From assembly GCF_900113655.1 (NCBI RefSeq), contig NZ_FOQF01000006.1:62001-126000 (forward strand): a DNA stretch of 64,000 bases, in the 5' to 3' direction. Shown piece by piece: positions 1 to 64,000 of the stretch (position 1 is the stretch's first letter; every line of letters begins with the position of its first letter). The notes under the pieces were generated by a model, which was not told the DNA's origin, did no database searches, and saw only the letters and a program-made list of their open reading frames with translations. Position numbers and translations under genes: made by a program. The DNA comes from Pseudobutyrivibrio sp. OR37 (GTDB lineage: Bacteria; Bacillota; Clostridia; Lachnospirales; Lachnospiraceae).

Positions 1-1542
1 GCTGTTGGCAAGGCAGACCTTTCGGTTGCCAATCTTACCTTGGAGCCTATTGCAGCTATCAATGTTGCCATTCCTCAGAATTTCCGCATGCTTAATATAG
101 CACTTGTGGATGTAGGCGCAGGTACCTCCGATATCTGTGTCACCAGAGATGGAAGCATCATTGCTTACGGCATGATTCCTATGGCGGGCGATGAGCTTAC
201 AGAGGTTTTAGTTCACGAATTTTTAGTAGACTTTGCCACAGCTGAAAACATCAAGCGTGCATCTACTAAGGGTGGAGAAATCACTTACGAGGATATTATG
301 GGCATCAGCCATACCATCAAATCAGAGGATGTATGGAAGCTCACAGATCCAATCATGGAAAAAATTGCAGGAGAAGTTTCTGCCAAGATTCAGGAGCTTA
401 ACGGTGGCAAATCTGTATCAGCAGCCTTTGTAGTAGGTGGCGGTGGCAAAATTCACGGCTTTACAGAAGCTTTGGCAAAGGACTTAAAAATCATGCCAGA
501 GCGTGTAGCCCTTCGTGGCGAGGAAGTCATGAAGAACATTATTTTTGAGGAAGAGGATGTTGTAAAGGATTCACTTCTTGTTACACCTATTGGCATCTGC
601 CTCAATTACTACGAAACAAAGAACAACTTTATCATGATTCACTTCAACGGTGAGATGATGAAATTATATGATAATGGTCAGCTTACAATTGTGGATGCTG
701 CTATGCAGGCAGGCTTTTCAGCCGACCAGCTCTTCCCTAGAAGAGGCCGCGAGGTTAATTTCACGGTTAACGGAGTAGCCCGCATGATTCGCGGAACAGA
801 GGGTGAATCAGCTGTTGTCACAATGAATGGCAGGACAGTGGGTATTAACACACCTCTTGAATTCAACGCGGATGTTACACTTGTTCCATCTACAGTTGGC
901 GAAGGCGGCACAGGCACAATTGCTGATTTATCGGAATTCACTACAGATTATCTGTACTTTACAGTTTGTGGTCACAGGGTTAAATGCCCTAAGTTTGTAG
1001 AGGTTAACGGCTCCATGGAGCCACCTACCTACGTTATCAAGGAAGGTGATGTGATTGAAACACGTCCTTTCTATACAGTTGGCCAGTTAGCAGAATTCAT
1101 GGATGTTACTATAGATGACAGATATGAAATTCTTGTAAATAATCGTCCATCAGGCTACGATTCTCTAGTTTATGAGAACTTTGTAATTGATTGGACCACC
1201 ACATCACAGGTTTCCTACGAAGGAGATTATATTGTAGATGATGGGGAAGGATTGCCAGAGGATTATCAGGCACCTGAATTAGAGGAAGCACCTGTTAAGG
1301 ATGCAAGAACAAAGATTAAGATTGAGACAGTGGATTTGCCAGTTAAAATCAATGGCAAGAACATGGTACTGTCAGGCAAGAAGGACTACATTTTCGTAGA
1401 CATCTATAATGTTATCGATTTCGATCCTAACGCAGGAAACGGCAGACCGCTTATCATCCGAATAAACGGTGAGAAATGCGGTTATTCTGATGAACTTCAC
1501 GCTAATGATGAGGTGGAGTGTTTCTGGAAGGATGCCAATTAA
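1..1542 (+). CDS. FtsA-like actin-fold ATPase, 3' part (partial)
   Basis: The reading frame is open from the first base of the window, so the true start lies upstream. The visible 513 residues contain actin/FtsA-type phosphate motifs (DVGAGTSD near residue 36) and a later glycine-rich VVGGGG motif, as in FtsA, PilM and MreB relatives. After the ATPase part come about 300 residues with repeated segments that each carry a V-NG turn and an I-x-x-GD step (around 'VNGVARM', 'VNGSMEP', 'VNNRPSG', 'INGKNM'). They look like tandem small beta domains. This matches the long FtsA-domain proteins of Lachnospiraceae rather than classic 420-residue FtsA. The next gene follows after 33 bp, so the two may be co-transcribed. 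A role in division or envelope assembly is inferred from the ATPase family only. Confidence 0.72.
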   Translation, partial: AVGKADLSVANLTLEPIAAINVAIPQNFRMLNIALVDVGAGTSDICVTRDGSIIAYGMIPMAGDELTEVLVHEFLVDFATAENIKRASTKGGEITYEDIMGISHTIKSEDVWKLTDPIMEKIAGEVSAKIQELNGGKSVSAAFVVGGGGKIHGFTEALAKDLKIMPERVALRGEEVMKNIIFEEEDVVKDSLLVTPIGICLNYYETKNNFIMIHFNGEMMKLYDNGQLTIVDAAMQAGFSADQLFPRRGREVNFTVNGVARMIRGTEGESAVVTMNGRTVGINTPLEFNADVTLVPSTVGEGGTGTIADLSEFTTDYLYFTVCGHRVKCPKFVEVNGSMEPPTYVIKEGDVIETRPFYTVGQLAEFMDVTIDDRYEILVNNRPSGYDSLVYENFVIDWTTTSQVSYEGDYIVDDGEGLPEDYQAPELEEAPVKDARTKIKIETVDLPVKINGKNMVLSGKKDYIFVDIYNVIDFDPNAGNGRPLIIRINGEKCGYSDELHANDEVECFWKDAN

Positions 1543-1575
1543 ATAAATATTTTAGTTAGAAAGATTATAGTTATA

Positions 1576-2376
1576 ATGGATTTTTTTAGTATTGCAAGTG
1601 GTAGTAGCGGAAATTGTATTTGCGTAGGCGATGACCACACACATGTAATGATTGACGCAGGAATTTCTGGAAAGCGCATAGAGGCTGGTATGAACACCTA
1701 TGATTACACAACAGCCGATATGAATGGCCTTTTAGTAACTCACGAGCATTCTGACCACGTGTCAGGCCTTGGTGTTATTTCTCGCAAATATCATATTCCA
1801 ATTTATGCTACCGCTGGCACTATTCGTGCTATTCGTTCAATGAAAAGTTTGGGGGCTATCGATGATAGCCTCTTTCATGTTATAAAGCCAGATGAGAGCT
1901 TTACTCTTGGTACTCTTACCATTCATCCATTTCATATCAGCCACGACGCGGCTGATCCAGTTGCATATCGTATAGAAAATGATAAATCAAAGGTTGCAGT
2001 CTGCACTGACTTAGGGTATTATGACAGCAACATAATTGATAACCTTACAGGCCTTGATGCAATGCTGCTTGAAGCGAACCATGATATTCACATGCTGGAG
2101 GTGGGAGCATATCCTTATCCACTAAAGCAAAGAATATTAGGAGACTACGGACATTTATCAAACGAAGCCAGCGGTAAGCTGCTTAGTCAGGTACTTCACG
2201 ATGATGTGAAACACGTTTTCTTAGGGCACCTAAGCCACGAAAACAACTACCCAGACCTGGCATACGAAACCGTACGTCTCGAAGTAACGATGGACAAAGC
2301 TACACCATATTCTGGCGCAGACTTCAACATCACCGTAGCTTCCCGCAGCGAGGTATCCGAACGCGTGGTACTGTAA
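1576..2376 (+). CDS. MBL-fold metallo-hydrolase, YycJ/WalJ type
   Basis: 266 residues. The N-terminus (SIASGSSGNC) and the metal-binding THEHSDH at residues 55-61 are hallmarks of YycJ-type metallo-beta-lactamase-fold proteins, which are thought to act as DNA-processing exonucleases in Firmicutes. A second metal ligand region is visible at CTDLGY, and HLSHEN near the C-terminus supplies the last histidines. The length is normal for the family. The gene lies between the FtsA-like gene and the ACT-domain gene on the same strand, with 18 bp to the latter, and probably belongs to one transcript. The fold is certain; the exact substrate is not. Confidence 0.85.
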   Translation: MDFFSIASGSSGNCICVGDDHTHVMIDAGISGKRIEAGMNTYDYTTADMNGLLVTHEHSDHVSGLGVISRKYHIPIYATAGTIRAIRSMKSLGAIDDSLFHVIKPDESFTLGTLTIHPFHISHDAADPVAYRIENDKSKVAVCTDLGYYDSNIIDNLTGLDAMLLEANHDIHMLEVGAYPYPLKQRILGDYGHLSNEASGKLLSQVLHDDVKHVFLGHLSHENNYPDLAYETVRLEVTMDKATPYSGADFNITVASRSEVSERVVL

Positions 2377-2394
2377 GAAAAGGAAGGAGAAACG

Positions 2395-2670
2395 ATGGAG
2401 AATAAGGTTATTATTACAGTTGTAGGTAAGGATACAGTGGGAATTATTGCCCGTATCTGTACATATTTGGCAGACAATGGGGTTAATGTCCTGGACATTA
2501 CTCAGACTATTGTAAAGGGCTTCTTTAACATGATGATGATTGTGGATATTAACGCAGCCACAACAAGCTTCGGTGATCTTCAAAGCGAATTGGAAAAGCT
2601 CGGGGACGAAATCGGCGTTCAGGTAAAGGCTCAGAAGGAAGAGATTTTCGAAAAGATGCACAGATTATAA
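2395..2670 (+). CDS. ACT domain-containing protein (UPF0237)
   Basis: 91 residues forming a single ACT domain plus a short tail, beginning VIITVVGKDTVGIIA. ACT domains bind small ligands, usually amino acids, and regulate enzymes or transcription. The length and sequence fit the UPF0237 family. In many Firmicutes it sits directly before a UPF0210 gene, exactly as here, so the two products are believed to work together. A GGAG ribosome site (aaggagaaacg) precedes the ATG. The ligand is unknown. Confidence 0.85.
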   Translation: MENKVIITVVGKDTVGIIARICTYLADNGVNVLDITQTIVKGFFNMMMIVDINAATTSFGDLQSELEKLGDEIGVQVKAQKEEIFEKMHRL

Positions 2671-2671
2671 A

Positions 2672-2719
2672 GGCTTCCCCTTGAGGGGAAGCTGTCACCG
2701 TAGGTGACTGATGAGGTGT
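2672..2719 (+). repeat. Palindromic intergenic element, copy 1 (double hairpin)
   Basis: Two adjacent hairpins fill most of the 73-bp gap between the ACT and UPF0210 genes: gcttcccc/ggggaagc (about 2674-2692) and gtcacc/ggtgac (about 2694-2708), followed by tgatgagg. The same layout, with different but still pairing stems and the same gatgagg tail, recurs at 41750-41810 on the other strand. Since the element lies inside a probable operon and has no T-run, it is more likely a dispersed REP-like element than a terminator. Confidence 0.7.
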
Positions 2720-2743
2720 TGTTAATAAACTAGGAGAATAATC

Positions 2744-4108
2744 ATGGTAAACATAAAAGAAGTCATCGAGACAAATAAGATGGTAGAGGAGCAGACACTT
2801 GATGTCCGCACAATCACCATTGGTATCAGCTTGTTAGAATGCATTGATGCAGATTTAAAGCTATTAAATGAAAAGATTTATAACCGTATCACTACAGTTG
2901 CCAAGGACCTTGATAAGGTAGCCAAGGAAATTGAAAGAGACTACGGTATTCCTATTGTAAATAGACGTATCTCAGTAACTCCTATAGCACTTATAGGTGG
3001 GGCAGCCTGCAAGACTCCAGAGGATTTTGTTGGAATTGCTCACACACTTGATAAGGCAGCAGAAGCCGTAGGAGCTAATCTTATTGGTGGCTATTCAGCA
3101 CTAGTTTCAAAGGGTATGACAACTGCAGATGAAATGCTTATTCGTTCTATTCCACAGGCTTTATGTGAGACTAGTAGAGTATGTAGTTCTGTGAACCTTG
3201 CTTCCACAAAGACAGGTATCAATATGGATGCAGTTCGTTTGATGGGAGACATTCTTCTTCAGGTTGCAGACCGTTCAAAGGATAGAGATTCAGTAGATTG
3301 TATGAAGCTTGTAGTATTCTGCAACGCTCCAGATGACAATCCTTTCATGGCAGGCGCCTTCCACGGCGTTACAGAGGCAGATGCAATCATCAACGTTGGT
3401 GTATCTGGTCCTGGTGTTGTTAAAAAAGCTCTTGAATCAGTTCGCGGCGAAAGCTTCGAGGTTCTTTGCGAGACTATTAAAAAGACAGCTTTCAAGGTTA
3501 CTCGTGTAGGACAGCTTGTAGCACAGGAGGCTTCAAAGCGTCTTGGCATCCCATTTGGTATTATCGATTTATCACTTGCTCCAACTCCAGCTGTTGGTGA
3601 TTCAGTTGCAGATATTTTATGTGAAATCGGACTTGAATATGCAGGTGCTCCTGGTACCACAGCAGCTCTTGCAATGCTCAATGATCAGGTAAAGAAGGGT
3701 GGCGTTATGGCTAGCTCTTACGTAGGTGGTCTTTCAGGTGCATTCATTCCTGTATCAGAGGATCAGGGTATGATTAATTCTGTTGAGGCTGGCGCAATCA
3801 CTCTTGAAAAGCTTGAGGCTATGACTTGCGTATGTTCAGTAGGTCTTGATATGATTGCCATCCCTGGTGACACTCCAGCTACTACAATCTCAGGAATGAT
3901 TGCTGATGAGATGGCACTTGGTATGGTCAACCAGAAGACAACAGCTGCTCGTCTTATCCCAGTTATCGGCAAGAGTGTTGGTGACACTGTTGAATTTGGT
4001 GGATTATTCGGTTATGCACCAATCATGCCTGTGAATAAGTTCTCTTGCGCAGACTTCATCAACAGAGAGGGACGTATTCCAGCACCAATCCATTCCTTCA
4101 AGAATTAA
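2744..4108 (+). CDS. UPF0210 / PFL family protein (DUF711)
   Basis: 454 residues, full length for the UPF0210 (DUF711) family. Recognisable segments include [13 protein letters not shown] at the N-terminus, [10 protein letters not shown], and [17 protein letters not shown] in the middle. The family has a glycyl-radical-like barrel fold in solved structures but no settled biochemical role. Its conserved neighbour is the ACT-domain protein encoded immediately upstream, suggesting ligand-controlled activity. An AGGAG site lies 9 nt before the start. A terminator hairpin follows within 50 bp, so this is the last gene of the unit. Confidence 0.85.
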
Positions 4109-4154
4109 AAGTTTATTTCGCAGAAATTTAATATTTAGTTTATTGTATTTGATT

Positions 4155-4197
4155 AAAGTAATAGTTACTATTTTAGTTAGTGGCTATTACTTTTTTT
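4155..4197 (+). terminator. Rho-independent terminator after UPF0210 gene
   Basis: A 10-bp stem (aaagtaatag / ctattacttt) encloses a 19-nt loop and runs into seven T residues at 4191-4197. It ends the transcript from the left and lies just before the ribosome site of the next gene. Confidence 0.8.
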
Positions 4198-4209
4198 ATG
4201 GAGTAAAAA

Positions 4210-5835
4210 ATGGAAAACATATTGGACTATCTCAATTGGTATAAAGATTTATCATTTGAGGTGAAGGAATTAACAGAGGTTGATAACTTCATACTGTGCA
4301 AGCTTGTTTATCTGCTTATGCCAGATGTGAAACTAGATGAGCCAAGAAGGTTCAGGGAGGTTGTTGAGGAGGTTAAGGCCTCTACAGGCATACACGGAGC
4401 CTTCTATGGAAAAGAAAGTTGGGTGGAGATTGCAGCACAGTCAAAGCGCTTCGGTGATATCTATTTGAGCAACCATATTGATGTATTGGACGAAGCCTTA
4501 AGCGCCCAGTTTGCAGCCATGACCTTTGATTTGACAGAGGATTTAAGGTTTGTGGCATATCGCGGCACAGACGACACCATGGCTGGCTGGAAGGAAGATT
4601 TTATGATTAGCTTCACCGAAACTGAAGCACAAAAGAAGGCTCTTACCTATCTTCGTGACAGCATAGATGACAAGCATCAGATAATTGTGGCGGGCCATAG
4701 CAAAGGGGCAAATCTGGCCCTGTATGCATCTACCCATATCGAGGATGAATATCAGCCTTGGATAAAATACGTATATATGAATGATGGGCCAGGCCTGTGT
4801 CCAGAGGTTTGTAATAAGGCCTGCGTTTCAAAAATCAAGGATAAGGCAAAGCGCTTTATCCCTGAATATTCTATCTTTGGAAAGCTTTTCGAGGAAACGG
4901 AAATTCCTCTTACTATAGTAAAAAGTACAGAAGAGGGCTTGATGCAGCACGATTGCTTTTCATGGGCAGTGGACCACGGTCAGCCTCTTACAGCAGAGTG
5001 CAATCAGCCTGGTAGCGTGTTTATAAATCAGGTTTTGGACCAGTGGATAGAAAGCGTTAATGATGAAAAGCGTACTACCTTTGTAAACAATCTTTTTAAT
5101 TCTATAGACAAGGCTGGCATAAAAACTACAACACAGGTGGTGCAAAAAGGCCCATTTGCTATTGAAAAGATTTTAATTGAGCTTTTGTCCTTGGATAAAA
5201 CCACCGTGCGAACCTTCATGAAGCTGCCACTTACCGCAGCGCTTGATAAAGCACCAGATGGAAAGAAGGCAAAAAAGGTAAAAGAAGGCATAAAGGCCAG
5301 AGAATGGTTGCCCTATGTGGGGATGATTTTAATAAGTATCGTGCTTTTTATTGTGCCAGAATACATACTTCAGGCTGGCATTAGCTTAGTGCTTTTAGCA
5401 GTGATAATATTTGAAATAGCAGTAACCATCAGACATTTGATTAAGGCAAAATGGAACCTGCAGGAGGAATCCGCCAGGGTGTATATCTGTATCATTATGA
5501 TAGGAATTTATGCCATGCTTTTAGTAAAGGAAGATGCCCTGTTTTTGATAGGTAGTGTGGTTATAGGTATTTCATTTTTGGCATGGGCATACAGAAATGC
5601 CATCGCCTTTAAAAACCTGTGCAGCGAAACTGAAAAAAAGGAAAGACGATTAGAAAAGGTAAAGCTGATTGTAGAAATTGTTTTTCTAATCATTTTTGCT
5701 GGCTTTATTTTAATAGCTCCAAGAAATACATTGGCATGGTATATGGTTTTCCTTGGAATTGTGCTGTTTGTGGATGGTGTTGTGAACCTTGGAATAATTA
5801 TTAATAGATACCTGAACGCGAAGCGTACTATTTAA
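4210..5835 (+). CDS. DUF2974 / Mbeg1-like alpha/beta-hydrolase with C-terminal membrane segments
   Basis: 541 residues in two parts. The N-terminal 300 residues have a lipase-like alpha/beta-hydrolase core: VAYRGTDDT near residue 116 and the nucleophile elbow GHSKG with Ser164. This fits the DUF2974 (Mbeg1-like) family common in Lachnospiraceae. From about residue 360 onward there are about six hydrophobic segments, so the protein is probably membrane-anchored with the hydrolase in the cytoplasm, as no signal peptide is visible. The gene stands alone after a terminator. The substrate is not known; an esterase or lipase activity is inferred from the motif. Confidence 0.75.
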   Translation: MENILDYLNWYKDLSFEVKELTEVDNFILCKLVYLLMPDVKLDEPRRFREVVEEVKASTGIHGAFYGKESWVEIAAQSKRFGDIYLSNHIDVLDEALSAQFAAMTFDLTEDLRFVAYRGTDDTMAGWKEDFMISFTETEAQKKALTYLRDSIDDKHQIIVAGHSKGANLALYASTHIEDEYQPWIKYVYMNDGPGLCPEVCNKACVSKIKDKAKRFIPEYSIFGKLFEETEIPLTIVKSTEEGLMQHDCFSWAVDHGQPLTAECNQPGSVFINQVLDQWIESVNDEKRTTFVNNLFNSIDKAGIKTTTQVVQKGPFAIEKILIELLSLDKTTVRTFMKLPLTAALDKAPDGKKAKKVKEGIKAREWLPYVGMILISIVLFIVPEYILQAGISLVLLAVIIFEIAVTIRHLIKAKWNLQEESARVYICIIMIGIYAMLLVKEDALFLIGSVVIGISFLAWAYRNAIAFKNLCSETEKKERRLEKVKLIVEIVFLIIFAGFILIAPRNTLAWYMVFLGIVLFVDGVVNLGIIINRYLNAKRTI

Positions 5836-5897
5836 TTTTACAAAATCGAATATTGGTGATAGAATGTAAATGTATATTGATAGTTCGGAGGTATAGA

Positions 5898-6782
5898 ATG
5901 AAAGAATATAGACAGCAGTTTTTTAAAGGGGAGAGAGCACTTTTCGCAGAGGATGGTGCAAAGATCTATGATTCTGTTTTTGATGATGGAGAATCTCCTT
6001 TAAAGGAAAGCAAGAATATAGAGGTTTACAATTCACAGTTTAAATGGAAATATCCAATGTGGTATTCAAATAATATCAACGTAACAAACTGCAACTGGTT
6101 CGAAATGGCCCGTTCAGGAGTTTGGTACACAAACAACATCACTGTAAAGGATTCTCTTATCACAGCACCTAAGAATTTCCGAAGATGTGATGGCGTAACA
6201 TTAGACAATGTGGATTTAACCAATGCTGAGGAAACCTTCTGGATGTGTAAGAATATCAAGCTTAATAATGTAACTGCAAAGGGACATTATTTTGCTATGA
6301 ATTCACAGGGAATCGAAATTGATAACCTTAGATTGGATGGAAACTATTCCTTTGATGGTGCCAGCAATATCACTATTCGTAATTCAGTGCTTTTATCAAA
6401 GGATGCTTTCTGGAATACAGAGAATGTTACAGTTTACGATTCTTACATTTGTGGTGAATACCTTGGCTGGAATGCGAAGAATCTTACATTTGTAAATTGT
6501 ACTATCGAAAGTCTTCAGGGACTTTGCTATATTGATAATCTTACAATGAAAAACTGTAAGCTCATCAATACAACACTTGCATTTGAGTATGCTAAGAATA
6601 TCGATGCTGAAATTACTAACAAGATCGACAGCGTATTTAATCCTGAAAGCGGAACAATCACAGCAGAGGAAATCGAGGAGCTGATTGTTGAAAAGGATAT
6701 GGTAGACCCTTCTAAGACCAAGATTGTTTGTAATGCAGTTGGCAAGACAGAAGAAATCGTAGAATGGAGAAGAGACCGTTAA
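5898..6782 (+). CDS. DUF3737 family protein (right-handed beta-helix)
   Basis: 294 residues. I chose ATG 5898 because GGAGG lies 7 nt upstream; an earlier in-frame ATG at 5853 lacks a ribosome site. The sequence is a series of short beta-strand repeats rich in N and W (for example YNSQFKWKYPMWYS, NVTVYDSYICGEYLGW), typical of the pectate-lyase-like beta-helix of DUF3737. The family often neighbours MalY/PatB aminotransferases, as here: the stop codon overlaps the next start as TAATG. There is no signal peptide. The function is unknown; the coupling suggests a link with amino-sulfur metabolism, which is inference only. Confidence 0.8.
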   Translation: MKEYRQQFFKGERALFAEDGAKIYDSVFDDGESPLKESKNIEVYNSQFKWKYPMWYSNNINVTNCNWFEMARSGVWYTNNITVKDSLITAPKNFRRCDGVTLDNVDLTNAEETFWMCKNIKLNNVTAKGHYFAMNSQGIEIDNLRLDGNYSFDGASNITIRNSVLLSKDAFWNTENVTVYDSYICGEYLGWNAKNLTFVNCTIESLQGLCYIDNLTMKNCKLINTTLAFEYAKNIDAEITNKIDSVFNPESGTITAEEIEELIVEKDMVDPSKTKIVCNAVGKTEEIVEWRRDR

Positions 6783-7933
6783 TGGGAAAATATGATTTTG
6801 ATACACCGGTAAATCGTCGTGGCACAGATTCACTTAAGTGGGATGTGAAGGAAAATGAGCTTCCTATGTGGGTGGCAGATATGGATTTTCAGACTGCCCC
6901 AGAAATCAGAGAAGCTATTGCAGATAGACTTGCCCATGGCGTATTTGGTTATTCGGACATAACAGATGAATGGTATCAGGCTTATCAGAGCTGGTGGAAG
7001 AATAGACATGGCTTTGAAATTGAAAGGGATTGGCTTATCTTTTCAACAGGTGTAATCCCATCTATTTCATCCATTGTTCGTAAGCTTACCACTCCAAATG
7101 AAAAGGTCATCATTCAGACACCTGTTTACAATATCTTTTTTAACAGTATTGTAAACAATGGCTGCCGACCACTTGAAAGCCCTCTTATTTACAAGGATGG
7201 TAACTACGAAATGGACCTTGCAGATTTGGAAGAAAAGATGGCAAACCCACAGGCTAGCCTTATGATTCTTTGTAATCCTCACAATCCTGTTGGAAGAATT
7301 TGGAATAAGGAAGAGCTTGCAAAGGTGGGCGAGCTTGCAAAGAAGTACGGTGTTACAGTTATTTCAGATGAAATCCACTGTGACATCACCATCCCTGGCA
7401 AGTCTTATGTACCATTTGCTTCAGTTTCAGAAATCTGCAAGGATGTGAGCATCACCTGCATCGCACCTACTAAATGCTTTAATATTGCAGGCATGCAGAC
7501 ATCAGCTGTTGTGGTGCCAAACCCATTCTTGCGTCACAAGGTATGGCGTGGCCTTAATACAGACGAAGTGGCAGAGCCTAATTCCTTTGCTCAGGTTGTT
7601 ACTGAGGCAGCCTTTAATAGGGGCGGCCAGTGGCTTGATGAAATGCGTGAATACGTATTTACGAATCGAAAAATTGCCGAGGATTTCATTGAAAAGGAAA
7701 TTCCAAAGCTTAGCATAGTTCATGGCGAGGCCACATATCTTCTTTGGATAGATATTAGCAAGCTTGGAAAAGACAGTGCAGATGTGGCTGCAGCTATTCG
7801 AGCCAAAACAGGTCTTTACATCACTGAAGGCATCGAATACGGCGAAGCCGGTCGCTATTTCCTTCGCATGAACGTAGCCTGCACCCGCGCCACACTTGAG
7901 GACGGACTTAATCGACTAAAAAACGGAATCTAA
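6782..7933 (+). CDS. MalY/PatB-type PLP-dependent aminotransferase / C-S lyase
   Basis: 383 residues of fold-type I PLP enzyme. The N-terminus (YDFDTPVNRRGT) and MWVADMDF are typical of the MalY/PatB group, which cleave cystathionine-like C-S bonds. NPHNPVGRIW, SDEIHCDI and the PLP lysine K231 in PTKCFN are present. I placed the start at the ATG overlapping the preceding stop (TAATG), with GGAGAAG about 8 nt upstream. An alternative ATG 18 nt earlier is possible. It is translationally coupled to the DUF3737 gene and followed after 4 bp by a sensor kinase gene. Activity could be cystathionine beta-lyase or a regulatory variant. Confidence 0.87.
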   Translation: MGKYDFDTPVNRRGTDSLKWDVKENELPMWVADMDFQTAPEIREAIADRLAHGVFGYSDITDEWYQAYQSWWKNRHGFEIERDWLIFSTGVIPSISSIVRKLTTPNEKVIIQTPVYNIFFNSIVNNGCRPLESPLIYKDGNYEMDLADLEEKMANPQASLMILCNPHNPVGRIWNKEELAKVGELAKKYGVTVISDEIHCDITIPGKSYVPFASVSEICKDVSITCIAPTKCFNIAGMQTSAVVVPNPFLRHKVWRGLNTDEVAEPNSFAQVVTEAAFNRGGQWLDEMREYVFTNRKIAEDFIEKEIPKLSIVHGEATYLLWIDISKLGKDSADVAAAIRAKTGLYITEGIEYGEAGRYFLRMNVACTRATLEDGLNRLKNGI

Positions 7934-7937
7934 ATAT

Positions 7938-9263
7938 ATGAAAAAGAAGATTAATTTACGAATCGTTGGTATTGCAATTATCGCTGTATTTGCAACTGTT
8001 ATTGGAACAACAGTTATATATTATAGTTTGTTTCAGAAGCAGGTTAGGGCTGACTTGTCAATAAGTGCAAAGCTTTTAAAGGACACACGTTATTTTGAGT
8101 CGGTCAATATTGATCGTGACAAGATTGATTTATCTACAGAAAGGGATGAATTGCGTGTAACCTGGATAGCAAAAGATGGTACAGTTTTGTATGATAATGA
8201 CACCTCGGCAGAGCTATTGACGAATCATAATAATAGACCTGAAATCCAGGATGCATTTAATAAGGGTGTTGGTGAAGCAGTTAGAAAATCTGACACAATG
8301 CATAAAAACACCTTTTATTATGCTGTCCGCTTGGATAATGGAACAGTCCTTAGAGTAGCTACCAATGCCCAAAGCTTACGGTCTGTTTTTCTTTCCGTGG
8401 CACCATTTATTGGGCTGATTATTCTTAGCATTATTTCTGTTTGTGTGGTGATTTCCCATCTACTCACCAAACAGTTGATTAAGCCAATTGAAGTGATGAT
8501 TTCAAATTTGGAAAATTCAGATTATGAATCTCCATACAAGGAATTAGAGCCTGTTTGTGAAATGCTAAAATCACAGCATATAGATATTTTAGGTGCCGCC
8601 AAGGCCAGACAGGATTTCACGGCAAATGTATCCCATGAGCTCAAGACACCTCTTACAGCTATCTCAGGATATGCAGAGCTTTTAGAGGAGGGGATGGTCG
8701 AAACAGATAAGCAGAAGCATTTCTATAAAGAGATTCGAAAAAATGCTGACAGATTGTTTGCAATAATTAACGATATTATCCAACTATCGGAGCTAGACAG
8801 AGAGGAGCATGGCATTTCATTTGAAAAGTTTGATTTGTATGAAACTGTCGTAGAATGCGTCAATGCCCTTTCAATTAATGCCAAGCTTTCGAATATTAGC
8901 ATAAATGTGGAGGGTGAATCAAAATTCATTCATGCTAACAAAGACCTTATTAAGGAGCTTGTTGAAAACCTTCTTCAAAACTCAATTAGATACAACAATC
9001 CAGGTGGAAAAGTCAGCGTACTGGTTAAAACAATAGACAATTCAACCTGCCTGATTGTACAAGATAATGGAATTGGCATCCCAGCAGTGGATCAACAAAG
9101 AGTTTTTGAGAGATTTTACAGAGTTGATAAAAGCAGATCCAAAGCAACAGGTGGAACAGGGCTGGGACTTGCCATAGTTAAACATATCGTGGAAATACAT
9201 GACGCTAAAATCAAACTTGACAGCGCCCCTGGAGTAGGCACCACTATAACAGTTATTTTCTAG
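7938..9263 (+). CDS. Membrane sensor histidine kinase (PhoR-like), orphan
   Basis: 441 residues: a first membrane segment at about 8-30, an extracytoplasmic sensor of about 110 residues, and a second membrane segment near 150-175. The dimerisation domain follows with the phospho-acceptor His233 in SHELKTPL, then the N box (LLQNSIRYN), DNGIGIP and GTGLGLAIVKH of the ATPase domain. The layout resembles PhoR-type kinases. No response regulator gene is adjacent on either side, which is unusual, so its partner must be encoded elsewhere. The gene starts only 4 bp after the aminotransferase stop and probably shares its transcript. Confidence 0.88.
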   Translation: MKKKINLRIVGIAIIAVFATVIGTTVIYYSLFQKQVRADLSISAKLLKDTRYFESVNIDRDKIDLSTERDELRVTWIAKDGTVLYDNDTSAELLTNHNNRPEIQDAFNKGVGEAVRKSDTMHKNTFYYAVRLDNGTVLRVATNAQSLRSVFLSVAPFIGLIILSIISVCVVISHLLTKQLIKPIEVMISNLENSDYESPYKELEPVCEMLKSQHIDILGAAKARQDFTANVSHELKTPLTAISGYAELLEEGMVETDKQKHFYKEIRKNADRLFAIINDIIQLSELDREEHGISFEKFDLYETVVECVNALSINAKLSNISINVEGESKFIHANKDLIKELVENLLQNSIRYNNPGGKVSVLVKTIDNSTCLIVQDNGIGIPAVDQQRVFERFYRVDKSRSKATGGTGLGLAIVKHIVEIHDAKIKLDSAPGVGTTITVIF

Positions 9264-9302
9264 AACAAATAAGTTACTATTCACACAAATAAATTTAGGG
9301 GG

Positions 9303-9331
9303 TTGCAATTTTGCCACAGTTGTAGCATTAT
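9303..9331 (+). promoter_or_regulatory. Probable promoter of the thiamine operon
   Basis: TTGCAA (9303-9308) and CATTAT (9326-9331) are separated by 17 bp, which would start the transcript just before the TPP riboswitch. Both hexamers match the sigma-A consensus at four positions. Confidence 0.45.
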
Positions 9332-9353
9332 AGTGAAGGAAATTTTATATAGA

Positions 9354-9440
9354 AACGGGAGCTTGTAAACAGGCTGAGAGGAAGGTGTGACCTTCGACCG
9401 AGAACCTGATTTGGATAATGCCAACGTAGGGACGCCGATT
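9354..9440 (+). promoter_or_regulatory. TPP riboswitch (THI box)
   Basis: The element has the conserved TPP aptamer parts in order: cgggagc at 9356, the pyrimidine-sensing caggctgagag at 9370-9380, a variable P3 hairpin (gaaggtgtgaccttc), and gagaacctgatttggataa followed by tgccaacgtaggga. It lies upstream of seven thi genes and is followed by a terminator hairpin, so it probably acts by transcription attenuation: bound thiamine pyrophosphate shuts the operon. Confidence 0.95.
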
Positions 9441-9455
9441 AATTATGATATTACG

Positions 9456-9494
9456 CGGAAGCTATTTGAGAAATCAGGTAGCTTCCGTTTTTTT
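9456..9494 (+). terminator. Terminator stem of the TPP riboswitch expression platform
   Basis: A 9-bp stem (cggaagcta / tagcttccg) closes a 14-nt loop and is followed by seven T residues. It lies between the aptamer and thiE, the place expected for ligand-controlled termination. Confidence 0.85.
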
Positions 9495-9515
9495 ATTGGA
9501 AAATTAGGAGGAATA

Positions 9516-10145
9516 ATGGATTTTAATAGCGAGCTTTATTTTATTACGGACAGTACACCTTATGAATTAGATGAGTTTCTATTCCGTGTAGAAGAGGCGC
9601 TAAGGGGTGGCGTTACCTTGATGCAGCTTAGGGAAAAGAATAGGACTACGAGGGAGTATATTGAGCTGGCCACAAAGGTGCATGAAATCAGCAGGAAATA
9701 TAATGTGCCTCTGATTATTGATGACAGAGTGGATGTAATGCTGGCTGTTGATGCAGAAGGTGTGCATCTTGGGGCAGAGGACATGGAATGGTCCACAGCA
9801 AGAAAAATAATTGGTGACAATAAGATACTGGGGGCTACCGCCAAAAAGGTAGAGGTGGCAAAGGCAGCCTATGAAGCAGGAGCTGATTATTTGGGAGTTG
9901 GAGCAATCTATCCAACCACTACAAAGGTAAAGACAATTATTACATCAGTGGAAACCTTGAAGGATATCGTAAATGCGGTACCAATTCCTGTTAATGCTAT
10001 TGGTGGATTGAATCCTTCTAACATGGATGTGCTAAAGGGAGTAAACATTGCAGGCGTATGTGCAGTGTCAGCTATTATGAAGGTTGATTCGCCAAAGCTT
10101 GCGGCAGAAAATATGCTTAAGAAGTTTAGGGAGATTAAAGGATGA
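9516..10145 (+). CDS. thiE: Thiamine-phosphate synthase ThiE
   Basis: 209 residues. It joins hydroxymethylpyrimidine diphosphate and thiazole phosphate to make thiamine phosphate in the cytoplasm. Visible motifs include LYFITDS, the diphosphate-site MQLREKN, LIIDDRVD, HLGAEDM, GATAK and the C-terminal NAIGGLNPSN. I chose ATG 9516 behind AGGAGG; the longer open frame would read through the riboswitch. The stop overlaps the thiD start (ATGA), so the two are translationally coupled. The length is normal. A TenI-like thiazole tautomerase is the main alternative, but the MQLREK pyrophosphate site favours ThiE. Confidence 0.92.
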   Translation: MDFNSELYFITDSTPYELDEFLFRVEEALRGGVTLMQLREKNRTTREYIELATKVHEISRKYNVPLIIDDRVDVMLAVDAEGVHLGAEDMEWSTARKIIGDNKILGATAKKVEVAKAAYEAGADYLGVGAIYPTTTKVKTIITSVETLKDIVNAVPIPVNAIGGLNPSNMDVLKGVNIAGVCAVSAIMKVDSPKLAAENMLKKFREIKG

Positions 10146-10954
10146 AGGTAGTTTTATCAATTGCTGGAAGCGACAGCAGTGGGGGCGCAGGAATTCAGGC
10201 AGATTTAAAAACCATGACCTGCCACGGAGTCTACGGAATGACAGCCATTACTGCACTTACAGCACAAAACACACTTGGGGTAACCCAGATAGTTGAATCG
10301 TCGGTGGATTTTCTAGAAGCTCAAATAGATGCCTGCCTTAAGGATATTCCTGCAGATGCTGTAAAAATCGGCATGCTTCCATCGGCTATGCAGGTAAGAA
10401 TGGTGGCAAGAAAGCTGAAGGAATATGAAGTGGAAAATATTGTTGTGGATCCTGTGATGGTGGCAACCAGCGGTAGCAAGCTGATGGAAAATTCTACACC
10501 AGCTGTTATGGCCAAGCTTCTGTTTCCAATGGCTAGGGTGATTACTCCAAATATTCCAGAGGCGGAAGCGCTTACAGGAGATAAGATAACCAGTAAGGAG
10601 ACTATGGAAAAGGCTGCTAAAAAGCTGGGCTTGCAATATGGCTGCGGGGTGCTTGTAAAGGGCGGCCATAGCGTGGAGGATGCCTGTGACGTGCTTTTTG
10701 AAAAGGGCAGTATCACCTGGTTTGATGGCAAAAAAATTGCCAGTGAAAATACCCATGGAACAGGCTGCACTCTTTCAAGTGCCATTGCATCAAATCTTGC
10801 TTTAGGCTATGACCTGCAAACCTCAATCAATAGAGCTAAGGCTTATATTTCAGCAGCAATTTCAGCAGATTTAAACTTAGGTCATGGAAGTGGTCCGCTA
10901 AATCATAACGTATGGAATCATTACGGAAGGGAGGATGGCAATGCTGCAGGTTAA
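10142..10954 (+). CDS. thiD: Hydroxymethylpyrimidine (phosphate) kinase ThiD
   Basis: 270 residues of ribokinase-like fold. It phosphorylates hydroxymethylpyrimidine and its monophosphate, giving the diphosphate used by ThiE. Motifs: SIAGSDSSGGAGIQAD at the N-terminus, VVDPVMVATSG, and the anion-hole signature HGTGCTLSSAIAS with the catalytic aspartate region near residue 210. It overlaps thiE by 4 bp and reaches past the start of thiS by about 14 bp, consistent with tight operon structure. Confidence 0.95.
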   Translation: MKVVLSIAGSDSSGGAGIQADLKTMTCHGVYGMTAITALTAQNTLGVTQIVESSVDFLEAQIDACLKDIPADAVKIGMLPSAMQVRMVARKLKEYEVENIVVDPVMVATSGSKLMENSTPAVMAKLLFPMARVITPNIPEAEALTGDKITSKETMEKAAKKLGLQYGCGVLVKGGHSVEDACDVLFEKGSITWFDGKKIASENTHGTGCTLSSAIASNLALGYDLQTSINRAKAYISAAISADLNLGHGSGPLNHNVWNHYGREDGNAAG

Positions 10955-11135
10955 CGGAAAAGAGTATGCGGGAGTAGGAAAAACAGTTGGAAATGTGGTC
11001 ATCGAAATGAATTTCGATATAAGGACTATTGCCGTGGAGCTGAATGAAGAAATCGTATCAAAAGCTGATTATGACAGCACTACTTTAAAAGAGGGTGATG
11101 TTTTAGAGATAGTAAGCTTTGTGGGAGGCGGCTGA
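10941..11135 (+). CDS. thiS: Sulfur carrier protein ThiS
   Basis: 64 residues of beta-grasp fold ending in Gly-Gly-Gly; the C-terminal glycine is adenylated and thiocarboxylated to deliver sulfur for the thiazole ring. I prefer ATG 10941 over the ATG at 10935 because the GGGAGG ribosome site ends right before 10935 but is properly spaced from 10941. Sequence features such as VNGKEY, LNEEIVSK and LKEGDVLEIVSFVGGG are typical. It overlaps the end of thiD and lies directly before thiF. Confidence 0.93.
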   Translation: MLQVNGKEYAGVGKTVGNVVIEMNFDIRTIAVELNEEIVSKADYDSTTLKEGDVLEIVSFVGGG

Positions 11136-11136
11136 T

Positions 11137-11772
11137 ATGTTACCAACCAAAGAGGAATTTTACGAGGCTTTAGTAGAAAGGCATGGCAGGAAAAATCAGG
11201 AGAAATTTTCTAAGGCTACAGTGGCTATCTGCGGACTTGGAGGACTTGGTTCAAATATAGCCATCTGCCTTGCCAGAGCGGGAGTGGGCAAGCTGATTTT
11301 GATAGATTACGACAAGGTGGATGTAACAAATCTTCATCGTCAGCAGTACAAGGCCAATCAAGTGGGTATGCTTAAAACCTATGCAATGATGGAAAATCTT
11401 ATGGAGATAAATCCATATCTTCAGGCAGAAGCCTATTCGATTATTTTGAATGAGAATAATCTGCAGGACATTCTGAAGGAGGCGGACATAGTATGCGAAG
11501 CCTTTGATGATGCCAGATATAAAGCAATGCTTGTTAATGAGGTTTTAGAAAAATTTGGTGAAAAATATATATTGTCCAGCTCGGGAATGGCTGGATTTGG
11601 TAGTGCAAATCTTATAACTACAAAAAAGCTTTCCGGCAGATTTTATCTGTGCGGTGACGGGGTGAGTGACGTAGAGGATGGAATCGGGCTGGTGGCAAGC
11701 CGCGTAATGGTTTGCGCCGCCCAAGAGGCCCATATGGTGCTAAGAATTTTAATGGGAGAATGTGAGCCTTAA
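11137..11772 (+). CDS. thiF: ThiS adenylyltransferase ThiF
   Basis: 211 residues. It activates the ThiS C-terminus with ATP. The Rossmann motif GLGGLGSN (about residue 37) and the substrate loop NLHRQQY identify the E1-like ThiF/MoeB/HesA superfamily. It is shorter than E. coli ThiF and lacks the usual CxxC zinc pairs, matching the short clostridial ThiF family. The start is ATG 11137, one base after the thiS stop codon and behind GGAGGCGG; the frame is open further upstream from a TTG but without spacing for a ribosome site. Confidence 0.9.
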   Translation: MLPTKEEFYEALVERHGRKNQEKFSKATVAICGLGGLGSNIAICLARAGVGKLILIDYDKVDVTNLHRQQYKANQVGMLKTYAMMENLMEINPYLQAEAYSIILNENNLQDILKEADIVCEAFDDARYKAMLVNEVLEKFGEKYILSSSGMAGFGSANLITTKKLSGRFYLCGDGVSDVEDGIGLVASRVMVCAAQEAHMVLRILMGECEP

Positions 11773-11793
11773 AAGTGTGAAAGGATGAAAAAA

Positions 11794-12561
11794 ATGGAAA
11801 ACGACAAACTGGTAATTGGTGGCAAAGAATTTAACTCAAGATTTATTTTGGGCTCAGGAAAATATTCGATGAAGCTGATTGAGGCAGCAGTGAAGGATGC
11901 AGGGGCAGAGATAATAACACTTGCAGTGCGACGTACTAATACAAAGGATGAGGAAAACATTTTGGATTATATTCCAAAGAACGTAACCCTCCTTCCAAAT
12001 ACAAGCGGCGCAAGAGATGCTAAAGAGGCAGTAAGAATAGCCAGACTGGCAAGAGAATTGGGCTGCGGTGATTTTGTAAAAATCGAAATTATGCGAGATA
12101 GCAAATATCTTTTACCAGACAATTATGAGACCATCAAGGCCACAGAAATTTTGGCAAAGGAAGGTTTTGTGGTATTGCCTTACATGTATCCAGATTTGAA
12201 TGTGGCAAGAGAGCTTGTAAATGTAGGGGCTGCAGCGGTAATGCCACTTGCTTCGCCAATCGGCTCTAACAAAGGACTTGCAACAAAGGAATTTATTCAG
12301 ATTTTGATAGACGAGATTGATTTGCCAATCATTGTAGATGCAGGAATTGGCGCTCCATCTCAGGCCTGCGAGGCCATGGAAATGGGAGCGGCAGCCATCA
12401 TGGCAAATACTGCACTTGCTACAGCAGGAAATCTTCCACTGATGGCATCAGCCTTTAAATCAGCTATCGAAGCAGGAAGAAATGCTTATCTCGCAGGGCT
12501 TGGCAGAGTTCTTACACGTGGAGCATCAGCATCTGATCCTTTAACAGGATTTTTGCACTAG
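11794..12561 (+). CDS. thiG: Thiazole synthase ThiG
   Basis: 255 residues, a TIM-barrel enzyme that condenses deoxyxylulose phosphate, dehydroglycine and ThiS-thiocarboxylate into the thiazole. Typical segments: [51 protein letters not shown] and [14 protein letters not shown] 11794 has AAAGG at a 9-nt spacing. The ATG at 11785 touches that site directly and is less likely, though it would add three residues. Acts with ThiH, encoded next. Confidence 0.94.
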
Positions 12562-12570
12562 GAGGCAGTC

Positions 12571-13827
12571 ATGGAGAATAATTTTTTAATAGATTCAGAT
12601 GAGCTGACAGAAACAGCCCTAAAAAGAAAGCATCAGCTGGAGTCGGACCCAAGCTGCAGAATCGACCACATGAAATATTTGCCAGGGATGGATGTAATCG
12701 AATCTGATGTATGCAAAAACGTGATGGCAGAAATGGAAGCCTACGATTACACCAAATACACAGCAGCAGATGTAAGACGAGCATTAGCCAAGGATAAATG
12801 CACAATAGAAGACTTCAAGGCTCTTCTTTCACCAGCGGCAGAGCCATTTTTGGAGCAGATGGCAGCAAAGGCAAAGCTTGAGACCAGCAAGCACTTCGGA
12901 AATACGGTATATCTTTTCACGCCACTTTACATAGCAAATTATTGTGAAAACTACTGCGTATACTGTGGCTTCAACTGCTACAACAAAATCAATCGTTTGA
13001 AGCTTTCAATGGAGCAGATTGAGCACGAAATGAAGGTAATTGCCGACAGTGGCATGGAAGAAATTCTTATCCTGACAGGTGAAAGCCCAGCCAAATCAGA
13101 TGTGAAATATATCGGCGAGGCATGTAAGATTGCACGAAAATATTTTAGGATGGTGGGCATCGAAATCTATCCTGTAAATGTAGAGGATTACAAATATTTG
13201 CATGAATGTGGTGTTGATTATGTAACTGTTTTTCAGGAAACCTACGACACCAAAAAGTATGAGACACTACATCTGGCAGGAAATAAGCGTGTATGGCCAT
13301 ACAGATTTGATGCTCAGGAGAGAGCATTGATGGGAGGCATGCGAGGGGTTGCCTTTTCAGCCCTTTTAGGCCTTTCAGATTTTAGAAAGGACGCCCTTGC
13401 ATCAGCACTACACGTTTACTTTTTACAGCGTAAATATCCTTATGCAGAAATGTCTTTGTCTTGCCCAAGATTAAGGCCAATTATCAACAACGAAACTATA
13501 AATCCGTTGGATGTTGGGGAAAGACAGCTTTGCCAGATACTTTGCGCATATCGAATCTTTTTGCCATTTGTAGGAATCACCGTTTCATCCAGAGAGACAG
13601 CAGAATTCAGAAATGGAATCGTCAAGATTGCAGCCACAAAGGTTTCTGCAGGGGTTTCCACAGGAATCGGCGACCACGAGGAAAAATATACTGGCAAGGA
13701 ATCCGATGACAAATCAGGAGATGAGCAGTTTGAAATATCTGACGGCAGAAGCCTGATAAAAATGTATTCAGACATTGCAGATGAAGGCCTACAGCCAGTT
13801 TTCAACGATTATATATACGTTTCATAA
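12571..13827 (+). CDS. thiH: 2-iminoacetate synthase ThiH (radical SAM)
   Basis: 418 residues. This anaerobic enzyme splits tyrosine to give dehydroglycine for ThiG. The radical SAM cluster motif CENYCVYC supplies Cys125, Cys129 and Cys132. LTGESPA and [10 protein letters not shown] are typical of ThiH. It is longer than the E. coli protein (about 377) because of an N-terminal extension of some 40 residues, as in clostridial versions. HydG, a longer paralogue, is an alternative, but the location between thiG and thiC and the length favour ThiH. AGGAGG lies 7 nt before the start. Confidence 0.92.
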
Positions 13828-13844
13828 GAGAAGGAGAAAGATTA

Positions 13845-15152
13845 ATGAGAAATTATAAAACACAAATGGACGCTGCCCGTCAGGGGATTATTACACCTGA
13901 AATGAAGCAGGTTGCTCTAAAGGAATACCGCACACCAGAGGAAATTCGTGATTTGGTGGCAAAGGGCCAGGTGGCAATTCCTGCAAATATCAATCACAAG
14001 TGCATAAATCCAGAGGGCGTTGGCAGTATGCTTCGCACAAAAATCAACGTAAACCTTGGCGTATCACGTGACTGCAAGGATTACAATATTGAAATGGAAA
14101 AGGTTATGGCAGCTGTGGATATGGGGGCAGAGGCGATTATGGATTTGTCCAGCCACGGCAACACACAGCCTTTCAGAAAAAAGCTTGTAGAGGAATGTCC
14201 TGCCATGCTTGGAACCGTGCCAATCTATGACAGCGTAATACATTATCAGCGCGATTTGGCCACACTTACCGCCAAGGATTTCATTGATGTGGTTCGACTT
14301 CACGCTCAGGATGGAGTTGATTTTGTCACCCTTCACTGCGGAATCACACGCAAAACCATCGACCAAATCAAGAAGCACAAAAGAAAAATGAACATCGTAT
14401 CACGTGGCGGTTCACTTGTATTTGCATGGATGTGCATGACAGGTGAGGAGAATCCTTTCTACGAATATTATGATGAAATACTAGACATCTGTCGTGAGTA
14501 TGATGTGACAATTTCTCTTGGTGACGCATGCCGTCCAGGTTGTCTTGCAGATGCATCTGATGTATGCCAGATAGAGGAATTGGTTAGACTTGGTGAGCTT
14601 ACAAAGCGTGCCTGGGAAAAGGATGTCCAGGTAATGGTTGAAGGCCCAGGGCATATGCCAATGGACGAAATTGCTGCAAACATGAAGATTCAGCAGAAGA
14701 TTTGTATGGGAGCACCTTTTTATGTACTTGGACCAATCGTAACAGATATTGCACCAGGCTACGACCATATCACATCAGCTATCGGTGGTGCCATCGCAGC
14801 TCAAAACGGCGCAGCCTTCCTTTGCTACGTAACACCAGCCGAGCATTTGGCACTTCCTAATGTAGAAGATGTAAAGCAGGGAATCATTGCCTCAAAAATA
14901 GCAGCTCATGCTGCAGATATTGCAAAGCATATTCCTCACGCAATGGATCAGGATAATGCTATGGCAGAGGCCAGACAATGCTTCGATTGGGATAAGCAGT
15001 GGGAATGCTCGCTGGATTCTGAAACTGCTCAAGCCATCCGCGCCGACCGTTCACCAGAATTTGATGATACCTGCTCTATGTGCGGCAAATTCTGTGCAGT
15101 CCGCAGCATGAACAAAGCATTAGCAGGCGAGTATATTGATATATTAGGATAA
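13845..15152 (+). CDS. thiC: Phosphomethylpyrimidine synthase ThiC
   Basis: 435 residues, the short clostridial form without the N-terminal domain of E. coli ThiC. It rearranges aminoimidazole ribotide to the pyrimidine of thiamine using a radical SAM cluster. The C-terminal cluster motif CSMCGKFC has Cys410, Cys413 and Cys418 in the ThiC-specific CxxCxxxxC spacing. EGPGHMP and [10 protein letters not shown] are active-site segments. It is the last gene of the riboswitch-controlled operon; the next hairpin that could end the transcript lies about 470 bp downstream, beyond the arm array. Confidence 0.95.
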
Positions 15153-15228
15153 TTTCTATGCTGAATTTAAGCTAGAGCCTGATTATTTTTTGAATTGGAT
15201 GCAATAACACTGATAAATAGAGTTTTTT

Positions 15229-15612
15229 GTTAAGTGAAAATTGGAATAGTTGATATCCCACTTAAAAAATGGAAAGTGTGTTAAGTGAATATAAGAAAAA
15301 TAAAAATTCACTTCAAAAAGCTTAAAAATATTTATGTATAATTAAGTTTATTTCTGAAAACTATATTTTCACTTAATAAGGTGATTGAGCTTTATAAGTT
15401 TAAATCTATTATGAAGGAAATAAACTTAAGAAATTCAAAAGTTACAACTAAAAAGTTAAGTTTATAATATTTATTTTTTAATACACTTAACAGGATTTTG
15501 CATTTATAAGTGAAATTTTTATTTTGTTTAATACACTTAACTTTTAAGCGATTGTGAGATAAGTGAATTATGAATTCATCTGTTTTTCACTTAACTGCAA
15601 TAGATATAAGTG
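15229..15612. repeat. Array of seven inverted-arm units (TTAAGTG / CACTTAA)
   Basis: A gene-free AT-rich stretch carries seven units. Each has a left arm (TTAAGTG or close variant) and a right arm (CACTTAA or variant) 28-29 bp apart. Left arms start at 15230, 15281, 15342, 15394, 15456, 15506 and 15559; right arms at 15259, 15309, 15370, 15423, 15484, 15534 and 15588. Variant arms keep pairing: TAAGTTTA with TAAACTTA in unit 4, ATTAAGT with ACTTAAT in unit 3, GTTAAGT with ACTTAAC in unit 5. The centres of about 21 nt are unrelated. Unit starts are 51, 61, 52, 62, 50 and 53 bp apart. A single unpaired arm follows at 15606. A weak promoter-like pair (TTGAAT 15190, ATAAAT 15213) lies in front. 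Confidence 0.8.
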
Positions 15613-15622
15613 ACAAATGATA

Positions 15623-15666
15623 AAAGGAACATTATCTTAGATGTTTAAATAAGATAATGTTCCTTT
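15623..15666. terminator. Long perfect hairpin, possible bidirectional terminator
   Basis: A perfect 17-bp stem (15623-15639 with 15650-15666) encloses a 10-nt loop. It lies between the arm array and the convergent kinase gene. The A/T-rich stem ends (aaagg / ccttt) could serve termination in both directions, but the T-run outside the stem is weak. Confidence 0.65.
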
Positions 15667-15709
15667 ATATTGTCATTAAATATAAACCTCTTTATTAATT
15701 AACAGTTTA

Positions 15710-16279
15710 TTATTTAGCTAGGGCTTCTAAGAGTGCTACACAGTCATCCTCACTAAGGTTAGTAGAATTGATTACAATGTCGAAGTAGTCAGGTGAGCCC
15801 CATTTTCCGCCGGAGTGTGTGGTGAAGAATTTCTCACGTTTCTTGTCGAATTTCTTCATTACCTCTTCGGCTTTATCTTTTTCATTCTTTTCTACAGTGA
15901 TAGAACGATCCAGTCTGTAATCATCATCAGCTGTAATGAAAACCTTTAAGCATTTTTTATCTTTAAGAATTTCGCTGGCACATCTTCCCACAAATACACA
16001 ACCAGGCTGTTCAGCAGCCTCACGGATAATCTCAACCTCTGTATTATAAATCTGCTCCTCCATTGAAAGGTGCTCGTTGCCAGGAGCCTTGAAGATTGGT
16101 TTAATAGGAGTCTGCTCATCCATGCCTGATACCTGATCATAGGAAAGCCCCATGCGCTTACAGGTTTCAACTACCACACCACGGTCATATAAGCGGTAAC
16201 CAAGACGTTTAGCCAGCTTATCAGCAATATTATGGCCGCCACTTCCATATTTACGTTCAATAGTAATATATTCGTACAT
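15710..16279 (-). CDS. Cytidylate kinase-like family protein
   Basis: 189 residues. The protein begins YEYITIERKYGSGG, a P-loop variant found in the cytidylate-kinase-like family (PF13189), and contains RLGYRLYDRG, FVGRCASEIL and VFITADDDYRLDRSI. These enzymes are related to CMP kinase but their substrate is generally undefined. I chose the ATG at 16279 behind GAGGAGG; the frame is open further upstream. The gene faces the thi operon convergently and stands alone. Confidence 0.83.
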   Translation of the reverse strand: MYEYITIERKYGSGGHNIADKLAKRLGYRLYDRGVVVETCKRMGLSYDQVSGMDEQTPIKPIFKAPGNEHLSMEEQIYNTEVEIIREAAEQPGCVFVGRCASEILKDKKCLKVFITADDDYRLDRSITVEKNEKDKAEEVMKKFDKKREKFFTTHSGGKWGSPDYFDIVINSTNLSEDDCVALLEALAK

Positions 16280-16414
16280 AAAAGAGCCTCCTCTCAATAG
16301 GGTTTCGTTATAAAGTTTACATTACACCACAATATAAGATTATTATAGTAGATTTAAGAATAATCATGCGGCAATTCACTATTTTTTCATTTTTTATTCA
16401 TAAGTCCTTTGGGT

Positions 16415-16443
16415 TTGACAAATCGAACCAAAGCAATTATTAT
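16415..16443 (+). promoter_or_regulatory. Promoter of the metal-uptake locus
   Basis: A perfect TTGACA (16415-16420) is separated by 17 bp from TATTAT (16438-16443). It lies 34 bp before the small membrane protein gene. No clear Zur-type palindrome was seen around it. Confidence 0.7.
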
Positions 16444-16477
16444 GACAGGGTATTTAAGATTTATTTAAGGAGAGAGT

Positions 16478-16786
16478 ATGTTAAAGCTAAGGAATAACAA
16501 TAGAATCCTTGCGCTAGTAGCTATTGCAGCTACTGTTCTTGTTATGCTCTTTTCTACTGTCTTCATTGCAGAGCATGCCGTACATCATTGTGATGATGAA
16601 GCACACTGCCCAATATGTCTTGTTTTGGAGCAGTGCGAAAGCAATATCAAAAGCATTGGTGCTGGTCTTGTAGTTGCAGCAGTAGTTTATGTAATTGCAT
16701 TTGCAATGAAGGATATTGAAGGCTTTATTCAAAGCCAGCCTGTTCAGGCTAGTTTAGTATCCCAAAAGGTAAGAATTGATTCTTAA
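16478..16786 (+). CDS. Small Cys/His-rich membrane protein of the metal-uptake locus
   Basis: 102 residues with two hydrophobic segments (about 10-32 and 60-78). Between them is a short loop dense in metal-ligand residues: His33, His36, His37, Cys38, His43, Cys44, Cys47 and Cys53 (pattern HHCDDEAHCPIC). The predicted topology would place this loop on the outer face. It precedes the binding-protein gene of a metal ABC transporter and probably shares its promoter. Similar small membrane proteins occur beside zinc transporters in Lachnospiraceae, from memory of such loci. I propose metal capture or sensing; no named family function is known to me. Confidence 0.75.
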   Translation: MLKLRNNNRILALVAIAATVLVMLFSTVFIAEHAVHHCDDEAHCPICLVLEQCESNIKSIGAGLVVAAVVYVIAFAMKDIEGFIQSQPVQASLVSQKVRIDS

Positions 16787-16833
16787 AAAGGTCTATATTT
16801 TATAAATTTTATAAGGTTTTATTTTGGTATGAC

Positions 16834-16967
16834 TTCTTGTGGGCTACTTAAGGAAAAAGCCCACAAGAACTTGGCTTCGCCAAGCAATATTTTCTTTCAG
16901 AAAATATTGGTCTATGTCCGGTTCTTGTTTTTCTGATGAAAAACAAAAACCTATATTTTTTTATAGA
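16834..16967. other. Tandem hairpins in the leader of the metal-binding protein gene
   Basis: Five consecutive hairpins occupy this gap: a 12-bp stem at 16834-16845/16858-16869, cttggc/gccaag at 16870-16884, an 11-bp stem at 16885-16909 with a 3-nt loop, a 14-position stem with one mismatch at 16920-16951, and ctata/tatag at 16951-16967. Several stems have T-rich 3' sides but no classic terminator tail. They may stabilise or attenuate the mRNA between the two genes. Confidence 0.6.
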
Positions 16968-16987
16968 CACGAAAGGATTAATTAAAG

Positions 16988-17980
16988 ATGAAAATTAAAA
17001 ATTTAATAGGTTTAATGGCAGCTACTGTATTTATGATGGGAGCTTTTGCAGGTTGTGGCACAAATAGCGCTGATGTTGTAGCATCAGATGCTTCAAAGGA
17101 TGGCATATCTATTGTCACTACCATCTTCCCAGAGTACGATTGGGTAAAGGAAATAGCAGGGGATGCAGCAGGAGTAGAGGTTACTAATCTGCTTGATAAC
17201 GGTGCAGACCTTCACAACTATCAGCCTACAGCAGAGGACATTAAGACTATTGCTACATGTGATTTATTCATATATGTTGGTGGCGAGTCTGATGAGTGGG
17301 CAGAGGATGCTATAAAGACAGCTGTAAACCCAAATCAGAAGGTAATCAACCTTATGGAAGTGCTTAAGGATAGCATTAAGGAAGAGGAAGTTGTAGAGGG
17401 TATGCAGGCTGAAGAAGAGGAAGAAGAAGGCGAGGAAGAGGTTGAGTATGACGAGCACGTATGGCTTTCTCTTAAGAATGCAGCAGTATGTGTAGATGCT
17501 ATTGAAGCTGCAATGTCAGAAATTGACACAGCAAATGCCAGCACCTTCGCAGCAAATGCAGATGCCTACGTAAACGAAATCAAAAACCTTGATAATGAAT
17601 ATAGAGACATGGTAGACGGTGCAACAACAAAGACAGTATTATTTGGCGACCGCTTCCCATTCAGATATATGGTAGACGATTATGGCCTTGATTACTTTGC
17701 AGCATTCGTAGGCTGCTCGGCAGAAACAGAAGCAAGCTTCGAAACAATCAAATTCCTTGCAGAAAAAGTAGACGAGCTTGGCCTTAAGACAGTCCTTACT
17801 ATCGAAAACTCAGACAACAAAATCGCCGACACCATTATCGCAAATACGAATTCAAAAGACGCTAATATCCTAGCCATGGATTCCATGCAGTCTACAACAT
17901 CCGCAGACTACGAAAACGGCGTAACATATTTAAGCATCATGAAAAACAATCTAAACGTATTAACCGAAGCGTTAAACTAG
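16988..17980 (+). CDS. znuA: Metal ABC transporter substrate-binding lipoprotein (ZnuA-like)
   Basis: 330 residues. A lipoprotein signal ends in FAGC with Cys23 as the acylated residue. The protein belongs to the cluster A-I metal-binding family: VTTIFPEYDWVKEIAG, the ligand histidines His76 (DLHNYQP) and His157 (DEHVWLS). Two features are odd. The loop that is usually histidine-rich is instead a run of glutamates (about 132-156). The usual third histidine region reads GDRFPFRYM, with Asp221-Arg222 in its place. Zinc is the likeliest metal from the neighbours, but manganese is not excluded. Followed by a structured repeat and the ATPase gene. Confidence 0.88.
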   Translation: MKIKNLIGLMAATVFMMGAFAGCGTNSADVVASDASKDGISIVTTIFPEYDWVKEIAGDAAGVEVTNLLDNGADLHNYQPTAEDIKTIATCDLFIYVGGESDEWAEDAIKTAVNPNQKVINLMEVLKDSIKEEEVVEGMQAEEEEEEGEEEVEYDEHVWLSLKNAAVCVDAIEAAMSEIDTANASTFAANADAYVNEIKNLDNEYRDMVDGATTKTVLFGDRFPFRYMVDDYGLDYFAAFVGCSAETEASFETIKFLAEKVDELGLKTVLTIENSDNKIADTIIANTNSKDANILAMDSMQSTTSADYENGVTYLSIMKNNLNVLTEALN

Positions 17981-18022
17981 AAATACTATAGTAATTGAAA
18001 TCTAACAAATTTAGATGAGCCT

Positions 18023-18170
18023 GATACTGAGACTATACATAACCTTGGCAAGCGCGAGCAGGGGGGCGCCATGCCTGACCATGGGTGGGGGCCCACGCCG
18101 GCGGGCTCCCATGGTTAGGTATGGAGGGTGCCCTGCGGGAGCATGAAACACTTAAAATAGTCTCAGTATC
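18023..18170 (+). repeat. Structured dispersed element, copy 1
   Basis: A perfect 14-bp outer stem (18023-18036 with 18157-18170) brackets a GC-rich core. The core has the shared blocks ttggcaagcgcgag and cgggagcatgaa, an inner stem GCAGGG/CCCTGC (18058-18063/18131-18136) and a long central hairpin (ctgaccatggg with cccatggttag). Copies at 58504 and 62715 keep the blocks and the pairing but change the stem bases. It lies inside the metal operon between the binding-protein and ATPase genes. Confidence 0.8.
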
Positions 18171-18197
18171 TGGCGGACTAGAGTAATAGGAGACATT

Positions 18198-18839
18198 ATG
18201 GCAGTATTAACAGCGAAGGAACTTGCTGTGGGTTATGACAACCAGGCAGTTCTAGACCACATCAATTTTGAAATAGAAGCGGGAGACTACTTTTGCATAG
18301 TAGGAGAAAACGGCTCTGGCAAAACCACAATGATGAAGACAATTCTAGGTTTGCAGAACCCAGTTTCGGGCACCATAGAATTTGGTGATGGGCTTATGAA
18401 AAATGAAATTGGCTATTTGCCTCAGCAGTCGGTGGCACAGAAGGATTTTCCGGCATCAGTGTTTGAAATCGTACTTTCAGGTTGCCAAAATAGCTTGGGC
18501 AAAAGATTTTTCTACACAAAGGAGCAAAAGAAGCTGGCTCTTTCTAATATCAAAAAGATGGGAATAGAGAAGCTGAAAAACAGATGTTATCGTGAGCTTT
18601 CAGGTGGTCAGCAGCAGCGAGTATTGTTGGCGCGAGCATTGTGCGCAACCAAAAAGGCAATTCTTTTGGATGAGCCAGTGGCAGGCCTGGACCCAACCGT
18701 AACGGAGGAAATGTACGAGCTAATCAAGCAGCTGAATGATGATGGCATGACAATCATAATGATTAGTCATGACCTTGCAAATGTAAGCAAGTATGCAAAT
18801 AAGATTTTTGATGTGAATGAAGGAGTAGTGACATGCTAG
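18198..18839 (+). CDS. znuC: Metal ABC transporter ATP-binding protein (ZnuC-like)
   Basis: 213 residues, a complete ABC ATPase: Walker A GENGSGKTT, Q-loop GYLPQQS, signature LSGGQQQR, Walker B AILLDEP and H-loop ISHD. The closest family is the zinc/manganese ATPases (ZnuC/MntB type). The gene overlaps the permease gene by 7 bp. The upstream binding-protein gene is separated by a structured repeat, which might uncouple expression. Confidence 0.92.
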   Translation: MAVLTAKELAVGYDNQAVLDHINFEIEAGDYFCIVGENGSGKTTMMKTILGLQNPVSGTIEFGDGLMKNEIGYLPQQSVAQKDFPASVFEIVLSGCQNSLGKRFFYTKEQKKLALSNIKKMGIEKLKNRCYRELSGGQQQRVLLARALCATKKAILLDEPVAGLDPTVTEEMYELIKQLNDDGMTIIMISHDLANVSKYANKIFDVNEGVVTC

Positions 18840-19666
18840 ATACATTAATAGAATATTTAAGCTTTCCTTTTGTAAGATATGCATTGATAGTGGGAGTGCT
18901 TATCGCACTTTGCTCCTCACTGCTTGGAGTTACACTGGTGCTTAAAAGATATTCCTTCATAGGAGATGGCCTTTCACATGTAGCCTTCGGCGCCCTTGCC
19001 ATCGCAACAGTTTTCAATCTGACTAATAGAATGATAATAGTTCTTCCTGTCACTATCGCATTTGCGATACTTCTCCTTAGAAAGGGACAGAACACAAAGA
19101 TAAAAGGAGATGCTGCAATCGCCATGCTTTCTGTTGGCGCTTTGGCATTTGGTTATATGCTGATGAATCTGTTCCCAAGCTCATCAAACGTATCAGGTGA
19201 TGTGTGCACAACTTTGTTTGGCTCAATGTCAATTTTGATGCTTACAAAGACTGATGTGTGGCTTTGTGGAATTCTTGCCATAATCGTAACTATACTGTTT
19301 ATCTTTTTATATAATCGCATTTTTGCAGTAACCTTCGACGAGGATTTTGCTAACGCTGTAGGCACCAAGGTAAATTTTTATAATTTGTTAATTGCTACAG
19401 TTATTGCTGTAATCATTGTCCTTGCAATGAATTTGGTGGGCTCTCTTTTGATATCAGCCTTAGTCATCTTCCCAGCACTTTCTGCAATGAGCATTCTTAA
19501 AAATTTTAAGAGCGTAACAATTTTCTCGGCAGTATCTTCTATGATATGCGCACTGCTTGGAATTCTTATTTCCATCCTTGCAGGCACGCCAGTAGGTTCT
19601 ACAATCGTGGCCGCTGATGTGGTGCTATTCGGTATTTGTTTTTTGATTGGAAAAATCAGGGGGTAA
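18833..19666 (+). CDS. znuB: Metal ABC transporter permease (ZnuB-like)
   Basis: 277 residues with about eight hydrophobic segments. YSFIGDGLSHVAFG and LVGSLLISALVIFPA are typical of the ABC-3 permease family for zinc and manganese. It overlaps the ATPase gene and is followed after 3 bp by a lipoprotein gene, so all belong to one operon. Confidence 0.92.
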   Translation: MLDTLIEYLSFPFVRYALIVGVLIALCSSLLGVTLVLKRYSFIGDGLSHVAFGALAIATVFNLTNRMIIVLPVTIAFAILLLRKGQNTKIKGDAAIAMLSVGALAFGYMLMNLFPSSSNVSGDVCTTLFGSMSILMLTKTDVWLCGILAIIVTILFIFLYNRIFAVTFDEDFANAVGTKVNFYNLLIATVIAVIIVLAMNLVGSLLISALVIFPALSAMSILKNFKSVTIFSAVSSMICALLGILISILAGTPVGSTIVAADVVLFGICFLIGKIRG

Positions 19667-19669
19667 TTA

Positions 19670-20194
19670 ATGAAGAAGAGATTATTAACAATTCTTTGTA
19701 TAGTAGCCATGGTTATGTTGGCAGGCTGTGGAAAAGCTGGCAATGATGCTGCAGCAGAAGTGGATATTAAAAATACTTCAGTAGCTCCTGAGGAAAATCA
19801 GTCAGAAGAGGGCGAGGAAGTTGAAGCATTAGAAGAAAGTACAAAAGACCCATCAGTAGATGTAGATTTAACATCGCTGTCATCTACTATGGTTTATTCA
19901 GAAGTCTTCAATATGATGATGGAGCCAGTGGCTTATGAAGGACAGACTGTGAAGATGGACGGAAACTGCGCGATCTACACAGATGAAGAAACAGGAAATA
20001 CTTACTATGCCTGTGTGGTACAGGATGCAACCCAGTGCTGCTCTCAGGGGCTTGAATTCCTTCTGGACGAAAGCCAATATGAAGCATCGGACTATCCAGT
20101 AGAAGGTGATCCAATCGTAATCAAGGGAACCTTCGCTACCTACGAAGAGAATGGTGGCACCTACATAACCATCAAGGATTCAGTTTTGGAATAA
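19670..20194 (+). CDS. Lipoprotein associated with the metal ABC transporter
   Basis: 174 residues with a lipoprotein signal (LAGC, Cys20), an acidic linker up to about residue 65, and a compact C-terminal domain of about 100 residues with ACVVQDATQCCSQG and PIVIKGTF. The domain could be an OB-like beta barrel, judging from strand spacing. The Cys-Cys pair may bind metal or form a disulfide outside the cell. It is separated from the permease gene by only 3 bp. Its role as a metal chaperone or accessory is inferred from position. Confidence 0.75.
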   Translation: MKKRLLTILCIVAMVMLAGCGKAGNDAAAEVDIKNTSVAPEENQSEEGEEVEALEESTKDPSVDVDLTSLSSTMVYSEVFNMMMEPVAYEGQTVKMDGNCAIYTDEETGNTYYACVVQDATQCCSQGLEFLLDESQYEASDYPVEGDPIVIKGTFATYEENGGTYITIKDSVLE

Positions 20195-20280
20195 TAACTA
20201 TTAGGCAATTTTACACTTTAACTTGTTAAAGCGTTGTGATACAATATTCTTTATTAACAGAATGTGTTAGGAGGGATATT

Positions 20281-21342
20281 ATGAAGAAAAGATTGCTTTC
20301 AATAATGATGGTTTTAACTCTTTCGGCTGTAATGGTTGGATGTGGTAATAAAGCAGCTTCTACAGATACTGGTGCAGATGCTTCAAACACAGAGGCTCCT
20401 GCAGATGGCAAGGTCTATAAGGTAGGCATTATTCAGTATGTAGATGATGCATCCTTGAATCAGATTGTTGCAAATGTGGAGAGTCAGCTTGATGAGCTTG
20501 GCAAGGAGAAGGGCTGCACATTTGATTATGGTAATTACTATTATAATGGTCAGGCAGATGCCACCACTATCAATCAGATAGTGACCGAGCTTATCAATGA
20601 TGAGGTTGATGTGCTTGTTCCAGTAGCTACTCCTACAGCTATGATTTGCCAGTCTGCAACAGAGGATAATCAGATTCCTGTTGTGTTTGCAGCAGTATCA
20701 GACCCAGAGGCAGCAGGTCTTGTTGCATCTAATGACAAGCCAGGTGCTAACGTAACAGGTACTTCAGATGCTCTTAATACAGAGGCAGTTTTTGATTTAA
20801 TTTTTGCTCAAAATAAGGATATTTCAAAGGTAGGTCTTCTTTACGACAAGAGTCAGGATGCATCAGCTGGCCCTATCAATGAGGCAAAAAAGATTCTTGA
20901 TGCAGCCGGTGTTGAATATGTAGAAAAGACAGGAACCTCTAATGATGAGGTTATGCTTGCAGCCGATGCCCTTGTTGCGGCAGGCGTTGACGCAGTATTC
21001 ACTCCTACTGATAACACAATCATGAAGTGCGAGCTTGCTATCTATGAGAAATTCATCGATGCAGGTATCCCACACTATTGCGGCGCTGATTCATTTGCAC
21101 TTAATGGTGCTTACTTAGGATATGGCGTAAATTACGCAACACTTGGAAAAGAGACAGCTAACATGGTTGCAGAGGTGTTGGTAGATGGCAAGTCTCCAGC
21201 AGAGCTTCCAGTTAAGCTTCTTGATAATGGTACAGCTACAGTAAATACTGATACAGCAGCTGCTATCAATCTAGATTACGACAAGCTCAAGAGCATGTGC
21301 GACGGCTTCGTTGAAGTACAGACAGCGGAGGAGTTTGAGTAA
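20281..21342 (+). CDS. ABC transporter substrate-binding protein (PF04392 type)
   Basis: 353 residues. The start at 20281 has AGGAGG 8 nt upstream; the frame is open 45 nt further upstream. Signal peptide with lipobox MVGC (Cys21). The mature part (VGIIQYVDDASLNQI, VLVPVATPTAM, PVVFAAVSDPEAAG, NVTGTSDALN) is the ABC_sub_bind family, which includes the tryptophan/tyrosine importer component TrpX. An extended -10 (TGATACAAT, about 20238-20245) lies upstream. Its stop overlaps the permease start by one base. The substrate may be an aromatic amino acid, but no T-box is present to support that. Confidence 0.87.
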   Translation: MKKRLLSIMMVLTLSAVMVGCGNKAASTDTGADASNTEAPADGKVYKVGIIQYVDDASLNQIVANVESQLDELGKEKGCTFDYGNYYYNGQADATTINQIVTELINDEVDVLVPVATPTAMICQSATEDNQIPVVFAAVSDPEAAGLVASNDKPGANVTGTSDALNTEAVFDLIFAQNKDISKVGLLYDKSQDASAGPINEAKKILDAAGVEYVEKTGTSNDEVMLAADALVAAGVDAVFTPTDNTIMKCELAIYEKFIDAGIPHYCGADSFALNGAYLGYGVNYATLGKETANMVAEVLVDGKSPAELPVKLLDNGTATVNTDTAAAINLDYDKLKSMCDGFVEVQTAEEFE

Positions 21343-22286
21343 TGTCTAGTATTTTTACAGTTTCGATTTTTATGAGTGCATTGGAGCTAGGGTGTATATA
21401 CGCCCTAGTTGCCTTGGCACTTTTTATTTCTTTCACAATTCTTAATATCGCAGATCTTACTACAGATGGATGCTTTACTTTAGGCTGTGCAGTGGGCGCA
21501 ATGGTGTCTCTTGCAGGTCATCCATTTTTAGCCCTTTTTGCTGCTATGCTTGCAGGTGTTTGTGCAGGCTTTGTAACAGCTTTTCTTCAGACTAGACTTG
21601 GGGTAGAATCTATTCTTGCAGGTATCATCGTAAACACAGGATTATACACAATTAATATTGCTGTAATGGGATTTTCTTCCATTGCAAATCTTTTTGGCTG
21701 CGACACAGTATTCTCTCTTGGAAAGGATACATTAGGCGCCACATTTTTAGGAGATTGGTACAAGGTTGTAATTGTAATTGCAATCGTTGCTATCATTGCA
21801 GTTGCTCTTTGGTGGTTCCTTGGCACCACCCTTGGAATGTCCATCAGAGCCACAGGTGATAATGCTGATATGGTGAAATCATCTTCCATCAATCCAACAC
21901 TTACAATCACAGTTGGACTTTGTATTGCAAATTCACTGACAGGTCTTTCTGGTGCCCTTATTGCTCAGTACCAGAAATCTGCAGATATTAATATCGGTAC
22001 AGGTATGGTAACAATCGCCCTGGCATCACTTATCATCGGACAGACCTTGATTGGTAACAAGGGTAGCATTCCAAGACGTATCCTTGGAACAATCCTAGGT
22101 TCCATTTTGTATCGCTTTATTGTAGCAATTGCTTTAAGACTTTCAGTTCCAGCCGAGGCATTGAAGCTGGTTTCTGCTATAATAGTAGCTGTTGCAATCG
22201 CAACACCTTATGTAAAAAGAAAGCTCGCTCTCAAAAAGCGCGAGTTTGCCAACTATAGAGGAAATGCCAGAAAGGAAGGTGTGTAA
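21342..22286 (+). CDS. ABC transporter permease (BPD_transp_2 type)
   Basis: 314 residues with eight or nine hydrophobic segments. The N-terminus (ALELGCIYALVALALFISF) and GDNADMVKSSSI match permeases paired with PF04392 binding proteins. The gene is coupled by single-base stop/start overlaps at both ends. It forms the membrane channel of the importer encoded by the three-gene unit 20281-23086. Confidence 0.9.
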   Translation: MSSIFTVSIFMSALELGCIYALVALALFISFTILNIADLTTDGCFTLGCAVGAMVSLAGHPFLALFAAMLAGVCAGFVTAFLQTRLGVESILAGIIVNTGLYTINIAVMGFSSIANLFGCDTVFSLGKDTLGATFLGDWYKVVIVIAIVAIIAVALWWFLGTTLGMSIRATGDNADMVKSSSINPTLTITVGLCIANSLTGLSGALIAQYQKSADINIGTGMVTIALASLIIGQTLIGNKGSIPRRILGTILGSILYRFIVAIALRLSVPAEALKLVSAIIVAVAIATPYVKRKLALKKREFANYRGNARKEGV

Positions 22287-23086
22287 TGCTTAAAATAGAT
22301 AACATATCCAAAACCTTCAATCCTGGCACAGTTAATGAAAAGACAGCCCTAAAGAATCTTAGCCTAGATTTGGCTGATGGGGATTTTGCTACTATCGTAG
22401 GTTCAAATGGTGCTGGTAAATCCACTATGTTCAACGCTATCGCAGGCACCTTCATTGTAGATGAGGGAAATATTTATCTGGATGGAGAGGACATCACCTT
22501 CAAAAAGGAATATGTGAGAAGCCAGGACATCGGTCATCTGTTCCAGGACCCATTAAAGGGCACTGCACCTCACATGACCATCGAAGAAAACATGGCACTT
22601 GCCTATCTTAGAGCATCTCATTCCACAGGAAAGCTGTTCTCAAGAATCAGCGCCAAGGACAAGGCAAAATTCAGAGAACAGTTAGCTTTACTTGGTATGG
22701 GATTAGAGGATAGAATGAAGCAGCCGGTAGGTTTACTATCAGGCGGGCAGCGTCAGGCACTGACACTTCTTATGGCCACCTTTGTAACCCCAAAGCTTTT
22801 GCTTTTGGACGAGCACACAGCGGCACTTGATCCTGCCACAGCAGAAAAGGTGTTAGAGCTCACCAAATCAATTGTTAAGGAACGAGGCATCACCTGCCTT
22901 ATGGTTACCCACAATATGCATCAGGCCTTAGAGGTAGGAAACAGGACGCTGATGATGAATGCAGGACGTATTGTTTTCGATACTTCAGGCGAGGAACGTG
23001 CCTCACTTTCCGTAGCAGATTTGCTGGAAAGGTTCAAAACAAAAGCAGGCGAAGATTTAGATAATGATAGAGTACTTTTAAGTTAA
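22286..23086 (+). CDS. ABC transporter ATP-binding protein
   Basis: 266 residues with Walker A GSNGAGKST, signature LSGGQRQA, Walker B LLLLDEHTAALDP and H-loop VTHNM. An H instead of the usual P follows the Walker B Glu (DEHTAAL), as seen in this subfamily. It energises the importer formed with the preceding two genes. Aspartate kinase follows 15 bp later. Confidence 0.92.
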   Translation: MLKIDNISKTFNPGTVNEKTALKNLSLDLADGDFATIVGSNGAGKSTMFNAIAGTFIVDEGNIYLDGEDITFKKEYVRSQDIGHLFQDPLKGTAPHMTIEENMALAYLRASHSTGKLFSRISAKDKAKFREQLALLGMGLEDRMKQPVGLLSGGQRQALTLLMATFVTPKLLLLDEHTAALDPATAEKVLELTKSIVKERGITCLMVTHNMHQALEVGNRTLMMNAGRIVFDTSGEERASLSVADLLERFKTKAGEDLDNDRVLLS

Positions 23087-23101
23087 TCAGGAGGAATTGT
23101 A

Positions 23102-24424
23102 ATGAAAAAGGTTGTAAAATTTGGCGGAAGTTCACTTGCAGATGCGAAGCAGTTTAAGAAGGTGGGCGACATTATCAGAGCAGATGAAAACAGAGTTTTC
23201 GTCGTTCCATCAGCTCCTGGTAAGAGAAACAGCAAGGACACAAAGGTAACAGACATGCTCATCGGCACCTACGAAGACGCATCAAAGGGCAAGGATGTTT
23301 CATCCAATCTTGCAGCTATTAAGGCTAGATATGACGAGATTATAGAGGGGCTTGAGCTTAAAAACTTTAGCCTTGATGAGGATTTTAAAAAGATTGCTGC
23401 TGATATCAAGGAAGACCTTTCATTAGACTATCTTGCAAGCCGTGGCGAATATCTTAACGGCAAAATCATGGCAGAATATTTAGGCTACGATTTTATTGAT
23501 GCAAAGGATGTTATTTTCTTCAACGAGGAAGGACATCTTAATTCATACAAGACAGAAAAGGCAATGGCCAAGACACTAGAGGAGCACCCACGTGCTGTTA
23601 TCCCTGGATTCTACGGATGTGGCAAGGATGGAAGAGTAAAGACCTTCTCTAGAGGTGGTTCTGATGTTACAGGTTCTATCGTTGCAGGCGCTGCAAAGGT
23701 AGATGTATACGAAAACTGGACTGACGTATCAGGCTTCTTAATCTGCGACCCAAGAATCGTAAAGAATCCAGTAGGTATGCAGACCATCACATACCGCGAG
23801 CTTCGAGAGCTTTCATACATGGGCGCATCAGTGCTTCATGAGGATGCCATCTTCCCGGTTCGTTCAGCAGGTATTCCAATCAACATCAAAAACACCAACA
23901 AGCCAGATGATGACGGAACATGGATTGTAGAAAGCACAGGTCAGCGCAACGAATACGTTATCACAGGTATCGCTGGTAAGAAGGGCTTCTGCACAGTACT
24001 TATCACAAAGTCACTTATGAACTCAGAGGTTGGCTTCTGCCGTAAGGCTCTTTCAGCCTTCGAGGACAACGGAATCAACATCGAGCACATGCCATCAGGT
24101 ATCGATACCATGACAGTTGTTGTTCATGAGGATGAATTCATCAACAAGGAGCAGGCAGTTGTTTCAGCTATCCACAGAAACTGCTCACCAGATTCTATCG
24201 AAATCGAATCTGACCTTGCTCTTATCGCAGTCGTTGGACGTGGTATGAAGAGTACACGTGGTACTGCAGGTCGTATTTTTGCAGCCTTAAGTCATGCTCA
24301 TGTTAATGTCCGCATGATTGACCAGGGTTCTTCCGAGCTTAACATCATCATCGGTGTTGAAAACCAGGATTTCGAAGTAGCTGTTAAGGCCATCTACGAT
24401 ATTTTTGTAACAACTAAGCTTTAA
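23102..24424 (+). CDS. lysC: Aspartate kinase
   Basis: 440 residues, monofunctional aspartokinase catalysing the first step of the lysine/threonine/methionine route. KFGGSSLAD at the N-terminus binds ATP, and FSRGGSDVTGSI and ENWTDVSGFL form the catalytic core. Two ACT domains are seen at the C-terminus (VLITKSLMNSEVGF and LIAVVGRGM), so feedback control by lysine or threonine is likely. AGGAGG precedes the start. A terminator follows. The lysine branch gene dapL lies at 49101. Confidence 0.93.
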   Translation: MKKVVKFGGSSLADAKQFKKVGDIIRADENRVFVVPSAPGKRNSKDTKVTDMLIGTYEDASKGKDVSSNLAAIKARYDEIIEGLELKNFSLDEDFKKIAADIKEDLSLDYLASRGEYLNGKIMAEYLGYDFIDAKDVIFFNEEGHLNSYKTEKAMAKTLEEHPRAVIPGFYGCGKDGRVKTFSRGGSDVTGSIVAGAAKVDVYENWTDVSGFLICDPRIVKNPVGMQTITYRELRELSYMGASVLHEDAIFPVRSAGIPINIKNTNKPDDDGTWIVESTGQRNEYVITGIAGKKGFCTVLITKSLMNSEVGFCRKALSAFEDNGINIEHMPSGIDTMTVVVHEDEFINKEQAVVSAIHRNCSPDSIEIESDLALIAVVGRGMKSTRGTAGRIFAALSHAHVNVRMIDQGSSELNIIIGVENQDFEVAVKAIYDIFVTTKL

Positions 24425-24430
24425 TTATAG

Positions 24431-24469
24431 GTGCCTATCATAGTGAAAAAATGGTAGGCACTTGTTTTA
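24431..24469 (+). terminator. Terminator after aspartate kinase
   Basis: A 10-bp stem (gtgcctatca / tggtaggcac, one G-T pair) with an 11-nt loop is followed by ttgtttta. Confidence 0.7.
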
Positions 24470-24479
24470 TGAATTTTAC

Positions 24480-24516
24480 TGGAAACGTTTCCAAAAAAGA
24501 ATTTATAGTGTACAAT
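24480..24516 (+). promoter_or_regulatory. Promoter with cre-like operator of the alpha-glucosidase gene
   Basis: A perfect 14-bp palindrome TGGAAACGTTTCCA (24480-24493) matches the catabolite-responsive element and related LacI-family operators. It overlaps a -35-like TTTCCA (24488-24493), which is 17 bp from TACAAT (24511-24516). A bound CcpA-type or local repressor would block the polymerase. Confidence 0.7.
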
Positions 24517-24549
24517 AAGAAAAAATGTTAAGGGAAGAGGGATATATTT

Positions 24550-26802
24550 ATGGAATATGGTAAGTTTGCCGGAGCGACTGTAAATGACAATTGCGTAGCA
24601 TTACAGTTTGAAAAGCAGGCTGTGAATGTGGAAATTATCACAGATGAAATTATTAGGGTTAATGTTCCTATCTGGAAGAAGGATTATAAATCTGTTGCTG
24701 TAGAAGGCAGCGTGGCTGTTCCAACAGATTTTGATGTGGAAGACCTTGAAGGAAACGCAGGAGTAAGAATCAAGACAAAGGAAGTAACCCTTGAAATTGG
24801 GGATGATTTTAAGTTCCAATTTTTAGATAGATACGGCGATGAGCTTCTTTCAAGCTTTGAGGGAGAGCGCAAGATATTTGGTGGCATATCAGAAGAAGCT
24901 CTTAATCTTTTGATTGCAGAGGGCCATCTTTTTAATGCAGACCAATTTAAAACCCACGAGGTTGAGCAGCTTTTCAAGCTAAATGCCAGCGAAAAGTTCT
25001 ATGGAATGGGCGACAAGACAGGCTTTTTAAATAAGCGTGGCTACTGCTATGAAAATTGGAATTCAGATATTCCGCAGCTTCACCACGAGAACATGCCAGC
25101 ACTTTACAAATCCATTCCATTTGTGATTGGCAAGGGAAGCGGCTACACCTATGGTTTGTTCTTCGATAATACCTTCCATAGCTACATGGATCTGGGCAAG
25201 GAAAGCACTGAATATTTCTGGTATGGCGCCGATGATGGTAATCTTGATTTCTATTTCATGGCAGGTGAGCGCATGACTGATATCGTGGAGCACTACACAT
25301 ATCTTACTGGACGTGCACCACTTCCACAGCTTTGGACACTGGGCTATCATCAGTGCAGATGGGGTTACGAAAGTGCTAAAGATATCAGACGTGTTGCAAA
25401 GGGCATGAGAGAAAATCAAATCCCTTGCGAGACAGTTCAGTACGACATTGATTACATGGATGGTTACCGTGTATTCACTTGGGATGATAAAGAATACGAG
25501 CCAGCCGGCCAGCTTATAAAGGAGCTTAGCGAGGATGGCTTCAAGGCTGTCTGCATTATTGACCCAGGCGTAAAGGTTGACAAGGGCTACAGCGTTTACG
25601 ACGAAGGAATTAAAAAGGATTACTTTGCCCACGATAAGGATGGGGAGGTTTATGTAAACGAGGTTTGGCCAGGTGATGCAGTTTATCCAGATTTTGGACG
25701 TTCTGATGTACGTAAATGGTGGTCAGACAATCACAAGTTCCTTACAGATATCGGCATGCAGGGAATCTGGAACGATATGAACGAGCCTGCAAGCTTTAGA
25801 GGCCCACTTCCACTTGATGTACAGTTTTCAGTGGATGACAGACTCACTAATCATGCAGAGGCCCACAATGTATACGGTCACTACATGAGCATGGCTACCT
25901 ACGAGGGAATGAAGGAGCTTACAGGCAAACGTCCACTTGTTATCACAAGAGCCTGCTATGCTGGAACTCAGAAGTATTCTGCAGTATGGACAGGAGACAA
26001 TCAATCTGTTTGGCCTCATTTACAAATGCTTATCCCTCAGCTTTGCAATCTTGGAATGAGTGGCTTTACCATTGCAGGAACAGACATCGGAGGTTTTGGC
26101 GGTGATACCAAACCAGAGCTTTTATGCAGATGGATAGAAGCAGCCGTATTCTCAACCTTCTTCAGAAATCACTGCGCCAAGGGCCATAAGGACCAGGAGC
26201 CATGGAACTTTGGTCAAGAGGTTGTAGACATCTATAGAAAATACGTTAAACTTCACTATAGATTTTTGCCTTACATCTACGACCTATTATTTGAAAGCCA
26301 AATCACAGGTCTTCCAGTAATGAGACCTTTAGTTTTGCACTACGAGGATGATGAAAACACCTTCAATCTCAACGATGAATACCTTGTCGGTGAGAACATG
26401 CTGGTGGCACCAATCGTAGAGCAGGGCGCTACCAAGCGTATGGTTTATCTACCTGATGGAAATTGGATTAGCTACTGGGATGGCAAGAAATTCCAGGGCA
26501 ATCAGCACATCATCGTGGATGCCCCAATCGATGTGCTTCCAATCTTCATTAAGGAAGGCAGCATCATCCCTATGTACGAAGATGTCCAGTACGTTGGCGA
26601 AAAGCCTTATGACACAGTAACTCTCCTTGTAGCTGGCGACAGCACCTGGGGTTCACACTACCAGGATAACGGCGAGGACTTTGAGTACCTGGATGGACAG
26701 TACAACCTCTACAGCTTCACTTACGAGGATGGCAAGCTGGATGTGGACATGCTTCACGAGGGCTACGGGAAATATAAGGACATTAAGGTTGAAAAGCTTT
26801 AA
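24550..26802 (+). CDS. Alpha-glucosidase, glycoside hydrolase family 31
   Basis: 750 residues. The catalytic nucleophile motif GIWNDMNEPASF has Asp409; DIGGFGGD and the conserved HxxQxxWG-like YHQCRWGYES support GH31. The N-terminal beta-sandwich and C-terminal beta domains are present in full. No signal peptide is seen, so it acts in the cytoplasm on maltodextrins or related alpha-glucosides. It is a single-gene unit between two terminators and under a cre-like operator. Substrate choice (maltose, isomaltose or sulfoquinovosides) cannot be settled from sequence alone. Confidence 0.92.
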   Translation: MEYGKFAGATVNDNCVALQFEKQAVNVEIITDEIIRVNVPIWKKDYKSVAVEGSVAVPTDFDVEDLEGNAGVRIKTKEVTLEIGDDFKFQFLDRYGDELLSSFEGERKIFGGISEEALNLLIAEGHLFNADQFKTHEVEQLFKLNASEKFYGMGDKTGFLNKRGYCYENWNSDIPQLHHENMPALYKSIPFVIGKGSGYTYGLFFDNTFHSYMDLGKESTEYFWYGADDGNLDFYFMAGERMTDIVEHYTYLTGRAPLPQLWTLGYHQCRWGYESAKDIRRVAKGMRENQIPCETVQYDIDYMDGYRVFTWDDKEYEPAGQLIKELSEDGFKAVCIIDPGVKVDKGYSVYDEGIKKDYFAHDKDGEVYVNEVWPGDAVYPDFGRSDVRKWWSDNHKFLTDIGMQGIWNDMNEPASFRGPLPLDVQFSVDDRLTNHAEAHNVYGHYMSMATYEGMKELTGKRPLVITRACYAGTQKYSAVWTGDNQSVWPHLQMLIPQLCNLGMSGFTIAGTDIGGFGGDTKPELLCRWIEAAVFSTFFRNHCAKGHKDQEPWNFGQEVVDIYRKYVKLHYRFLPYIYDLLFESQITGLPVMRPLVLHYEDDENTFNLNDEYLVGENMLVAPIVEQGATKRMVYLPDGNWISYWDGKKFQGNQHIIVDAPIDVLPIFIKEGSIIPMYEDVQYVGEKPYDTVTLLVAGDSTWGSHYQDNGEDFEYLDGQYNLYSFTYEDGKLDVDMLHEGYGKYKDIKVEKL

Positions 26803-26818
26803 AACTAATAAATGAGCT

Positions 26819-26859
26819 AAGGCTCTGATTCGTAAATGAATCAGAGCCTTTCTTTTTTT
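26819..26859 (+). terminator. Terminator after the alpha-glucosidase gene
   Basis: A perfect 13-bp stem (aaggctctgattc / gaatcagagcctt) with a 6-nt loop is followed by a T-rich run to 26859. Confidence 0.9.
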
Positions 26860-26870
26860 GGAGAAAATTG

Positions 26871-26899
26871 TTGACAGCAACACCATAAAACGTTATATT
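26871..26899 (+). promoter_or_regulatory. Near-consensus promoter before the inverted-arm array and nuclease gene
   Basis: Perfect TTGACA (26871-26876), 17-bp spacer and TATATT (26894-26899). A transcript would begin near 26906 and carry the whole array 26992-27200 as an untranslated leader of about 300 nt before the nuclease frame. The stretch 26906-26991 holds no other recognisable feature. Confidence 0.75.
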
Positions 26900-26991
26900 A
26901 ATGAAGATTTTTGTTATTTTATTTTTGTTTTTCACTATTCTTGCAGCACTTCGTTGCATGTTTCCGATGTTTTTTTATTGGCTTTTATGGT

Positions 26992-27200
26992 ACTACGTCT
27001 ATGTTTTGTTAATTTAAATGTTAAGACGTAGTCAAAAACTATCGTTACGTCTCGGGAGAGGTTTATGAGAACCGTAGACGTAGTTTGAAATGCACCCAAA
27101 AGAGAGCTTACGTCTTATTCTATCCCAAAGGATAAATTAGACGTAGTAGTATAGGCCTGCCTACGTCTTGCGATACGATTGTAGATGATTTAGACGTAGT
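26992..27200. repeat. Array of four inverted-arm units (TACGTCT / AGACGTA)
   Basis: Left arms TACGTCT start at 26994, 27046, 27109 and 27162; right arms AGACGTA start at 27024, 27076, 27139 and 27192. The offset is exactly 30 bp in all four units, leaving a 23-nt centre that differs each time. Arms extend to 9 bp in unit 1 (ACTACGTCT / AGACGTAGT) and 8 bp in unit 4. Unit starts are 52, 63 and 53 bp apart. The centres have additional weak self-pairing in units 2 (cgg/ccg) and 3 (atcc/ggat). The last right arm ends four bases before the ATG of the nuclease gene. Confidence 0.88.
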
Positions 27201-27203
27201 GGG

Positions 27204-28031
27204 ATGAAATTTGTAAATAGAAAGAGTGATTTATTGGTATTAAATAAAGATTATGTGGAGCAACAGCTCAAAGAACTAAGGCTTCTCCTTAAAGAATCTG
27301 ATAAGAGAGTAGCAATTGGGAAGCGTCTTCCCAATATACATGTAAAGGTTTCCAAAAGTAATGGCTGTAACCAATATTATTACATTAATCCTGACACAAA
27401 AAAGCTTGTATACGTGAAAAAGGAGGATTTAATGAAGGTAGCCAGAATTATCCAAAGAGATTACAACCTTGAAGTTAACAAAACCATTAGAAAGCAGATA
27501 GGTAAACTTGAGAAATTCATAGCTAATTACGATTTTGATGCTATTGATAAGGTTTATGAAAAAATGCCAGCAGCTAGGCAGCAGCTTACAAATCCAATTG
27601 TTCTGAACGATGAGCAATATGTATTGAAATGGCGAGCAGAGCATCCTGCAATGCAGAATACATTTCCAGTGGAGGGAAAATATAAGACTAATCGCGGTGA
27701 ATTAGTTAGATCGAAATCAGAAAAAATCATTGCAGATACTTTAGATAGATATGGAATTCCCTATCAATACGAACCTTTTCTTGAATTAGGAAATAGCGCT
27801 GTTTATCCTGATTTTGCTGTATTGAATTTGAAAAAGCGAAAGACCTTGTACTGGGAGCATTTAGGAATTGTTTCTGAAAATGATTATGCTAAAAAGAACT
27901 TTAAAAAGCTTCAGATGTATGAGAAGAATGGTTATTATCTTGGGACAAACCTGATTATTACAATGGAGTCTGATATGGTGATGCTTGATATAAAAAATGT
28001 AGAGGAGAAAATTAATGAATTATTATTATAA
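27204..28031 (+). CDS. PD-(D/E)XK-like nuclease of unknown function
   Basis: 275 residues. The C-terminal half has a nuclease-like pattern: RSKSE (Glu173), YQYE (Glu190), YPDF (Asp203) and YWEHLG (Glu218). This fits a PD-(D/E)XK fold, although the usual lysine of the third motif is not evident. The N-terminal half has a QYYYINPDTKK strand and a helical region with RDYN. Similar proteins are frequent in Lachnospiraceae, to my recollection, but uncharacterised. The ATG at 27204 has no good ribosome site (gtggg only). ATG 27432 (residue 77) has AGGAGG at 5 nt and could start a shorter form. The leader holds the inverted-arm array, and a possible 37-residue ORF overlaps its end. Confidence 0.65.
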   Translation: MKFVNRKSDLLVLNKDYVEQQLKELRLLLKESDKRVAIGKRLPNIHVKVSKSNGCNQYYYINPDTKKLVYVKKEDLMKVARIIQRDYNLEVNKTIRKQIGKLEKFIANYDFDAIDKVYEKMPAARQQLTNPIVLNDEQYVLKWRAEHPAMQNTFPVEGKYKTNRGELVRSKSEKIIADTLDRYGIPYQYEPFLELGNSAVYPDFAVLNLKKRKTLYWEHLGIVSENDYAKKNFKKLQMYEKNGYYLGTNLIITMESDMVMLDIKNVEEKINELLL

Positions 28032-28128
28032 TTATATTTGTTTAATACAGAAATTCCATACTGAAAGAACCGGGAAAGAATTATTATGTTATGAATGTAA
28101 ATATAATTCATTCTGTTTTAAACGATGA
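28015..28128 (+). CDS. Possible 37-residue Cys-containing small protein
   Basis: A short frame overlaps the last 17 bp of the nuclease gene and has a strong GAGGAG site 8 nt before its ATG. The product has four cysteines (9, 25, 28 and 34), including CYEC, and could be a zinc knuckle. The ribosome site is also coding sequence of the nuclease, so chance is possible. If real, it would be translationally coupled to the nuclease and could be an accessory or antidote. Confidence 0.3.
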   Translation: MNYYYNYICLIQKFHTERTGKELLCYECKYNSFCFKR

Positions 28129-28134
28129 TTAAAA

Positions 28135-28175
28135 ATCCACCGCGGTCCCAAAGCTATAGGGCCTGCAGTGGATAA
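28135..28175 (-). terminator. Terminator of the LacI-family regulator gene
   Basis: Imperfect GC-rich hairpin (tccac..ggtccc paired with agggcc..gtgga). The minus-strand RNA gains G-U pairs and ends in a T-run (ggattttta), which fits termination of the minus-strand regulator gene. Confidence 0.65.
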
Positions 28176-28180
28176 AATAT

Positions 28181-28981
28181 TTAAACACATAGATTATGAT
28201 TTTCAATTGGAACTCTGTTGGCGGCCTGTTCGTAGGCGGTGTAAAGGAGTTCCAATTTTTCTTTGGTGGTATCTGGTTCGAAGCAGATATTGTATTTCTT
28301 TGGTATAAATGGTAATAGGGCTTCGCTTGATACTAAAACATTTTTTAAATTTATCTTCTTGATATCATCAGGTGATGAAACAAATAAAACATCTTCAAAG
28401 AAATCTGAGATGAAGTCTTTCTTCTCAGCATTGTTTGTATCCAGTAGGACATATTGATACTTTTCCCCAGAAAACTGCTTATTAGCGGCTGCTTTTAGTC
28501 GCTCTAGATTAGTATTTATCTGGAAGAAAAGTGGGTCGTTGATGTAGCAGTCAAGGGCAAGTAGTGGTGCAAAGTTGCAATCGCCAATTGCAGAAAAAGT
28601 GCTTTTATCTAAATCGTAGCAGATAAGTGCATCTGCCTGCCCGTAGTTTTCAAAGCGTGAAGGTGGAATCAAAAACACATCATAGTTTTTATCCCCAAGG
28701 AACTTTGTAACAGTCTTCATTACCTGCATTTCATCTGCAGCCTTTAAAACAGAATCAGTATCAGAAATAGCAAAGCCAACCTGATTTTTTCTTTTTGAAG
28801 CCAGAGCCTTTGCAGCCTGATTAGGAGAGTAGTTTAGCAGATTGATTACTTGCAAAACTCTCTTCCTTGTTTCATCAGATATTTTTAAATCAGTTCTTCC
28901 ATTTACCACGTATGAAACTGTAGCTACCGAAACTCCCGCCTCTTTTGCAACATCCCTGATGGTAACTTTTTTGTTTGCCAT
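28181..28981 (-). CDS. LacI-family transcriptional regulator of the maltodextrin operon
   Basis: 266 residues. The N-terminus is a classical LacI helix-turn-helix (TIRDVAKEAGVSVATVSYVVN) with the hinge helix NQAAKALASKRK. The effector domain is about 60 residues shorter than usual LacI proteins and weakly conserved, so it may have lost part of the sugar-binding fold. A GGAGG site precedes the start. Divergent promoters and three copies of the same operator sequence lie between it and the maltodextrin operon, so it probably represses both. Confidence 0.85.
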   Translation of the reverse strand: MANKKVTIRDVAKEAGVSVATVSYVVNGRTDLKISDETRKRVLQVINLLNYSPNQAAKALASKRKNQVGFAISDTDSVLKAADEMQVMKTVTKFLGDKNYDVFLIPPSRFENYGQADALICYDLDKSTFSAIGDCNFAPLLALDCYINDPLFFQINTNLERLKAAANKQFSGEKYQYVLLDTNNAEKKDFISDFFEDVLFVSSPDDIKKINLKNVLVSSEALLPFIPKKYNICFEPDTTKEKLELLYTAYEQAANRVPIENHNLCV

Positions 28982-28994
28982 TTCTTGCCTCCAT

Positions 28995-29164
28995 TTAACC
29001 GTTTAATCGATTGATAAATCAATTATGGGAATCTTTTCTCCAATTGTCAATAACAACCTATTGACAGTGTAGAAAAAAGAGTGTAGTATCTAATTAATTT
29101 AAACGGTTAAGCAGGCATTAAAACGGGCTTGCTTATATTTTTACAAATTAATTTAAACGGTTAA
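28995..29164. promoter_or_regulatory. Divergent promoters with three LacI-type operators
   Basis: The operator TTAAACGGTTAA occurs at 29099-29110 and 29153-29164 and in the other orientation at 28995-29006. The rightward promoter is TTGACA 29061-29066, 17 bp, TAGTAT 29084-29089, so operator one sits on the start site. The leftward promoter is TTGACA (29050-29045), 17 bp, CATAAT (29027-29022), with its operator in the early leader. The two -35 boxes are only 10 bp apart. Looping between operators is plausible. Confidence 0.8.
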
Positions 29165-29183
29165 ATAACAGGAGGGTATTATT

Positions 29184-29981
29184 ATGAAAAAAAGAATTGT
29201 GACAATGCTATTAGTAGGATGTATTGGAGTTAACGCAGTGGCTATGACAGGCTGTGGAAATAGTGAAAGCTCTGCTGCTGAGGCACAGGTGGAAGCAACA
29301 GCTGATGAGACTTCAAATCAGCACACTGTAACCTACTATGATTCAGATGGAACTACAGTCCTTGATACAAAGGTAGTAGATCACAAGGCTAATGCCGAGG
29401 ATTTCACACCTGAGAAGGAGGGCTATACATTCGTAGGCTGGTTCGCAACTCCAAAGCTTACAAGAGAATTTGATTTTAGCAGAGCTATCACAGAGGATAC
29501 ACCACTTTACGCAGGCTTTGTAAGCTATGTTGAGGATACACGAAGCTTCGCCATCGTTGGCTCTGGCGAAAGTGAGCTTTTAAAGGAATCTAACTGGGGT
29601 GAGGTTATATCTGATGACCACAGGCTTACAAAGGAGGACAACTCTGAGGCAAACCAGTACACAATCACAGTTGAACTTCAGGAGGGTGATCAGTTCCAGT
29701 TTGCAGTAGATGAAACATGGGCAGATCAAAGAGGCTATGGCTATCTAGAGTCTGGCATGCTTGATGGCAAAACATACTTTAAAAATGCAGGCGGTCTGGG
29801 AGATACACCAGCAGAAAAATCTAACATAGAGGTTGCAGTAGCTGGTACATACACATTTACTCTTACAACTTTTCCAGGTGAGGATGTTTATGATGAAGCA
29901 GACCAGTACTACACAGAAGAAACAAAAGAAAATTTCAATTCTAATCCATACGACAAGATTACATGGACATACACCGAGTAA
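29184..29981 (+). CDS. Cell-surface lipoprotein with InlB-type repeat and glucan-binding-like domain
   Basis: 265 residues. Lipoprotein signal with MTGC (Cys24). Residues about 48-112 form a Listeria-Bacteroides (InlB B-type) repeat: VTYYDSDGTTVL, EGYTFVGWF, DTPLYAGF. The C-terminal 140 residues (FAIVGSGE, LQEGDQFQFAVD, TYTFTLTTFPG) resemble beta-sandwich starch-binding modules of the kind found in amylase systems. As the first gene of the maltodextrin operon, it is probably a surface protein that holds starch fragments near the importer. The binding role is inferred from module resemblance and position. Confidence 0.75.
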   Translation: MKKRIVTMLLVGCIGVNAVAMTGCGNSESSAAEAQVEATADETSNQHTVTYYDSDGTTVLDTKVVDHKANAEDFTPEKEGYTFVGWFATPKLTREFDFSRAITEDTPLYAGFVSYVEDTRSFAIVGSGESELLKESNWGEVISDDHRLTKEDNSEANQYTITVELQEGDQFQFAVDETWADQRGYGYLESGMLDGKTYFKNAGGLGDTPAEKSNIEVAVAGTYTFTLTTFPGEDVYDEADQYYTEETKENFNSNPYDKITWTYTE

Positions 29982-29990
29982 AGGAGATAT

Positions 29991-31625
29991 ATGAATAAAC
30001 ACGCATTACTACACATTCCCGAATCCAGATACTGCTTCCCATTATCAAAGGAAGAGGTTGTTATCAGACTTAGAACTGCAAAGGAAGATGCAGATGCAGG
30101 ACTTAAGGTAAGGCTTATTTATGGTGTTAAATACGATTACCAGAAAGAGCGTTTTACAGTAGAGGTTCCTCGCAAATATGATGACGAGCTGTTTGCATAT
30201 TACGAGATTCAGTTAAAGATAAGGGACACACGATTTGTATACATATTCGAGCTTGAGGAAAATGGAAAAAAGCAGTACTTCAGCGAGGATGGCTTAACAG
30301 ACAGCTACAATTATGAAGAAAGCTATTACAATTTCTTCCAGCTACCTTACATCAATGAAAATGATGTCATGCCATTAGTTGATTGGATGCCAGGCACTGT
30401 GTTCTATCAGATTTTTATAGACAGATTTTGCATTGGGGACGAGAACAAGGATATGTCCTACATCGATATGAAGTGGGGCAGCAAGCCTACTCCAAAAAGC
30501 CATGCAGGCGGGGATCTGCGAGGAATTATTAAGCGCTTGGATTACCTGAAGGATTTAGGAATTTCGGCACTTTACCTCAATCCTATTTTCCTATCAGATT
30601 CCAACCATAAATACGATATTATCGACTACAAAAAGATTGACCCACAGTTTGGAAATAATGAAGATTTTGTGGAGCTGGTAAAAAAGGCACACAGCCTGGG
30701 TATCAGGGTGGTGCTTGACGCAGTATTCAATCATTGTAGCTATAAGATGGAGCAATTCCAGGATGTAATTAAAAATGGAAAAGCTTCTGAGTATTTCGAC
30801 TGGTTCATAATCGACGGAGATAAGGTTGATATCAAAAAACGAAATTATGAATGCTTTGGTTACTGCGATTACATGCCAAAATTAAATACAGCAAATCCAG
30901 AGGTTCAAAGCTTCCTTTTAGATATTGCCACCTACTGGATTGATGTGGCAGATATTGATGGCTGGCGATTAGATGTTGCCGATGAGGTATCTCACGATTT
31001 CTGGAGAATGTTTAGAAGAGCAGTGAAGGCAAAAAAAAGTGATGCGGTAATCATTGGAGAAAACTGGCATGATGCATATCCTTCACTTCAGGGTGACCAG
31101 CAGGATAGCATTATGAATTACGCATTTACGAAGATTTGCTTGGATTATTTCGCTAATGAAAGCTGTGATGCCAGAAAGACTGCACAACACCTAAACGGCA
31201 TCTTGATGCGAAATATGAAGCAGGTAAATTACATGATGCTAAATCTACTTGATTCACACGACACAGATCGCTTCTTTACAATGTGCAAAAAGGATAAGAA
31301 AAAGCTTGAGGCGGCATTGGCCCTTACCATGTTTATGCCAGGAACACCATGTATTTACTATGGTACCGAGCATGCAATGGAGGGCGGATACGATCCTGAT
31401 TGCAGACGCTGCTTTGATTGGGATGAAAGTAAATGGGATATGAAATTTTTCAATAAGGTGAAGGAGCTTATCGCCCTAAAGAAAAATCTGGTTTTACAGT
31501 ATGGCGACGTATCTATTACTGAAGAAAATGGCTCATTAATTGTGAAAAGACGCTATAATGGAAATGTTGCAAAACTAAAAATCGAAAGTCCTACCGTATA
31601 TACGATATCTTTTGAAAATAACTAG
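29991..31625 (+). CDS. GH13 maltodextrin-degrading enzyme (neopullulanase/cyclomaltodextrinase type)
   Basis: 544 residues. The N-terminal beta domain precedes a TIM barrel with the four GH13 signature regions: DAVFNHC, GWRLDVADE with nucleophile Asp328, IIGENWHD with acid/base Glu357, and LLDSHDTDR. The sequence MPGTVFYQIFIDRF and the N-terminal domain suit the neopullulanase/cyclomaltodextrinase group. There is no signal peptide, so it acts in the cytoplasm on imported dextrins. AAGGAG precedes the start. Confidence 0.92.
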   Translation: MNKHALLHIPESRYCFPLSKEEVVIRLRTAKEDADAGLKVRLIYGVKYDYQKERFTVEVPRKYDDELFAYYEIQLKIRDTRFVYIFELEENGKKQYFSEDGLTDSYNYEESYYNFFQLPYINENDVMPLVDWMPGTVFYQIFIDRFCIGDENKDMSYIDMKWGSKPTPKSHAGGDLRGIIKRLDYLKDLGISALYLNPIFLSDSNHKYDIIDYKKIDPQFGNNEDFVELVKKAHSLGIRVVLDAVFNHCSYKMEQFQDVIKNGKASEYFDWFIIDGDKVDIKKRNYECFGYCDYMPKLNTANPEVQSFLLDIATYWIDVADIDGWRLDVADEVSHDFWRMFRRAVKAKKSDAVIIGENWHDAYPSLQGDQQDSIMNYAFTKICLDYFANESCDARKTAQHLNGILMRNMKQVNYMMLNLLDSHDTDRFFTMCKKDKKKLEAALALTMFMPGTPCIYYGTEHAMEGGYDPDCRRCFDWDESKWDMKFFNKVKELIALKKNLVLQYGDVSITEENGSLIVKRRYNGNVAKLKIESPTVYTISFENN

Positions 31626-31640
31626 GGGGGTATATCTATT

Positions 31641-33095
31641 ATGAAAAGAAAAATTGCCTTGGCATTAATTGGGATGATGGCGCTCACTACCCTTGCAGGC
31701 TGTAAGAGTGAATCCAAGGAAGCCGCTAAGGAAGCTGCTTCTCCTACTAATACCATTTTCACCGGAGAATTAGAGGAGAACGTAACCATCCAGGTTTTGG
31801 AAAATGACACAGCTATCTCTAAGGGATATTTTGATGAGCTTATAAAGGCTTTTAACAAGGAATATGAAAAGTACGGCATCACAGCGGTAGATGCCAACAT
31901 GGATCAGTATTTGGATTTGGCAAACGATGGCCCTTACGGCTACGGCCCAGATGTTTTGTATCAGGCTAATGATGTAATTATGCAGTACGCTGAGGGCAAG
32001 CACATCTATCCACTTCCAGTGGAGCAGTTGGATTGCTACAGCCAGATACCAGAGGCTGCCTGGAAGGCATATCAGGTGGATGTTGAGGGTAACACCTACA
32101 CCTGCGGTGTTCCTGTAAATGTTCAGGCACCAATGCTTTACTACAGAACCGATTTACTTCCAGAGGATTGGAAGAGCAATTGGGATGATAACAAAAATGA
32201 TGTTCCGGACATGGTAGAAAACTGGAACGACATGTATGCCTATTCAAAGGAAATCCATGAGGCCAATCCAGATAAATATGGCTATATGAAATCCTTATAT
32301 GATGTGTATTTCTCCAGCGGATTCTTATTCTCTTATGGCGGGTACATCTTTGGAAATAACAACACAGACACTAATGATATAGGTTTTGCAGCAGGTGATG
32401 CCAACAAGGGTGCATGGGTATTAAGCCAGCTTGCCAGCAACATGAACGAGGATTGCATCGACGATACTATCACCACAAACGCATACAGCAAGCTTGCAGA
32501 TGGCACATATTTTGCCACACTTTCCACACCAGACACCTACACTACATTTTATGATAGTTTGGTAGAAGAATACGAAAACACTGATATGACTGAGGACGAA
32601 GCAAAGGAAAAGGCCACAGAAAATCTTGTAATGACATCTCTTCCTAAACTTCCAGAAAGCGGAGATTTATCAGAGGAGAACCCATCCTTAATCGATACAA
32701 AGACAATGGGTGGAGTAAATGGATATGCCATCAGCTCTTATACCAAGTGCCCAAACGCTTGTCTTGCCTTTGTTGATTTTGCAACAAACTACGAAATGAT
32801 AAAGCTTAGAAATGAGAAGCTTGGAATTGCTCCAGCAAGAGAAGACGTTGCTGAAGAATTAGGTGGATTATCTAAACAGATGTATGAAAACCTTGAAAAG
32901 GGCAATGTTGTATTAATGCCATCTATCAAGGAGGTGGGCCAGATTTGGACACCAGGCCAGACCTTCTTTACTGATTTGGCAAAGGATAGCTTCAGACCAG
33001 AATCAGAAAAGAAATTCAAGGATTTAGATGCATTAAAAGCAGGACTTGAGGATATGTGCAATCAGATAAGTGATGCAATACATACCTTGGAATAA
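31641..33095 (+). CDS. Maltodextrin ABC transporter substrate-binding lipoprotein
   Basis: 484 residues. The signal ends in LAGC (Cys21). The mature protein is an extracellular solute-binding protein family 1 member: GYGPDVLYQANDVIMQYAEG and TMGGVNGYAIS are seen, and the middle region has an insertion relative to E. coli MalE (about 370 residues mature). It follows the GH13 gene by 15 bp and precedes two permease genes, so maltodextrins are the expected ligand. The longer length is common in Lachnospiraceae homologues. Confidence 0.88.
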   Translation: MKRKIALALIGMMALTTLAGCKSESKEAAKEAASPTNTIFTGELEENVTIQVLENDTAISKGYFDELIKAFNKEYEKYGITAVDANMDQYLDLANDGPYGYGPDVLYQANDVIMQYAEGKHIYPLPVEQLDCYSQIPEAAWKAYQVDVEGNTYTCGVPVNVQAPMLYYRTDLLPEDWKSNWDDNKNDVPDMVENWNDMYAYSKEIHEANPDKYGYMKSLYDVYFSSGFLFSYGGYIFGNNNTDTNDIGFAAGDANKGAWVLSQLASNMNEDCIDDTITTNAYSKLADGTYFATLSTPDTYTTFYDSLVEEYENTDMTEDEAKEKATENLVMTSLPKLPESGDLSEENPSLIDTKTMGGVNGYAISSYTKCPNACLAFVDFATNYEMIKLRNEKLGIAPAREDVAEELGGLSKQMYENLEKGNVVLMPSIKEVGQIWTPGQTFFTDLAKDSFRPESEKKFKDLDALKAGLEDMCNQISDAIHTLE

Positions 33096-33106
33096 GAGGA
33101 AAGACG

Positions 33107-34402
33107 ATGAGAAAGTTTTTGAATAGCTCATGGCGCGCTAAGCTTTCTGCCCTAATTATGGGAAGCGGACAGCTGATGTATGGCTGTGTGGCTAAAGGAA
33201 TTATTTATATTTTAATAGAAATAGGTTTTATTGCATACATGGTGATAAGAGGCTTCTCTGATATAGCAGGCTTCTTCACCTTGGGAACCACAAAGGCAGA
33301 TGCCTGGCTTGGAACTGTGGGAGACAATTCCGTAGTAATGCTTTTGATGGGAATACTTGCATGGATTGTGGTTGCAGCATTTATCTACCTGTATGTATTA
33401 AATATCAAAAGTGCTTGCGATATAGAAGAGCGTGTAAGCACGGGGAGAGAGCCAAAGAGCTTTATAGACGAATTAAAGGAATTATTAGATAGAAAGTTTT
33501 ATATCACTGTGTTGGTGCTACCAGTAGTGGGAGTGTGTATCTTCAATATCTTACCAATTATATTTATGATACTAATTTCTTTTACTAACTACGGCGGAAG
33601 CATTGTGCCACCAGAGCTTGTAGATTGGGTAGGCATTGATAACTTTAAAAAGATTCTTACCCTTTCAAAGTTTGCTCCAACCTTTGCAAGGATTTTAGGC
33701 TGGAACATCCTTTGGGCAGTAGTTTCAACAGCTCTTAATTATTTTGCAGGACTAGGCCTGGCACTTTTATTAAACAAGGACTGCGTAAAGGGCAAAGCCT
33801 TCTTTAGAGCCTTTCCAGTGCTGGCCTACGCCATCCCAGGATTTATTACACTACTTGCCTTTAAGTTTATGTTTTCCTACGGTGGGCCAATCAATCAGAT
33901 GATAAAGGCAACTGGCGCAGCCCCAATCGGCTTCCTTGACTTGGATGCCAAATGGATGGCCAGATTAATAGGAATACTTGTAAATTGCTGGATTAGCGTA
34001 CCATCAATTATGCTGCTTGCCACAGGACATCTTTCAAATCGAGATATGTCTTTATACGAGGCAGCCAGAATCGATGGAGCAACACCATTTCAGCAGTTTA
34101 GAAAGCTTACAATGCCATTTATGCTTTTTGCAACAACCCCTGTTTTGCTAGGCCAGTTTATTGGTAACTTCAACAACTTCGGTATCTTTTACTTCCTCAG
34201 AGGTGGATTATACATGGATGGATATTTCCTAGCTAGCGATACTGATTTGCTTATCAATTGGCTCTATAATCTGTCCATAGATAACAATTACTACTGCATT
34301 GGCGCGGCTATTTCGCTGATTATATTTATCATTACATCAGCCATCTCGCTTGCAGTATATGTTAAATCACCATCCTACAGAGAGGAGGATACCTTCCAAT
34401 GA
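33107..34402 (+). CDS. Maltodextrin ABC transporter permease (MalF-like)
   Basis: 431 residues. The first 120 residues have extra hydrophobic segments, followed by a classic permease domain with the EAA loop (YEAARIDGATPFQQF). It pairs with the next gene to form the membrane channel. The stop overlaps the start of the next gene by 4 bp. No ATPase gene is in the operon, as is usual for Firmicutes that use a shared MsmX-type ATPase. Confidence 0.92.
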   Translation: MRKFLNSSWRAKLSALIMGSGQLMYGCVAKGIIYILIEIGFIAYMVIRGFSDIAGFFTLGTTKADAWLGTVGDNSVVMLLMGILAWIVVAAFIYLYVLNIKSACDIEERVSTGREPKSFIDELKELLDRKFYITVLVLPVVGVCIFNILPIIFMILISFTNYGGSIVPPELVDWVGIDNFKKILTLSKFAPTFARILGWNILWAVVSTALNYFAGLGLALLLNKDCVKGKAFFRAFPVLAYAIPGFITLLAFKFMFSYGGPINQMIKATGAAPIGFLDLDAKWMARLIGILVNCWISVPSIMLLATGHLSNRDMSLYEAARIDGATPFQQFRKLTMPFMLFATTPVLLGQFIGNFNNFGIFYFLRGGLYMDGYFLASDTDLLINWLYNLSIDNNYYCIGAAISLIIFIITSAISLAVYVKSPSYREEDTFQ

Positions 34403-35238
34403 TGAAAAAGCAAAGCGTTGGAAAAATCATTGATGCTACCTGGACCTATGCATTACTTTTAATTGTAGCCTTTATATTTTTCTTCCCTTGCCTTTGGATT
34501 GTACTTGCATCATTCTCAAAGTCAGGAAGCATATATTCATTTGATGGGTTCTTCCCAAAAAGCTACAGCGTAGCCACTTTTAAGAAATTATTTACAGATA
34601 CCACAATGTACAACTATCCAAGATGGTTTTTGAACACATTGTTTGTTGCAGTCGGTAGCTGTTTACTTGGCACCTTTCTCACAATTCTTACTGCCTATAC
34701 AATGTCCAGATTTGAGTTTAGGGCCAGAAAAACAATGATGAAAACTACCATGATTCTTGGCATGTTTCCATCCTTCATGGGAATGACTGCTGTATACATT
34801 CTGATGACCCAATTTGGTCTTATCAATCAGCTATGGGGATTGATTTTGATATATGCAGCAGGGGCGCCTATGGGCTACCTTACACAAAAGGGCTTCTTCG
34901 ACACCATACCAAAGGCTATCGATGAAGCAGCCAAAATAGACGGTGCCAATTCTGCACAGATATTTTGGAAAATCAATCTACCACTTTCAAAGCCAATTAT
35001 CGTATATACGGCATTAACTTCTTTTACATGGCCATGGTCAGATTTTATTTTGCCAAAGCTATTATTAAAGGAAAAGGATTTGTATACAGTGGCTGTTGGA
35101 CTGATGTGTCTAGATGAAACAGAATTCGCCAGATTCGCCGCAGGAAGCGTATTTATCGCAGTGCCTATCGTAATTCTATATTTCGCCCTAGTTAAAAACA
35201 TGGTAGACGGAATCGCAGAAGGCGCCGTGAAGGGATAA
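34399..35238 (+). CDS. Maltodextrin ABC transporter permease (MalG-like)
   Basis: 279 residues with six hydrophobic segments and the EAA loop (IDEAAKIDGANSAQIF). It matches MalG-type permeases. It overlaps the preceding permease gene and ends the operon, followed by a terminator. Confidence 0.93.
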   Translation: MMKKQSVGKIIDATWTYALLLIVAFIFFFPCLWIVLASFSKSGSIYSFDGFFPKSYSVATFKKLFTDTTMYNYPRWFLNTLFVAVGSCLLGTFLTILTAYTMSRFEFRARKTMMKTTMILGMFPSFMGMTAVYILMTQFGLINQLWGLILIYAAGAPMGYLTQKGFFDTIPKAIDEAAKIDGANSAQIFWKINLPLSKPIIVYTALTSFTWPWSDFILPKLLLKEKDLYTVAVGLMCLDETEFARFAAGSVFIAVPIVILYFALVKNMVDGIAEGAVKG

Positions 35239-35244
35239 AAAAAA

Positions 35245-35277
35245 CTAGCTGTTAATTTAACAGCTAGCTTTTTTTTT
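35245..35277. terminator. Bidirectional terminator between maltodextrin operon and DUF2798 gene
   Basis: An almost perfect palindrome (ctagctgttaa with ttaacagctag) is flanked by A-run on the left and nine T residues on the right, so it can stop transcripts from both convergent genes. Confidence 0.9.
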
Positions 35278-35743
35278 ATTTTGTATTCTTCTTCTCACGG
35301 AAGATTGTACGGAAGATAAGTCTTACGAATGGTCCGCAGTAGAAAAGCTGATATAAAAGAGCCATTGGGAAGTTCATAGCCCATGTCTGTACCCATGTAC
35401 CGAATGTTTTTGTGTCCTTGAAAAGGATAGTAGCAACAAGGCTCATGCTAGGGCACATGATGCAGCAGATGCAGATTGAAATTGCATAAGTGATGAACTG
35501 TGGGCGATCCTTAGTAGGGTCCATTACTGAAAATGCAAGCCCTCTGGCAATCTTACCAACGATAAAGAATTCTAATACGAATGCGATAGGTACCATGATT
35601 GGAAGCTCATGTAAAGCTGCTAAGAAAGTGGCACCGCTAACACCACCCATGTTAAGTGCTACGTTGTAAACTACCATTCCGTAAACCATGATAGTTGCCA
35701 TAATAATTGTAAAAACTACGTCCTGAAATTTGTTTTTAGGCAT
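35276..35743 (-). CDS. DUF2798 domain-containing membrane protein
   Basis: 155 residues with four hydrophobic segments in two similar halves, each with a short conserved motif (TIIMATIMVYGMV and ISICICCIMCPSMS). The layout fits DUF2798, small integral membrane proteins of unknown function. AGGAGG precedes the ATG. A 177-bp gap separates it from the two-component pair on the same strand; that gap has an imperfect hairpin near 35805-35820 and no other feature. Confidence 0.82.
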   Translation of the reverse strand: MPKNKFQDVVFTIIMATIMVYGMVVYNVALNMGGVSGATFLAALHELPIMVPIAFVLEFFIVGKIARGLAFSVMDPTKDRPQFITYAISICICCIMCPSMSLVATILFKDTKTFGTWVQTWAMNFPMALLYQLFYCGPFVRLIFRTIFREKKNTK

Positions 35744-35920
35744 AAAAAATCCTCCTTCTGATAATAAATAACTACATAAGAATAAATGTGTTGTTCGTTA
35801 TCATCCGGAGGATGTGTCGTTTCCAATAAAACCATAATTTCTTAAATTGCTTCGCAATTGTATCATAATATTTACTAAAATGTAAGTGCAAAAATTGTGA
35901 AAATTGTAGGCAATATAATT

Positions 35921-37162
35921 TTAAGGATTGATTGGCATTAAAATATTTACATGAAAAACATCATCATCGGCAGAAATAGTAAGGTTTCCATTGTATTTTT
36001 CAGCCAGATATTTAATACTCTTTAACCCGTAGCCATGTAGATGAGGCTGGTCCTTTGTGGATTCAGGCAGTCCGTTGTGGAAGGAAAGTGTATTGTCGTA
36101 GTAATTGTCTACAAGAATGTGGACAAAATCATTTCTGCGTCGTACGGTAAGAGAAATCATACGCTTATCCTTGTTTTCAAGGGCTGACACAGCCTCGATA
36201 GCATTTGATAATAGATTTCCAAACATAGCATAAATATCAGCTGTATCCATGTATGAAAGGAGCTGTCCATCAGCCATGCAGGTAAGTTCGATATCGTTGT
36301 TAGCGCAGTACAGTGACTTTTCAGTAAGTATAGTATCCAGCGCATGGTTGTAGGTAGATATGTCCGCATCGAAGGTTGAAAGGAATTTCTCAGCCTGTGA
36401 TTTAAAGGAGCCTACCTCATCAGCGTTTCTTCGAAGGAAATATTTTAAATCGTGGCAGTACATGTTCAGCAGTTCCATGTTCTGCATTGAATCGTCATAG
36501 TGCTGCTTATCATTTGCAATGATTTGCTCTAACACAGACATTTCCATCTCCATCTGAGTCTTTTCAAATAATCCAAGCTGTAGCACCAGTGCAAGCAAAG
36601 AGCAGATAATAGAATAGATGGATGTCACAAAAATCAAATCCGAGTCTGAGGAATAATTCATTCTGTAGGAGTTTAGCAGTGTGCAGGAAAACATTGCAAT
36701 CAAGGACACGATGGTGAGCTTGAACTGGTTGTCTCGCAGTTCAAAATCCTTTCCAAAGCGTCTTGTTATTAAAAAATATTCACATACTAAAATGGTTATA
36801 TAAATCACTATGGTATAAGCAAGTGATGTCATAATCCCTGGAATATAATTGATTCCTAGTGTTAGCAGTGAATAGGATAGATGCTGTATTGCAAGGCCGG
36901 CGGTACTCCAGTATAAGGCTGATATAGGATTAAGCTTGTAGCAAAACAATACCGCAAATACGATAACAACAAATTGCAGCATATATGCCAGATTGTCAAA
37001 AACAAATAAATCCCACATAAAGTTCATGAAAACAAGAATAGTGCCGCAAAGTAGCACGCGAAGAAGGAAGTGTGGGCGTTTTTCCTGCAATAAAAGCAGA
37101 ATGCCTATGGACGCTAAAAGCTCTATTAAAACTACGAAAGGTGATAGATGAAAGGCTATCAT
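35921..37162 (-). CDS. AgrC-like membrane sensor kinase (GHKL ATPase)
   Basis: 413 residues. About six hydrophobic segments cover the first 200 residues, then a coiled linker, the phospho-acceptor motif MYCHDLKYF, the N box FGNLLSNAIEAV and the G box HGYGLKSIKYL of the GHKL ATPase domain. This is the HPK10 layout of peptide-sensing kinases such as AgrC. It overlaps its response regulator gene by 4 bp. No pro-peptide gene was found near it, so the signal is unknown. Confidence 0.88.
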   Translation of the reverse strand: MIAFHLSPFVVLIELLASIGILLLLQEKRPHFLLRVLLCGTILVFMNFMWDLFVFDNLAYMLQFVVIVFAVLFCYKLNPISALYWSTAGLAIQHLSYSLLTLGINYIPGIMTSLAYTIVIYITILVCEYFLITRRFGKDFELRDNQFKLTIVSLIAMFSCTLLNSYRMNYSSDSDLIFVTSIYSIICSLLALVLQLGLFEKTQMEMEMSVLEQIIANDKQHYDDSMQNMELLNMYCHDLKYFLRRNADEVGSFKSQAEKFLSTFDADISTYNHALDTILTEKSLYCANNDIELTCMADGQLLSYMDTADIYAMFGNLLSNAIEAVSALENKDKRMISLTVRRRNDFVHILVDNYYDNTLSFHNGLPESTKDQPHLHGYGLKSIKYLAEKYNGNLTISADDDVFHVNILMPINP

Positions 37163-37866
37163 AATTGTCCTCCTAGATAATTTGTAACTTCATTTATAAA
37201 AATCTTTTTCTTAGGGCGGCTGATTGGCAATACATTTGGTCCAACCTTCACGTCATTCCCCTCGATACTGGTCACATATTTCAGATTTACCAGGTAGCTG
37301 TTGTTACAGCGCCTAAAGTGGTAAGGATGAAGCATCCCCTCCACCTCGCTGATAGCACCTCTGGTGTCGAAAACCCCGTCCATGGTGTGATAGTAAAGTC
37401 TGTGTGACAAAACCTCCACATAGTAGATTCTATCTGTAGAAAAGGTATGGATTTCGCCTTTTGATGCAACAGTAATATTCTTTTTAGACTGCTGCTTAAT
37501 AATCGCAAGAACCTTTGGCATCTTCAGGCTAAAAGCATTTTCTGACAATGGCTTTAGGATGTAATCCAAAGCATTCACCTCATATCCCGCAATGGCGTAG
37601 TGGGCCAGATTAGTAAGGAAGATGAGAAGCACATCTGAATCCAGCTCTCTAAGCTTGTGCGCCGCATCCATTCCATTCATGCCGTCTAATTCTATATCCA
37701 TAAATACTATTTGATATTGATGATTGTAGCTTTCTAAAAAATCCTCAGCACGGTTAAAAACAGCAATGTCGTACTGTTCCCCACGTTGCTTGAAAAAAAC
37801 ATCCGCTATATTACAAAAAGCTTTTTCATCCTCTATATCATTTTCTATAAGAGCTATGTTTAGCAT
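37159..37866 (-). CDS. LytTR-family response regulator
   Basis: 235 residues: a receiver domain with the phospho-acceptor Asp in VFMDIELDGMNG, followed by a LytTR DNA-binding domain (IYYVEVLSHRLYYHT, RCNNSYLVNLKYV). I chose the ATG at 37866 behind GGAGGA; the frame is open 42 nt upstream. It forms a pair with the AgrC-like kinase downstream. Possible targets include the divergent GH3 gene, which is inference from location. Confidence 0.9.
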   Translation of the reverse strand: MLNIALIENDIEDEKAFCNIADVFFKQRGEQYDIAVFNRAEDFLESYNHQYQIVFMDIELDGMNGMDAAHKLRELDSDVLLIFLTNLAHYAIAGYEVNALDYILKPLSENAFSLKMPKVLAIIKQQSKKNITVASKGEIHTFSTDRIYYVEVLSHRLYYHTMDGVFDTRGAISEVEGMLHPYHFRRCNNSYLVNLKYVTSIEGNDVKVGPNVLPISRPKKKIFINEVTNYLGGQL

Positions 37867-37932
37867 AGATTCCTCCAAGAAAGTGTTAATACATAATTTG
37901 CAGTTCATATTATAACATACAAAGAGGCCTAA

Positions 37933-38046
37933 AAAATCGCTGCTGATGACAAAGAAGGGACTCTAAATGACAGGATAGGACATTTGATTGAATCTGAAAA
38001 TTCCAGAGGCTACAATGCACTCATCAAACAAAAAATGGAGGAATGA
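37933..38046 (+). pseudogene. Possible 3' remnant of a decayed gene before the GH3 gene
   Basis: An in-frame stretch of 37 codons without start codon follows a stop and ends at TGA 38044-38046, four bases before the GH3 start. It reads like a helical protein C-terminus (DRIGHLIESEN, IKQKMEE) and its last codons supply the GGAGG for the GH3 gene. This suggests a lost upstream gene that was once translationally coupled. Confidence 0.35.
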
Positions 38047-38049
38047 TTT

Positions 38050-40914
38050 ATGTTATCAATCAACATGACTGATGTAATCAATGTCCTAAAATTGATTGCA
38101 CCACATCTTATTGCACTAGCGATTGTTATTGTAGCATTCATTGTTTGCATGATTCTTGCAGGCAAGAGAGAAAAGCACACACGCTTTTTAATGCGTAGAC
38201 AATCACTTACAGCATTTTTGCTTGCAATAATTACAATCGTCAACTTGATTTGCTTCGGACCAATGTCTAACATGATCACACTTGCAACAGGCAAGGGTGA
38301 GGTTTCAGACAAGACAATTGACGAAGCCAGAGAGCTTTCAAAGGAAGTTGCGGGTGAGGGAATCGTACTTCTTGAGAACAAGGGCGCTCTTCCAATGGAA
38401 TCAGGTAAGAAGCTCAACGTATTCGGTTGGTCTTCAACAAATCCATATTATGGTGGAACAGGTTCCGGCGGTTTTTCAGCTGATTTTGAAACAACATCTC
38501 TTTTAGATGGACTTCACGAAGCAGGCTTTGAAACAAATGAAGAACTTTCAGATTTCTATACAAGCTACAGAACAGACAGACCTGAAATCGGTTTGTTTGG
38601 ACAGGACTGGACACTTCCAGAACCAGCTCTTTCAACATATCCAAAGGAACTTTTGGAAAATGCAAAAGAGTATTCTGACACAGCACTTATTGTAATTGCA
38701 CGAAGCGGTGGCGAGGGAGCCGACCTTCCAAAGGATGTTGCAAGCGGTGTTACTTACAATGAAAACTCAGAGGATTACAAGGACTTTGAAAAGGGCCAGC
38801 ACATCCTTCAGTTAGATAAGACTGAACGTGATCTTTTCGATGAAGTTTGCGCAGATTACGAAAATGTAATCGTTGTCTACACAGGTGCAAACACATTTGA
38901 GATGAACTTTGTAGATGAATATCCAAGCATCAAGGGGTTAATTTGGTGCCAGGGCTTAGGACAGGGTGGTTTCCCAGCTCTTGGTAGCATCTTAAATGGT
39001 GATGTTAACCCATCAGGTAAGACAGCAGACACATTTGCACGCCACATTGATAATGCACCTTGGTTCAACAACTTTGGTGATTATGCATTCGATAATGTGG
39101 ATGAGTTCACTTATGATTCAGGTGATCCAATTCTTGGAGTTTCAGCTCCACACTTTGTAAATTACGTAGAAGGTATTTACGTTGGCTATCGTTTTTACGA
39201 AACAGCCGCTGTTGAAGGTTTAATCGACTATGATAAAGAGGTTCAGTACCCATTTGGTTACGGCTTGTCATACACAACCTTCAAGCAGGAAATGGGAGAA
39301 TTAAACATAGATGCTGACGGTAATGTTACCGTTGATGTAACTGTTACAAACACAGGCGATGTTGCAGGCAAATCTGCAGTAGAGCTTTATGACACACCAC
39401 CTTATACAAACGGTGGAATTGAGAAGTCTGCAGTAAATCTTATCGCATTTGATAAGACAGACATCTTAGGACCAGGAGAGTCACAGACAATCACACTTGA
39501 TTTTACAGAGGAATCACTTGCTTCATACGACGACAAGGCTGAGAAGGCGTATGTATTAGAGGAGGGCGATTATGTCATTTCTCTTAGAGAGGATGCCCAT
39601 ACTGTTATCGATGAGAAGACTCTCAACATTGCTAAGACTATTGTCTACGGGGAAAATAATAAACGTTCGACAGACCAGGTAGCAGCTACAAATCACTTTG
39701 ATACAGCTATCGGAAACGCAACATATTTATCGCGTGCAGATCATTTTGCAAACTATGAAGAGGCCACTGCAGCACCAACAAACTTTTCTATGACAGATGA
39801 AGCTAAGGCAGAATATGTTTGCAACCTTAACTATGATCCAAACGCATTAAATGATTCTAACGATCAGATGCCTACAACAGGGGCAAAGAATGGACTTAAG
39901 TTAGAGGACCTCAGGGGCGCTGAGTATGATGATCCACGTTGGGAAGATTTATTAGATGAGCTTACAGTATCTGAAATGGCATCACTTGTAGGACTTGGCG
40001 GATATCAGACACTTGAGGTTCCATCTGTTGAAAAGGCTAGAACAACAGATTGCGATGGACCTGCTTCAATCACAAACAACTTTACAGGCAAGTTCTCAAT
40101 CGGTATGCCTTCTTCAGTTACACTTGCATGTACATTCAATAAGGAACTTGCATTAAGCTATGGTCGCATCATGGGTAAGATGTGTGATGAGATGGATGCT
40201 TCAGGTTGGTATGCACCAGCTATCAACACACACCGTGCAGCACTTGGCGGACGTGAATTTGAGTATGTATCAGAGGATGGACTTCTTTCAGGTACACAGA
40301 TTACACAGGAAGTTATCGGTGCTAAGGAATTTGGCGTATACAGCTACATCAAGCACTTCGCAATGAATGACCAGGAGACAAACAGATGGAATATGATTTC
40401 AGTTTGGGCTCCAGAACAGGCAATCAGAGAAATCTACCTAAAGCCATTTGAACTTGCTGTAAAGCAGGGTGGCGCACAGGCAGTTATGAGCTCATACAGC
40501 TACATCGGACCACACTGGTCAGGTGCAAATGATAGCCTTCTTAACAAGGTACTCCGTGATGAGTGGGGATTCCGCGGAATGGTAATCACAGATTACTTCC
40601 TTGGAGCAAACTTCATGGATGCTGATGCAGCTATCAGAAATGGTAACGACCTTATGCTTGTTGCTTATGAAATGGGAACAAATACACCGGACGACCAGAC
40701 AAGCGCTACAGGAATCAAGGCAATGCGTCAGGCTTCTAAGAACATCATGTACACAGTTGTTAACAGCCGCGCATACGAGCCAGAAAACCTAAAGACAGGT
40801 TTATATCCATGGCAGATTGCATTCATCATTGTTGATATTATTCTTGCAGGATTATTAATCCTTCTTGAAGTAAAGACAATGAAGAAATATAAAACAATAA
40901 AATCTACAATGTAG
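38050..40914 (+). CDS. Membrane-anchored GH3 beta-glucosidase-like enzyme with reversed domain order
   Basis: 954 residues. Two hydrophobic segments near the N-terminus (about 15-37 and 52-75) and one at the C-terminus (about 918-940) anchor it. The domain order is unusual: the GH3 C-terminal domain comes first (EGIVLLENKGALP, GSGGFSADF), then a fibronectin-III-like domain (about 410-530), then the catalytic barrel with TTDCDGPASI and VITDYF, where Asp848 is the expected nucleophile. This reversed type is known from rumen bacteria. It stands alone, divergent from the two-component pair, and likely cleaves beta-glucosides or cello-oligosaccharides. Confidence 0.87.
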   Translation: MLSINMTDVINVLKLIAPHLIALAIVIVAFIVCMILAGKREKHTRFLMRRQSLTAFLLAIITIVNLICFGPMSNMITLATGKGEVSDKTIDEARELSKEVAGEGIVLLENKGALPMESGKKLNVFGWSSTNPYYGGTGSGGFSADFETTSLLDGLHEAGFETNEELSDFYTSYRTDRPEIGLFGQDWTLPEPALSTYPKELLENAKEYSDTALIVIARSGGEGADLPKDVASGVTYNENSEDYKDFEKGQHILQLDKTERDLFDEVCADYENVIVVYTGANTFEMNFVDEYPSIKGLIWCQGLGQGGFPALGSILNGDVNPSGKTADTFARHIDNAPWFNNFGDYAFDNVDEFTYDSGDPILGVSAPHFVNYVEGIYVGYRFYETAAVEGLIDYDKEVQYPFGYGLSYTTFKQEMGELNIDADGNVTVDVTVTNTGDVAGKSAVELYDTPPYTNGGIEKSAVNLIAFDKTDILGPGESQTITLDFTEESLASYDDKAEKAYVLEEGDYVISLREDAHTVIDEKTLNIAKTIVYGENNKRSTDQVAATNHFDTAIGNATYLSRADHFANYEEATAAPTNFSMTDEAKAEYVCNLNYDPNALNDSNDQMPTTGAKNGLKLEDLRGAEYDDPRWEDLLDELTVSEMASLVGLGGYQTLEVPSVEKARTTDCDGPASITNNFTGKFSIGMPSSVTLACTFNKELALSYGRIMGKMCDEMDASGWYAPAINTHRAALGGREFEYVSEDGLLSGTQITQEVIGAKEFGVYSYIKHFAMNDQETNRWNMISVWAPEQAIREIYLKPFELAVKQGGAQAVMSSYSYIGPHWSGANDSLLNKVLRDEWGFRGMVITDYFLGANFMDADAAIRNGNDLMLVAYEMGTNTPDDQTSATGIKAMRQASKNIMYTVVNSRAYEPENLKTGLYPWQIAFIIVDIILAGLLILLEVKTMKKYKTIKSTM

Positions 40915-40948
40915 ATTAATCACATTCTTCTTCTTTAATCTTATAAAT

Positions 40949-40977
40949 AAGGGCTAGACGATAATGTCTAGCCCTTT
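40949..40977. terminator. Bidirectional terminator between GH3 and pflA genes
   Basis: An 11-bp stem (aagggctagac / gtctagccctt) with a 6-nt loop lies between two convergent genes and has T/A-rich ends. Confidence 0.75.
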
Positions 40978-40991
40978 AAAGTATCTTAAGG

Positions 40992-41726
40992 TTATTTACA
41001 ACCAAGTATTTCCTTTGCGTTCTGGATACGTTCTGCTGTTGGAGATTCAACACCTTCAAGGCGGTATGGAATACCAAGCTCTGCGTATTTAGGAACACCG
41101 AGAGAGTGGTAAGGAAGGATTTCCACACGCTCTACAGTTTTAAGAGTATCAATGAACTCTCTAGTACGATGTAACAAATCATCATTGTCGCTTCCGCCAG
41201 GCACAAGTACGTGGCGAATCCAAAGAGTAATACCCATATCAGAAATCTCTTTTGCCATTTCAAGGATATTGGCATTATCAACACCTGTAAGCTTTTTGTG
41301 CTCCTCAGGGTCGATGTTTTTGATATCAAGCATTACAGTGTCTGTTACACTCATAAGCTCCTTCCATTTGCTATAAAATGGTTCTTCATGAGTGAATGGC
41401 TGACCAGCTGTATCGATACATGTGCTGATACCCTTAGCTTTGGCTTTCTTAAATAAATCTAATACAAAATCAATCTGAAGAAGAGGCTCACCACCACTGA
41501 CTGTGATACCACCGTCTTTCTTCCAATATGGCTTAAAACGAAGTGCTTTTTCTAACACCTGGTCTGCAGTGTATTCATCACCCTGGTGCTCAGCCCAAGT
41601 CTCAGGATTGTGGCAGAATGCACAGCGCATCTTACATCCATTTAAGAAAATCAAAAATCTAACTCCAGGTCCATCTACGGCACCGAAGCTTTCAAATTTA
41701 TTTACGTATCCTATAATTTCACTCAT
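40992..41726 (-). CDS. pflA: Pyruvate formate-lyase activating enzyme
   Basis: 244 residues. Radical SAM cluster motif CKMRCAFC with Cys31, Cys35 and Cys38, plus GGITVSGGEPLLQ. It generates the glycyl radical on pyruvate formate-lyase. It lies downstream of pflB on the same strand, separated by 105 bp that contain a palindromic element. Confidence 0.95.
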   Translation of the reverse strand: MSEIIGYVNKFESFGAVDGPGVRFLIFLNGCKMRCAFCHNPETWAEHQGDEYTADQVLEKALRFKPYWKKDGGITVSGGEPLLQIDFVLDLFKKAKAKGISTCIDTAGQPFTHEEPFYSKWKELMSVTDTVMLDIKNIDPEEHKKLTGVDNANILEMAKEISDMGITLWIRHVLVPGGSDNDDLLHRTREFIDTLKTVERVEILPYHSLGVPKYAELGIPYRLEGVESPTAERIQNAKEILGCK

Positions 41727-41749
41727 AAATCTACCTCATAAAAAAATCC

Positions 41750-41810
41750 CCTCATCCGGCCCTGCGGGCCACCTTCCCCCAGAGGGGGAAGGCTTTCAGA
41801 GGGGAACCAA
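41750..41810 (-). repeat. Palindromic intergenic element, copy 2 (double hairpin)
   Basis: Read on the minus strand it has ccttccccc/gggggaagg, then ggccc/gggcc, then ggatgagggg and a T-run. It is the same layout as the element at 2672-2719, with changed but still pairing stems. Between pflB and pflA it could act as a partial terminator that lowers activase expression relative to the lyase. Confidence 0.75.
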
Positions 41811-41831
41811 AATAGTTCTAATTAAAAGATA

Positions 41832-44090
41832 TTATAAAGCCTCGTGGCATGTACGTGCGATAACGTCAAGCTGCTGAGTCTTTGTTAAGTCGATGAACTT
41901 AACAGCGTATCCAGATACACGGATTGTAAAGTTAGCGTACTCTGGCTTCTCTGGATGCTCCATAGCATCGATGAGCTTTTCTTTACCAAATACGTTAACG
42001 TTAAGGTGATGAGCACCCTGATCGAAGTATCCGTCAAGAACGTTAACAAGGTTGTTAACACGCTCTTCCTCTGAGTGTCCAAGAGCACCTGGGTTGATTG
42101 TCTGTGTATTTGAAATACCATCAAGTGCCTCTTCGTATGGAAGCTTAGCAACTGAGTTAAGTGATGCAACAAGACCACTCTTCTCTGCACCGTATGCTGG
42201 GTTAGCACCTGGTGAAAGTGGCTCGCCTGCTGGTCTTCCGTCTGGAAGAGCACCTGTAGCCTTACCATAAACTACGTTTGAAGTAATTGTAAGGATAGAT
42301 GTTGTAGGCTCTGAATCTCTGTATGTGTGGATGTGACGAAGCTTGCTCATGAATGTGCGGAGAAGCCATACAGCGATCTCATCAGCTCTGTCATCATCGT
42401 TACCGTAACGTGGGAAGTCACCTTCGATTTCGAAATCCTTTGTGATTCCGTCCTCATCACGGATAGCCTTAACCTTTGCGTACTTGATAGCTGAAAGTGA
42501 ATCTACACAGTGTGAGAATCCAGCGATACCTGTAGCAAATGAACGACGTACGTGTGTATCGATAAGTGCCATCTGGCATACTTCATAGTAATACTTATCG
42601 TGCATGTAGTGGATCATGTTAAGTGCTCCAACATACATGTGAGCTAACCAATCCATCATCTGATCGAACTTGTGCATAACTTCATCGTAGTCAAGGATCT
42701 CAGATGTGATAGGTGTGTACTCAGGACCAACCTGATCATGAGTCTTCTCATCAACACCACCGTTGATAGCGTAAAGAAGACACTTAGCAAGGTTTGCACG
42801 AGCACCGAAGAACTGAAGCTCCTTACCTGTCTCTGTAGCAGATACACAGCAGCAGATTGAGTAATCATCGCCCCATGTAACTCTCATAACATCATCGTTC
42901 TCGTACTGGATAGAAGATGTGTTTACAGAAATCTTAGCAGCATACTTCTTGAATGACTCAGGAAGACGGCTAGAGTACATAACTGTAAGGTTTGGCTCTG
43001 GTGAAGGTCCCATGTTCTCAAGTGTGTGAAGGAATCTGAAACATGTCTTTGTAACCTGGTGACGTCCGTCAAGACCGATACCACCAACCTCAAGAGTAGC
43101 CCAAACTGGGTCACCTGAGAATAACTGGTTGTAAGACTCGATACGAGCAAACTTAACCATACGGCACTTCATTGTGAAGTGATCGATGATTTCCTGTGCC
43201 TCAGACTCTGTGATAACACCGTTAGCAAGGTCACGTGTCATGTAGATATCAAGGAATGTAGATACACGACCAACTGACATAGCAGCACCGTTCTGAGTCT
43301 TGATAGCTGCAAGGTAACCGAAGTATAACCACTGAGCAGCTTCCTTAGCGTTAGCAGCTGGCTTAGAAATATCGAAGCCGTAAGAAGCAGCCATTTCCTT
43401 CATGCCCTTAAGAGCATTGATCTGGTCTGTGATTTCCTCACGAAGCTGGAAGTCGTAACGTCTCATACCCTGACGGTTTGTGTTCTTGAAGTCAATCTGC
43501 TTCTTCTCGATAAGGTAATCGATACCGTAAAGAGCAACTCTTCTGTAATCGCCTACGATACGTCCACGTCCGTATGTATCAGGAAGACCTGTTAAGATCT
43601 TGTTGTGACGTGCCTTTAAAATCTCAGGAGTGTAGATATCGAATACACCCTGGTTATGTGTCTTATGATATTTTGTAAAGATTTCGTGAAGCTTCTCGCT
43701 TGGCTCATAACCGTACATCTTGCAAGACTGCTCAGCCATCTTGATACCACCATAAGGCATGAATGCTCTCTTAAGTGGCTTATCTGTCTGAAGACCAACG
43801 ATCTGCTCAAGATCCTTTGTCTCGTCTGAAATGTAGCCTGGGCCGTAAGAAGTAAGTGAAGAAACAACCTCTGTTTCCATGTCTAAAACGCCACCCTTAG
43901 CACGCTCAGCTGCCTGAAGCTCCTGGAGCTTGCCCCAAAGAGTGTTAGTAGCGTCTGTAGGACCTGCTAAAAATGACTCGTCTCCATCATATGGAGTGTA
44001 GTTGTTCTGAATGAAGTCACGTACGTCAACGTTATCTTTCCAAACGCGGCCTACGAAACCGTTCCACTGTTCGAAATCGTGATTTGCCAT
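41832..44090 (-). CDS. pflB: Pyruvate formate-lyase (formate C-acetyltransferase)
   Basis: 752 residues. It converts pyruvate and CoA to acetyl-CoA and formate. The catalytic cysteines are in ICCCVSATE (Cys413-415) and the glycyl radical site is Gly727 in RVSGYAV, 25 residues from the C-terminus. [10 protein letters not shown] is also present. It is full length. Codon use is strongly biased, as expected for a highly expressed gene. A 298-bp gap upstream holds its promoter region and a terminator from the next minus-strand gene. Confidence 0.96.
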
Positions 44091-44300
44091 TTGATTTTCC
44101 CTTTCTTTGTTTACAAATGTTATTTTGGTACGAGCTAGTGGGGTTAAGTTTGAAATGTCATGGACAGTTAGACATAACTAACAACCTAGCCTATTTAAAC
44201 TATACCATAAGACTGATAAATAATTAACAATGTACGAAAATAAAAACATAATTAAATGTATTTATCTAAATACAAAAAAATACAATGCAGCAGAGCACAA

Positions 44301-44342
44301 AAAAAGTGGCCAATAAACTACTGTTACGTAGCTTATTGACCA
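44301..44342 (-). terminator. Terminator of the minus-strand gene 44389-45039
   Basis: On the minus strand a 13-bp stem with G-U pairs (ggtcaataagcta with tagtttattggcc) is followed by cacttttttt. The rest of the 44091-44388 gap is AT-rich with no clear feature. Confidence 0.8.
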
Positions 44343-44388
44343 TGAAAAATGTTATTGTCAATTAGAGTGTTTTTAGTTTTACCAGACG

Positions 44389-45039
44389 TTAAACAATGTC
44401 AAAATTCTGAAGTGCCTGTATTCGAATTTCGTCTGGAATAGTAGTAGATTGCTGACCGTTTTGGATTTCATCTACGGTTCGAGCATCTCTTTCAACCTGA
44501 GAAAGCTTTGAAATGCTGGTGGCGAAATCCTTGTTAAAGCTTTGAGCTTCAATCCTTTCATTTTCTCTTCTGGCAGCCCTGGCCTCCATTTCCTGATTGT
44601 AATCAATCTGAGAAATATCACCCTTTAGATAAAGCTCCTTCAGCTTGGAATCACTGTATCCTGCATAGGAGGTTACATCTATTGCTTCAGAGGAAATGTC
44701 CCAATTGTTTTTCTGAATTTGAGTTACTGTCGCGTGGGTCTCAAAATCAGGTTTTTCATGGGAATTTTGTTCTTGAAGCTTTTCTATTTCCTCCTGAAGT
44801 ATTTCGTGGATTTTATTTCCCTCATCCTCGTCATGCTTTACACGAACTGTGTCTCCATCTTTGGATTTAGAAACCACTGGGCCATACTCCTTAGATAAAA
44901 TATCCGCAGAAGCCTTTTTGTCAGGTTTTTCAGCCTCAATTTTAGGCTTTGGTGTGCTGGTCTGCTGGGGAGCTTGAGCAGATTTTGCAGGTGCAGAATT
45001 CTCTATGTGAAGATTGTTTTTAATACCTATATCAGCCAT
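44389..45039 (-). CDS. Hypothetical hydrophilic protein
   Basis: 216 residues without signal peptide or membrane segment. I chose the ATG at 45039 behind AAGGAG; the frame is open 33 nt further upstream. The N-terminal third is low-complexity and rich in Pro, Ala, Lys and Gln (SAPAKSAQAPQQ). Then come an acidic helical stretch (EILQEEIEKLQEQ) and a helical C-terminal part (SDSKLKELYLKGDISQIDYNQEMEARAARREN). I do not recognise a family. The overall look, a proline-rich linker followed by helices, resembles motility or flagellar accessory proteins of Lachnospiraceae, but this is only an impression. Confidence 0.6.
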   Translation of the reverse strand: MADIGIKNNLHIENSAPAKSAQAPQQTSTPKPKIEAEKPDKKASADILSKEYGPVVSKSKDGDTVRVKHDEDEGNKIHEILQEEIEKLQEQNSHEKPDFETHATVTQIQKNNWDISSEAIDVTSYAGYSDSKLKELYLKGDISQIDYNQEMEARAARRENERIEAQSFNKDFATSISKLSQVERDARTVDEIQNGQQSTTIPDEIRIQALQNFDIV

Positions 45040-45227
45040 AGCGACTCCTTTCAGTGGAATGCATACTACCACTTCTAAATGTTATTATATAACCTAATTA
45101 TGAAATAATTGTGACGTTCTATAACTTAATTATAACGGAATATCAAGGTTGGATAACAAGGTTGTTGCTTAATGAAAAACATGATAAGATTTAAACTAGG
45201 TAAAAGAATTGATACGGAGAAAAACAC

Positions 45228-46121
45228 TTGGCAACAAATAATTCAAATAAAAAAGTAAAGGGACCTAGTCAGACTGCACCAGCAGGTTATAAGGGGAAAA
45301 ATCAGGCCTTCCTGGATGCAGAATACCTAAGTGCCAGATATAAAAAAGGCTCAATAGAGGACGTTATTTCGGTGGGAATAATCATTACAAATCCTGAGCA
45401 TGAGGAGCTTGATAGATATTATTCTACAGTAAGACTTCGCCCAGGACACAAGCTTCCACCTCTTATTTCTGAGCTTACAGGTCTTACAAATGAAGATTTA
45501 GAATTTGCACCTGAATACGAAACTGTTATGACAGAGCTTATAGCCATGATTCGTAAATATCAGGTTGGAAAAATCTGCGTTTGGGGCGGTGATAAAAACA
45601 GCTTCCAAAGGGATTATGAATCCAGAGAGCTTGAAAAGCCTTTAAAGCGCAGCGTCGGCAAATTCATCAGTACCATCGAAAATATCCAAAAGGAAGTTAG
45701 CCTGGATGTAACAGATGGACTTGATGCCAATCTTTCATTAGCTGATATGAAGACCATCTGCGGGCTTGGCGGCGTTGTAGAGCATAATGCTCTTTCTGAT
45801 GCAGAGGATATGCTTAATTGCATTCGCATTATCGAACAGGATGAAATGCAATACGATGGCAAAAAGGCTGCTGAATATAAAAAGTTCCGCGGTGAATATG
45901 TTAAGAATAGAAGCTTTGACGATTTCGAGGAGGATAGAGAGTTCATTATCGATTCCGCTGTGGGTGAGCAATTCCTTCAGGAGATTATGGCTCGTGGTTT
46001 TGAGGATAATCCTAAAACAAAGGCCTTCATGGACGATCTAAAGTTTATTCTTGGCAAGGACAATGTTTACATGGGTACATTCTCCGAAATGATGGAGGAG
46101 AAAAACAGCAAGGAGGGGTAG
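45228..46121 (+). CDS. DEDD-type 3'-5' exonuclease
   Basis: 297 residues starting at TTG with GGAG 8-9 nt upstream; no in-frame ATG fits better. Exonuclease motifs: AFLDAEYL with Asp30 and Glu32 (motif I), GDKNSFQRDYE (motif II) and HNALSDAEDM (motif III, DEDDh type). It is related to the epsilon exonuclease family (RNase T/Pol III epsilon). The C-terminal 80 residues are an acidic helical extension. A 51-codon gene follows within 2 bp. Confidence 0.8.
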   Translation: MATNNSNKKVKGPSQTAPAGYKGKNQAFLDAEYLSARYKKGSIEDVISVGIIITNPEHEELDRYYSTVRLRPGHKLPPLISELTGLTNEDLEFAPEYETVMTELIAMIRKYQVGKICVWGGDKNSFQRDYESRELEKPLKRSVGKFISTIENIQKEVSLDVTDGLDANLSLADMKTICGLGGVVEHNALSDAEDMLNCIRIIEQDEMQYDGKKAAEYKKFRGEYVKNRSFDDFEEDREFIIDSAVGEQFLQEIMARGFEDNPKTKAFMDDLKFILGKDNVYMGTFSEMMEEKNSKEG

Positions 46122-46123
46122 TT

Positions 46124-46279
46124 ATGTTAGGGTATGGCTTTTGCGCAATGCACAGGGGGACTCCCATAACTGAAGAGGTAAAAAAGGAGCTTGAGCAAAA
46201 AAAGGAAGAGTTCAAGGCCGAGTGGGAGGAAAGAAAAAAGGTTATAGATTTTGTAACCAGAAAACCAGTTATTAAATAG
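46124..46279 (+). CDS. Small 51-residue hypothetical protein
   Basis: ATG 46124 lies behind AGGAGGGG with ideal spacing, two bases after the exonuclease stop. The product starts MLGYGFCAMHRGTP and continues as a strongly charged helix (KKELEQKKEEFKAEWEERKK). A terminator follows within 10 bp, so it is the last gene of this unit. I do not know the family. Good translation signals and operon position support it as real. Confidence 0.65.
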   Translation: MLGYGFCAMHRGTPITEEVKKELEQKKEEFKAEWEERKKVIDFVTRKPVIK

Positions 46280-46288
46280 CTTTTTATT

Positions 46289-46319
46289 AGGGGATTGCTT
46301 TTGCAATTCCCTTTTCTTT
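46289..46319 (+). terminator. Terminator after the 51-residue gene
   Basis: Ten base pairs (aggggattgc with gcaattccct, one G-T pair), a TTTT loop and a T-rich tail. Confidence 0.8.
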
Positions 46320-46368
46320 AGGCATTTTTTAGAGTATATTAGTAGGGTAGTTTATCAAGGAGGTTATA

Positions 46369-46944
46369 ATGGGAAAACAAACTTGGAAGCCAGGAAATAT
46401 GATTTATCCACTTCCTGCAGTTCTAGTTACCTGCAGAGATAATGATGGCAATGATAATGTTTTGACTGTAGCATGGACAGGTACCGTTTGTACTAATCCA
46501 CCTATGGCCTACATTTCTGTAAGACCTAGCAGATATTCTTACGATATGATTAAGGAAACAGGCGAGTTTGCAATCAACTTAACTACAGAGGAGCTTAGCT
46601 TTGCAACAGATTTTTGTGGAGTTCAAAGCGGAAGAGATGTTGATAAATTCGAAAGATGCAAGCTTCATAAGGAAGAGGCTGATGAAATCAATGTACCGCT
46701 TATTGTTGAATCACCAGTCAACATAGAGTGCCGTGTTAAGGAAATCCATGAATATGGCAGTCATACCATGTTTGTAGCTGACGTTTTATCTGTTCATGCT
46801 GATGAAAAATACATGGATGAAACCGGCAAATTCGATTTGGAAAAAGCAAGACTGCTTGCCTATTCACATGGAACCTATTTTGGTCTAACCAGTCCTAAAG
46901 GGACTTTTGGATATTCAATCAAGAAAGAAGGAAAAAAGAAATGA
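46369..46944 (+). CDS. Flavin reductase family protein
   Basis: 191 residues with the FMN-binding split-barrel pattern: VTCRDNDGNDNVLTVAWTG, MAYISVRPSRYSYDMI and GEFAINL. Such proteins reduce or bind FMN; in anaerobes they are often of unknown partner. AGGAGG lies 8 nt upstream. Its stop overlaps the start of the aminopeptidase gene by 4 bp (ATGA). Confidence 0.87.
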   Translation: MGKQTWKPGNMIYPLPAVLVTCRDNDGNDNVLTVAWTGTVCTNPPMAYISVRPSRYSYDMIKETGEFAINLTTEELSFATDFCGVQSGRDVDKFERCKLHKEEADEINVPLIVESPVNIECRVKEIHEYGSHTMFVADVLSVHADEKYMDETGKFDLEKARLLAYSHGTYFGLTSPKGTFGYSIKKEGKKK

Positions 46945-48245
46945 ATGAGACAGTAAAAGGATTATTTGAATTTATAGAGGAGAGCCCTTCACAGTTTCAC
47001 GTTGTTGAAAACGAAAGACAGCGCTTCTTAAAGGAAGGCTTTACAGAGCTTTTAGAGTCAAAGGAATGGAAGCTTGAGCTTGGAAAGAATTATTTCGTTA
47101 CAAGAAATGGTTCTTCTATTCTTGCTTTCAGAATGCCAAAGGAAAATTACAAGAGCTTTATGATTATGGCATCACACAGTGATTCTCCAAGCTTCCGTAT
47201 CAAGGAAATGCCTGAAATGAAGGAAGGTCACTATGTAAAGCTTAACACAGAAAAGTATGGTGGAATGCTTATGGCACCATGGTTCGACAGACCACTTTCT
47301 ATCGCTGGTCGTGCCATCATCAAAACAAGCAAGGGCATCGAGACAAAGCTTGTAAATCTTGATAAGGATCTTTGCATGCTTCCATCTCTTGCAATCCACA
47401 TGAACCGTGAAGCAAACGATGGTTACAAGTACAATGCTCAAAAGGATTTACTTCCACTTGTATCTATGGATGAAAACTTCAAGCTTAAGAAGCTTGTTGC
47501 AGATAGCCTTTCAGTTAAGGAAGAGGATATCTTAGGAAGTGATTTATTCCTTTACAATAGAGAGCCTGGTAAGGTATGGGGCGCAAATGATGAATTCATC
47601 TCAATCAGAAGATTAGATGACCTTCAGTGCTCATACAGCTCAATGATGGGACTTCTTGCTGCAAAGAATTCAAACACAGCAGTTCAGATTCACGTAACCT
47701 TTGATAACGAAGAGGTTGGAAGTGGTACAAAGCAGGGTGCAGATTCTACTTTCCTTTATGACACACTTGTTAGAATCAACGAGGCAATGGGTGGAAACAA
47801 TTCTACACTCCTTACAGCTATCGCTAATTCCTTCATGGTGTCAGCGGATAATGCACACGCTCTTCACCCTAATTATCCAGAAAAGAGCGATCCTACAAAC
47901 AAGGTATTCATGAACGAGGGTGTTGTAATCAAGTTCAATGCTAACCAGAAGTACATGACAGATGGTCTTGCTTACGGTGTATTTAGTGAGCTTTGCAACA
48001 GAGCAAATGTACCATATCAGACATTTGTAAACCGTTCAGATGTAGCTGGTGGTTCAACACTTGGTAATATTTCAAACGCACACGTATCTATCAATGGTGT
48101 AGATATAGGTTTAGCTCAGCTTGCTATGCATTCTTGCTACGAGACAGCAGGTGTAAAAGATACCGAATATTTGCTTAAAATTGCAACAAAATTCTACGAA
48201 AGTGTAATTGAAAATATTTCAGGCAGCGATTATACTGTTCAATAA
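46941..48245 (+). CDS. apeB: M18 family aminopeptidase
   Basis: 434 residues. Metal-binding motifs of the M18 (aspartyl aminopeptidase) family: ASHSDSPSFRIK, FDNEEVGSGTKQGADS and SADNAHALHPNY. It is full length and cytoplasmic. It removes N-terminal residues from peptides using two zinc ions. Coupled to the flavin reductase gene by a 4-bp overlap. Confidence 0.93.
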   Translation: MNETVKGLFEFIEESPSQFHVVENERQRFLKEGFTELLESKEWKLELGKNYFVTRNGSSILAFRMPKENYKSFMIMASHSDSPSFRIKEMPEMKEGHYVKLNTEKYGGMLMAPWFDRPLSIAGRAIIKTSKGIETKLVNLDKDLCMLPSLAIHMNREANDGYKYNAQKDLLPLVSMDENFKLKKLVADSLSVKEEDILGSDLFLYNREPGKVWGANDEFISIRRLDDLQCSYSSMMGLLAAKNSNTAVQIHVTFDNEEVGSGTKQGADSTFLYDTLVRINEAMGGNNSTLLTAIANSFMVSADNAHALHPNYPEKSDPTNKVFMNEGVVIKFNANQKYMTDGLAYGVFSELCNRANVPYQTFVNRSDVAGGSTLGNISNAHVSINGVDIGLAQLAMHSCYETAGVKDTEYLLKIATKFYESVIENISGSDYTVQ

Positions 48246-48286
48246 TTTACTTGCTTAAAGACAACTACATCAGGGGGAGGGGCAAA

Positions 48287-49075
48287 ATGAGATTTAGACC
48301 ATGCATTGACATTCATAATGGAAAGGTTAAACAGATTGTTGGAGGTACACTTTCTGATTCAGGAAAGAAGAAGGACCAGCCACAGGAGAATTTCGTAGCT
48401 GATAAGGATGCTGCTTATTATGCAAACATCTACAAGGCAGACGATTTAAAGGGTGGCCACATCATCAATCTGAACAAGAAAAATACTAAGGAATACAAGG
48501 CATCAATGGAAGAGGCAATAAAGGCACTTAGTACTTTTCCAGGGGGAATGCAGTATGGTGGAGGCGTTGATGATAAAAACGCCAAATCATTTATAGATGC
48601 TGGCGCCAGTCATGTCATAGTTACATCATACGTATTTAATGATGGAAGAGTTGATTACGATGCGTTGGAGCGTATTTCCAAGGCTGTTGGCAGGGAGCAT
48701 CTGGTACTTGATTTGTCCTGCACCAGAATCGATGATAAATACTATATCGTTACTGACCGTTGGCAGAAGGTTTCAAAGGAAATTATCACCTACAATTTCC
48801 TTGACCGTTTGGCATATTACTGCGATGAATTTTTGATTCATGCAGCAGATGTTGAGGGAAGACAGAAGGGTATAGATAGAGATTTAGTTGGATTTTTGTC
48901 TAGGTATAAAAGAGTTCCTATCACTTATGCAGGTGGTGTTGCAGACTATGGCGACATAGAACTGATTAGCTACCTTAGTGATAATAATATGGATTTTACT
49001 ATTGGCTCATGCCTGGATTTATTCGGCGGGAATATGTCCTATGAGAGAATAGTTAAAAGAATAGTTAATAGATAA
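48287..49075 (+). CDS. hisA: Phosphoribosylformimino-AICAR ribotide isomerase (HisA, eukaryote-like type)
   Basis: 262 residues. The start at 48287 sits behind GGGGGAGGGG; the frame is open 36 nt further upstream. [20 protein letters not shown] and [17 protein letters not shown] are typical of the longer HisA subtype that resembles the fungal/plant enzyme. Its catalytic aspartate is in PCIDIHNG. It works in histidine synthesis, yet no other his gene is nearby. The length (about 20 residues more than E. coli HisA) supports the subtype. Confidence 0.87.
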
Positions 49076-49100
49076 TTTAATACTTAAAAGGGAGGCGGAC

Positions 49101-50315
49101 ATGTTTAAGGTTAATTCTAATTTTGCAAAACTTCCAGGCAGTTATCTTTTTTCCACAATAGCAAAAAAGGTGGCTGCATATTCTGAGGCTAATCCAGCAG
49201 CGGATATTATCAGGCTTGGTATAGGTGATGTTACTCAGCCTATAGCACCAGCAATGATTAACGCATTGCATCACGCTGTTGATGAAATGGGCGACGCTGG
49301 CACATTCCATGGTTATGCTCCAGATTTAGGATACCCATTCTTGCGCGAAACTATTGCGAAGAATGATTATCAGCTTAGAGGGTGCGACATTAGCGCTGAT
49401 GAGATTTTTGTTTCAGATGGAGCAAAATCAGATTCAGCTGATATCCAGGAACTGTTCGCCTCTGATGTTAAAATGGCAGTTTGCGACCCAGTTTACCCAG
49501 TTTATATTGATTCAAATGTTATGGCTGGTCGTTGCGGCACTTACGATGAAAAATCACAGAAGTGGTCAGATATTATTTACATGCCAACCACAGCAGAAAA
49601 CAAATTCGTTCCAGAATTTCCAAAGGAGACACCAGATGTAATTTATCTATGTCTTCCAAACAATCCTACTGGAACTACTCTTACAAAGAGCCAGCTTCAG
49701 CTATGGGTTGATTATGCAAATAAAAATGGCTGCCTGATTATTTTTGATGCAGCTTATGAGGCATATATTTCAGAGGATGATGTTCCACATTCCATCTATG
49801 AATGTACGGGTGCACGCACATGTGCTATCGAGATTCATTCATTCTCAAAGAACGCAGGCTTTACTGGTGTAAGACTTGGCTACACTGTAGTGCCTAAGGA
49901 TTTAGTTTTTGATGGCATGTCACTTCACAATATGTGGGCTAGACGTCACGGAACTAAATTCAATGGTGCACCTTATATCATCCAGCGTGCCGGCGAGGCT
50001 GTTTATTCAGCAGAAGGACAGGCTCAGATTAAGGAGCAGGTTGCTTATTACATGAATAATGCAAAGACTATCTACACAGGTCTTAAGGATGCAGGCTTTG
50101 AGGTTTATGGTGGTGTGAATGCACCTTACATCTGGCTCAAGACACCTGATAATATGACTTCTTGGGAGTTCTTTGATTACTTATTAGAGAAGGTTCAGAT
50201 TGTTGGAACACCAGGAGCAGGCTTCGGACCATCAGGTGAAGGATACTTCCGCCTGACAGCCTTCGGATCCGCAGAAAATACCGCTAGAGCAATCCAGCGT
50301 ATAAAGAATCTTTAG
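49101..50315 (+). CDS. dapL: LL-diaminopimelate aminotransferase DapL
   Basis: 404 residues. The N-terminus ([17 protein letters not shown]) and [16 protein letters not shown] are diagnostic of DapL, which makes LL-diaminopimelate directly from tetrahydrodipicolinate. [20 protein letters not shown] and the PLP lysine in [11 protein letters not shown] are present. AGGGAGG lies upstream. Its stop codon overlaps that of the convergent regulator gene. It provides lysine and cell-wall precursors. Confidence 0.95.
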
Positions 50316-51379
50316 AAACAAGATTTTCTTTCGATTAATTTAGGTTCCAGAAGAATATGTGCTTCTTTGCGGGAAATGCTGCCATCGATTAACCCTAACA
50401 GGGTGGTGGCAGCTTTTTTTCCAAGCTCCTCCTGTGGATGAGCGATGGTGGTTATTCCTTTGCTGTGGGCAAGTAGGGAATTGTCAAAGCCTGTAACTGA
50501 AATATCATGAGGGACGCTTCGCCCAATATTTTGAAGACCCTTTATAACATCGGCGGCTATCTCGTCATTGTAGCAAACCACTGCATGGCATGCAGTTCCA
50601 CTTTCTAATATTCTAATTAAGCCTTCCATTGGCTTCATTGTTTTATCCTTAGTGTGATACCAGATAACTAAATCAGGATTGTAGGTGATTCCAGCGGCCA
50701 AAAGAGCCTTTACATAACCCTTGTGGCGCAAAATTCCCTGAGTATCATCGGCCTTAAAAATACCTGCAATGTTTCGATGCCCAAGGTTTATCAGATGCTC
50801 TGTGATAAGACGGCCACCCTCCACATCATCAAGCATTACAAATGGCCTGTCCATCATGGCCTCGTAGCAACCCTGGATGAATACGTATGGGATTCCCATG
50901 GCATCCATCTGGTCGTAAAGCACCTGATGTTGGCAACTGATGGCACTTTGGCTAGGCTCGATAATCATTCCGTCTATATTTTTGGAAAGTAGCTCCTCCA
51001 TGCACCATGCTTCACCCTTGCGGGAATTGTTGGTGGTTTTAAGAAGAATGCTGTAGCCATTTTCATCTAACACCTGATTGATGCCCTGGATTACTCTTGG
51101 GAAAATATAATCGGACATAAATGTAGAAACCACCGCAATGTTTTTGGTGTTCTTATTTTTACTCTTTCGCTGCGCAACAAAGGTGCCACTGCCGTGAAGA
51201 GCGTAGAGATAGCCTTCCTCAATCAGCTTTGCAAGTGCCTTTCGCACAGTTTGCCTGCTAACGTTATATTTTGCGGCAAGCTGATTCTCTGAAGGAATCT
51301 TTTCTCCTGCATCAAACTTTCCAGCATTAATAGCGCTTTTTATATCTTTAATTATCAGTTCGTGTTTTGAATTAATCAT
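50312..51379 (-). CDS. GntR-type DNA-binding / LacI-type effector regulator (AraR-like)
   Basis: 355 residues. The N-terminal 70 residues are a GntR winged helix ([30 protein letters not shown]). The rest is a LacI-type periplasmic-binding-fold effector domain ([44 protein letters not shown]). This combination is the AraR architecture for arabinose or other sugar control. No sugar genes are adjacent, so its targets lie elsewhere. It converges with dapL. Confidence 0.9.
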
Positions 51380-51434
51380 GAGTATATAATATCAAAATAG
51401 GGCTGAAGTGTTAAAGAAGTTTTTTAGACAGTAA

Positions 51435-51679
51435 AAAGCGATGCCGGCGGGGCATCGCTTTTCAAAAGGGAGAATAATGTTATGAAAAAAATGGTTCATC
51501 GCTTCTGTCTTGCGATGTAATTATAATACAATCTAGCCATGAAGGAACAATGTATAAACTGTGAATAAAGGATAGAAATTAAATTTTAATTTGTGAATTG
51601 CTTGGCATAATTTCGAGTTGATATATATAGGTTAAGTCATGTAACGCAAATTAAAAGAGCTTGCAACGGGCAAGCTCTT
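51435..51679. terminator. Two hairpins in the 51380-51707 gap
   Basis: The 328-bp gap has a strong 12-bp hairpin at 51435-51463 (aaaagcgatgcc/ggcatcgctttt) and a 10-bp hairpin at 51655-51679 (aagagcttgc/gcaagctctt). On the minus strand both run into T-rich tails. The second one fits termination of the YjfB gene; the first may insulate the regulator gene. The remainder is AT-rich without other recognisable features. Confidence 0.65.
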
Positions 51680-51707
51680 AATGTAAAAACCAAAATACAT
51701 TTATAAC

Positions 51708-51905
51708 TCAAACGCGCAGGTCAATCATGGTACCTGAGGTAGGATAAACCAGGCTTTCCAAAGAAGGAGAATTCATATCCATACTTTGAGTAAAAGCCGC
51801 AGCTTGTCCCTCTACAACATCTAAGGTCTTGCCTAGCATAGCAGTCCCCACTGCTGTAAGTAGCTGGTTTTGACTTAAATTCATAGAAATCTCAGCTATA
51901 TCCAT
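51708..51905 (-). CDS. YjfB family protein (putative motility protein)
   Basis: 65 residues. I chose the ATG at 51905 behind GGGGAGG; the frame is open 42 nt upstream. The sequence MDIAEISMNLSQNQLLTAVGTAMLG is typical of the YjfB family, small proteins often controlled with flagellar genes. No flagellar genes are near it. A terminator follows. Confidence 0.83.
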   Translation of the reverse strand: MDIAEISMNLSQNQLLTAVGTAMLGKTLDVVEGQAAAFTQSMDMNSPSLESLVYPTSGTMIDLRV

Positions 51906-52126
51906 GGCTGCGCCTCCCCTAAAAAAGACTACTGCTTTTTCGTACACAAATATTCTAGCATGTGATTATAGTTATTTGGTGTCAAAATGTGACTAAATTG
52001 TGAAAAAATTGTGAAATCCTACTCTGAGGATTTGAAATGTGTAATATAGGTGAATTTACTGTGGTTTTGTAGAAAAATCGACGCGCAATCATTATAATAG
52101 AATTATGTTTGATATAGAGGGATAGT

Positions 52127-53053
52127 ATGGCGTTATTGAAGATTAATCTTAATGATCCACTGATGAAGGCCATAAAGGCAATCAATTCCATCGGTGGAAA
52201 TTCTTTAACAGAAGAAGACTTGAAAAAACAACGAGCTGCCATGGAAAGAGCCGGGAAGCTTGCGGCGCCAACTGGTGATGTTACAGTTGATGGTTTTATG
52301 GTAGATGGAATTTCTTGCGAATGGCTAAAGCCAGATTTCGCTCATAATCCTCAGTACATAATTTTATATGCTCATGGAGGAGGATACACCTGTGGTGGAT
52401 TGGGCTATGCAAGAATCCTTGCTGCAAAGCTGGCTGTTGCCACAGGCTTTTCAGTGATTTCCTTCGAATATAGATTGGCTCCAGAAAATAAATACCCAGC
52501 GGCAATAGAGGATGGCATGAAAATATGGGATTACCTTAGAGATAAGGGCTATGGTGCCAAGCAGGTGATTTTTGCAGGAGATTCTGCAGGAGGCAATTTG
52601 GTTTTGTGCATGGCACAAAAGCTTTTGAAGGAGAAAAATCTTTCACCTAAATGTCTTCTTTTGTTCAGTCCATGGACAGACATGACTGCAACCTCAGGCA
52701 CCTACGAAACCTGCAAGGACAAAGATCCAATTCTTACAAAGGATTATGTAATAGGTGTTAGAGATGCTTATATTGGCGAAGAAGTTGATTCTTCCGTTGA
52801 AATATACAGTCCGTTAAACGGAAGCTTTGATGGTTTTCCGCCAACCTTAATCATGGTTGGAAAAAATGAAATTCTTTTAGATGACAGCGTGCGCCTTCAA
52901 AAGAAAATGCATAAGGCAGGGTGTAATGTGGTCATCGATATTGAAAAGGATGGCTGGCATGTGTATCAGCAGATGCCACTTCCTGTGGCAAGCCGGGCGA
53001 TGAAAAGGCTTGCAGACTTCGTGTCAAAGACAATCTATACGCAATTAGCGTAG
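52127..53053 (+). CDS. Alpha/beta hydrolase, HSL-type esterase
   Basis: 308 residues. The oxyanion motif LYAHGGGYTCGG and the nucleophile elbow FAGDSAGGNL identify the hormone-sensitive-lipase (acetyl esterase) family; DGWHVYQQ supplies the catalytic histidine. No signal peptide. The next two genes encode a condensation-fold protein and a zinc-ribbon membrane protein; this three-gene set appears together in other Lachnospiraceae, to my recollection. It may remove or transfer acyl groups on an envelope polymer. Confidence 0.87.
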   Translation: MALLKINLNDPLMKAIKAINSIGGNSLTEEDLKKQRAAMERAGKLAAPTGDVTVDGFMVDGISCEWLKPDFAHNPQYIILYAHGGGYTCGGLGYARILAAKLAVATGFSVISFEYRLAPENKYPAAIEDGMKIWDYLRDKGYGAKQVIFAGDSAGGNLVLCMAQKLLKEKNLSPKCLLLFSPWTDMTATSGTYETCKDKDPILTKDYVIGVRDAYIGEEVDSSVEIYSPLNGSFDGFPPTLIMVGKNEILLDDSVRLQKKMHKAGCNVVIDIEKDGWHVYQQMPLPVASRAMKRLADFVSKTIYTQLA

Positions 53054-53072
53054 CAAAGGATAGTAATAGGAA

Positions 53073-54320
53073 ATGAGTAGAGATAATTGGTATAAGGTAG
53101 ATAATGTTGCCAAGGTCTTCCTAGCAACAGCAGCAAAAAGAGATACGAGAACCTTGCGTGTCAGCGCAACACTTTGGGAGGAAATAGATCCAGAATTATT
53201 ACAGGAAGCAGTTTTATCTGCAATTCAGATTAGACCACAATTTCAGGTGAGAATCAGAAGAGGTGTCTTTTGGCATTATATGGAGGACACAGATATTCAG
53301 CCGGTGGTTACAGAGGAGCATGGCAGAGTTTGCCCTAGATTATATGCGCCAGGCCGTGCAATGCTTCACTACAAGGTTACTTATTATGGTAATAGAATCA
53401 ATTTGGATTTGTTCCATGCCATTTCTGATGGAACAGGTGCACTTGAATTTTTAAATATTATTGTGCTTGATTATTTGAAGCTTAAATATCCTGGTAGATT
53501 CGAGGATATCACTATCCACTCAGGAGCCTCTGAGGATGATTTGAATCAGGATAGCTATAAGCAATTTTTTGGAAGCATGGGACTTAAGGGTTCATCCCTT
53601 AAACGAGCCTATCATCCTAGTGGCTTGAAGCTGCCTTATGATCAGCTTCAGTTTTTCGAGGTTCACATGCCTACAGAGCAGATACTTCCAAAGGCAAAGG
53701 CCATAGGGGTATCTCTTACCAGCTATATTGGCGCCAGGTTCATGATGGCAATCATGGAGGAAATGCCGCCTAGAAAGCGCAAAACTCCAATCAATATTTC
53801 CATGCCGGTAAATCTTAGAAATTATTACCCAAGCTATACCTCACGTAATTTCTTCAACAATGTAAATGTATCACATGTTTTCGATGAAGAAATCTCTTTA
53901 GAGGATTTGGCAAGGGAATTTGACGAAAAGCTTAAATCAAATCTTACAGAAGAAAACATCAAAAAGCAGATGGATAATTTCGAGACCATGGAATATGTTG
54001 CACCAGTTAGAGCGGTGCCTCTATTCATAAAGCAATGGGTTGTAAGATATGGTTCAAAGGTGACAGATAAAAAGGTTTCTCTAGTGCTTTCTAATTTAGG
54101 CGTGCAAAAGCCACCAAAGGAAGTAGGAGATATGATTCAGAATTACAGTGCTTTTTGCAGCTCTGCCAATCTGTTTTCAACAATGTATAGTTACAATGGG
54201 GATTTATCTCTTGGAATCACATCCCCTTATGCTAGCACAAGAGTTATAAAGAATCTTGTGAGAAGCATGACTGAGGATGGAATCAACATAAGAGTATATG
54301 CTACGGAGGTGATTCGATAA
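53073..54320 (+). CDS. Condensation-domain / alcohol acetyltransferase-like protein
   Basis: 415 residues with the HxxxDG active-site motif HAISDG near residue 116, typical of condensation domains and alcohol acetyltransferases that use acyl-CoA. Other features (LQEAVLSAIQIRPQFQVRI, NISMPVNLRNYYPS, NFFNNV) match the fold. It is likely cytoplasmic. Its stop overlaps the start of the next gene by one base. The acyl acceptor is unknown; the linked esterase and membrane protein suggest a lipid or cell-wall target. Confidence 0.78.
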   Translation: MSRDNWYKVDNVAKVFLATAAKRDTRTLRVSATLWEEIDPELLQEAVLSAIQIRPQFQVRIRRGVFWHYMEDTDIQPVVTEEHGRVCPRLYAPGRAMLHYKVTYYGNRINLDLFHAISDGTGALEFLNIIVLDYLKLKYPGRFEDITIHSGASEDDLNQDSYKQFFGSMGLKGSSLKRAYHPSGLKLPYDQLQFFEVHMPTEQILPKAKAIGVSLTSYIGARFMMAIMEEMPPRKRKTPINISMPVNLRNYYPSYTSRNFFNNVNVSHVFDEEISLEDLAREFDEKLKSNLTEENIKKQMDNFETMEYVAPVRAVPLFIKQWVVRYGSKVTDKKVSLVLSNLGVQKPPKEVGDMIQNYSAFCSSANLFSTMYSYNGDLSLGITSPYASTRVIKNLVRSMTEDGINIRVYATEVIR

Positions 54321-54991
54321 TGAAGAATTGTCCTTATTGTAAAATAGAAGTGGGCGGCAATTTAAAGAAATGCCCAATTTGTCAGAGTAAATTAAATGGA
54401 GAGGCTGAAAGACCTTATTTTCCGCAGCAGACAACACTAAAGCTACAGTCTTTCTTTTATAAAATTCAGTTGTTTATTGTTTGGACTGTAATAATCGCAA
54501 GCCTCGGAGTAGATTTCCTTTTTGGCTTTGATATGTGGCACAAGGTGGATTTCCACTGGAGCCTAATCATTTCGATGTGGTTGATAGTTTTTGAATTTGG
54601 AATAATGAGGCTTTTCAAAAAGGGCATCAGCTCCTCTCGAATAATGACACTATTTGTATTTATTGTGCTGGTGATGATGGGAATTACAGCATATTACGTT
54701 GGAAAGTTTGCTTTCATTGCGGAATGGGTTGCACCGATAGTTGTAATGGGGACACTTATAGCGAACTTTGTTCTTGCAATGATAGATAAGAATGGTAATT
54801 CAATGGTTTATCTGCTCACAAATCTTGTGGTAGGTATTTTGCCATATATTGTTTTTTATTTCTTTGCAGAGCGGGATTGTCCAATCGCATGGATTATTTG
54901 TTTAATGATAAGCGTAATCCTTTTTGTTGGAGCGATTATCTTTAAGGGACGTGAAGTAGTTAGCGAGATTCAAAGGAGACTTAACGTTTAA
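54320..54991 (+). CDS. Zinc-ribbon membrane protein (DUF6320-like)
   Basis: 223 residues. The N-terminus is a zinc ribbon with two CxxC knuckles (CPYCKIEV and CPICQSK). Six hydrophobic segments follow from about residue 45 to 212. The arrangement resembles DUF6320, which is found next to condensation-type acyltransferase genes. Overlaps of one base with both neighbours show tight coupling. Function unknown. Confidence 0.77.
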   Translation: MKNCPYCKIEVGGNLKKCPICQSKLNGEAERPYFPQQTTLKLQSFFYKIQLFIVWTVIIASLGVDFLFGFDMWHKVDFHWSLIISMWLIVFEFGIMRLFKKGISSSRIMTLFVFIVLVMMGITAYYVGKFAFIAEWVAPIVVMGTLIANFVLAMIDKNGNSMVYLLTNLVVGILPYIVFYFFAERDCPIAWIICLMISVILFVGAIIFKGREVVSEIQRRLNV

Positions 54992-57555
54992 TGGACAATA
55001 TTGGGGGCACTTTTAATAAAAATAAATACATAATTGACAATTTCGAAAGAGCTATGAATGAGGGCTGGATAGAAGTGTATTATCAGCCTATCATTCGAAC
55101 CTCTAACGGTAGAGTTTGCGGTGAGGAAGCCTTGGTAAGATGGGAAGATCCACATTTTGGCACACTTAATCCTATCGATTTTGTTCCTGCCTTGGAGGCT
55201 ATCAACGCTGTCCATAGGCTTGATTTGTATGTTTTGGAGGAAGCCCTCTCAAAGATGAACGAACAGCGTAGAAGAGGACTTTACGTTGTTCCTACATCTA
55301 TAAATCTTTCTCAGGTGGATTTCTACGCCTGTGACATAGTAGAAGAAATTTCAAAACGCGTCGAAGATTCAGGTATTTCAAGACGTATGATAGCAATTGA
55401 AATATCTGAGATTTCTTTAAATATCAACAATGACATGATTATCAGCCAGGTGGAGCAGTTCAGAGATTTGGGCTTCCAGGTGTGGATGGATGATTATGGC
55501 AGCGGTGATTCTGTGCTACCTATCTTGCAAAAGGTTCACTTTGATTCATTAAAAATTAATATGTACTTCGTTCAGCAGATTCGCATTAGCGAGAGAGCAC
55601 GAATCATTCTGACAGAGCTTGTAAGAATGGCTATGTCTCTAGGAATGGAAACTGTTGTTGAGGGTGTAGAATTTCAAGAGCAGGTGGAGTTTTTGCAGGA
55701 AATCGGCTGCACAAAGCTCCAAGGCTTCCTATATTGTAAGCCTATTCCTAAGGCTGCGATTTTTGAAAGATATATAAAGGGCGTGGCTATTGGATTTGAA
55801 AATCCTGCCGAAACTTCTTACTATTCAGCTCTAGGAAGGGTTAATCTGTATGATATTTCCTTTGCGAGAGGAAGCTCAAAAGAACTAGCTGAATATTTTG
55901 ATACCTTCCCACTTGTAATCATGGAAACAGATGGCAAAACTGTAAGAATTGTTCGTGGAAATAAATCCTTTAGGAAATATATGGTCCATAATTTCCCTAT
56001 TTCAGATTTATCCGGCATATATGATTTTGATGACGAACATACTTCAGTTGGGGTTTACACAATGAGCTGTATTCGCAAGTGCGCCATGACTGGAAAGAGA
56101 CAGATTATTGATGATAGACTGGAAGATGGTCGAATTGTACAAATGCTTATTCAACGAATTGCCGTTAATTCAGTGACAAAGCGGGCTGCAGTGGTTCTTG
56201 CAGTTTTGCAGGTAAACGAAAACCAGAATATAGCAGATTCCCTGACTTATAACTATATAGCCCGTGCGCTGGCAGAAGATTACATCGATTTGTATTTTGT
56301 TAATATGGATACAGAAGAATATGTAGAATATAGCCCTGACGGTGTAAACAGGGATGTGGCTGTGGACACAAAGGGCGATGATTTCTTTAGAAGGGCTAGG
56401 AATCTGATAAAAAAGAGAATTTATTCTGAGGATGTGGATGTTATTCTTGAGTCCTTTACGAAGGAAAATATTAAAAGAAGCCTTGAGAACCAGGGCGTTT
56501 ATAGTGTTACCTACAGGCTTATAATTAACGGCATACCTACCCATGTAAGTATGAAGATTGTTAAAGTGAGAACAGACAATAATCATATTTTGATAGGCGT
56601 AAGTAACGTTGATAAGCAGGCTCGTCAGCAGGAAATCATTGAAAAAGCAAAAGAAGAGCGTTTGATGTATTCTCGTGTAATGGCTCTTTCAGGAGATTAC
56701 ATTTGCTTTTACACTGTTGATCCTGAAACTGAACATTATGTATGCTTCACAGCTTCCGAAGGATTTAGAAGATTCGGTTTACCTGATGAGGGTGAAAACT
56801 TCTTTGCTACATCAGTAGAAAATGCTAAAATGATTGTTCATTCAAATGATTATAAAGGATTTGCGCAGGTATTTAATAAAGAAAATGTTCTGCAGCATAT
56901 TAAAGACAGAGGCATGTTTGTTTACAACTATAGATTTATGATTGATGGCCAGATTAGACATGTTTCTGCCAAAGCCACATTAGTTCATGAATCTACAGGA
57001 GATAAGCTGATTGTTGGTATTATCGATATAGAAAATCAGGTATTGATGGAGCAGGAGTATGCCGCAAATCTTTTAGAGGCCGAGGATAAAGCCTTAAAGG
57101 ATCAGCTTACTGGCGTTAAAAACAAACGAGCTTATGTGGATGAGGAGGAGCATCTAAACATCCAAATAGGTGCCGGCATGGATCTAGCCTTTGCTATTGT
57201 TGTCTGCGATATTAATGGTTTGAAGCAGGTTAACGATTCCATGGGGCATGCAGCAGGCGATGCTTACATCAAGGAAGGCTGTGAGATTATTTGTGATGCC
57301 TTTGCACGAAGCCCAGTGTTTAGAGTGGGTGGCGATGAATTTGTAGCAGTGGTCAAGGGCAAGGATTACGAATACTTAGAAACCAGAATCGAAAAAATCG
57401 ATAAAATAAATAAGAAGAATAAGAAAAATGGCAAGGTTACAATCGCTGTTGGTTATTCTCTCTATGAAAAAACTGATAAGTTCGCATCAGACGTTTTTGA
57501 GCGAGCAGATTCTCTCATGTACGCTAACAAAAAGAAGATGAAAGAAGAAAAATAA
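54991..57555 (+). CDS. EAL-PAS-GGDEF cyclic di-GMP enzyme
   Basis: 854 residues without membrane segments. An EAL phosphodiesterase domain comes first (VYYQPII, EEALVRW, EISEIS, DDYGSG, EGVE, QGFLYCKP), with the key acidic residues intact. Two or three PAS-like sensor regions follow (about 290-680), and a GGDEF cyclase domain with RVGGDEF ends the protein. The EAL-first order is the reverse of the usual GGDEF-EAL. Both sites look intact, so it could make or break cyclic di-GMP. One-base coupling to the membrane-protein gene suggests that signal controls the envelope step, or the reverse. Confidence 0.9.
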   Translation: MDNIGGTFNKNKYIIDNFERAMNEGWIEVYYQPIIRTSNGRVCGEEALVRWEDPHFGTLNPIDFVPALEAINAVHRLDLYVLEEALSKMNEQRRRGLYVVPTSINLSQVDFYACDIVEEISKRVEDSGISRRMIAIEISEISLNINNDMIISQVEQFRDLGFQVWMDDYGSGDSVLPILQKVHFDSLKINMYFVQQIRISERARIILTELVRMAMSLGMETVVEGVEFQEQVEFLQEIGCTKLQGFLYCKPIPKAAIFERYIKGVAIGFENPAETSYYSALGRVNLYDISFARGSSKELAEYFDTFPLVIMETDGKTVRIVRGNKSFRKYMVHNFPISDLSGIYDFDDEHTSVGVYTMSCIRKCAMTGKRQIIDDRLEDGRIVQMLIQRIAVNSVTKRAAVVLAVLQVNENQNIADSLTYNYIARALAEDYIDLYFVNMDTEEYVEYSPDGVNRDVAVDTKGDDFFRRARNLIKKRIYSEDVDVILESFTKENIKRSLENQGVYSVTYRLIINGIPTHVSMKIVKVRTDNNHILIGVSNVDKQARQQEIIEKAKEERLMYSRVMALSGDYICFYTVDPETEHYVCFTASEGFRRFGLPDEGENFFATSVENAKMIVHSNDYKGFAQVFNKENVLQHIKDRGMFVYNYRFMIDGQIRHVSAKATLVHESTGDKLIVGIIDIENQVLMEQEYAANLLEAEDKALKDQLTGVKNKRAYVDEEEHLNIQIGAGMDLAFAIVVCDINGLKQVNDSMGHAAGDAYIKEGCEIICDAFARSPVFRVGGDEFVAVVKGKDYEYLETRIEKIDKINKKNKKNGKVTIAVGYSLYEKTDKFASDVFERADSLMYANKKKMKEEK

Positions 57556-57646
57556 AAACGTTTAATGGGATTGACAAAAGTTTAACAATGGACTAGTATA
57601 ATAAACATGAGAAATAGGGAATAAACCCTAAAAGAGGAGGATTACT

Positions 57647-58450
57647 ATGAGCGAATTTAACAACCTAAAGCTTGAAGTTGCTGATGAGATTGCAGTACTT
57701 ACAATTTCACGTCCAGCAGCTCTTAACGCACTTAATTCAGAGACACTTGATGAGCTTAACGTAGCTTTAACAGAAATCGAGGCAAGAGATGATGTTAAGG
57801 TTCTTATTCTTACAGGTGGTCCTGATAAGAAGGATAATGCATTCAAGTCATTTGTTGCTGGTGCAGACATCTCTGAGATGGTTAACTTCACAGCAGCTGA
57901 GGCTCGTGCATTTGGTATGAGAGCATCAGTTCCATTCTTTAAGCTTATGAACATGAGACAGGTTACAATCGCTGCAGTTAATGGTTTCGCACTCGGCGGT
58001 GGATGCGAAATCGCTATGGCTTGTGATATCCGTATCGCTAGCGAAAACGCTACATTTGGTCAGCCAGAGACAGGCCTTGGAATCATCCCAGGTTTCGGTG
58101 GCACACAGAGACTTGCTCGTCTTGTTGGTATGGGACGCGCTAAGGAGCTTATCTTCACATGCGATTCTATCGATGCTAACGAAGCATACAGAATCGGTCT
58201 TGTAAACAAGGTAGTTTCTACAGAAGAGCTTATGGCTACAGCAAAGGCTATGGCTGCAAAGATTGCTTCAAAGGGAAGCTATGCAGTATCTATCGCAAAG
58301 GCTGCAATCAACAACGGTTACGATATGGACATCAAGAACGCTGTTGAGATGGAAGCAAACCTTTTCGGTATCACATGCTCTACACATGATAAGGCAGAAG
58401 GTATGGGCGCATTCCTTGAGAGACGCGCAGCAAACCTTACAGATTTCTAA
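57647..58450 (+). CDS. crt: Short-chain enoyl-CoA hydratase (crotonase)
   Basis: 267 residues. Crotonase motifs: ALNSETLDEL, the oxyanion region AGADISEM, GGGCEIAMACD and QPETGLGIIPGFGG with the catalytic glutamates. It hydrates crotonyl-CoA or the reverse in butyrate formation. It is a single-gene unit here; the other butyrate genes are not in the window. AGAGGAGG precedes the start, and codon use is strongly biased as for high expression. Confidence 0.92.
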   Translation: MSEFNNLKLEVADEIAVLTISRPAALNALNSETLDELNVALTEIEARDDVKVLILTGGPDKKDNAFKSFVAGADISEMVNFTAAEARAFGMRASVPFFKLMNMRQVTIAAVNGFALGGGCEIAMACDIRIASENATFGQPETGLGIIPGFGGTQRLARLVGMGRAKELIFTCDSIDANEAYRIGLVNKVVSTEELMATAKAMAAKIASKGSYAVSIAKAAINNGYDMDIKNAVEMEANLFGITCSTHDKAEGMGAFLERRAANLTDF

Positions 58451-58467
58451 AAGCGTATAGTCATTTG

Positions 58468-58498
58468 CCACCCAGTTATATTAGCTGGGTGGTTTTTT
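58468..58498 (+). terminator. Terminator after crotonase
   Basis: An 8-bp GC-rich stem (ccacccag / ctgggtgg) with a 9-nt loop and six T residues. Confidence 0.9.
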
Positions 58499-58503
58499 AT
58501 TTA

Positions 58504-58631
58504 GCGACCTGCATAACCTTGGCAAGCGCGAGGAGGAAGGCCCCATGTGGTTAAGGAGGGACCCTTTAGGGAGGTTCCCTTGACCGCAATGGGAGGTGGC
58601 CTCCGGGAGCATGAAAAACTAGGAAGGTCGC
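58504..58631 (+). repeat. Structured dispersed element, copy 2
   Basis: Outer stem gcgacct (58504-58510) with aggtcgc (58625-58631). Inner stem GGAGG (58532-58536) with CCTCC (58600-58604), where the other copies have GCAGG with CCTGC: a compensatory change. The central hairpin pairs gttaagg with ccttgac and cccat with atggg. The blocks ttggcaagcgcgag and cgggagcatgaa are shared with copy 1. It lies just downstream of the crotonase terminator. Confidence 0.82.
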
Positions 58632-58712
58632 ATCTATAGGGGGGTTGTAAAAAAGGCAGTAAACAGTTATCATAATTAAGATTAGGTTAATATTATTTTC
58701 AGTAGGTGATTT

Positions 58713-59315
58713 ATGAATAACGATTACATGTTTGAGGATGAAGATAATCAGGAAACAAAGGATTACGAAGGTCCTCAGTATCAGCAAAATTTCAGTGAGA
58801 CATATCAGCAGGAAGGCCAGTACAACGGCCCTAGATACAGCTACGTAGAGCCAGGCTATATACCACCAAAGGATGGCCTTGGAATGGCAGTGGTTTCAAT
58901 GGTTCTTGGTATTATTTCACTTGTGTTCTTTTTAATGGGAATCAACATTATCGGTGCTATTATCGCCATAGTGTTAGGTATTGTTTATCTTGTAAAAAGC
59001 AGAAATCAGCTTGGAAGAGTATTTTCTATAGTAGGTATTGTTACATCTGTTCTTGGTATTGTGTGCTGTATAGCCGCATGGTCTTTTATTTTTAGTAATA
59101 TAGATGGTCTTGCAAACCTTGAAAATGATACAGAAGGTATGCAGGAATGGTACGACTTCTACGGCTTGGATGGTCTTTACGATGATTTAGAGCCATATGA
59201 GGACGGAGATGAATATATTTATGAAGAACCAGACGGGGATGACTTGGACAGTCTTTTTGATGGTATAGTTGGCGATGACGAGCACCCTGAGGTGGATTTA
59301 GACGATACATTATAA
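58713..59315 (+). CDS. DUF4190-type membrane protein
   Basis: 200 residues. The first 45 residues are hydrophilic and rich in Gln, Tyr and Glu. Two or three hydrophobic segments (about 50-115) contain GLGMAVVSMVLGIISLVFF and GRVFSIVGIVTSVLGIV, which match DUF4190. The C-terminal 80 residues are strongly acidic and Asp/Tyr-rich. No function is known. There is no strong AG-rich ribosome site (aggtgattt only). It ends shortly before ileS. Confidence 0.75.
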   Translation: MNNDYMFEDEDNQETKDYEGPQYQQNFSETYQQEGQYNGPRYSYVEPGYIPPKDGLGMAVVSMVLGIISLVFFLMGINIIGAIIAIVLGIVYLVKSRNQLGRVFSIVGIVTSVLGIVCCIAAWSFIFSNIDGLANLENDTEGMQEWYDFYGLDGLYDDLEPYEDGDEYIYEEPDGDDLDSLFDGIVGDDEHPEVDLDDTL

Positions 59316-59409
59316 TTTTGGTTAAATGTGCCGACTTTGGCATTTTTTAATAGTAAGAGAAGGGATATCTGACGAGAAAGGATATCCTCATAGAAAGGAA
59401 TTACTTAAT

Positions 59410-62400
59410 ATGTACAACAAAGTAGACGCTAGCCTGAACTTCGTAGAAAGGGAGAAGCAGGTATTGAAGTTCTGGGAAGAAAATGACATCTTCCAGAAGT
59501 CAATGGATTCAAGAAAAGAGGGAGAGACTTACACATTTTACGATGGCCCTCCAACAGCAAACGGTAAGCCACACATCGGTCACGTAGAGACACGTGCCAT
59601 CAAGGACATGATTCCTAGATTCCAGACAATGAAGGGCAAATTTGTTCCTAGAAAAGCTGGTTGGGATACTCATGGTCTTCCAGTAGAGCTTGAGGTTGAA
59701 AAGCTTCTTGGTCTTAACGGAAAAGAGCAGATTGAAGAATACGGTATGGAGCCTTTCATTAAGCAATGTAAGGAATCTGTATGGAAATACAAAGGTATGT
59801 GGGAGGATTTCTCTGGAACTGTAGGTTTCTGGGCTGACATGGATAATCCTTACATCACATACGACAACAACTTTATTGAGTCTGAGTGGTGGGCACTTAA
59901 GACTATCTGGGACAAGAAGCTCCTTTACAAGGGATTCAAAATCGTTCCATATTGCCCACGTTGTGGTACACCTCTTTCAGCACAGGAGGTTGCACAGGGA
60001 TATAAGACAGTTAAAGAGCGTTCAGCAGTTGTTCGTTTTAAAATCAAGGGTGAGGAGGCTTACTTCCTTGCATGGACAACAACACCATGGACACTTCCAT
60101 CAAACCTTGCACTTTGCGTAAATCCAGATGAGACTTACATCAAGGTTAAGGCAGCTGATGGCTACACATACATCCTTGCAGAGGCACTTGCAGATAAGGT
60201 GCTTTCAAAGGTTGCTACAGAAGAAGGCGTTAAGCCTTACGAAGTACTTGAAACATACAAGGGTACAGATTTAGAGTACAAGGAATACGAGCCACTCTTT
60301 GAGTGCGCAGGCGTTGCAGCTGAAAAGCAGCACAAGAAGGCTCACTTTGTTACATGTGACTCATACGTTACTATGTCAGATGGTACTGGTATCGTACATA
60401 TCGCTCCTGCATTTGGTGAGGACGATGCTAAGGTTGGCCGTAAGTACGACCTTCCATTCGTTCAGTTCGTAGACGGCAAGGGTGAAATGACAGAGGAGAC
60501 TCCTTATGCAGGTCTCTTTGTTAAGAAGGCAGACCCAGAGGTTCTTAAGGACCTTGATAAGGAAGGCAAGCTTTTCGATGCTCCTAAGTTCGAGCACGAA
60601 TATCCACATTGCTGGAGATGCGACACTCCACTTATCTACTACGCTAGAGAATCATGGTTCATCAAGATGACAGAGGTTAAGGATGACCTGATTAGAAATA
60701 ACAATACAGTTAACTGGATTCCTGAAAACATTGGTAAGGGACGTTTCGGTGATTGGCTTGAGAACGTTCAGGACTGGGGTATTTCTCGTAACCGTTATTG
60801 GGGAACTCCACTTAACATTTGGGAATGTGCAGATTGCGGTAAGCAGATTTCTATCGGTAGCCGTAAGGAGCTTGCAGAGCTTTCAGGCAGACCTGAAGCA
60901 GAAACTATCGAGCTTCACCGTCCATACATCGATGAGGTTACATGCACATGTCCAGAATGTAAGGGCACAATGAAGCGTGTACCAGAGGTTATTGACTGCT
61001 GGTTCGATTCAGGTGCTATGCCATTTGCTCAGCATCATTATCCATTCGAAAATAAGGAAGTATTTGAGCAGCAGTTCCCTGCTAAGTTCATTTCAGAGGC
61101 TGTTGACCAGACTCGTGGATGGTTCTACTCACTTATGGCAGAATCTACACTTCTTTTCAACAAGGCTCCTTATGAGAACGTTATCGTATTAGGTCACGTT
61201 CAGGATGAGAATGGTCAGAAGATGTCTAAGTCTAAGGGCAACGCTGTTGATCCATTCGACGCACTTGAGAAGATGGGCGCAGATGCTATCAGATGGTACT
61301 TCTACACATCTTCAGCACCATGGATTCCAAAGAGATTTGGTGAGAACGCAGTTATGGAAGGCCAGAGAAAGTTCCTTGGAACTCTTTGGAATACATACGC
61401 TTTCTATATTTTATATGCAAATATCGACGAGTTTGATCCTACAAAGTATGAGCTTGATTTCAGCAAGCTTGCAGTTATGGATAAGTGGATTCTTTCACGT
61501 CTTAATTCAAGCATTAAGGCAGTTGATGATAATCTTTCAAACTACAAGATTCCTGAAGCAGCACGTGCTTTAGATGAGTTCGTAGATGATATGTCAAACT
61601 GGTACGTACGTCGTTGCCGTGACAGATTCTGGGCAAAGGGAATGGAGCAGGATAAGATTAATGCTTACATGACTCTTTACACATGCCTTAAGGATATCTC
61701 ACTTGCAGCAGCACCTATGATTCCTTTCATGACAGAGGAAATCTACCAGAACATGGTTCGCTCAGTAGATAAGACAGCTCCAGAGTCAATCCATCTTTGT
61801 GACTTCCCAGTTGTTAATGAAGCATTCATTGACAAGAAGCTTGAGGAAGATATGGATGAGCTCCTTAAGATTGTAGTTCACGGACGTGCTTGCCGTAACA
61901 CAGCACAGATTAAAAATAGACAGCCAATCGGCCAGATGTACATCAAGGCTGAGCATGAGCTTGATGAAATGTACGTTTCAATCATCGAGGATGAGCTTAA
62001 CGTTAAGAAGGCTACCTTCACAGATGATGTATCTTCATTCACATCATACTCATTCAAGCCACAGCTTCGTACAGTAGGACCTAAGTACGGTAAGTTCCTT
62101 GGCGGTATCCAGAAGGCTCTTGCATCACTTGATGGCAACGCAGCTTATGCAGAACTTAAGGCAAATGGGGTATTAAGATTGCCAGAGGTTGATGCATCTA
62201 TCGAGCTTGCAGAGGAAGACTTACTTATCTCTATGGCTCAGACAGAAGGCTTCGTAGCAGATGGAGACAACTACGTAACAGTAGTTCTCGATACAAATCT
62301 TTCAGAAGAGCTTCTTGAGGAAGGCTTCGTAAGAGAAATCGTTTCAAAGATTCAGACAATGCGTAAGGAAGCAGATTTCGAGGTTATGGACCGCATCACA

Positions 62401-62568
62401 GTAGCGTATGCCGGAACACCAAAGGCTAACGAAATCTTCGCCAAGAATAAGGACATCATCGCAGGTGAAGTTCTCGCAGATTCTATCGAAGAAGGCACAG
62501 AAGGCGCCCACGTAAAAGAGTGGAACATCAACGGCGAGAAGGTAACACTTGCTGTAACACGCCGTTAG
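59410..62568 (+). CDS. ileS: Isoleucyl-tRNA synthetase, long (type 2-like)
   Basis: 1052 residues. The HIGH motif is at residues 55-58 (GKPHIGHV) and the KMSKS motif at 604-608. WDTHGLPVELEVEK and the length above 1000 are typical of the eukaryote-like type 2 enzymes rather than the about 930-residue type 1. I chose the ATG at 59410 with AAAGGA upstream; the open frame runs 84 nt further. A 7-bp inverted repeat (ggatatc/gatatcc) precedes it, but no T-box leader is present. It charges tRNA-Ile in the cytoplasm. Confidence 0.95.
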   Translation: MYNKVDASLNFVEREKQVLKFWEENDIFQKSMDSRKEGETYTFYDGPPTANGKPHIGHVETRAIKDMIPRFQTMKGKFVPRKAGWDTHGLPVELEVEKLLGLNGKEQIEEYGMEPFIKQCKESVWKYKGMWEDFSGTVGFWADMDNPYITYDNNFIESEWWALKTIWDKKLLYKGFKIVPYCPRCGTPLSAQEVAQGYKTVKERSAVVRFKIKGEEAYFLAWTTTPWTLPSNLALCVNPDETYIKVKAADGYTYILAEALADKVLSKVATEEGVKPYEVLETYKGTDLEYKEYEPLFECAGVAAEKQHKKAHFVTCDSYVTMSDGTGIVHIAPAFGEDDAKVGRKYDLPFVQFVDGKGEMTEETPYAGLFVKKADPEVLKDLDKEGKLFDAPKFEHEYPHCWRCDTPLIYYARESWFIKMTEVKDDLIRNNNTVNWIPENIGKGRFGDWLENVQDWGISRNRYWGTPLNIWECADCGKQISIGSRKELAELSGRPEAETIELHRPYIDEVTCTCPECKGTMKRVPEVIDCWFDSGAMPFAQHHYPFENKEVFEQQFPAKFISEAVDQTRGWFYSLMAESTLLFNKAPYENVIVLGHVQDENGQKMSKSKGNAVDPFDALEKMGADAIRWYFYTSSAPWIPKRFGENAVMEGQRKFLGTLWNTYAFYILYANIDEFDPTKYELDFSKLAVMDKWILSRLNSSIKAVDDNLSNYKIPEAARALDEFVDDMSNWYVRRCRDRFWAKGMEQDKINAYMTLYTCLKDISLAAAPMIPFMTEEIYQNMVRSVDKTAPESIHLCDFPVVNEAFIDKKLEEDMDELLKIVVHGRACRNTAQIKNRQPIGQMYIKAEHELDEMYVSIIEDELNVKKATFTDDVSSFTSYSFKPQLRTVGPKYGKFLGGIQKALASLDGNAAYAELKANGVLRLPEVDASIELAEEDLLISMAQTEGFVADGDNYVTVVLDTNLSEELLEEGFVREIVSKIQTMRKEADFEVMDRITVAYAGTPKANEIFAKNKDIIAGEVLADSIEEGTEGAHVKEWNINGEKVTLAVTRR

Positions 62569-62608
62569 GTTGTGGCTAGCCACTAGGTTATGGCTCGCCT
62601 GTTACGCA

Positions 62609-62670
62609 CACAAGGATAATATTTCTACGCTCAGCTTAGAATGCTTCGCTTAAGAAACATTTTCCTTGTG
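62609..62670. other. Long imperfect hairpin downstream of ileS
   Basis: CACAAGGA (62609-62616) pairs with TCCTTGTG (62663-62670), and the stem continues as AATATTTCT with AGAAACATT, one mismatch. No T-run follows. With the nearby palindrome GTGGCTAGCCAC (62572-62583) and the element at 62715 it fills the 327-bp gap before glgP. Confidence 0.6.
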
Positions 62671-62714
62671 CACTACAGGCTATTCTTACTACATTAGAGG
62701 CAATTCGTAGACTA

Positions 62715-62851
62715 GTATAAGCTGTTCTCATCGTTGGCGAGCGCGAGCAGGAGGGCCCCATGTAGTTAAGGAGGGACCCCGAAGGGGAGGTTCCCTTGAC
62801 TGCAATGGGAGGTGGCCTGCGGGAGCACGGAGTACTTCAATCAGCTTATAC
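62715..62851 (+). repeat. Structured dispersed element, copy 3
   Basis: Outer stem of 10 bp (gtataagctg 62715-62724 with cagcttatac 62842-62851), unrelated in sequence to the outer stems of copies 1 and 2 but in the same place. Inner stem GCAGG (62747-62751) with CCTGC (62816-62820). The core shares ttggcgagcgcgag and cgggagca, and its central hairpin closely resembles copy 2. It lies in front of the glycogen phosphorylase gene. Confidence 0.82.
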
Positions 62852-62895
62852 GTCAGTTTTACGAACGCATACAAAATTAGGAGGGGTTTTGAGGT

Positions 62896-64000
62896 ATGAA
62901 GAGACAGATGCCAAGTACTAAGGAGATTGAGCGCGAGATTATTAATCGTGTGAAAATCATGTTTAGAAAGGATTTTGATGAGGCTACCGAGGAAGAGATT
63001 TACAGGGCTTGCTCTGAAGTTGTTAACGAGGTAGTCATCGATAACTGGTTGAACACTCAAAAAGAGTTCAACAAGCAGGATCCTAAGTGCGTGTATTACA
63101 TGTCCATGGAGTTCTTAATTGGTAGACTTCTAGGAAATAACATGATTAATATGCGTGGCTACACCGAGGTCATGGATGCCCTGGATGAATTGGGCGTTGA
63201 TATCAACGCAATTGAAGACCAGGAGCCTGATCCAGCCCTGGGAAATGGTGGCTTGGGCCGTCTTGCAGCATGCTTCTTGGATTCTCTTGCAACTTTGCAG
63301 TATCCAGCTTATGGCTGCGGTATTAGATACCACTATGGTATGTTCAAGCAAAAGATTGTAGATGGATATCAGGAAGAGGTACCAGATAACTGGCTTCAGA
63401 CTCGCTACCCATTTGAATTGGAGCGCCCTGAGTATGAGTACGAGGTAAAATTTGGCGGTTGGGTTCGCTATGAGAATCAGCCAGATGGCACTACGAAATA
63501 TATTCACGAGGGCTACAATTCAGTAATTGCCACACCTTATGATATGCCTGTTACAGGCTTTGATAATGGTATGGTTAATACCCTTATGATTTGGGACGCC
63601 AAGCCAAAGGAGGTCTTTAGATTAGATTCCTTTGAGCGTGGTGATTATAATAAGGCAGTTGAGGATATGAACCTTGCTCGTAATCTGACAGAGGTTTTGT
63701 ATCCTAATGATAATCATATTCAAGGTAAGGAATTGCGCTTGAAGCAGCAGTATTTCTTTGTTTCTGCATCCCTTCAGCGTGCACTTGATAAGTATTTCCG
63801 TCATCACAATGATATTAAGAGACTTCCAGAAAAGGTGGTCTTCCAGATGAACGATACTCATCCAACACTTACAGTTGCAGAACTTATGCGTCTTCTTATG
63901 GATGAGCATGGTCTTGGCTGGGATGATGCTTGGAATATTACAACACATTGTGTGGCTTATACTAACCATACAATTATGTCCGAGGCTCTTGAAAAATGGC
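62896..64000 (+). CDS. glgP: Glycogen/maltodextrin phosphorylase, 5' part (partial)
   Basis: The frame is open to the window's end; 368 residues are visible, under half of a typical protein of about 820. YYMSMEFLIGRLLGNN, DPALGNGGLGRLAACFLDS, YGIRYHYG-like GIRYHYGMF and QMNDTHPTL are diagnostic of the phosphorylase family. It releases glucose-1-phosphate from glycogen or maltodextrin in the cytoplasm, complementing the GH13 and GH31 enzymes of this window. I start it at ATG 62896 with GAGGGG 9 nt upstream. Confidence 0.93.
   Translation, partial: MKRQMPSTKEIEREIINRVKIMFRKDFDEATEEEIYRACSEVVNEVVIDNWLNTQKEFNKQDPKCVYYMSMEFLIGRLLGNNMINMRGYTEVMDALDELGVDINAIEDQEPDPALGNGGLGRLAACFLDSLATLQYPAYGCGIRYHYGMFKQKIVDGYQEEVPDNWLQTRYPFELERPEYEYEVKFGGWVRYENQPDGTTKYIHEGYNSVIATPYDMPVTGFDNGMVNTLMIWDAKPKEVFRLDSFERGDYNKAVEDMNLARNLTEVLYPNDNHIQGKELRLKQQYFFVSASLQRALDKYFRHHNDIKRLPEKVVFQMNDTHPTLTVAELMRLLMDEHGLGWDDAWNITTHCVAYTNHTIMSEALEKW

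Follow-up and report, generated by a model that had tools for sequence, protein, structure and literature searches.

What is the regular array of inverted 7-bp motifs in the leader of a nuclease-like gene of Pseudobutyrivibrio sp. OR37, and what reads it? We analyzed the stretch of 64,000 nucleotides that contains it (the window; positions 62,001 to 126,000 of contig NZ_FOQF01000006.1). An earlier note on this DNA described motifs alternating between TACGTCT and AGACGTA in four units and offered three readings: an RNA array with hairpin-flanked variable segments, a set of phased protein sites that control the nuclease, or the nuclease's own target array. We conclude that the array is probably a set of phased double-stranded half-sites for the protein encoded downstream, which would bind them cooperatively, limit its own expression, and occupy gene-less (orphan) arrays in trans.

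Re-reading the sequence bore out the four alternating units exactly, with an arm-to-arm offset of 30 bp in all four and unit starts 52, 63, and 53 bp apart (Table 1), and the promoter lies where it had been described. The right arm extends to the 9-mer AGACGTAGT in every unit. The array does adjoin the gene, as the note had it, but the gap between the last arm and the ATG at 27204 is five bases counted from the 7-mer and three from the 9-mer, not four.

Table 1. Features of the window in order of position, with the start of both arms given for each unit.
Feature	Position	Strand	Basis
Orphan array, GTTAAGT/ACTTAAC type, between thiC and a cytidylate-kinase-like gene	15229..15595	.	array scan, Pfam
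Whole cassette (terminator-like hairpin, promoter, array, nuclease-like gene, tail)	26809..28171	+	absent in G008
Hairpin and T-run, terminator-like, between the GH31 gene and the promoter	26820..26859	+	sequence
Promoter TTGACA-N17-TATATT	26871..26899	+	sequence
Unit 1, TACGTCT-N23-AGACGTA (arms start at 26994 and 27024)	26994..27030	.	sequence
Unit 2, TACGTCT-N23-AGACGTA (arms start at 27046 and 27076)	27046..27082	.	sequence
Unit 3, TACGTCT-N23-AGACGTA (arms start at 27109 and 27139)	27109..27145	.	sequence
Unit 4, TACGTCT-N23-AGACGTA (arms start at 27162 and 27192)	27162..27198	.	sequence
275-aa PD-(D/E)XK-like protein; alternative start TTG 27234 possible	27204..28031	+	sequence, model
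Predicted arm-reading beta-hairpin, residues 46-61	27339..27386	+	covariation, models
Nuclease-like domain, residues 160-275	27681..28028	+	invariant residues, model, PADLOC

A chance origin of the array was ruled out by shuffles, a tile scan, and a motif count. On a score that rewards inverted pairs about 30 bp apart, the nuclease-leader array reached 8.0, versus a maximum of 2.8 in 1080 shuffles, in two-base blocks, of upstream regions of the family. Nine of 423 window tiles scored above 2.8, each placed over either the nuclease-leader array or another one at 15.2 kb. Counting both strands, the window has 12 copies of TACGTCT versus 2.62 expected, a count that 0 of 100 shuffles reached; 8 of the 12 fall in the nuclease-leader array.

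Homologues of the protein are common in the genus. Matches were found in 32 of 61 genomes searched and in 28 of the 29 from the genus, with 11 in the genome of the window itself (G000); the number per genome of the genus ranged from 0 to 11 with a mean of about 6 (29 genomes), and 64 of 294 genomes of the order had the protein. We read the upstream DNA of 110 loci, the stronger matches among the 61 genomes, and scored 106 of them, leaving out four with less than 400 nt upstream. The earlier note had proposed that homologues be checked for alternating inverted arms about 30 bp apart, and most of them have such arrays: 93 of the 106 loci, mostly from one genus, scored above all 1080 shuffles, and 81 reached a score of at least 4. 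The leaders of 13 loci scored 2.8 or less and had no clear array, the one at L015 being an array of decayed appearance. Inverted 7-mers pooled over the upstream regions gave 107 pairs at an offset of 32 and 66 at 30, versus 0 to 3 per shuffle, with the peak at 32 because pairs were extended outwards. At the same threshold, arrays were present in 17 of 22 loci from other genera. A set of named loci (Butyrivibrio, Acetatifactor, and others), which overlaps the first set and does not count 6 of 80 loci with less than 300 nt upstream, had arrays in 58 of 74.

The arm words differ by paralogue clade (TACGTCT, TGCATCC, TACGGAA, TACCACT, GTTAAGT, and more, with ATGCATCC, TACAGTG, TTACCACT, TACTATC, GACACGC, and TGTATGG as further types), and in many of them a TAC core sits about equally far from the unit axis. 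Paralogues within one genome have different arms in the same geometry. Neither this variation nor the orphan arrays, one of them in the window, figured in the earlier note. Some arrays repeat strictly, every 51, 52, 53, or 63 bp, and the caller placed as many as 11 units in 600 nt; the largest array among the named loci has 12.

The nuclease-leader array is kept in its two closest relatives. In each of them, 0 of 56 arm bases had changed versus 28 to 41 of 149 other bases, although conservation counts of this kind, here and below, carry a mild bias toward conserved arms because either the motif or a single member of each sequence pair defined the arms. In one close relative (L003, G025:C88), the reading frame is broken after about residue 174 and the array arms are intact.

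We determined the spacing of units in the 99 arrays that scored at least 4, a set that includes near-identical relatives and also served for the arm-pair counts below. Distances between unit axes cluster at 52-53, 62-64, 73-74, 84, 94-95, and 104-106 bp, and the gaps between these clusters are nearly empty. The phasing at 10.5 bp had an R of 0.843 (n = 233 distinct per-array spacings) and of 0.817 for the 114 spacings of at least 57 bp. The promoter shares this register. In 28 of 61 arrays, versus 0.8 expected from shuffles, the first called arm was preceded at 120 to 207 bp by a promoter within one mismatch of TTGACA-TATAAT; the first 227 nt contained one in 0 of 57 arrays. When up to two mismatches were allowed in the promoter (31 arrays), the distance from promoter to first unit axis was phased with an R of 0.75 at 10.5 bp and 0.77 at 10.75 bp, or 0.67 for the 20 distinct values. 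At the other end, the start codon was not in phase with the last unit (R = 0.27 at 10.5 bp). A 10.5-bp period is the signature expected for proteins bound on one face of B-form DNA.

The arms look like double-stranded half-sites and not like RNA hairpins, since they vary independently and show no significant excess of G.U pairs. In all, 3412 of 3626 arm-pair cells were complementary, in arrays drawn by a caller that tolerates a single mismatch at most between paired arms and so itself favors complementary arms. Mismatches were G.T in 56 cases and A.C in 43 (P = 0.23), and deviant arm bases were matched in the partner arm in 24 of 244 cases versus 37.7 expected by chance. An RNA array, in which leader hairpins present the variable 23-nt loops as guides or regulators, would draw on the upstream promoter and on a leader that folds better than its shuffles (z = -2.7), of which one in 200 did equally well. 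However, the opposite strand folds better still (z = -5.7), as inverted repeats would, and the 10.5-bp phasing, the arrays without a gene, and the lack of compensation within units all tell against it. At the gathering threshold, Rfam recognized a TPP riboswitch elsewhere in the window (9345-9449) and nothing on the array; at an E value of up to 1, there was one match (E = 0.67), far under its gathering score and on the other strand. We thus abandon the RNA reading of the earlier note, which is extremely improbable. Its reading as phased protein sites holds as far as sequence goes, from the phasing of units and promoter, the independent arms, and the tracking of arm by protein described next; the sites probably also control the nuclease gene. 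What stands of its third reading, the nuclease's own target array, is a probable target for binding alone.

Arm type follows the protein, best in an N-terminal beta-hairpin, in a test from which phylogeny was partly removed. The Mantel correlation between arm distance and protein distance was 0.570 for residues 1-150, 0.562 for residues 46-110, and 0.380 for residues 161-275, values that 0 of 500 permutations reached. With overall protein distance regressed out (1522 of 4465 pairs), the best partial-correlation columns were residues 52, 53, 49, and 48. Nine of the best 25 covarying columns lie in residues 46-72 and none in 161-275; the other 16 lie outside residues 46-72, for example at 32, 82, 88, and 137. 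These results suggest that the protein reads the arm. Some other host protein might read the array with the nuclease as its passenger, given that binding by the encoded protein is our inference, but arms differ between paralogues of the same genome while the geometry is kept, and they follow the sequence of the protein, above all in the hairpin, which leaves a passenger nuclease very improbable.

The structure model of the protein has a pLDDT of 93. Residues 1-11 are the sole stretch of the model below 50, so the TTG at 27234 may be the real start; a weak ribosome-site-like AAAGAG, noticed by eye, precedes it. In the N-terminal part, strands are predicted at residues 47-52, 55-61, and 68-70, followed by a long helix, and the same arrangement appeared when this piece was modelled alone. 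A three-stranded sheet with a helix is the common DNA-binding sheet fold of lambda and Tn916 integrase arm-binding domains, MBD, and AP2 domains; unlike in lambda integrase, no recombinase domain is attached. A Foldseek search with the N-terminal domain listed lambda Int (1z1b) first, a chemokine second, and an MBD third, at E values of 0.49 to 0.71, none significant.

The C-terminal domain retains the predicted catalytic acids. E173, D203, E218, and H219 are invariant in all 64 aligned members, and dN/dS was 0.06 to 0.26 across 12 pairs (0.14 for L001 versus L002). The predicted active site is therefore probably in use, and its conservation suggests that cutting matters to the protein. The consensus of the 64 members has no conserved Lys at the usual catalytic position of the PD-(D/E)XK pattern. 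T7 endonuclease I, a junction-resolving PD-(D/E)XK enzyme, has the pattern RSxxE...YE...PDF...E.KG with a catalytic Lys; the protein's RSKSE...YEYE...PDF...EH.G resembles it but lacks a consensus Lys and has an invariant His after the second Glu and an extra N-terminal domain. The T7 endonuclease I profile matched weakly (profile positions 159-199; E = 0.13), and the fold search with the full model gave no significant match, its first Foldseek matches being PD-(D/E)XK-fold nucleases at E values of at least 0.024. With neither fold search significant, names such as "Int/AP2-like" or "T7 Endo I-like" carry little weight. PADLOC PDC-S68, a candidate defense protein with a profile of about 1200 positions, matched the C-terminal 115 or so residues at its very end (positions 1100-1218 of 1221; E = 1.9e-29) and left the predicted arm-reading half unmatched. 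Five Pfam families matched any of the 64 members at an E value of up to 0.01, one member each and no Y1 transposase among them; with Pfam and NCBIfam together, no model matched more than one member, and the single matches were at chance level.

In the arrangement we propose, a protein dimer would probably hold one unit of two inverted arms, with the N-terminal sheet and helix, above all residues 48-56, reading the arm. Successive units stand 5, 6, 7, or more helical turns apart, and as these are whole turns, the dimers would line up on one DNA face and could bind cooperatively. At its own gene, the complex would be positioned downstream of a strong promoter, with which it would be in phase, and ahead of the start codon; there it would most likely throttle transcription by contact with RNA polymerase or as a roadblock, so that each protein limits itself. 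The C-terminal PD-(D/E)XK-like domain, with its acids kept, is perhaps closest to T7 endonuclease I. Diverged arms of paralogues would keep the protein-array pairs orthogonal, and gene-less arrays in intergenic DNA would be occupied in trans.

Gene-less arrays are present in the window and elsewhere in the genome. The GTTAAGT-type nuclease of G000 lies on contig C22, and four gene-less arrays of this type, of about 350 to 370 bp, lie on C45, on C48 at 35 kb, on C63, and in the window. These copies are about 65 to 78% identical; the alignment of the two most similar (C48 and C63) stops at the outer arms, and many matches in other genomes begin at query positions 524-530 and finish at 868-905. 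The site of the window orphan is occupied in G008 and G023; G018, G025, and G006 lack the array, the matches to the flanking genes being 46 to 55 bp apart there. A second TACCACT-type array lies between a formyl transferase (purN-like) and a GARS (purD-like) gene, as named by Pfam, and an exact search for the TACAGTG type matched its own leader alone. No nuclease relative was found within 1.5 to 3 kb of the arrays in L148, L150, L153, L350, and L382, nor elsewhere in the window besides the gene at 27204..28031.

The arm type of the window is dispersed in another form. With at most one mismatch, TACGTCT-N23-AGACGTA occurs 11 times outside the cassette in G000, versus 0 for a reversed-pattern control, and these comprise one isolated unit together with five pairs whose members are 176 to 178 bp from each other. 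Elsewhere, there is one pair each in G008, G023, and G025 and one in G006 with its units 158 bp apart. At one mismatch, pattern versus control gave 15 versus 0 in G000, 6 versus 1 in both G023 and G025, and 3 versus 1 in both G008 and G006, and many genomes had 0 to 3 matches by chance; two mismatches gave 17 versus 13 in G000, and we therefore used matches with at most one. A search of G000 with an outer motif, GTGTGGCATA...TACGTC, returned two matches, both at known pairs.

Orphan arrays accompany their cognate nucleases. GTTAAGT orphans were found in 9 of 10 genomes with the cognate nuclease clade (clade support, 1.0) and in 1 of 19 without it (P = 9.5e-6); for the TACGTCT type, the counts were 3 of 3 and 2 of 26 (P = 0.0027). 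In three genomes, no cognate nuclease appeared among the loci read although orphan sites exist: TACGTCT pairs in G006 and G008, and a TTAAGT-type array in G021. The arm bases of orphan arrays also change less than the rest, which indicates that orphan arms are being kept. Two orphan arrays of G000 differed at 0 of 86 arm bases versus 80 of 280 others, and the C63 array compared with its counterpart in G018 differed at 5 of 86 versus 107 of 280 (P = 5.7e-10), in G008 at 0 of 86 versus 17 of 280 (P = 0.016), and in G023 at 0 of 86 versus 9 of 280 (P = 0.12, not significant). Autoregulation on its own would hardly account for this conservation. Five genomes (G000, G008, G023, G018, and G006) share an orphan array at one intergenic position; at the C63 site in G025, the flank alone was matched.

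The site of the cassette is empty in one genome. G008 has the same GH31 and LacI-family neighbors (named by Pfam) with 3 bp between the two matches; the cassette alone is missing there, its terminator-like hairpin included. G008 nonetheless retains a TACGTCT pair, in which 0 of 28 arm bases had changed versus 23 of 185 others (P = 0.05). By eye, no target-site duplication was found at the ends of the cassette or at the thiC array.

Several accounts of what the protein-array pair does were weighed against these data. A selfish duo, in which the cassette is autonomous, the protein moves arrays, orphans are REPIN- or MITE-like non-autonomous copies, and self-regulation is secondary, is compatible with half-sites bound by the encoded protein and does not exclude them. 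The shared outer boundaries of the dispersed GTTAAGT-type arrays, their co-occurrence with the nuclease clade, the presence and absence of cassette and window orphan at orthologous sites, and the end-like flanking motifs shared by the TACGTCT pairs all suit it. The missing target-site duplication and the divergence of the four G000 copies, which gives no sign of a recent burst, do not, and arms conserved at a fixed site are unlike decaying transposon copies; we regard this account as possible, at somewhat less than even chances. That same conservation, an orphan array held at one site in five genomes, and another between purN and purD would fit a transcription network or a chromosome-structuring role, with a regulator of nuclease-type fold and orphans as regulatory or architectural sites. 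Yet orphans lie between convergent, divergent, and same-strand genes in a mixed fashion, the number of matches varies widely among genomes, G025 shows the flank alone at the C63 site, and invariant predicted catalytic acids are unexpected for a pure regulator, so that a role of this kind appears unlikely.

A defense or addiction nuclease restrained by its own array, with orphans as decoys that lower the amount of free nuclease, would suit the self-limiting layout and a C-terminal domain that resembles the ends of PADLOC PDC-S68 and of large plasmid AAA ATPases. Against it, the neighbors in the window are metabolic genes and a LacI-type regulator with no partner gene, there are matches to three phage records, in one case along 82% of the protein, and nine relatives in viral contigs match at the C terminus alone; we hold this account to be improbable, more so than a regulatory network. 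We also rejected a restriction-modification pair: the direct neighbors are the GH31 and LacI-family genes, and no methyltransferase was recognized there or, by eye, among the wider neighbors. A CRISPR-like array, suggested by regular repeats beside a nuclease-like gene, was set aside as well; the 7-bp repeats alternate in orientation, the centers within several family arrays are similar to each other and not unique spacers. By eye, no cas-like gene was recognized at 20 to 36 kb of the window.

For phased half-sites read by the encoded protein, the nearest parallel is REPIN-RAYT (TnpA-REP), in which a chromosomal nuclease-type gene is accompanied by inverted repeats dispersed extragenically, protein and repeat co-evolve, and a genome may hold more than one group (PMC3116915, PMC8266576). 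As in that system, cognate repeats of some arm types are dispersed in extragenic DNA, though an exact search gave none for TACAGTG. Unlike RAYT proteins, the 64 members have no Y1/HUH family among their Pfam matches and are PD-(D/E)XK-like instead, and in place of single-strand REPIN hairpins there are independent, double-stranded-like half-sites in 10.5-bp phased arrays. The proposed self-limitation downstream of the promoter would resemble C proteins of restriction-modification systems, for example C.Kpn2I, which is reported to bind downstream of a promoter and limit its own gene as a roadblock (PMC6237814). C.Kpn2I is a separate restriction-modification regulator; here, the nuclease-domain protein itself would bind.

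The open-licence PMC literature yielded no description of such arrays or such regulation, which is weak evidence of absence. We lean toward an undescribed class of Lachnospiraceae elements made of multicopy, orthogonal nuclease-array pairs, with private phased arrays that govern their own gene and with selfish or functional orphans; it would parallel REPIN-RAYT with double-stranded sites and a PD-(D/E)XK protein, and would offer a natural library of diversifying DNA-recognition hairpins. If binding is true, a family of up to 11 members per genome, in which each clade has its own repeated DNA word, would amount to a code for protein-DNA recognition of natural origin. It would also be a novel sort of dispersed repeat in bacteria whose partner protein can be named, and might provide new enzymes for genome targeting. 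Such a family would bear on why bacterial genomes keep extragenic repeats and make that question experimentally direct.

Further observations concern the DNA around the arrays. The TACGTCT pairs lie at L115, L116, L117, L118, and L132 in G000 and at L136, L137, L139, and L142 in other genomes. Several share the motif AGTGTGTATTAT inside and GATATGCCACACT outside, and some lie, by eye, near surface-protein-like or Rpn-like genes; the pairs look like parts of a small dispersed element. The single TACGTCT unit of G000 (L133:1279, G000:C63:25778) joins the left flank of a pair to the right flank of its second unit, as if the 177-bp segment between two units had been lost. A dispersed repeat of about 41 bp, found at L153:1391-1432 and at about 16829-16869 of the window, has many copies in the genus and lies outside the array. 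The leaders of several paralogues (e.g., L018, L020, and L021) have a similar TTATCACTnnnnTGGC-loop-GCCA element just 3' of the promoter, which might form a hairpin or serve as another site for a protein.
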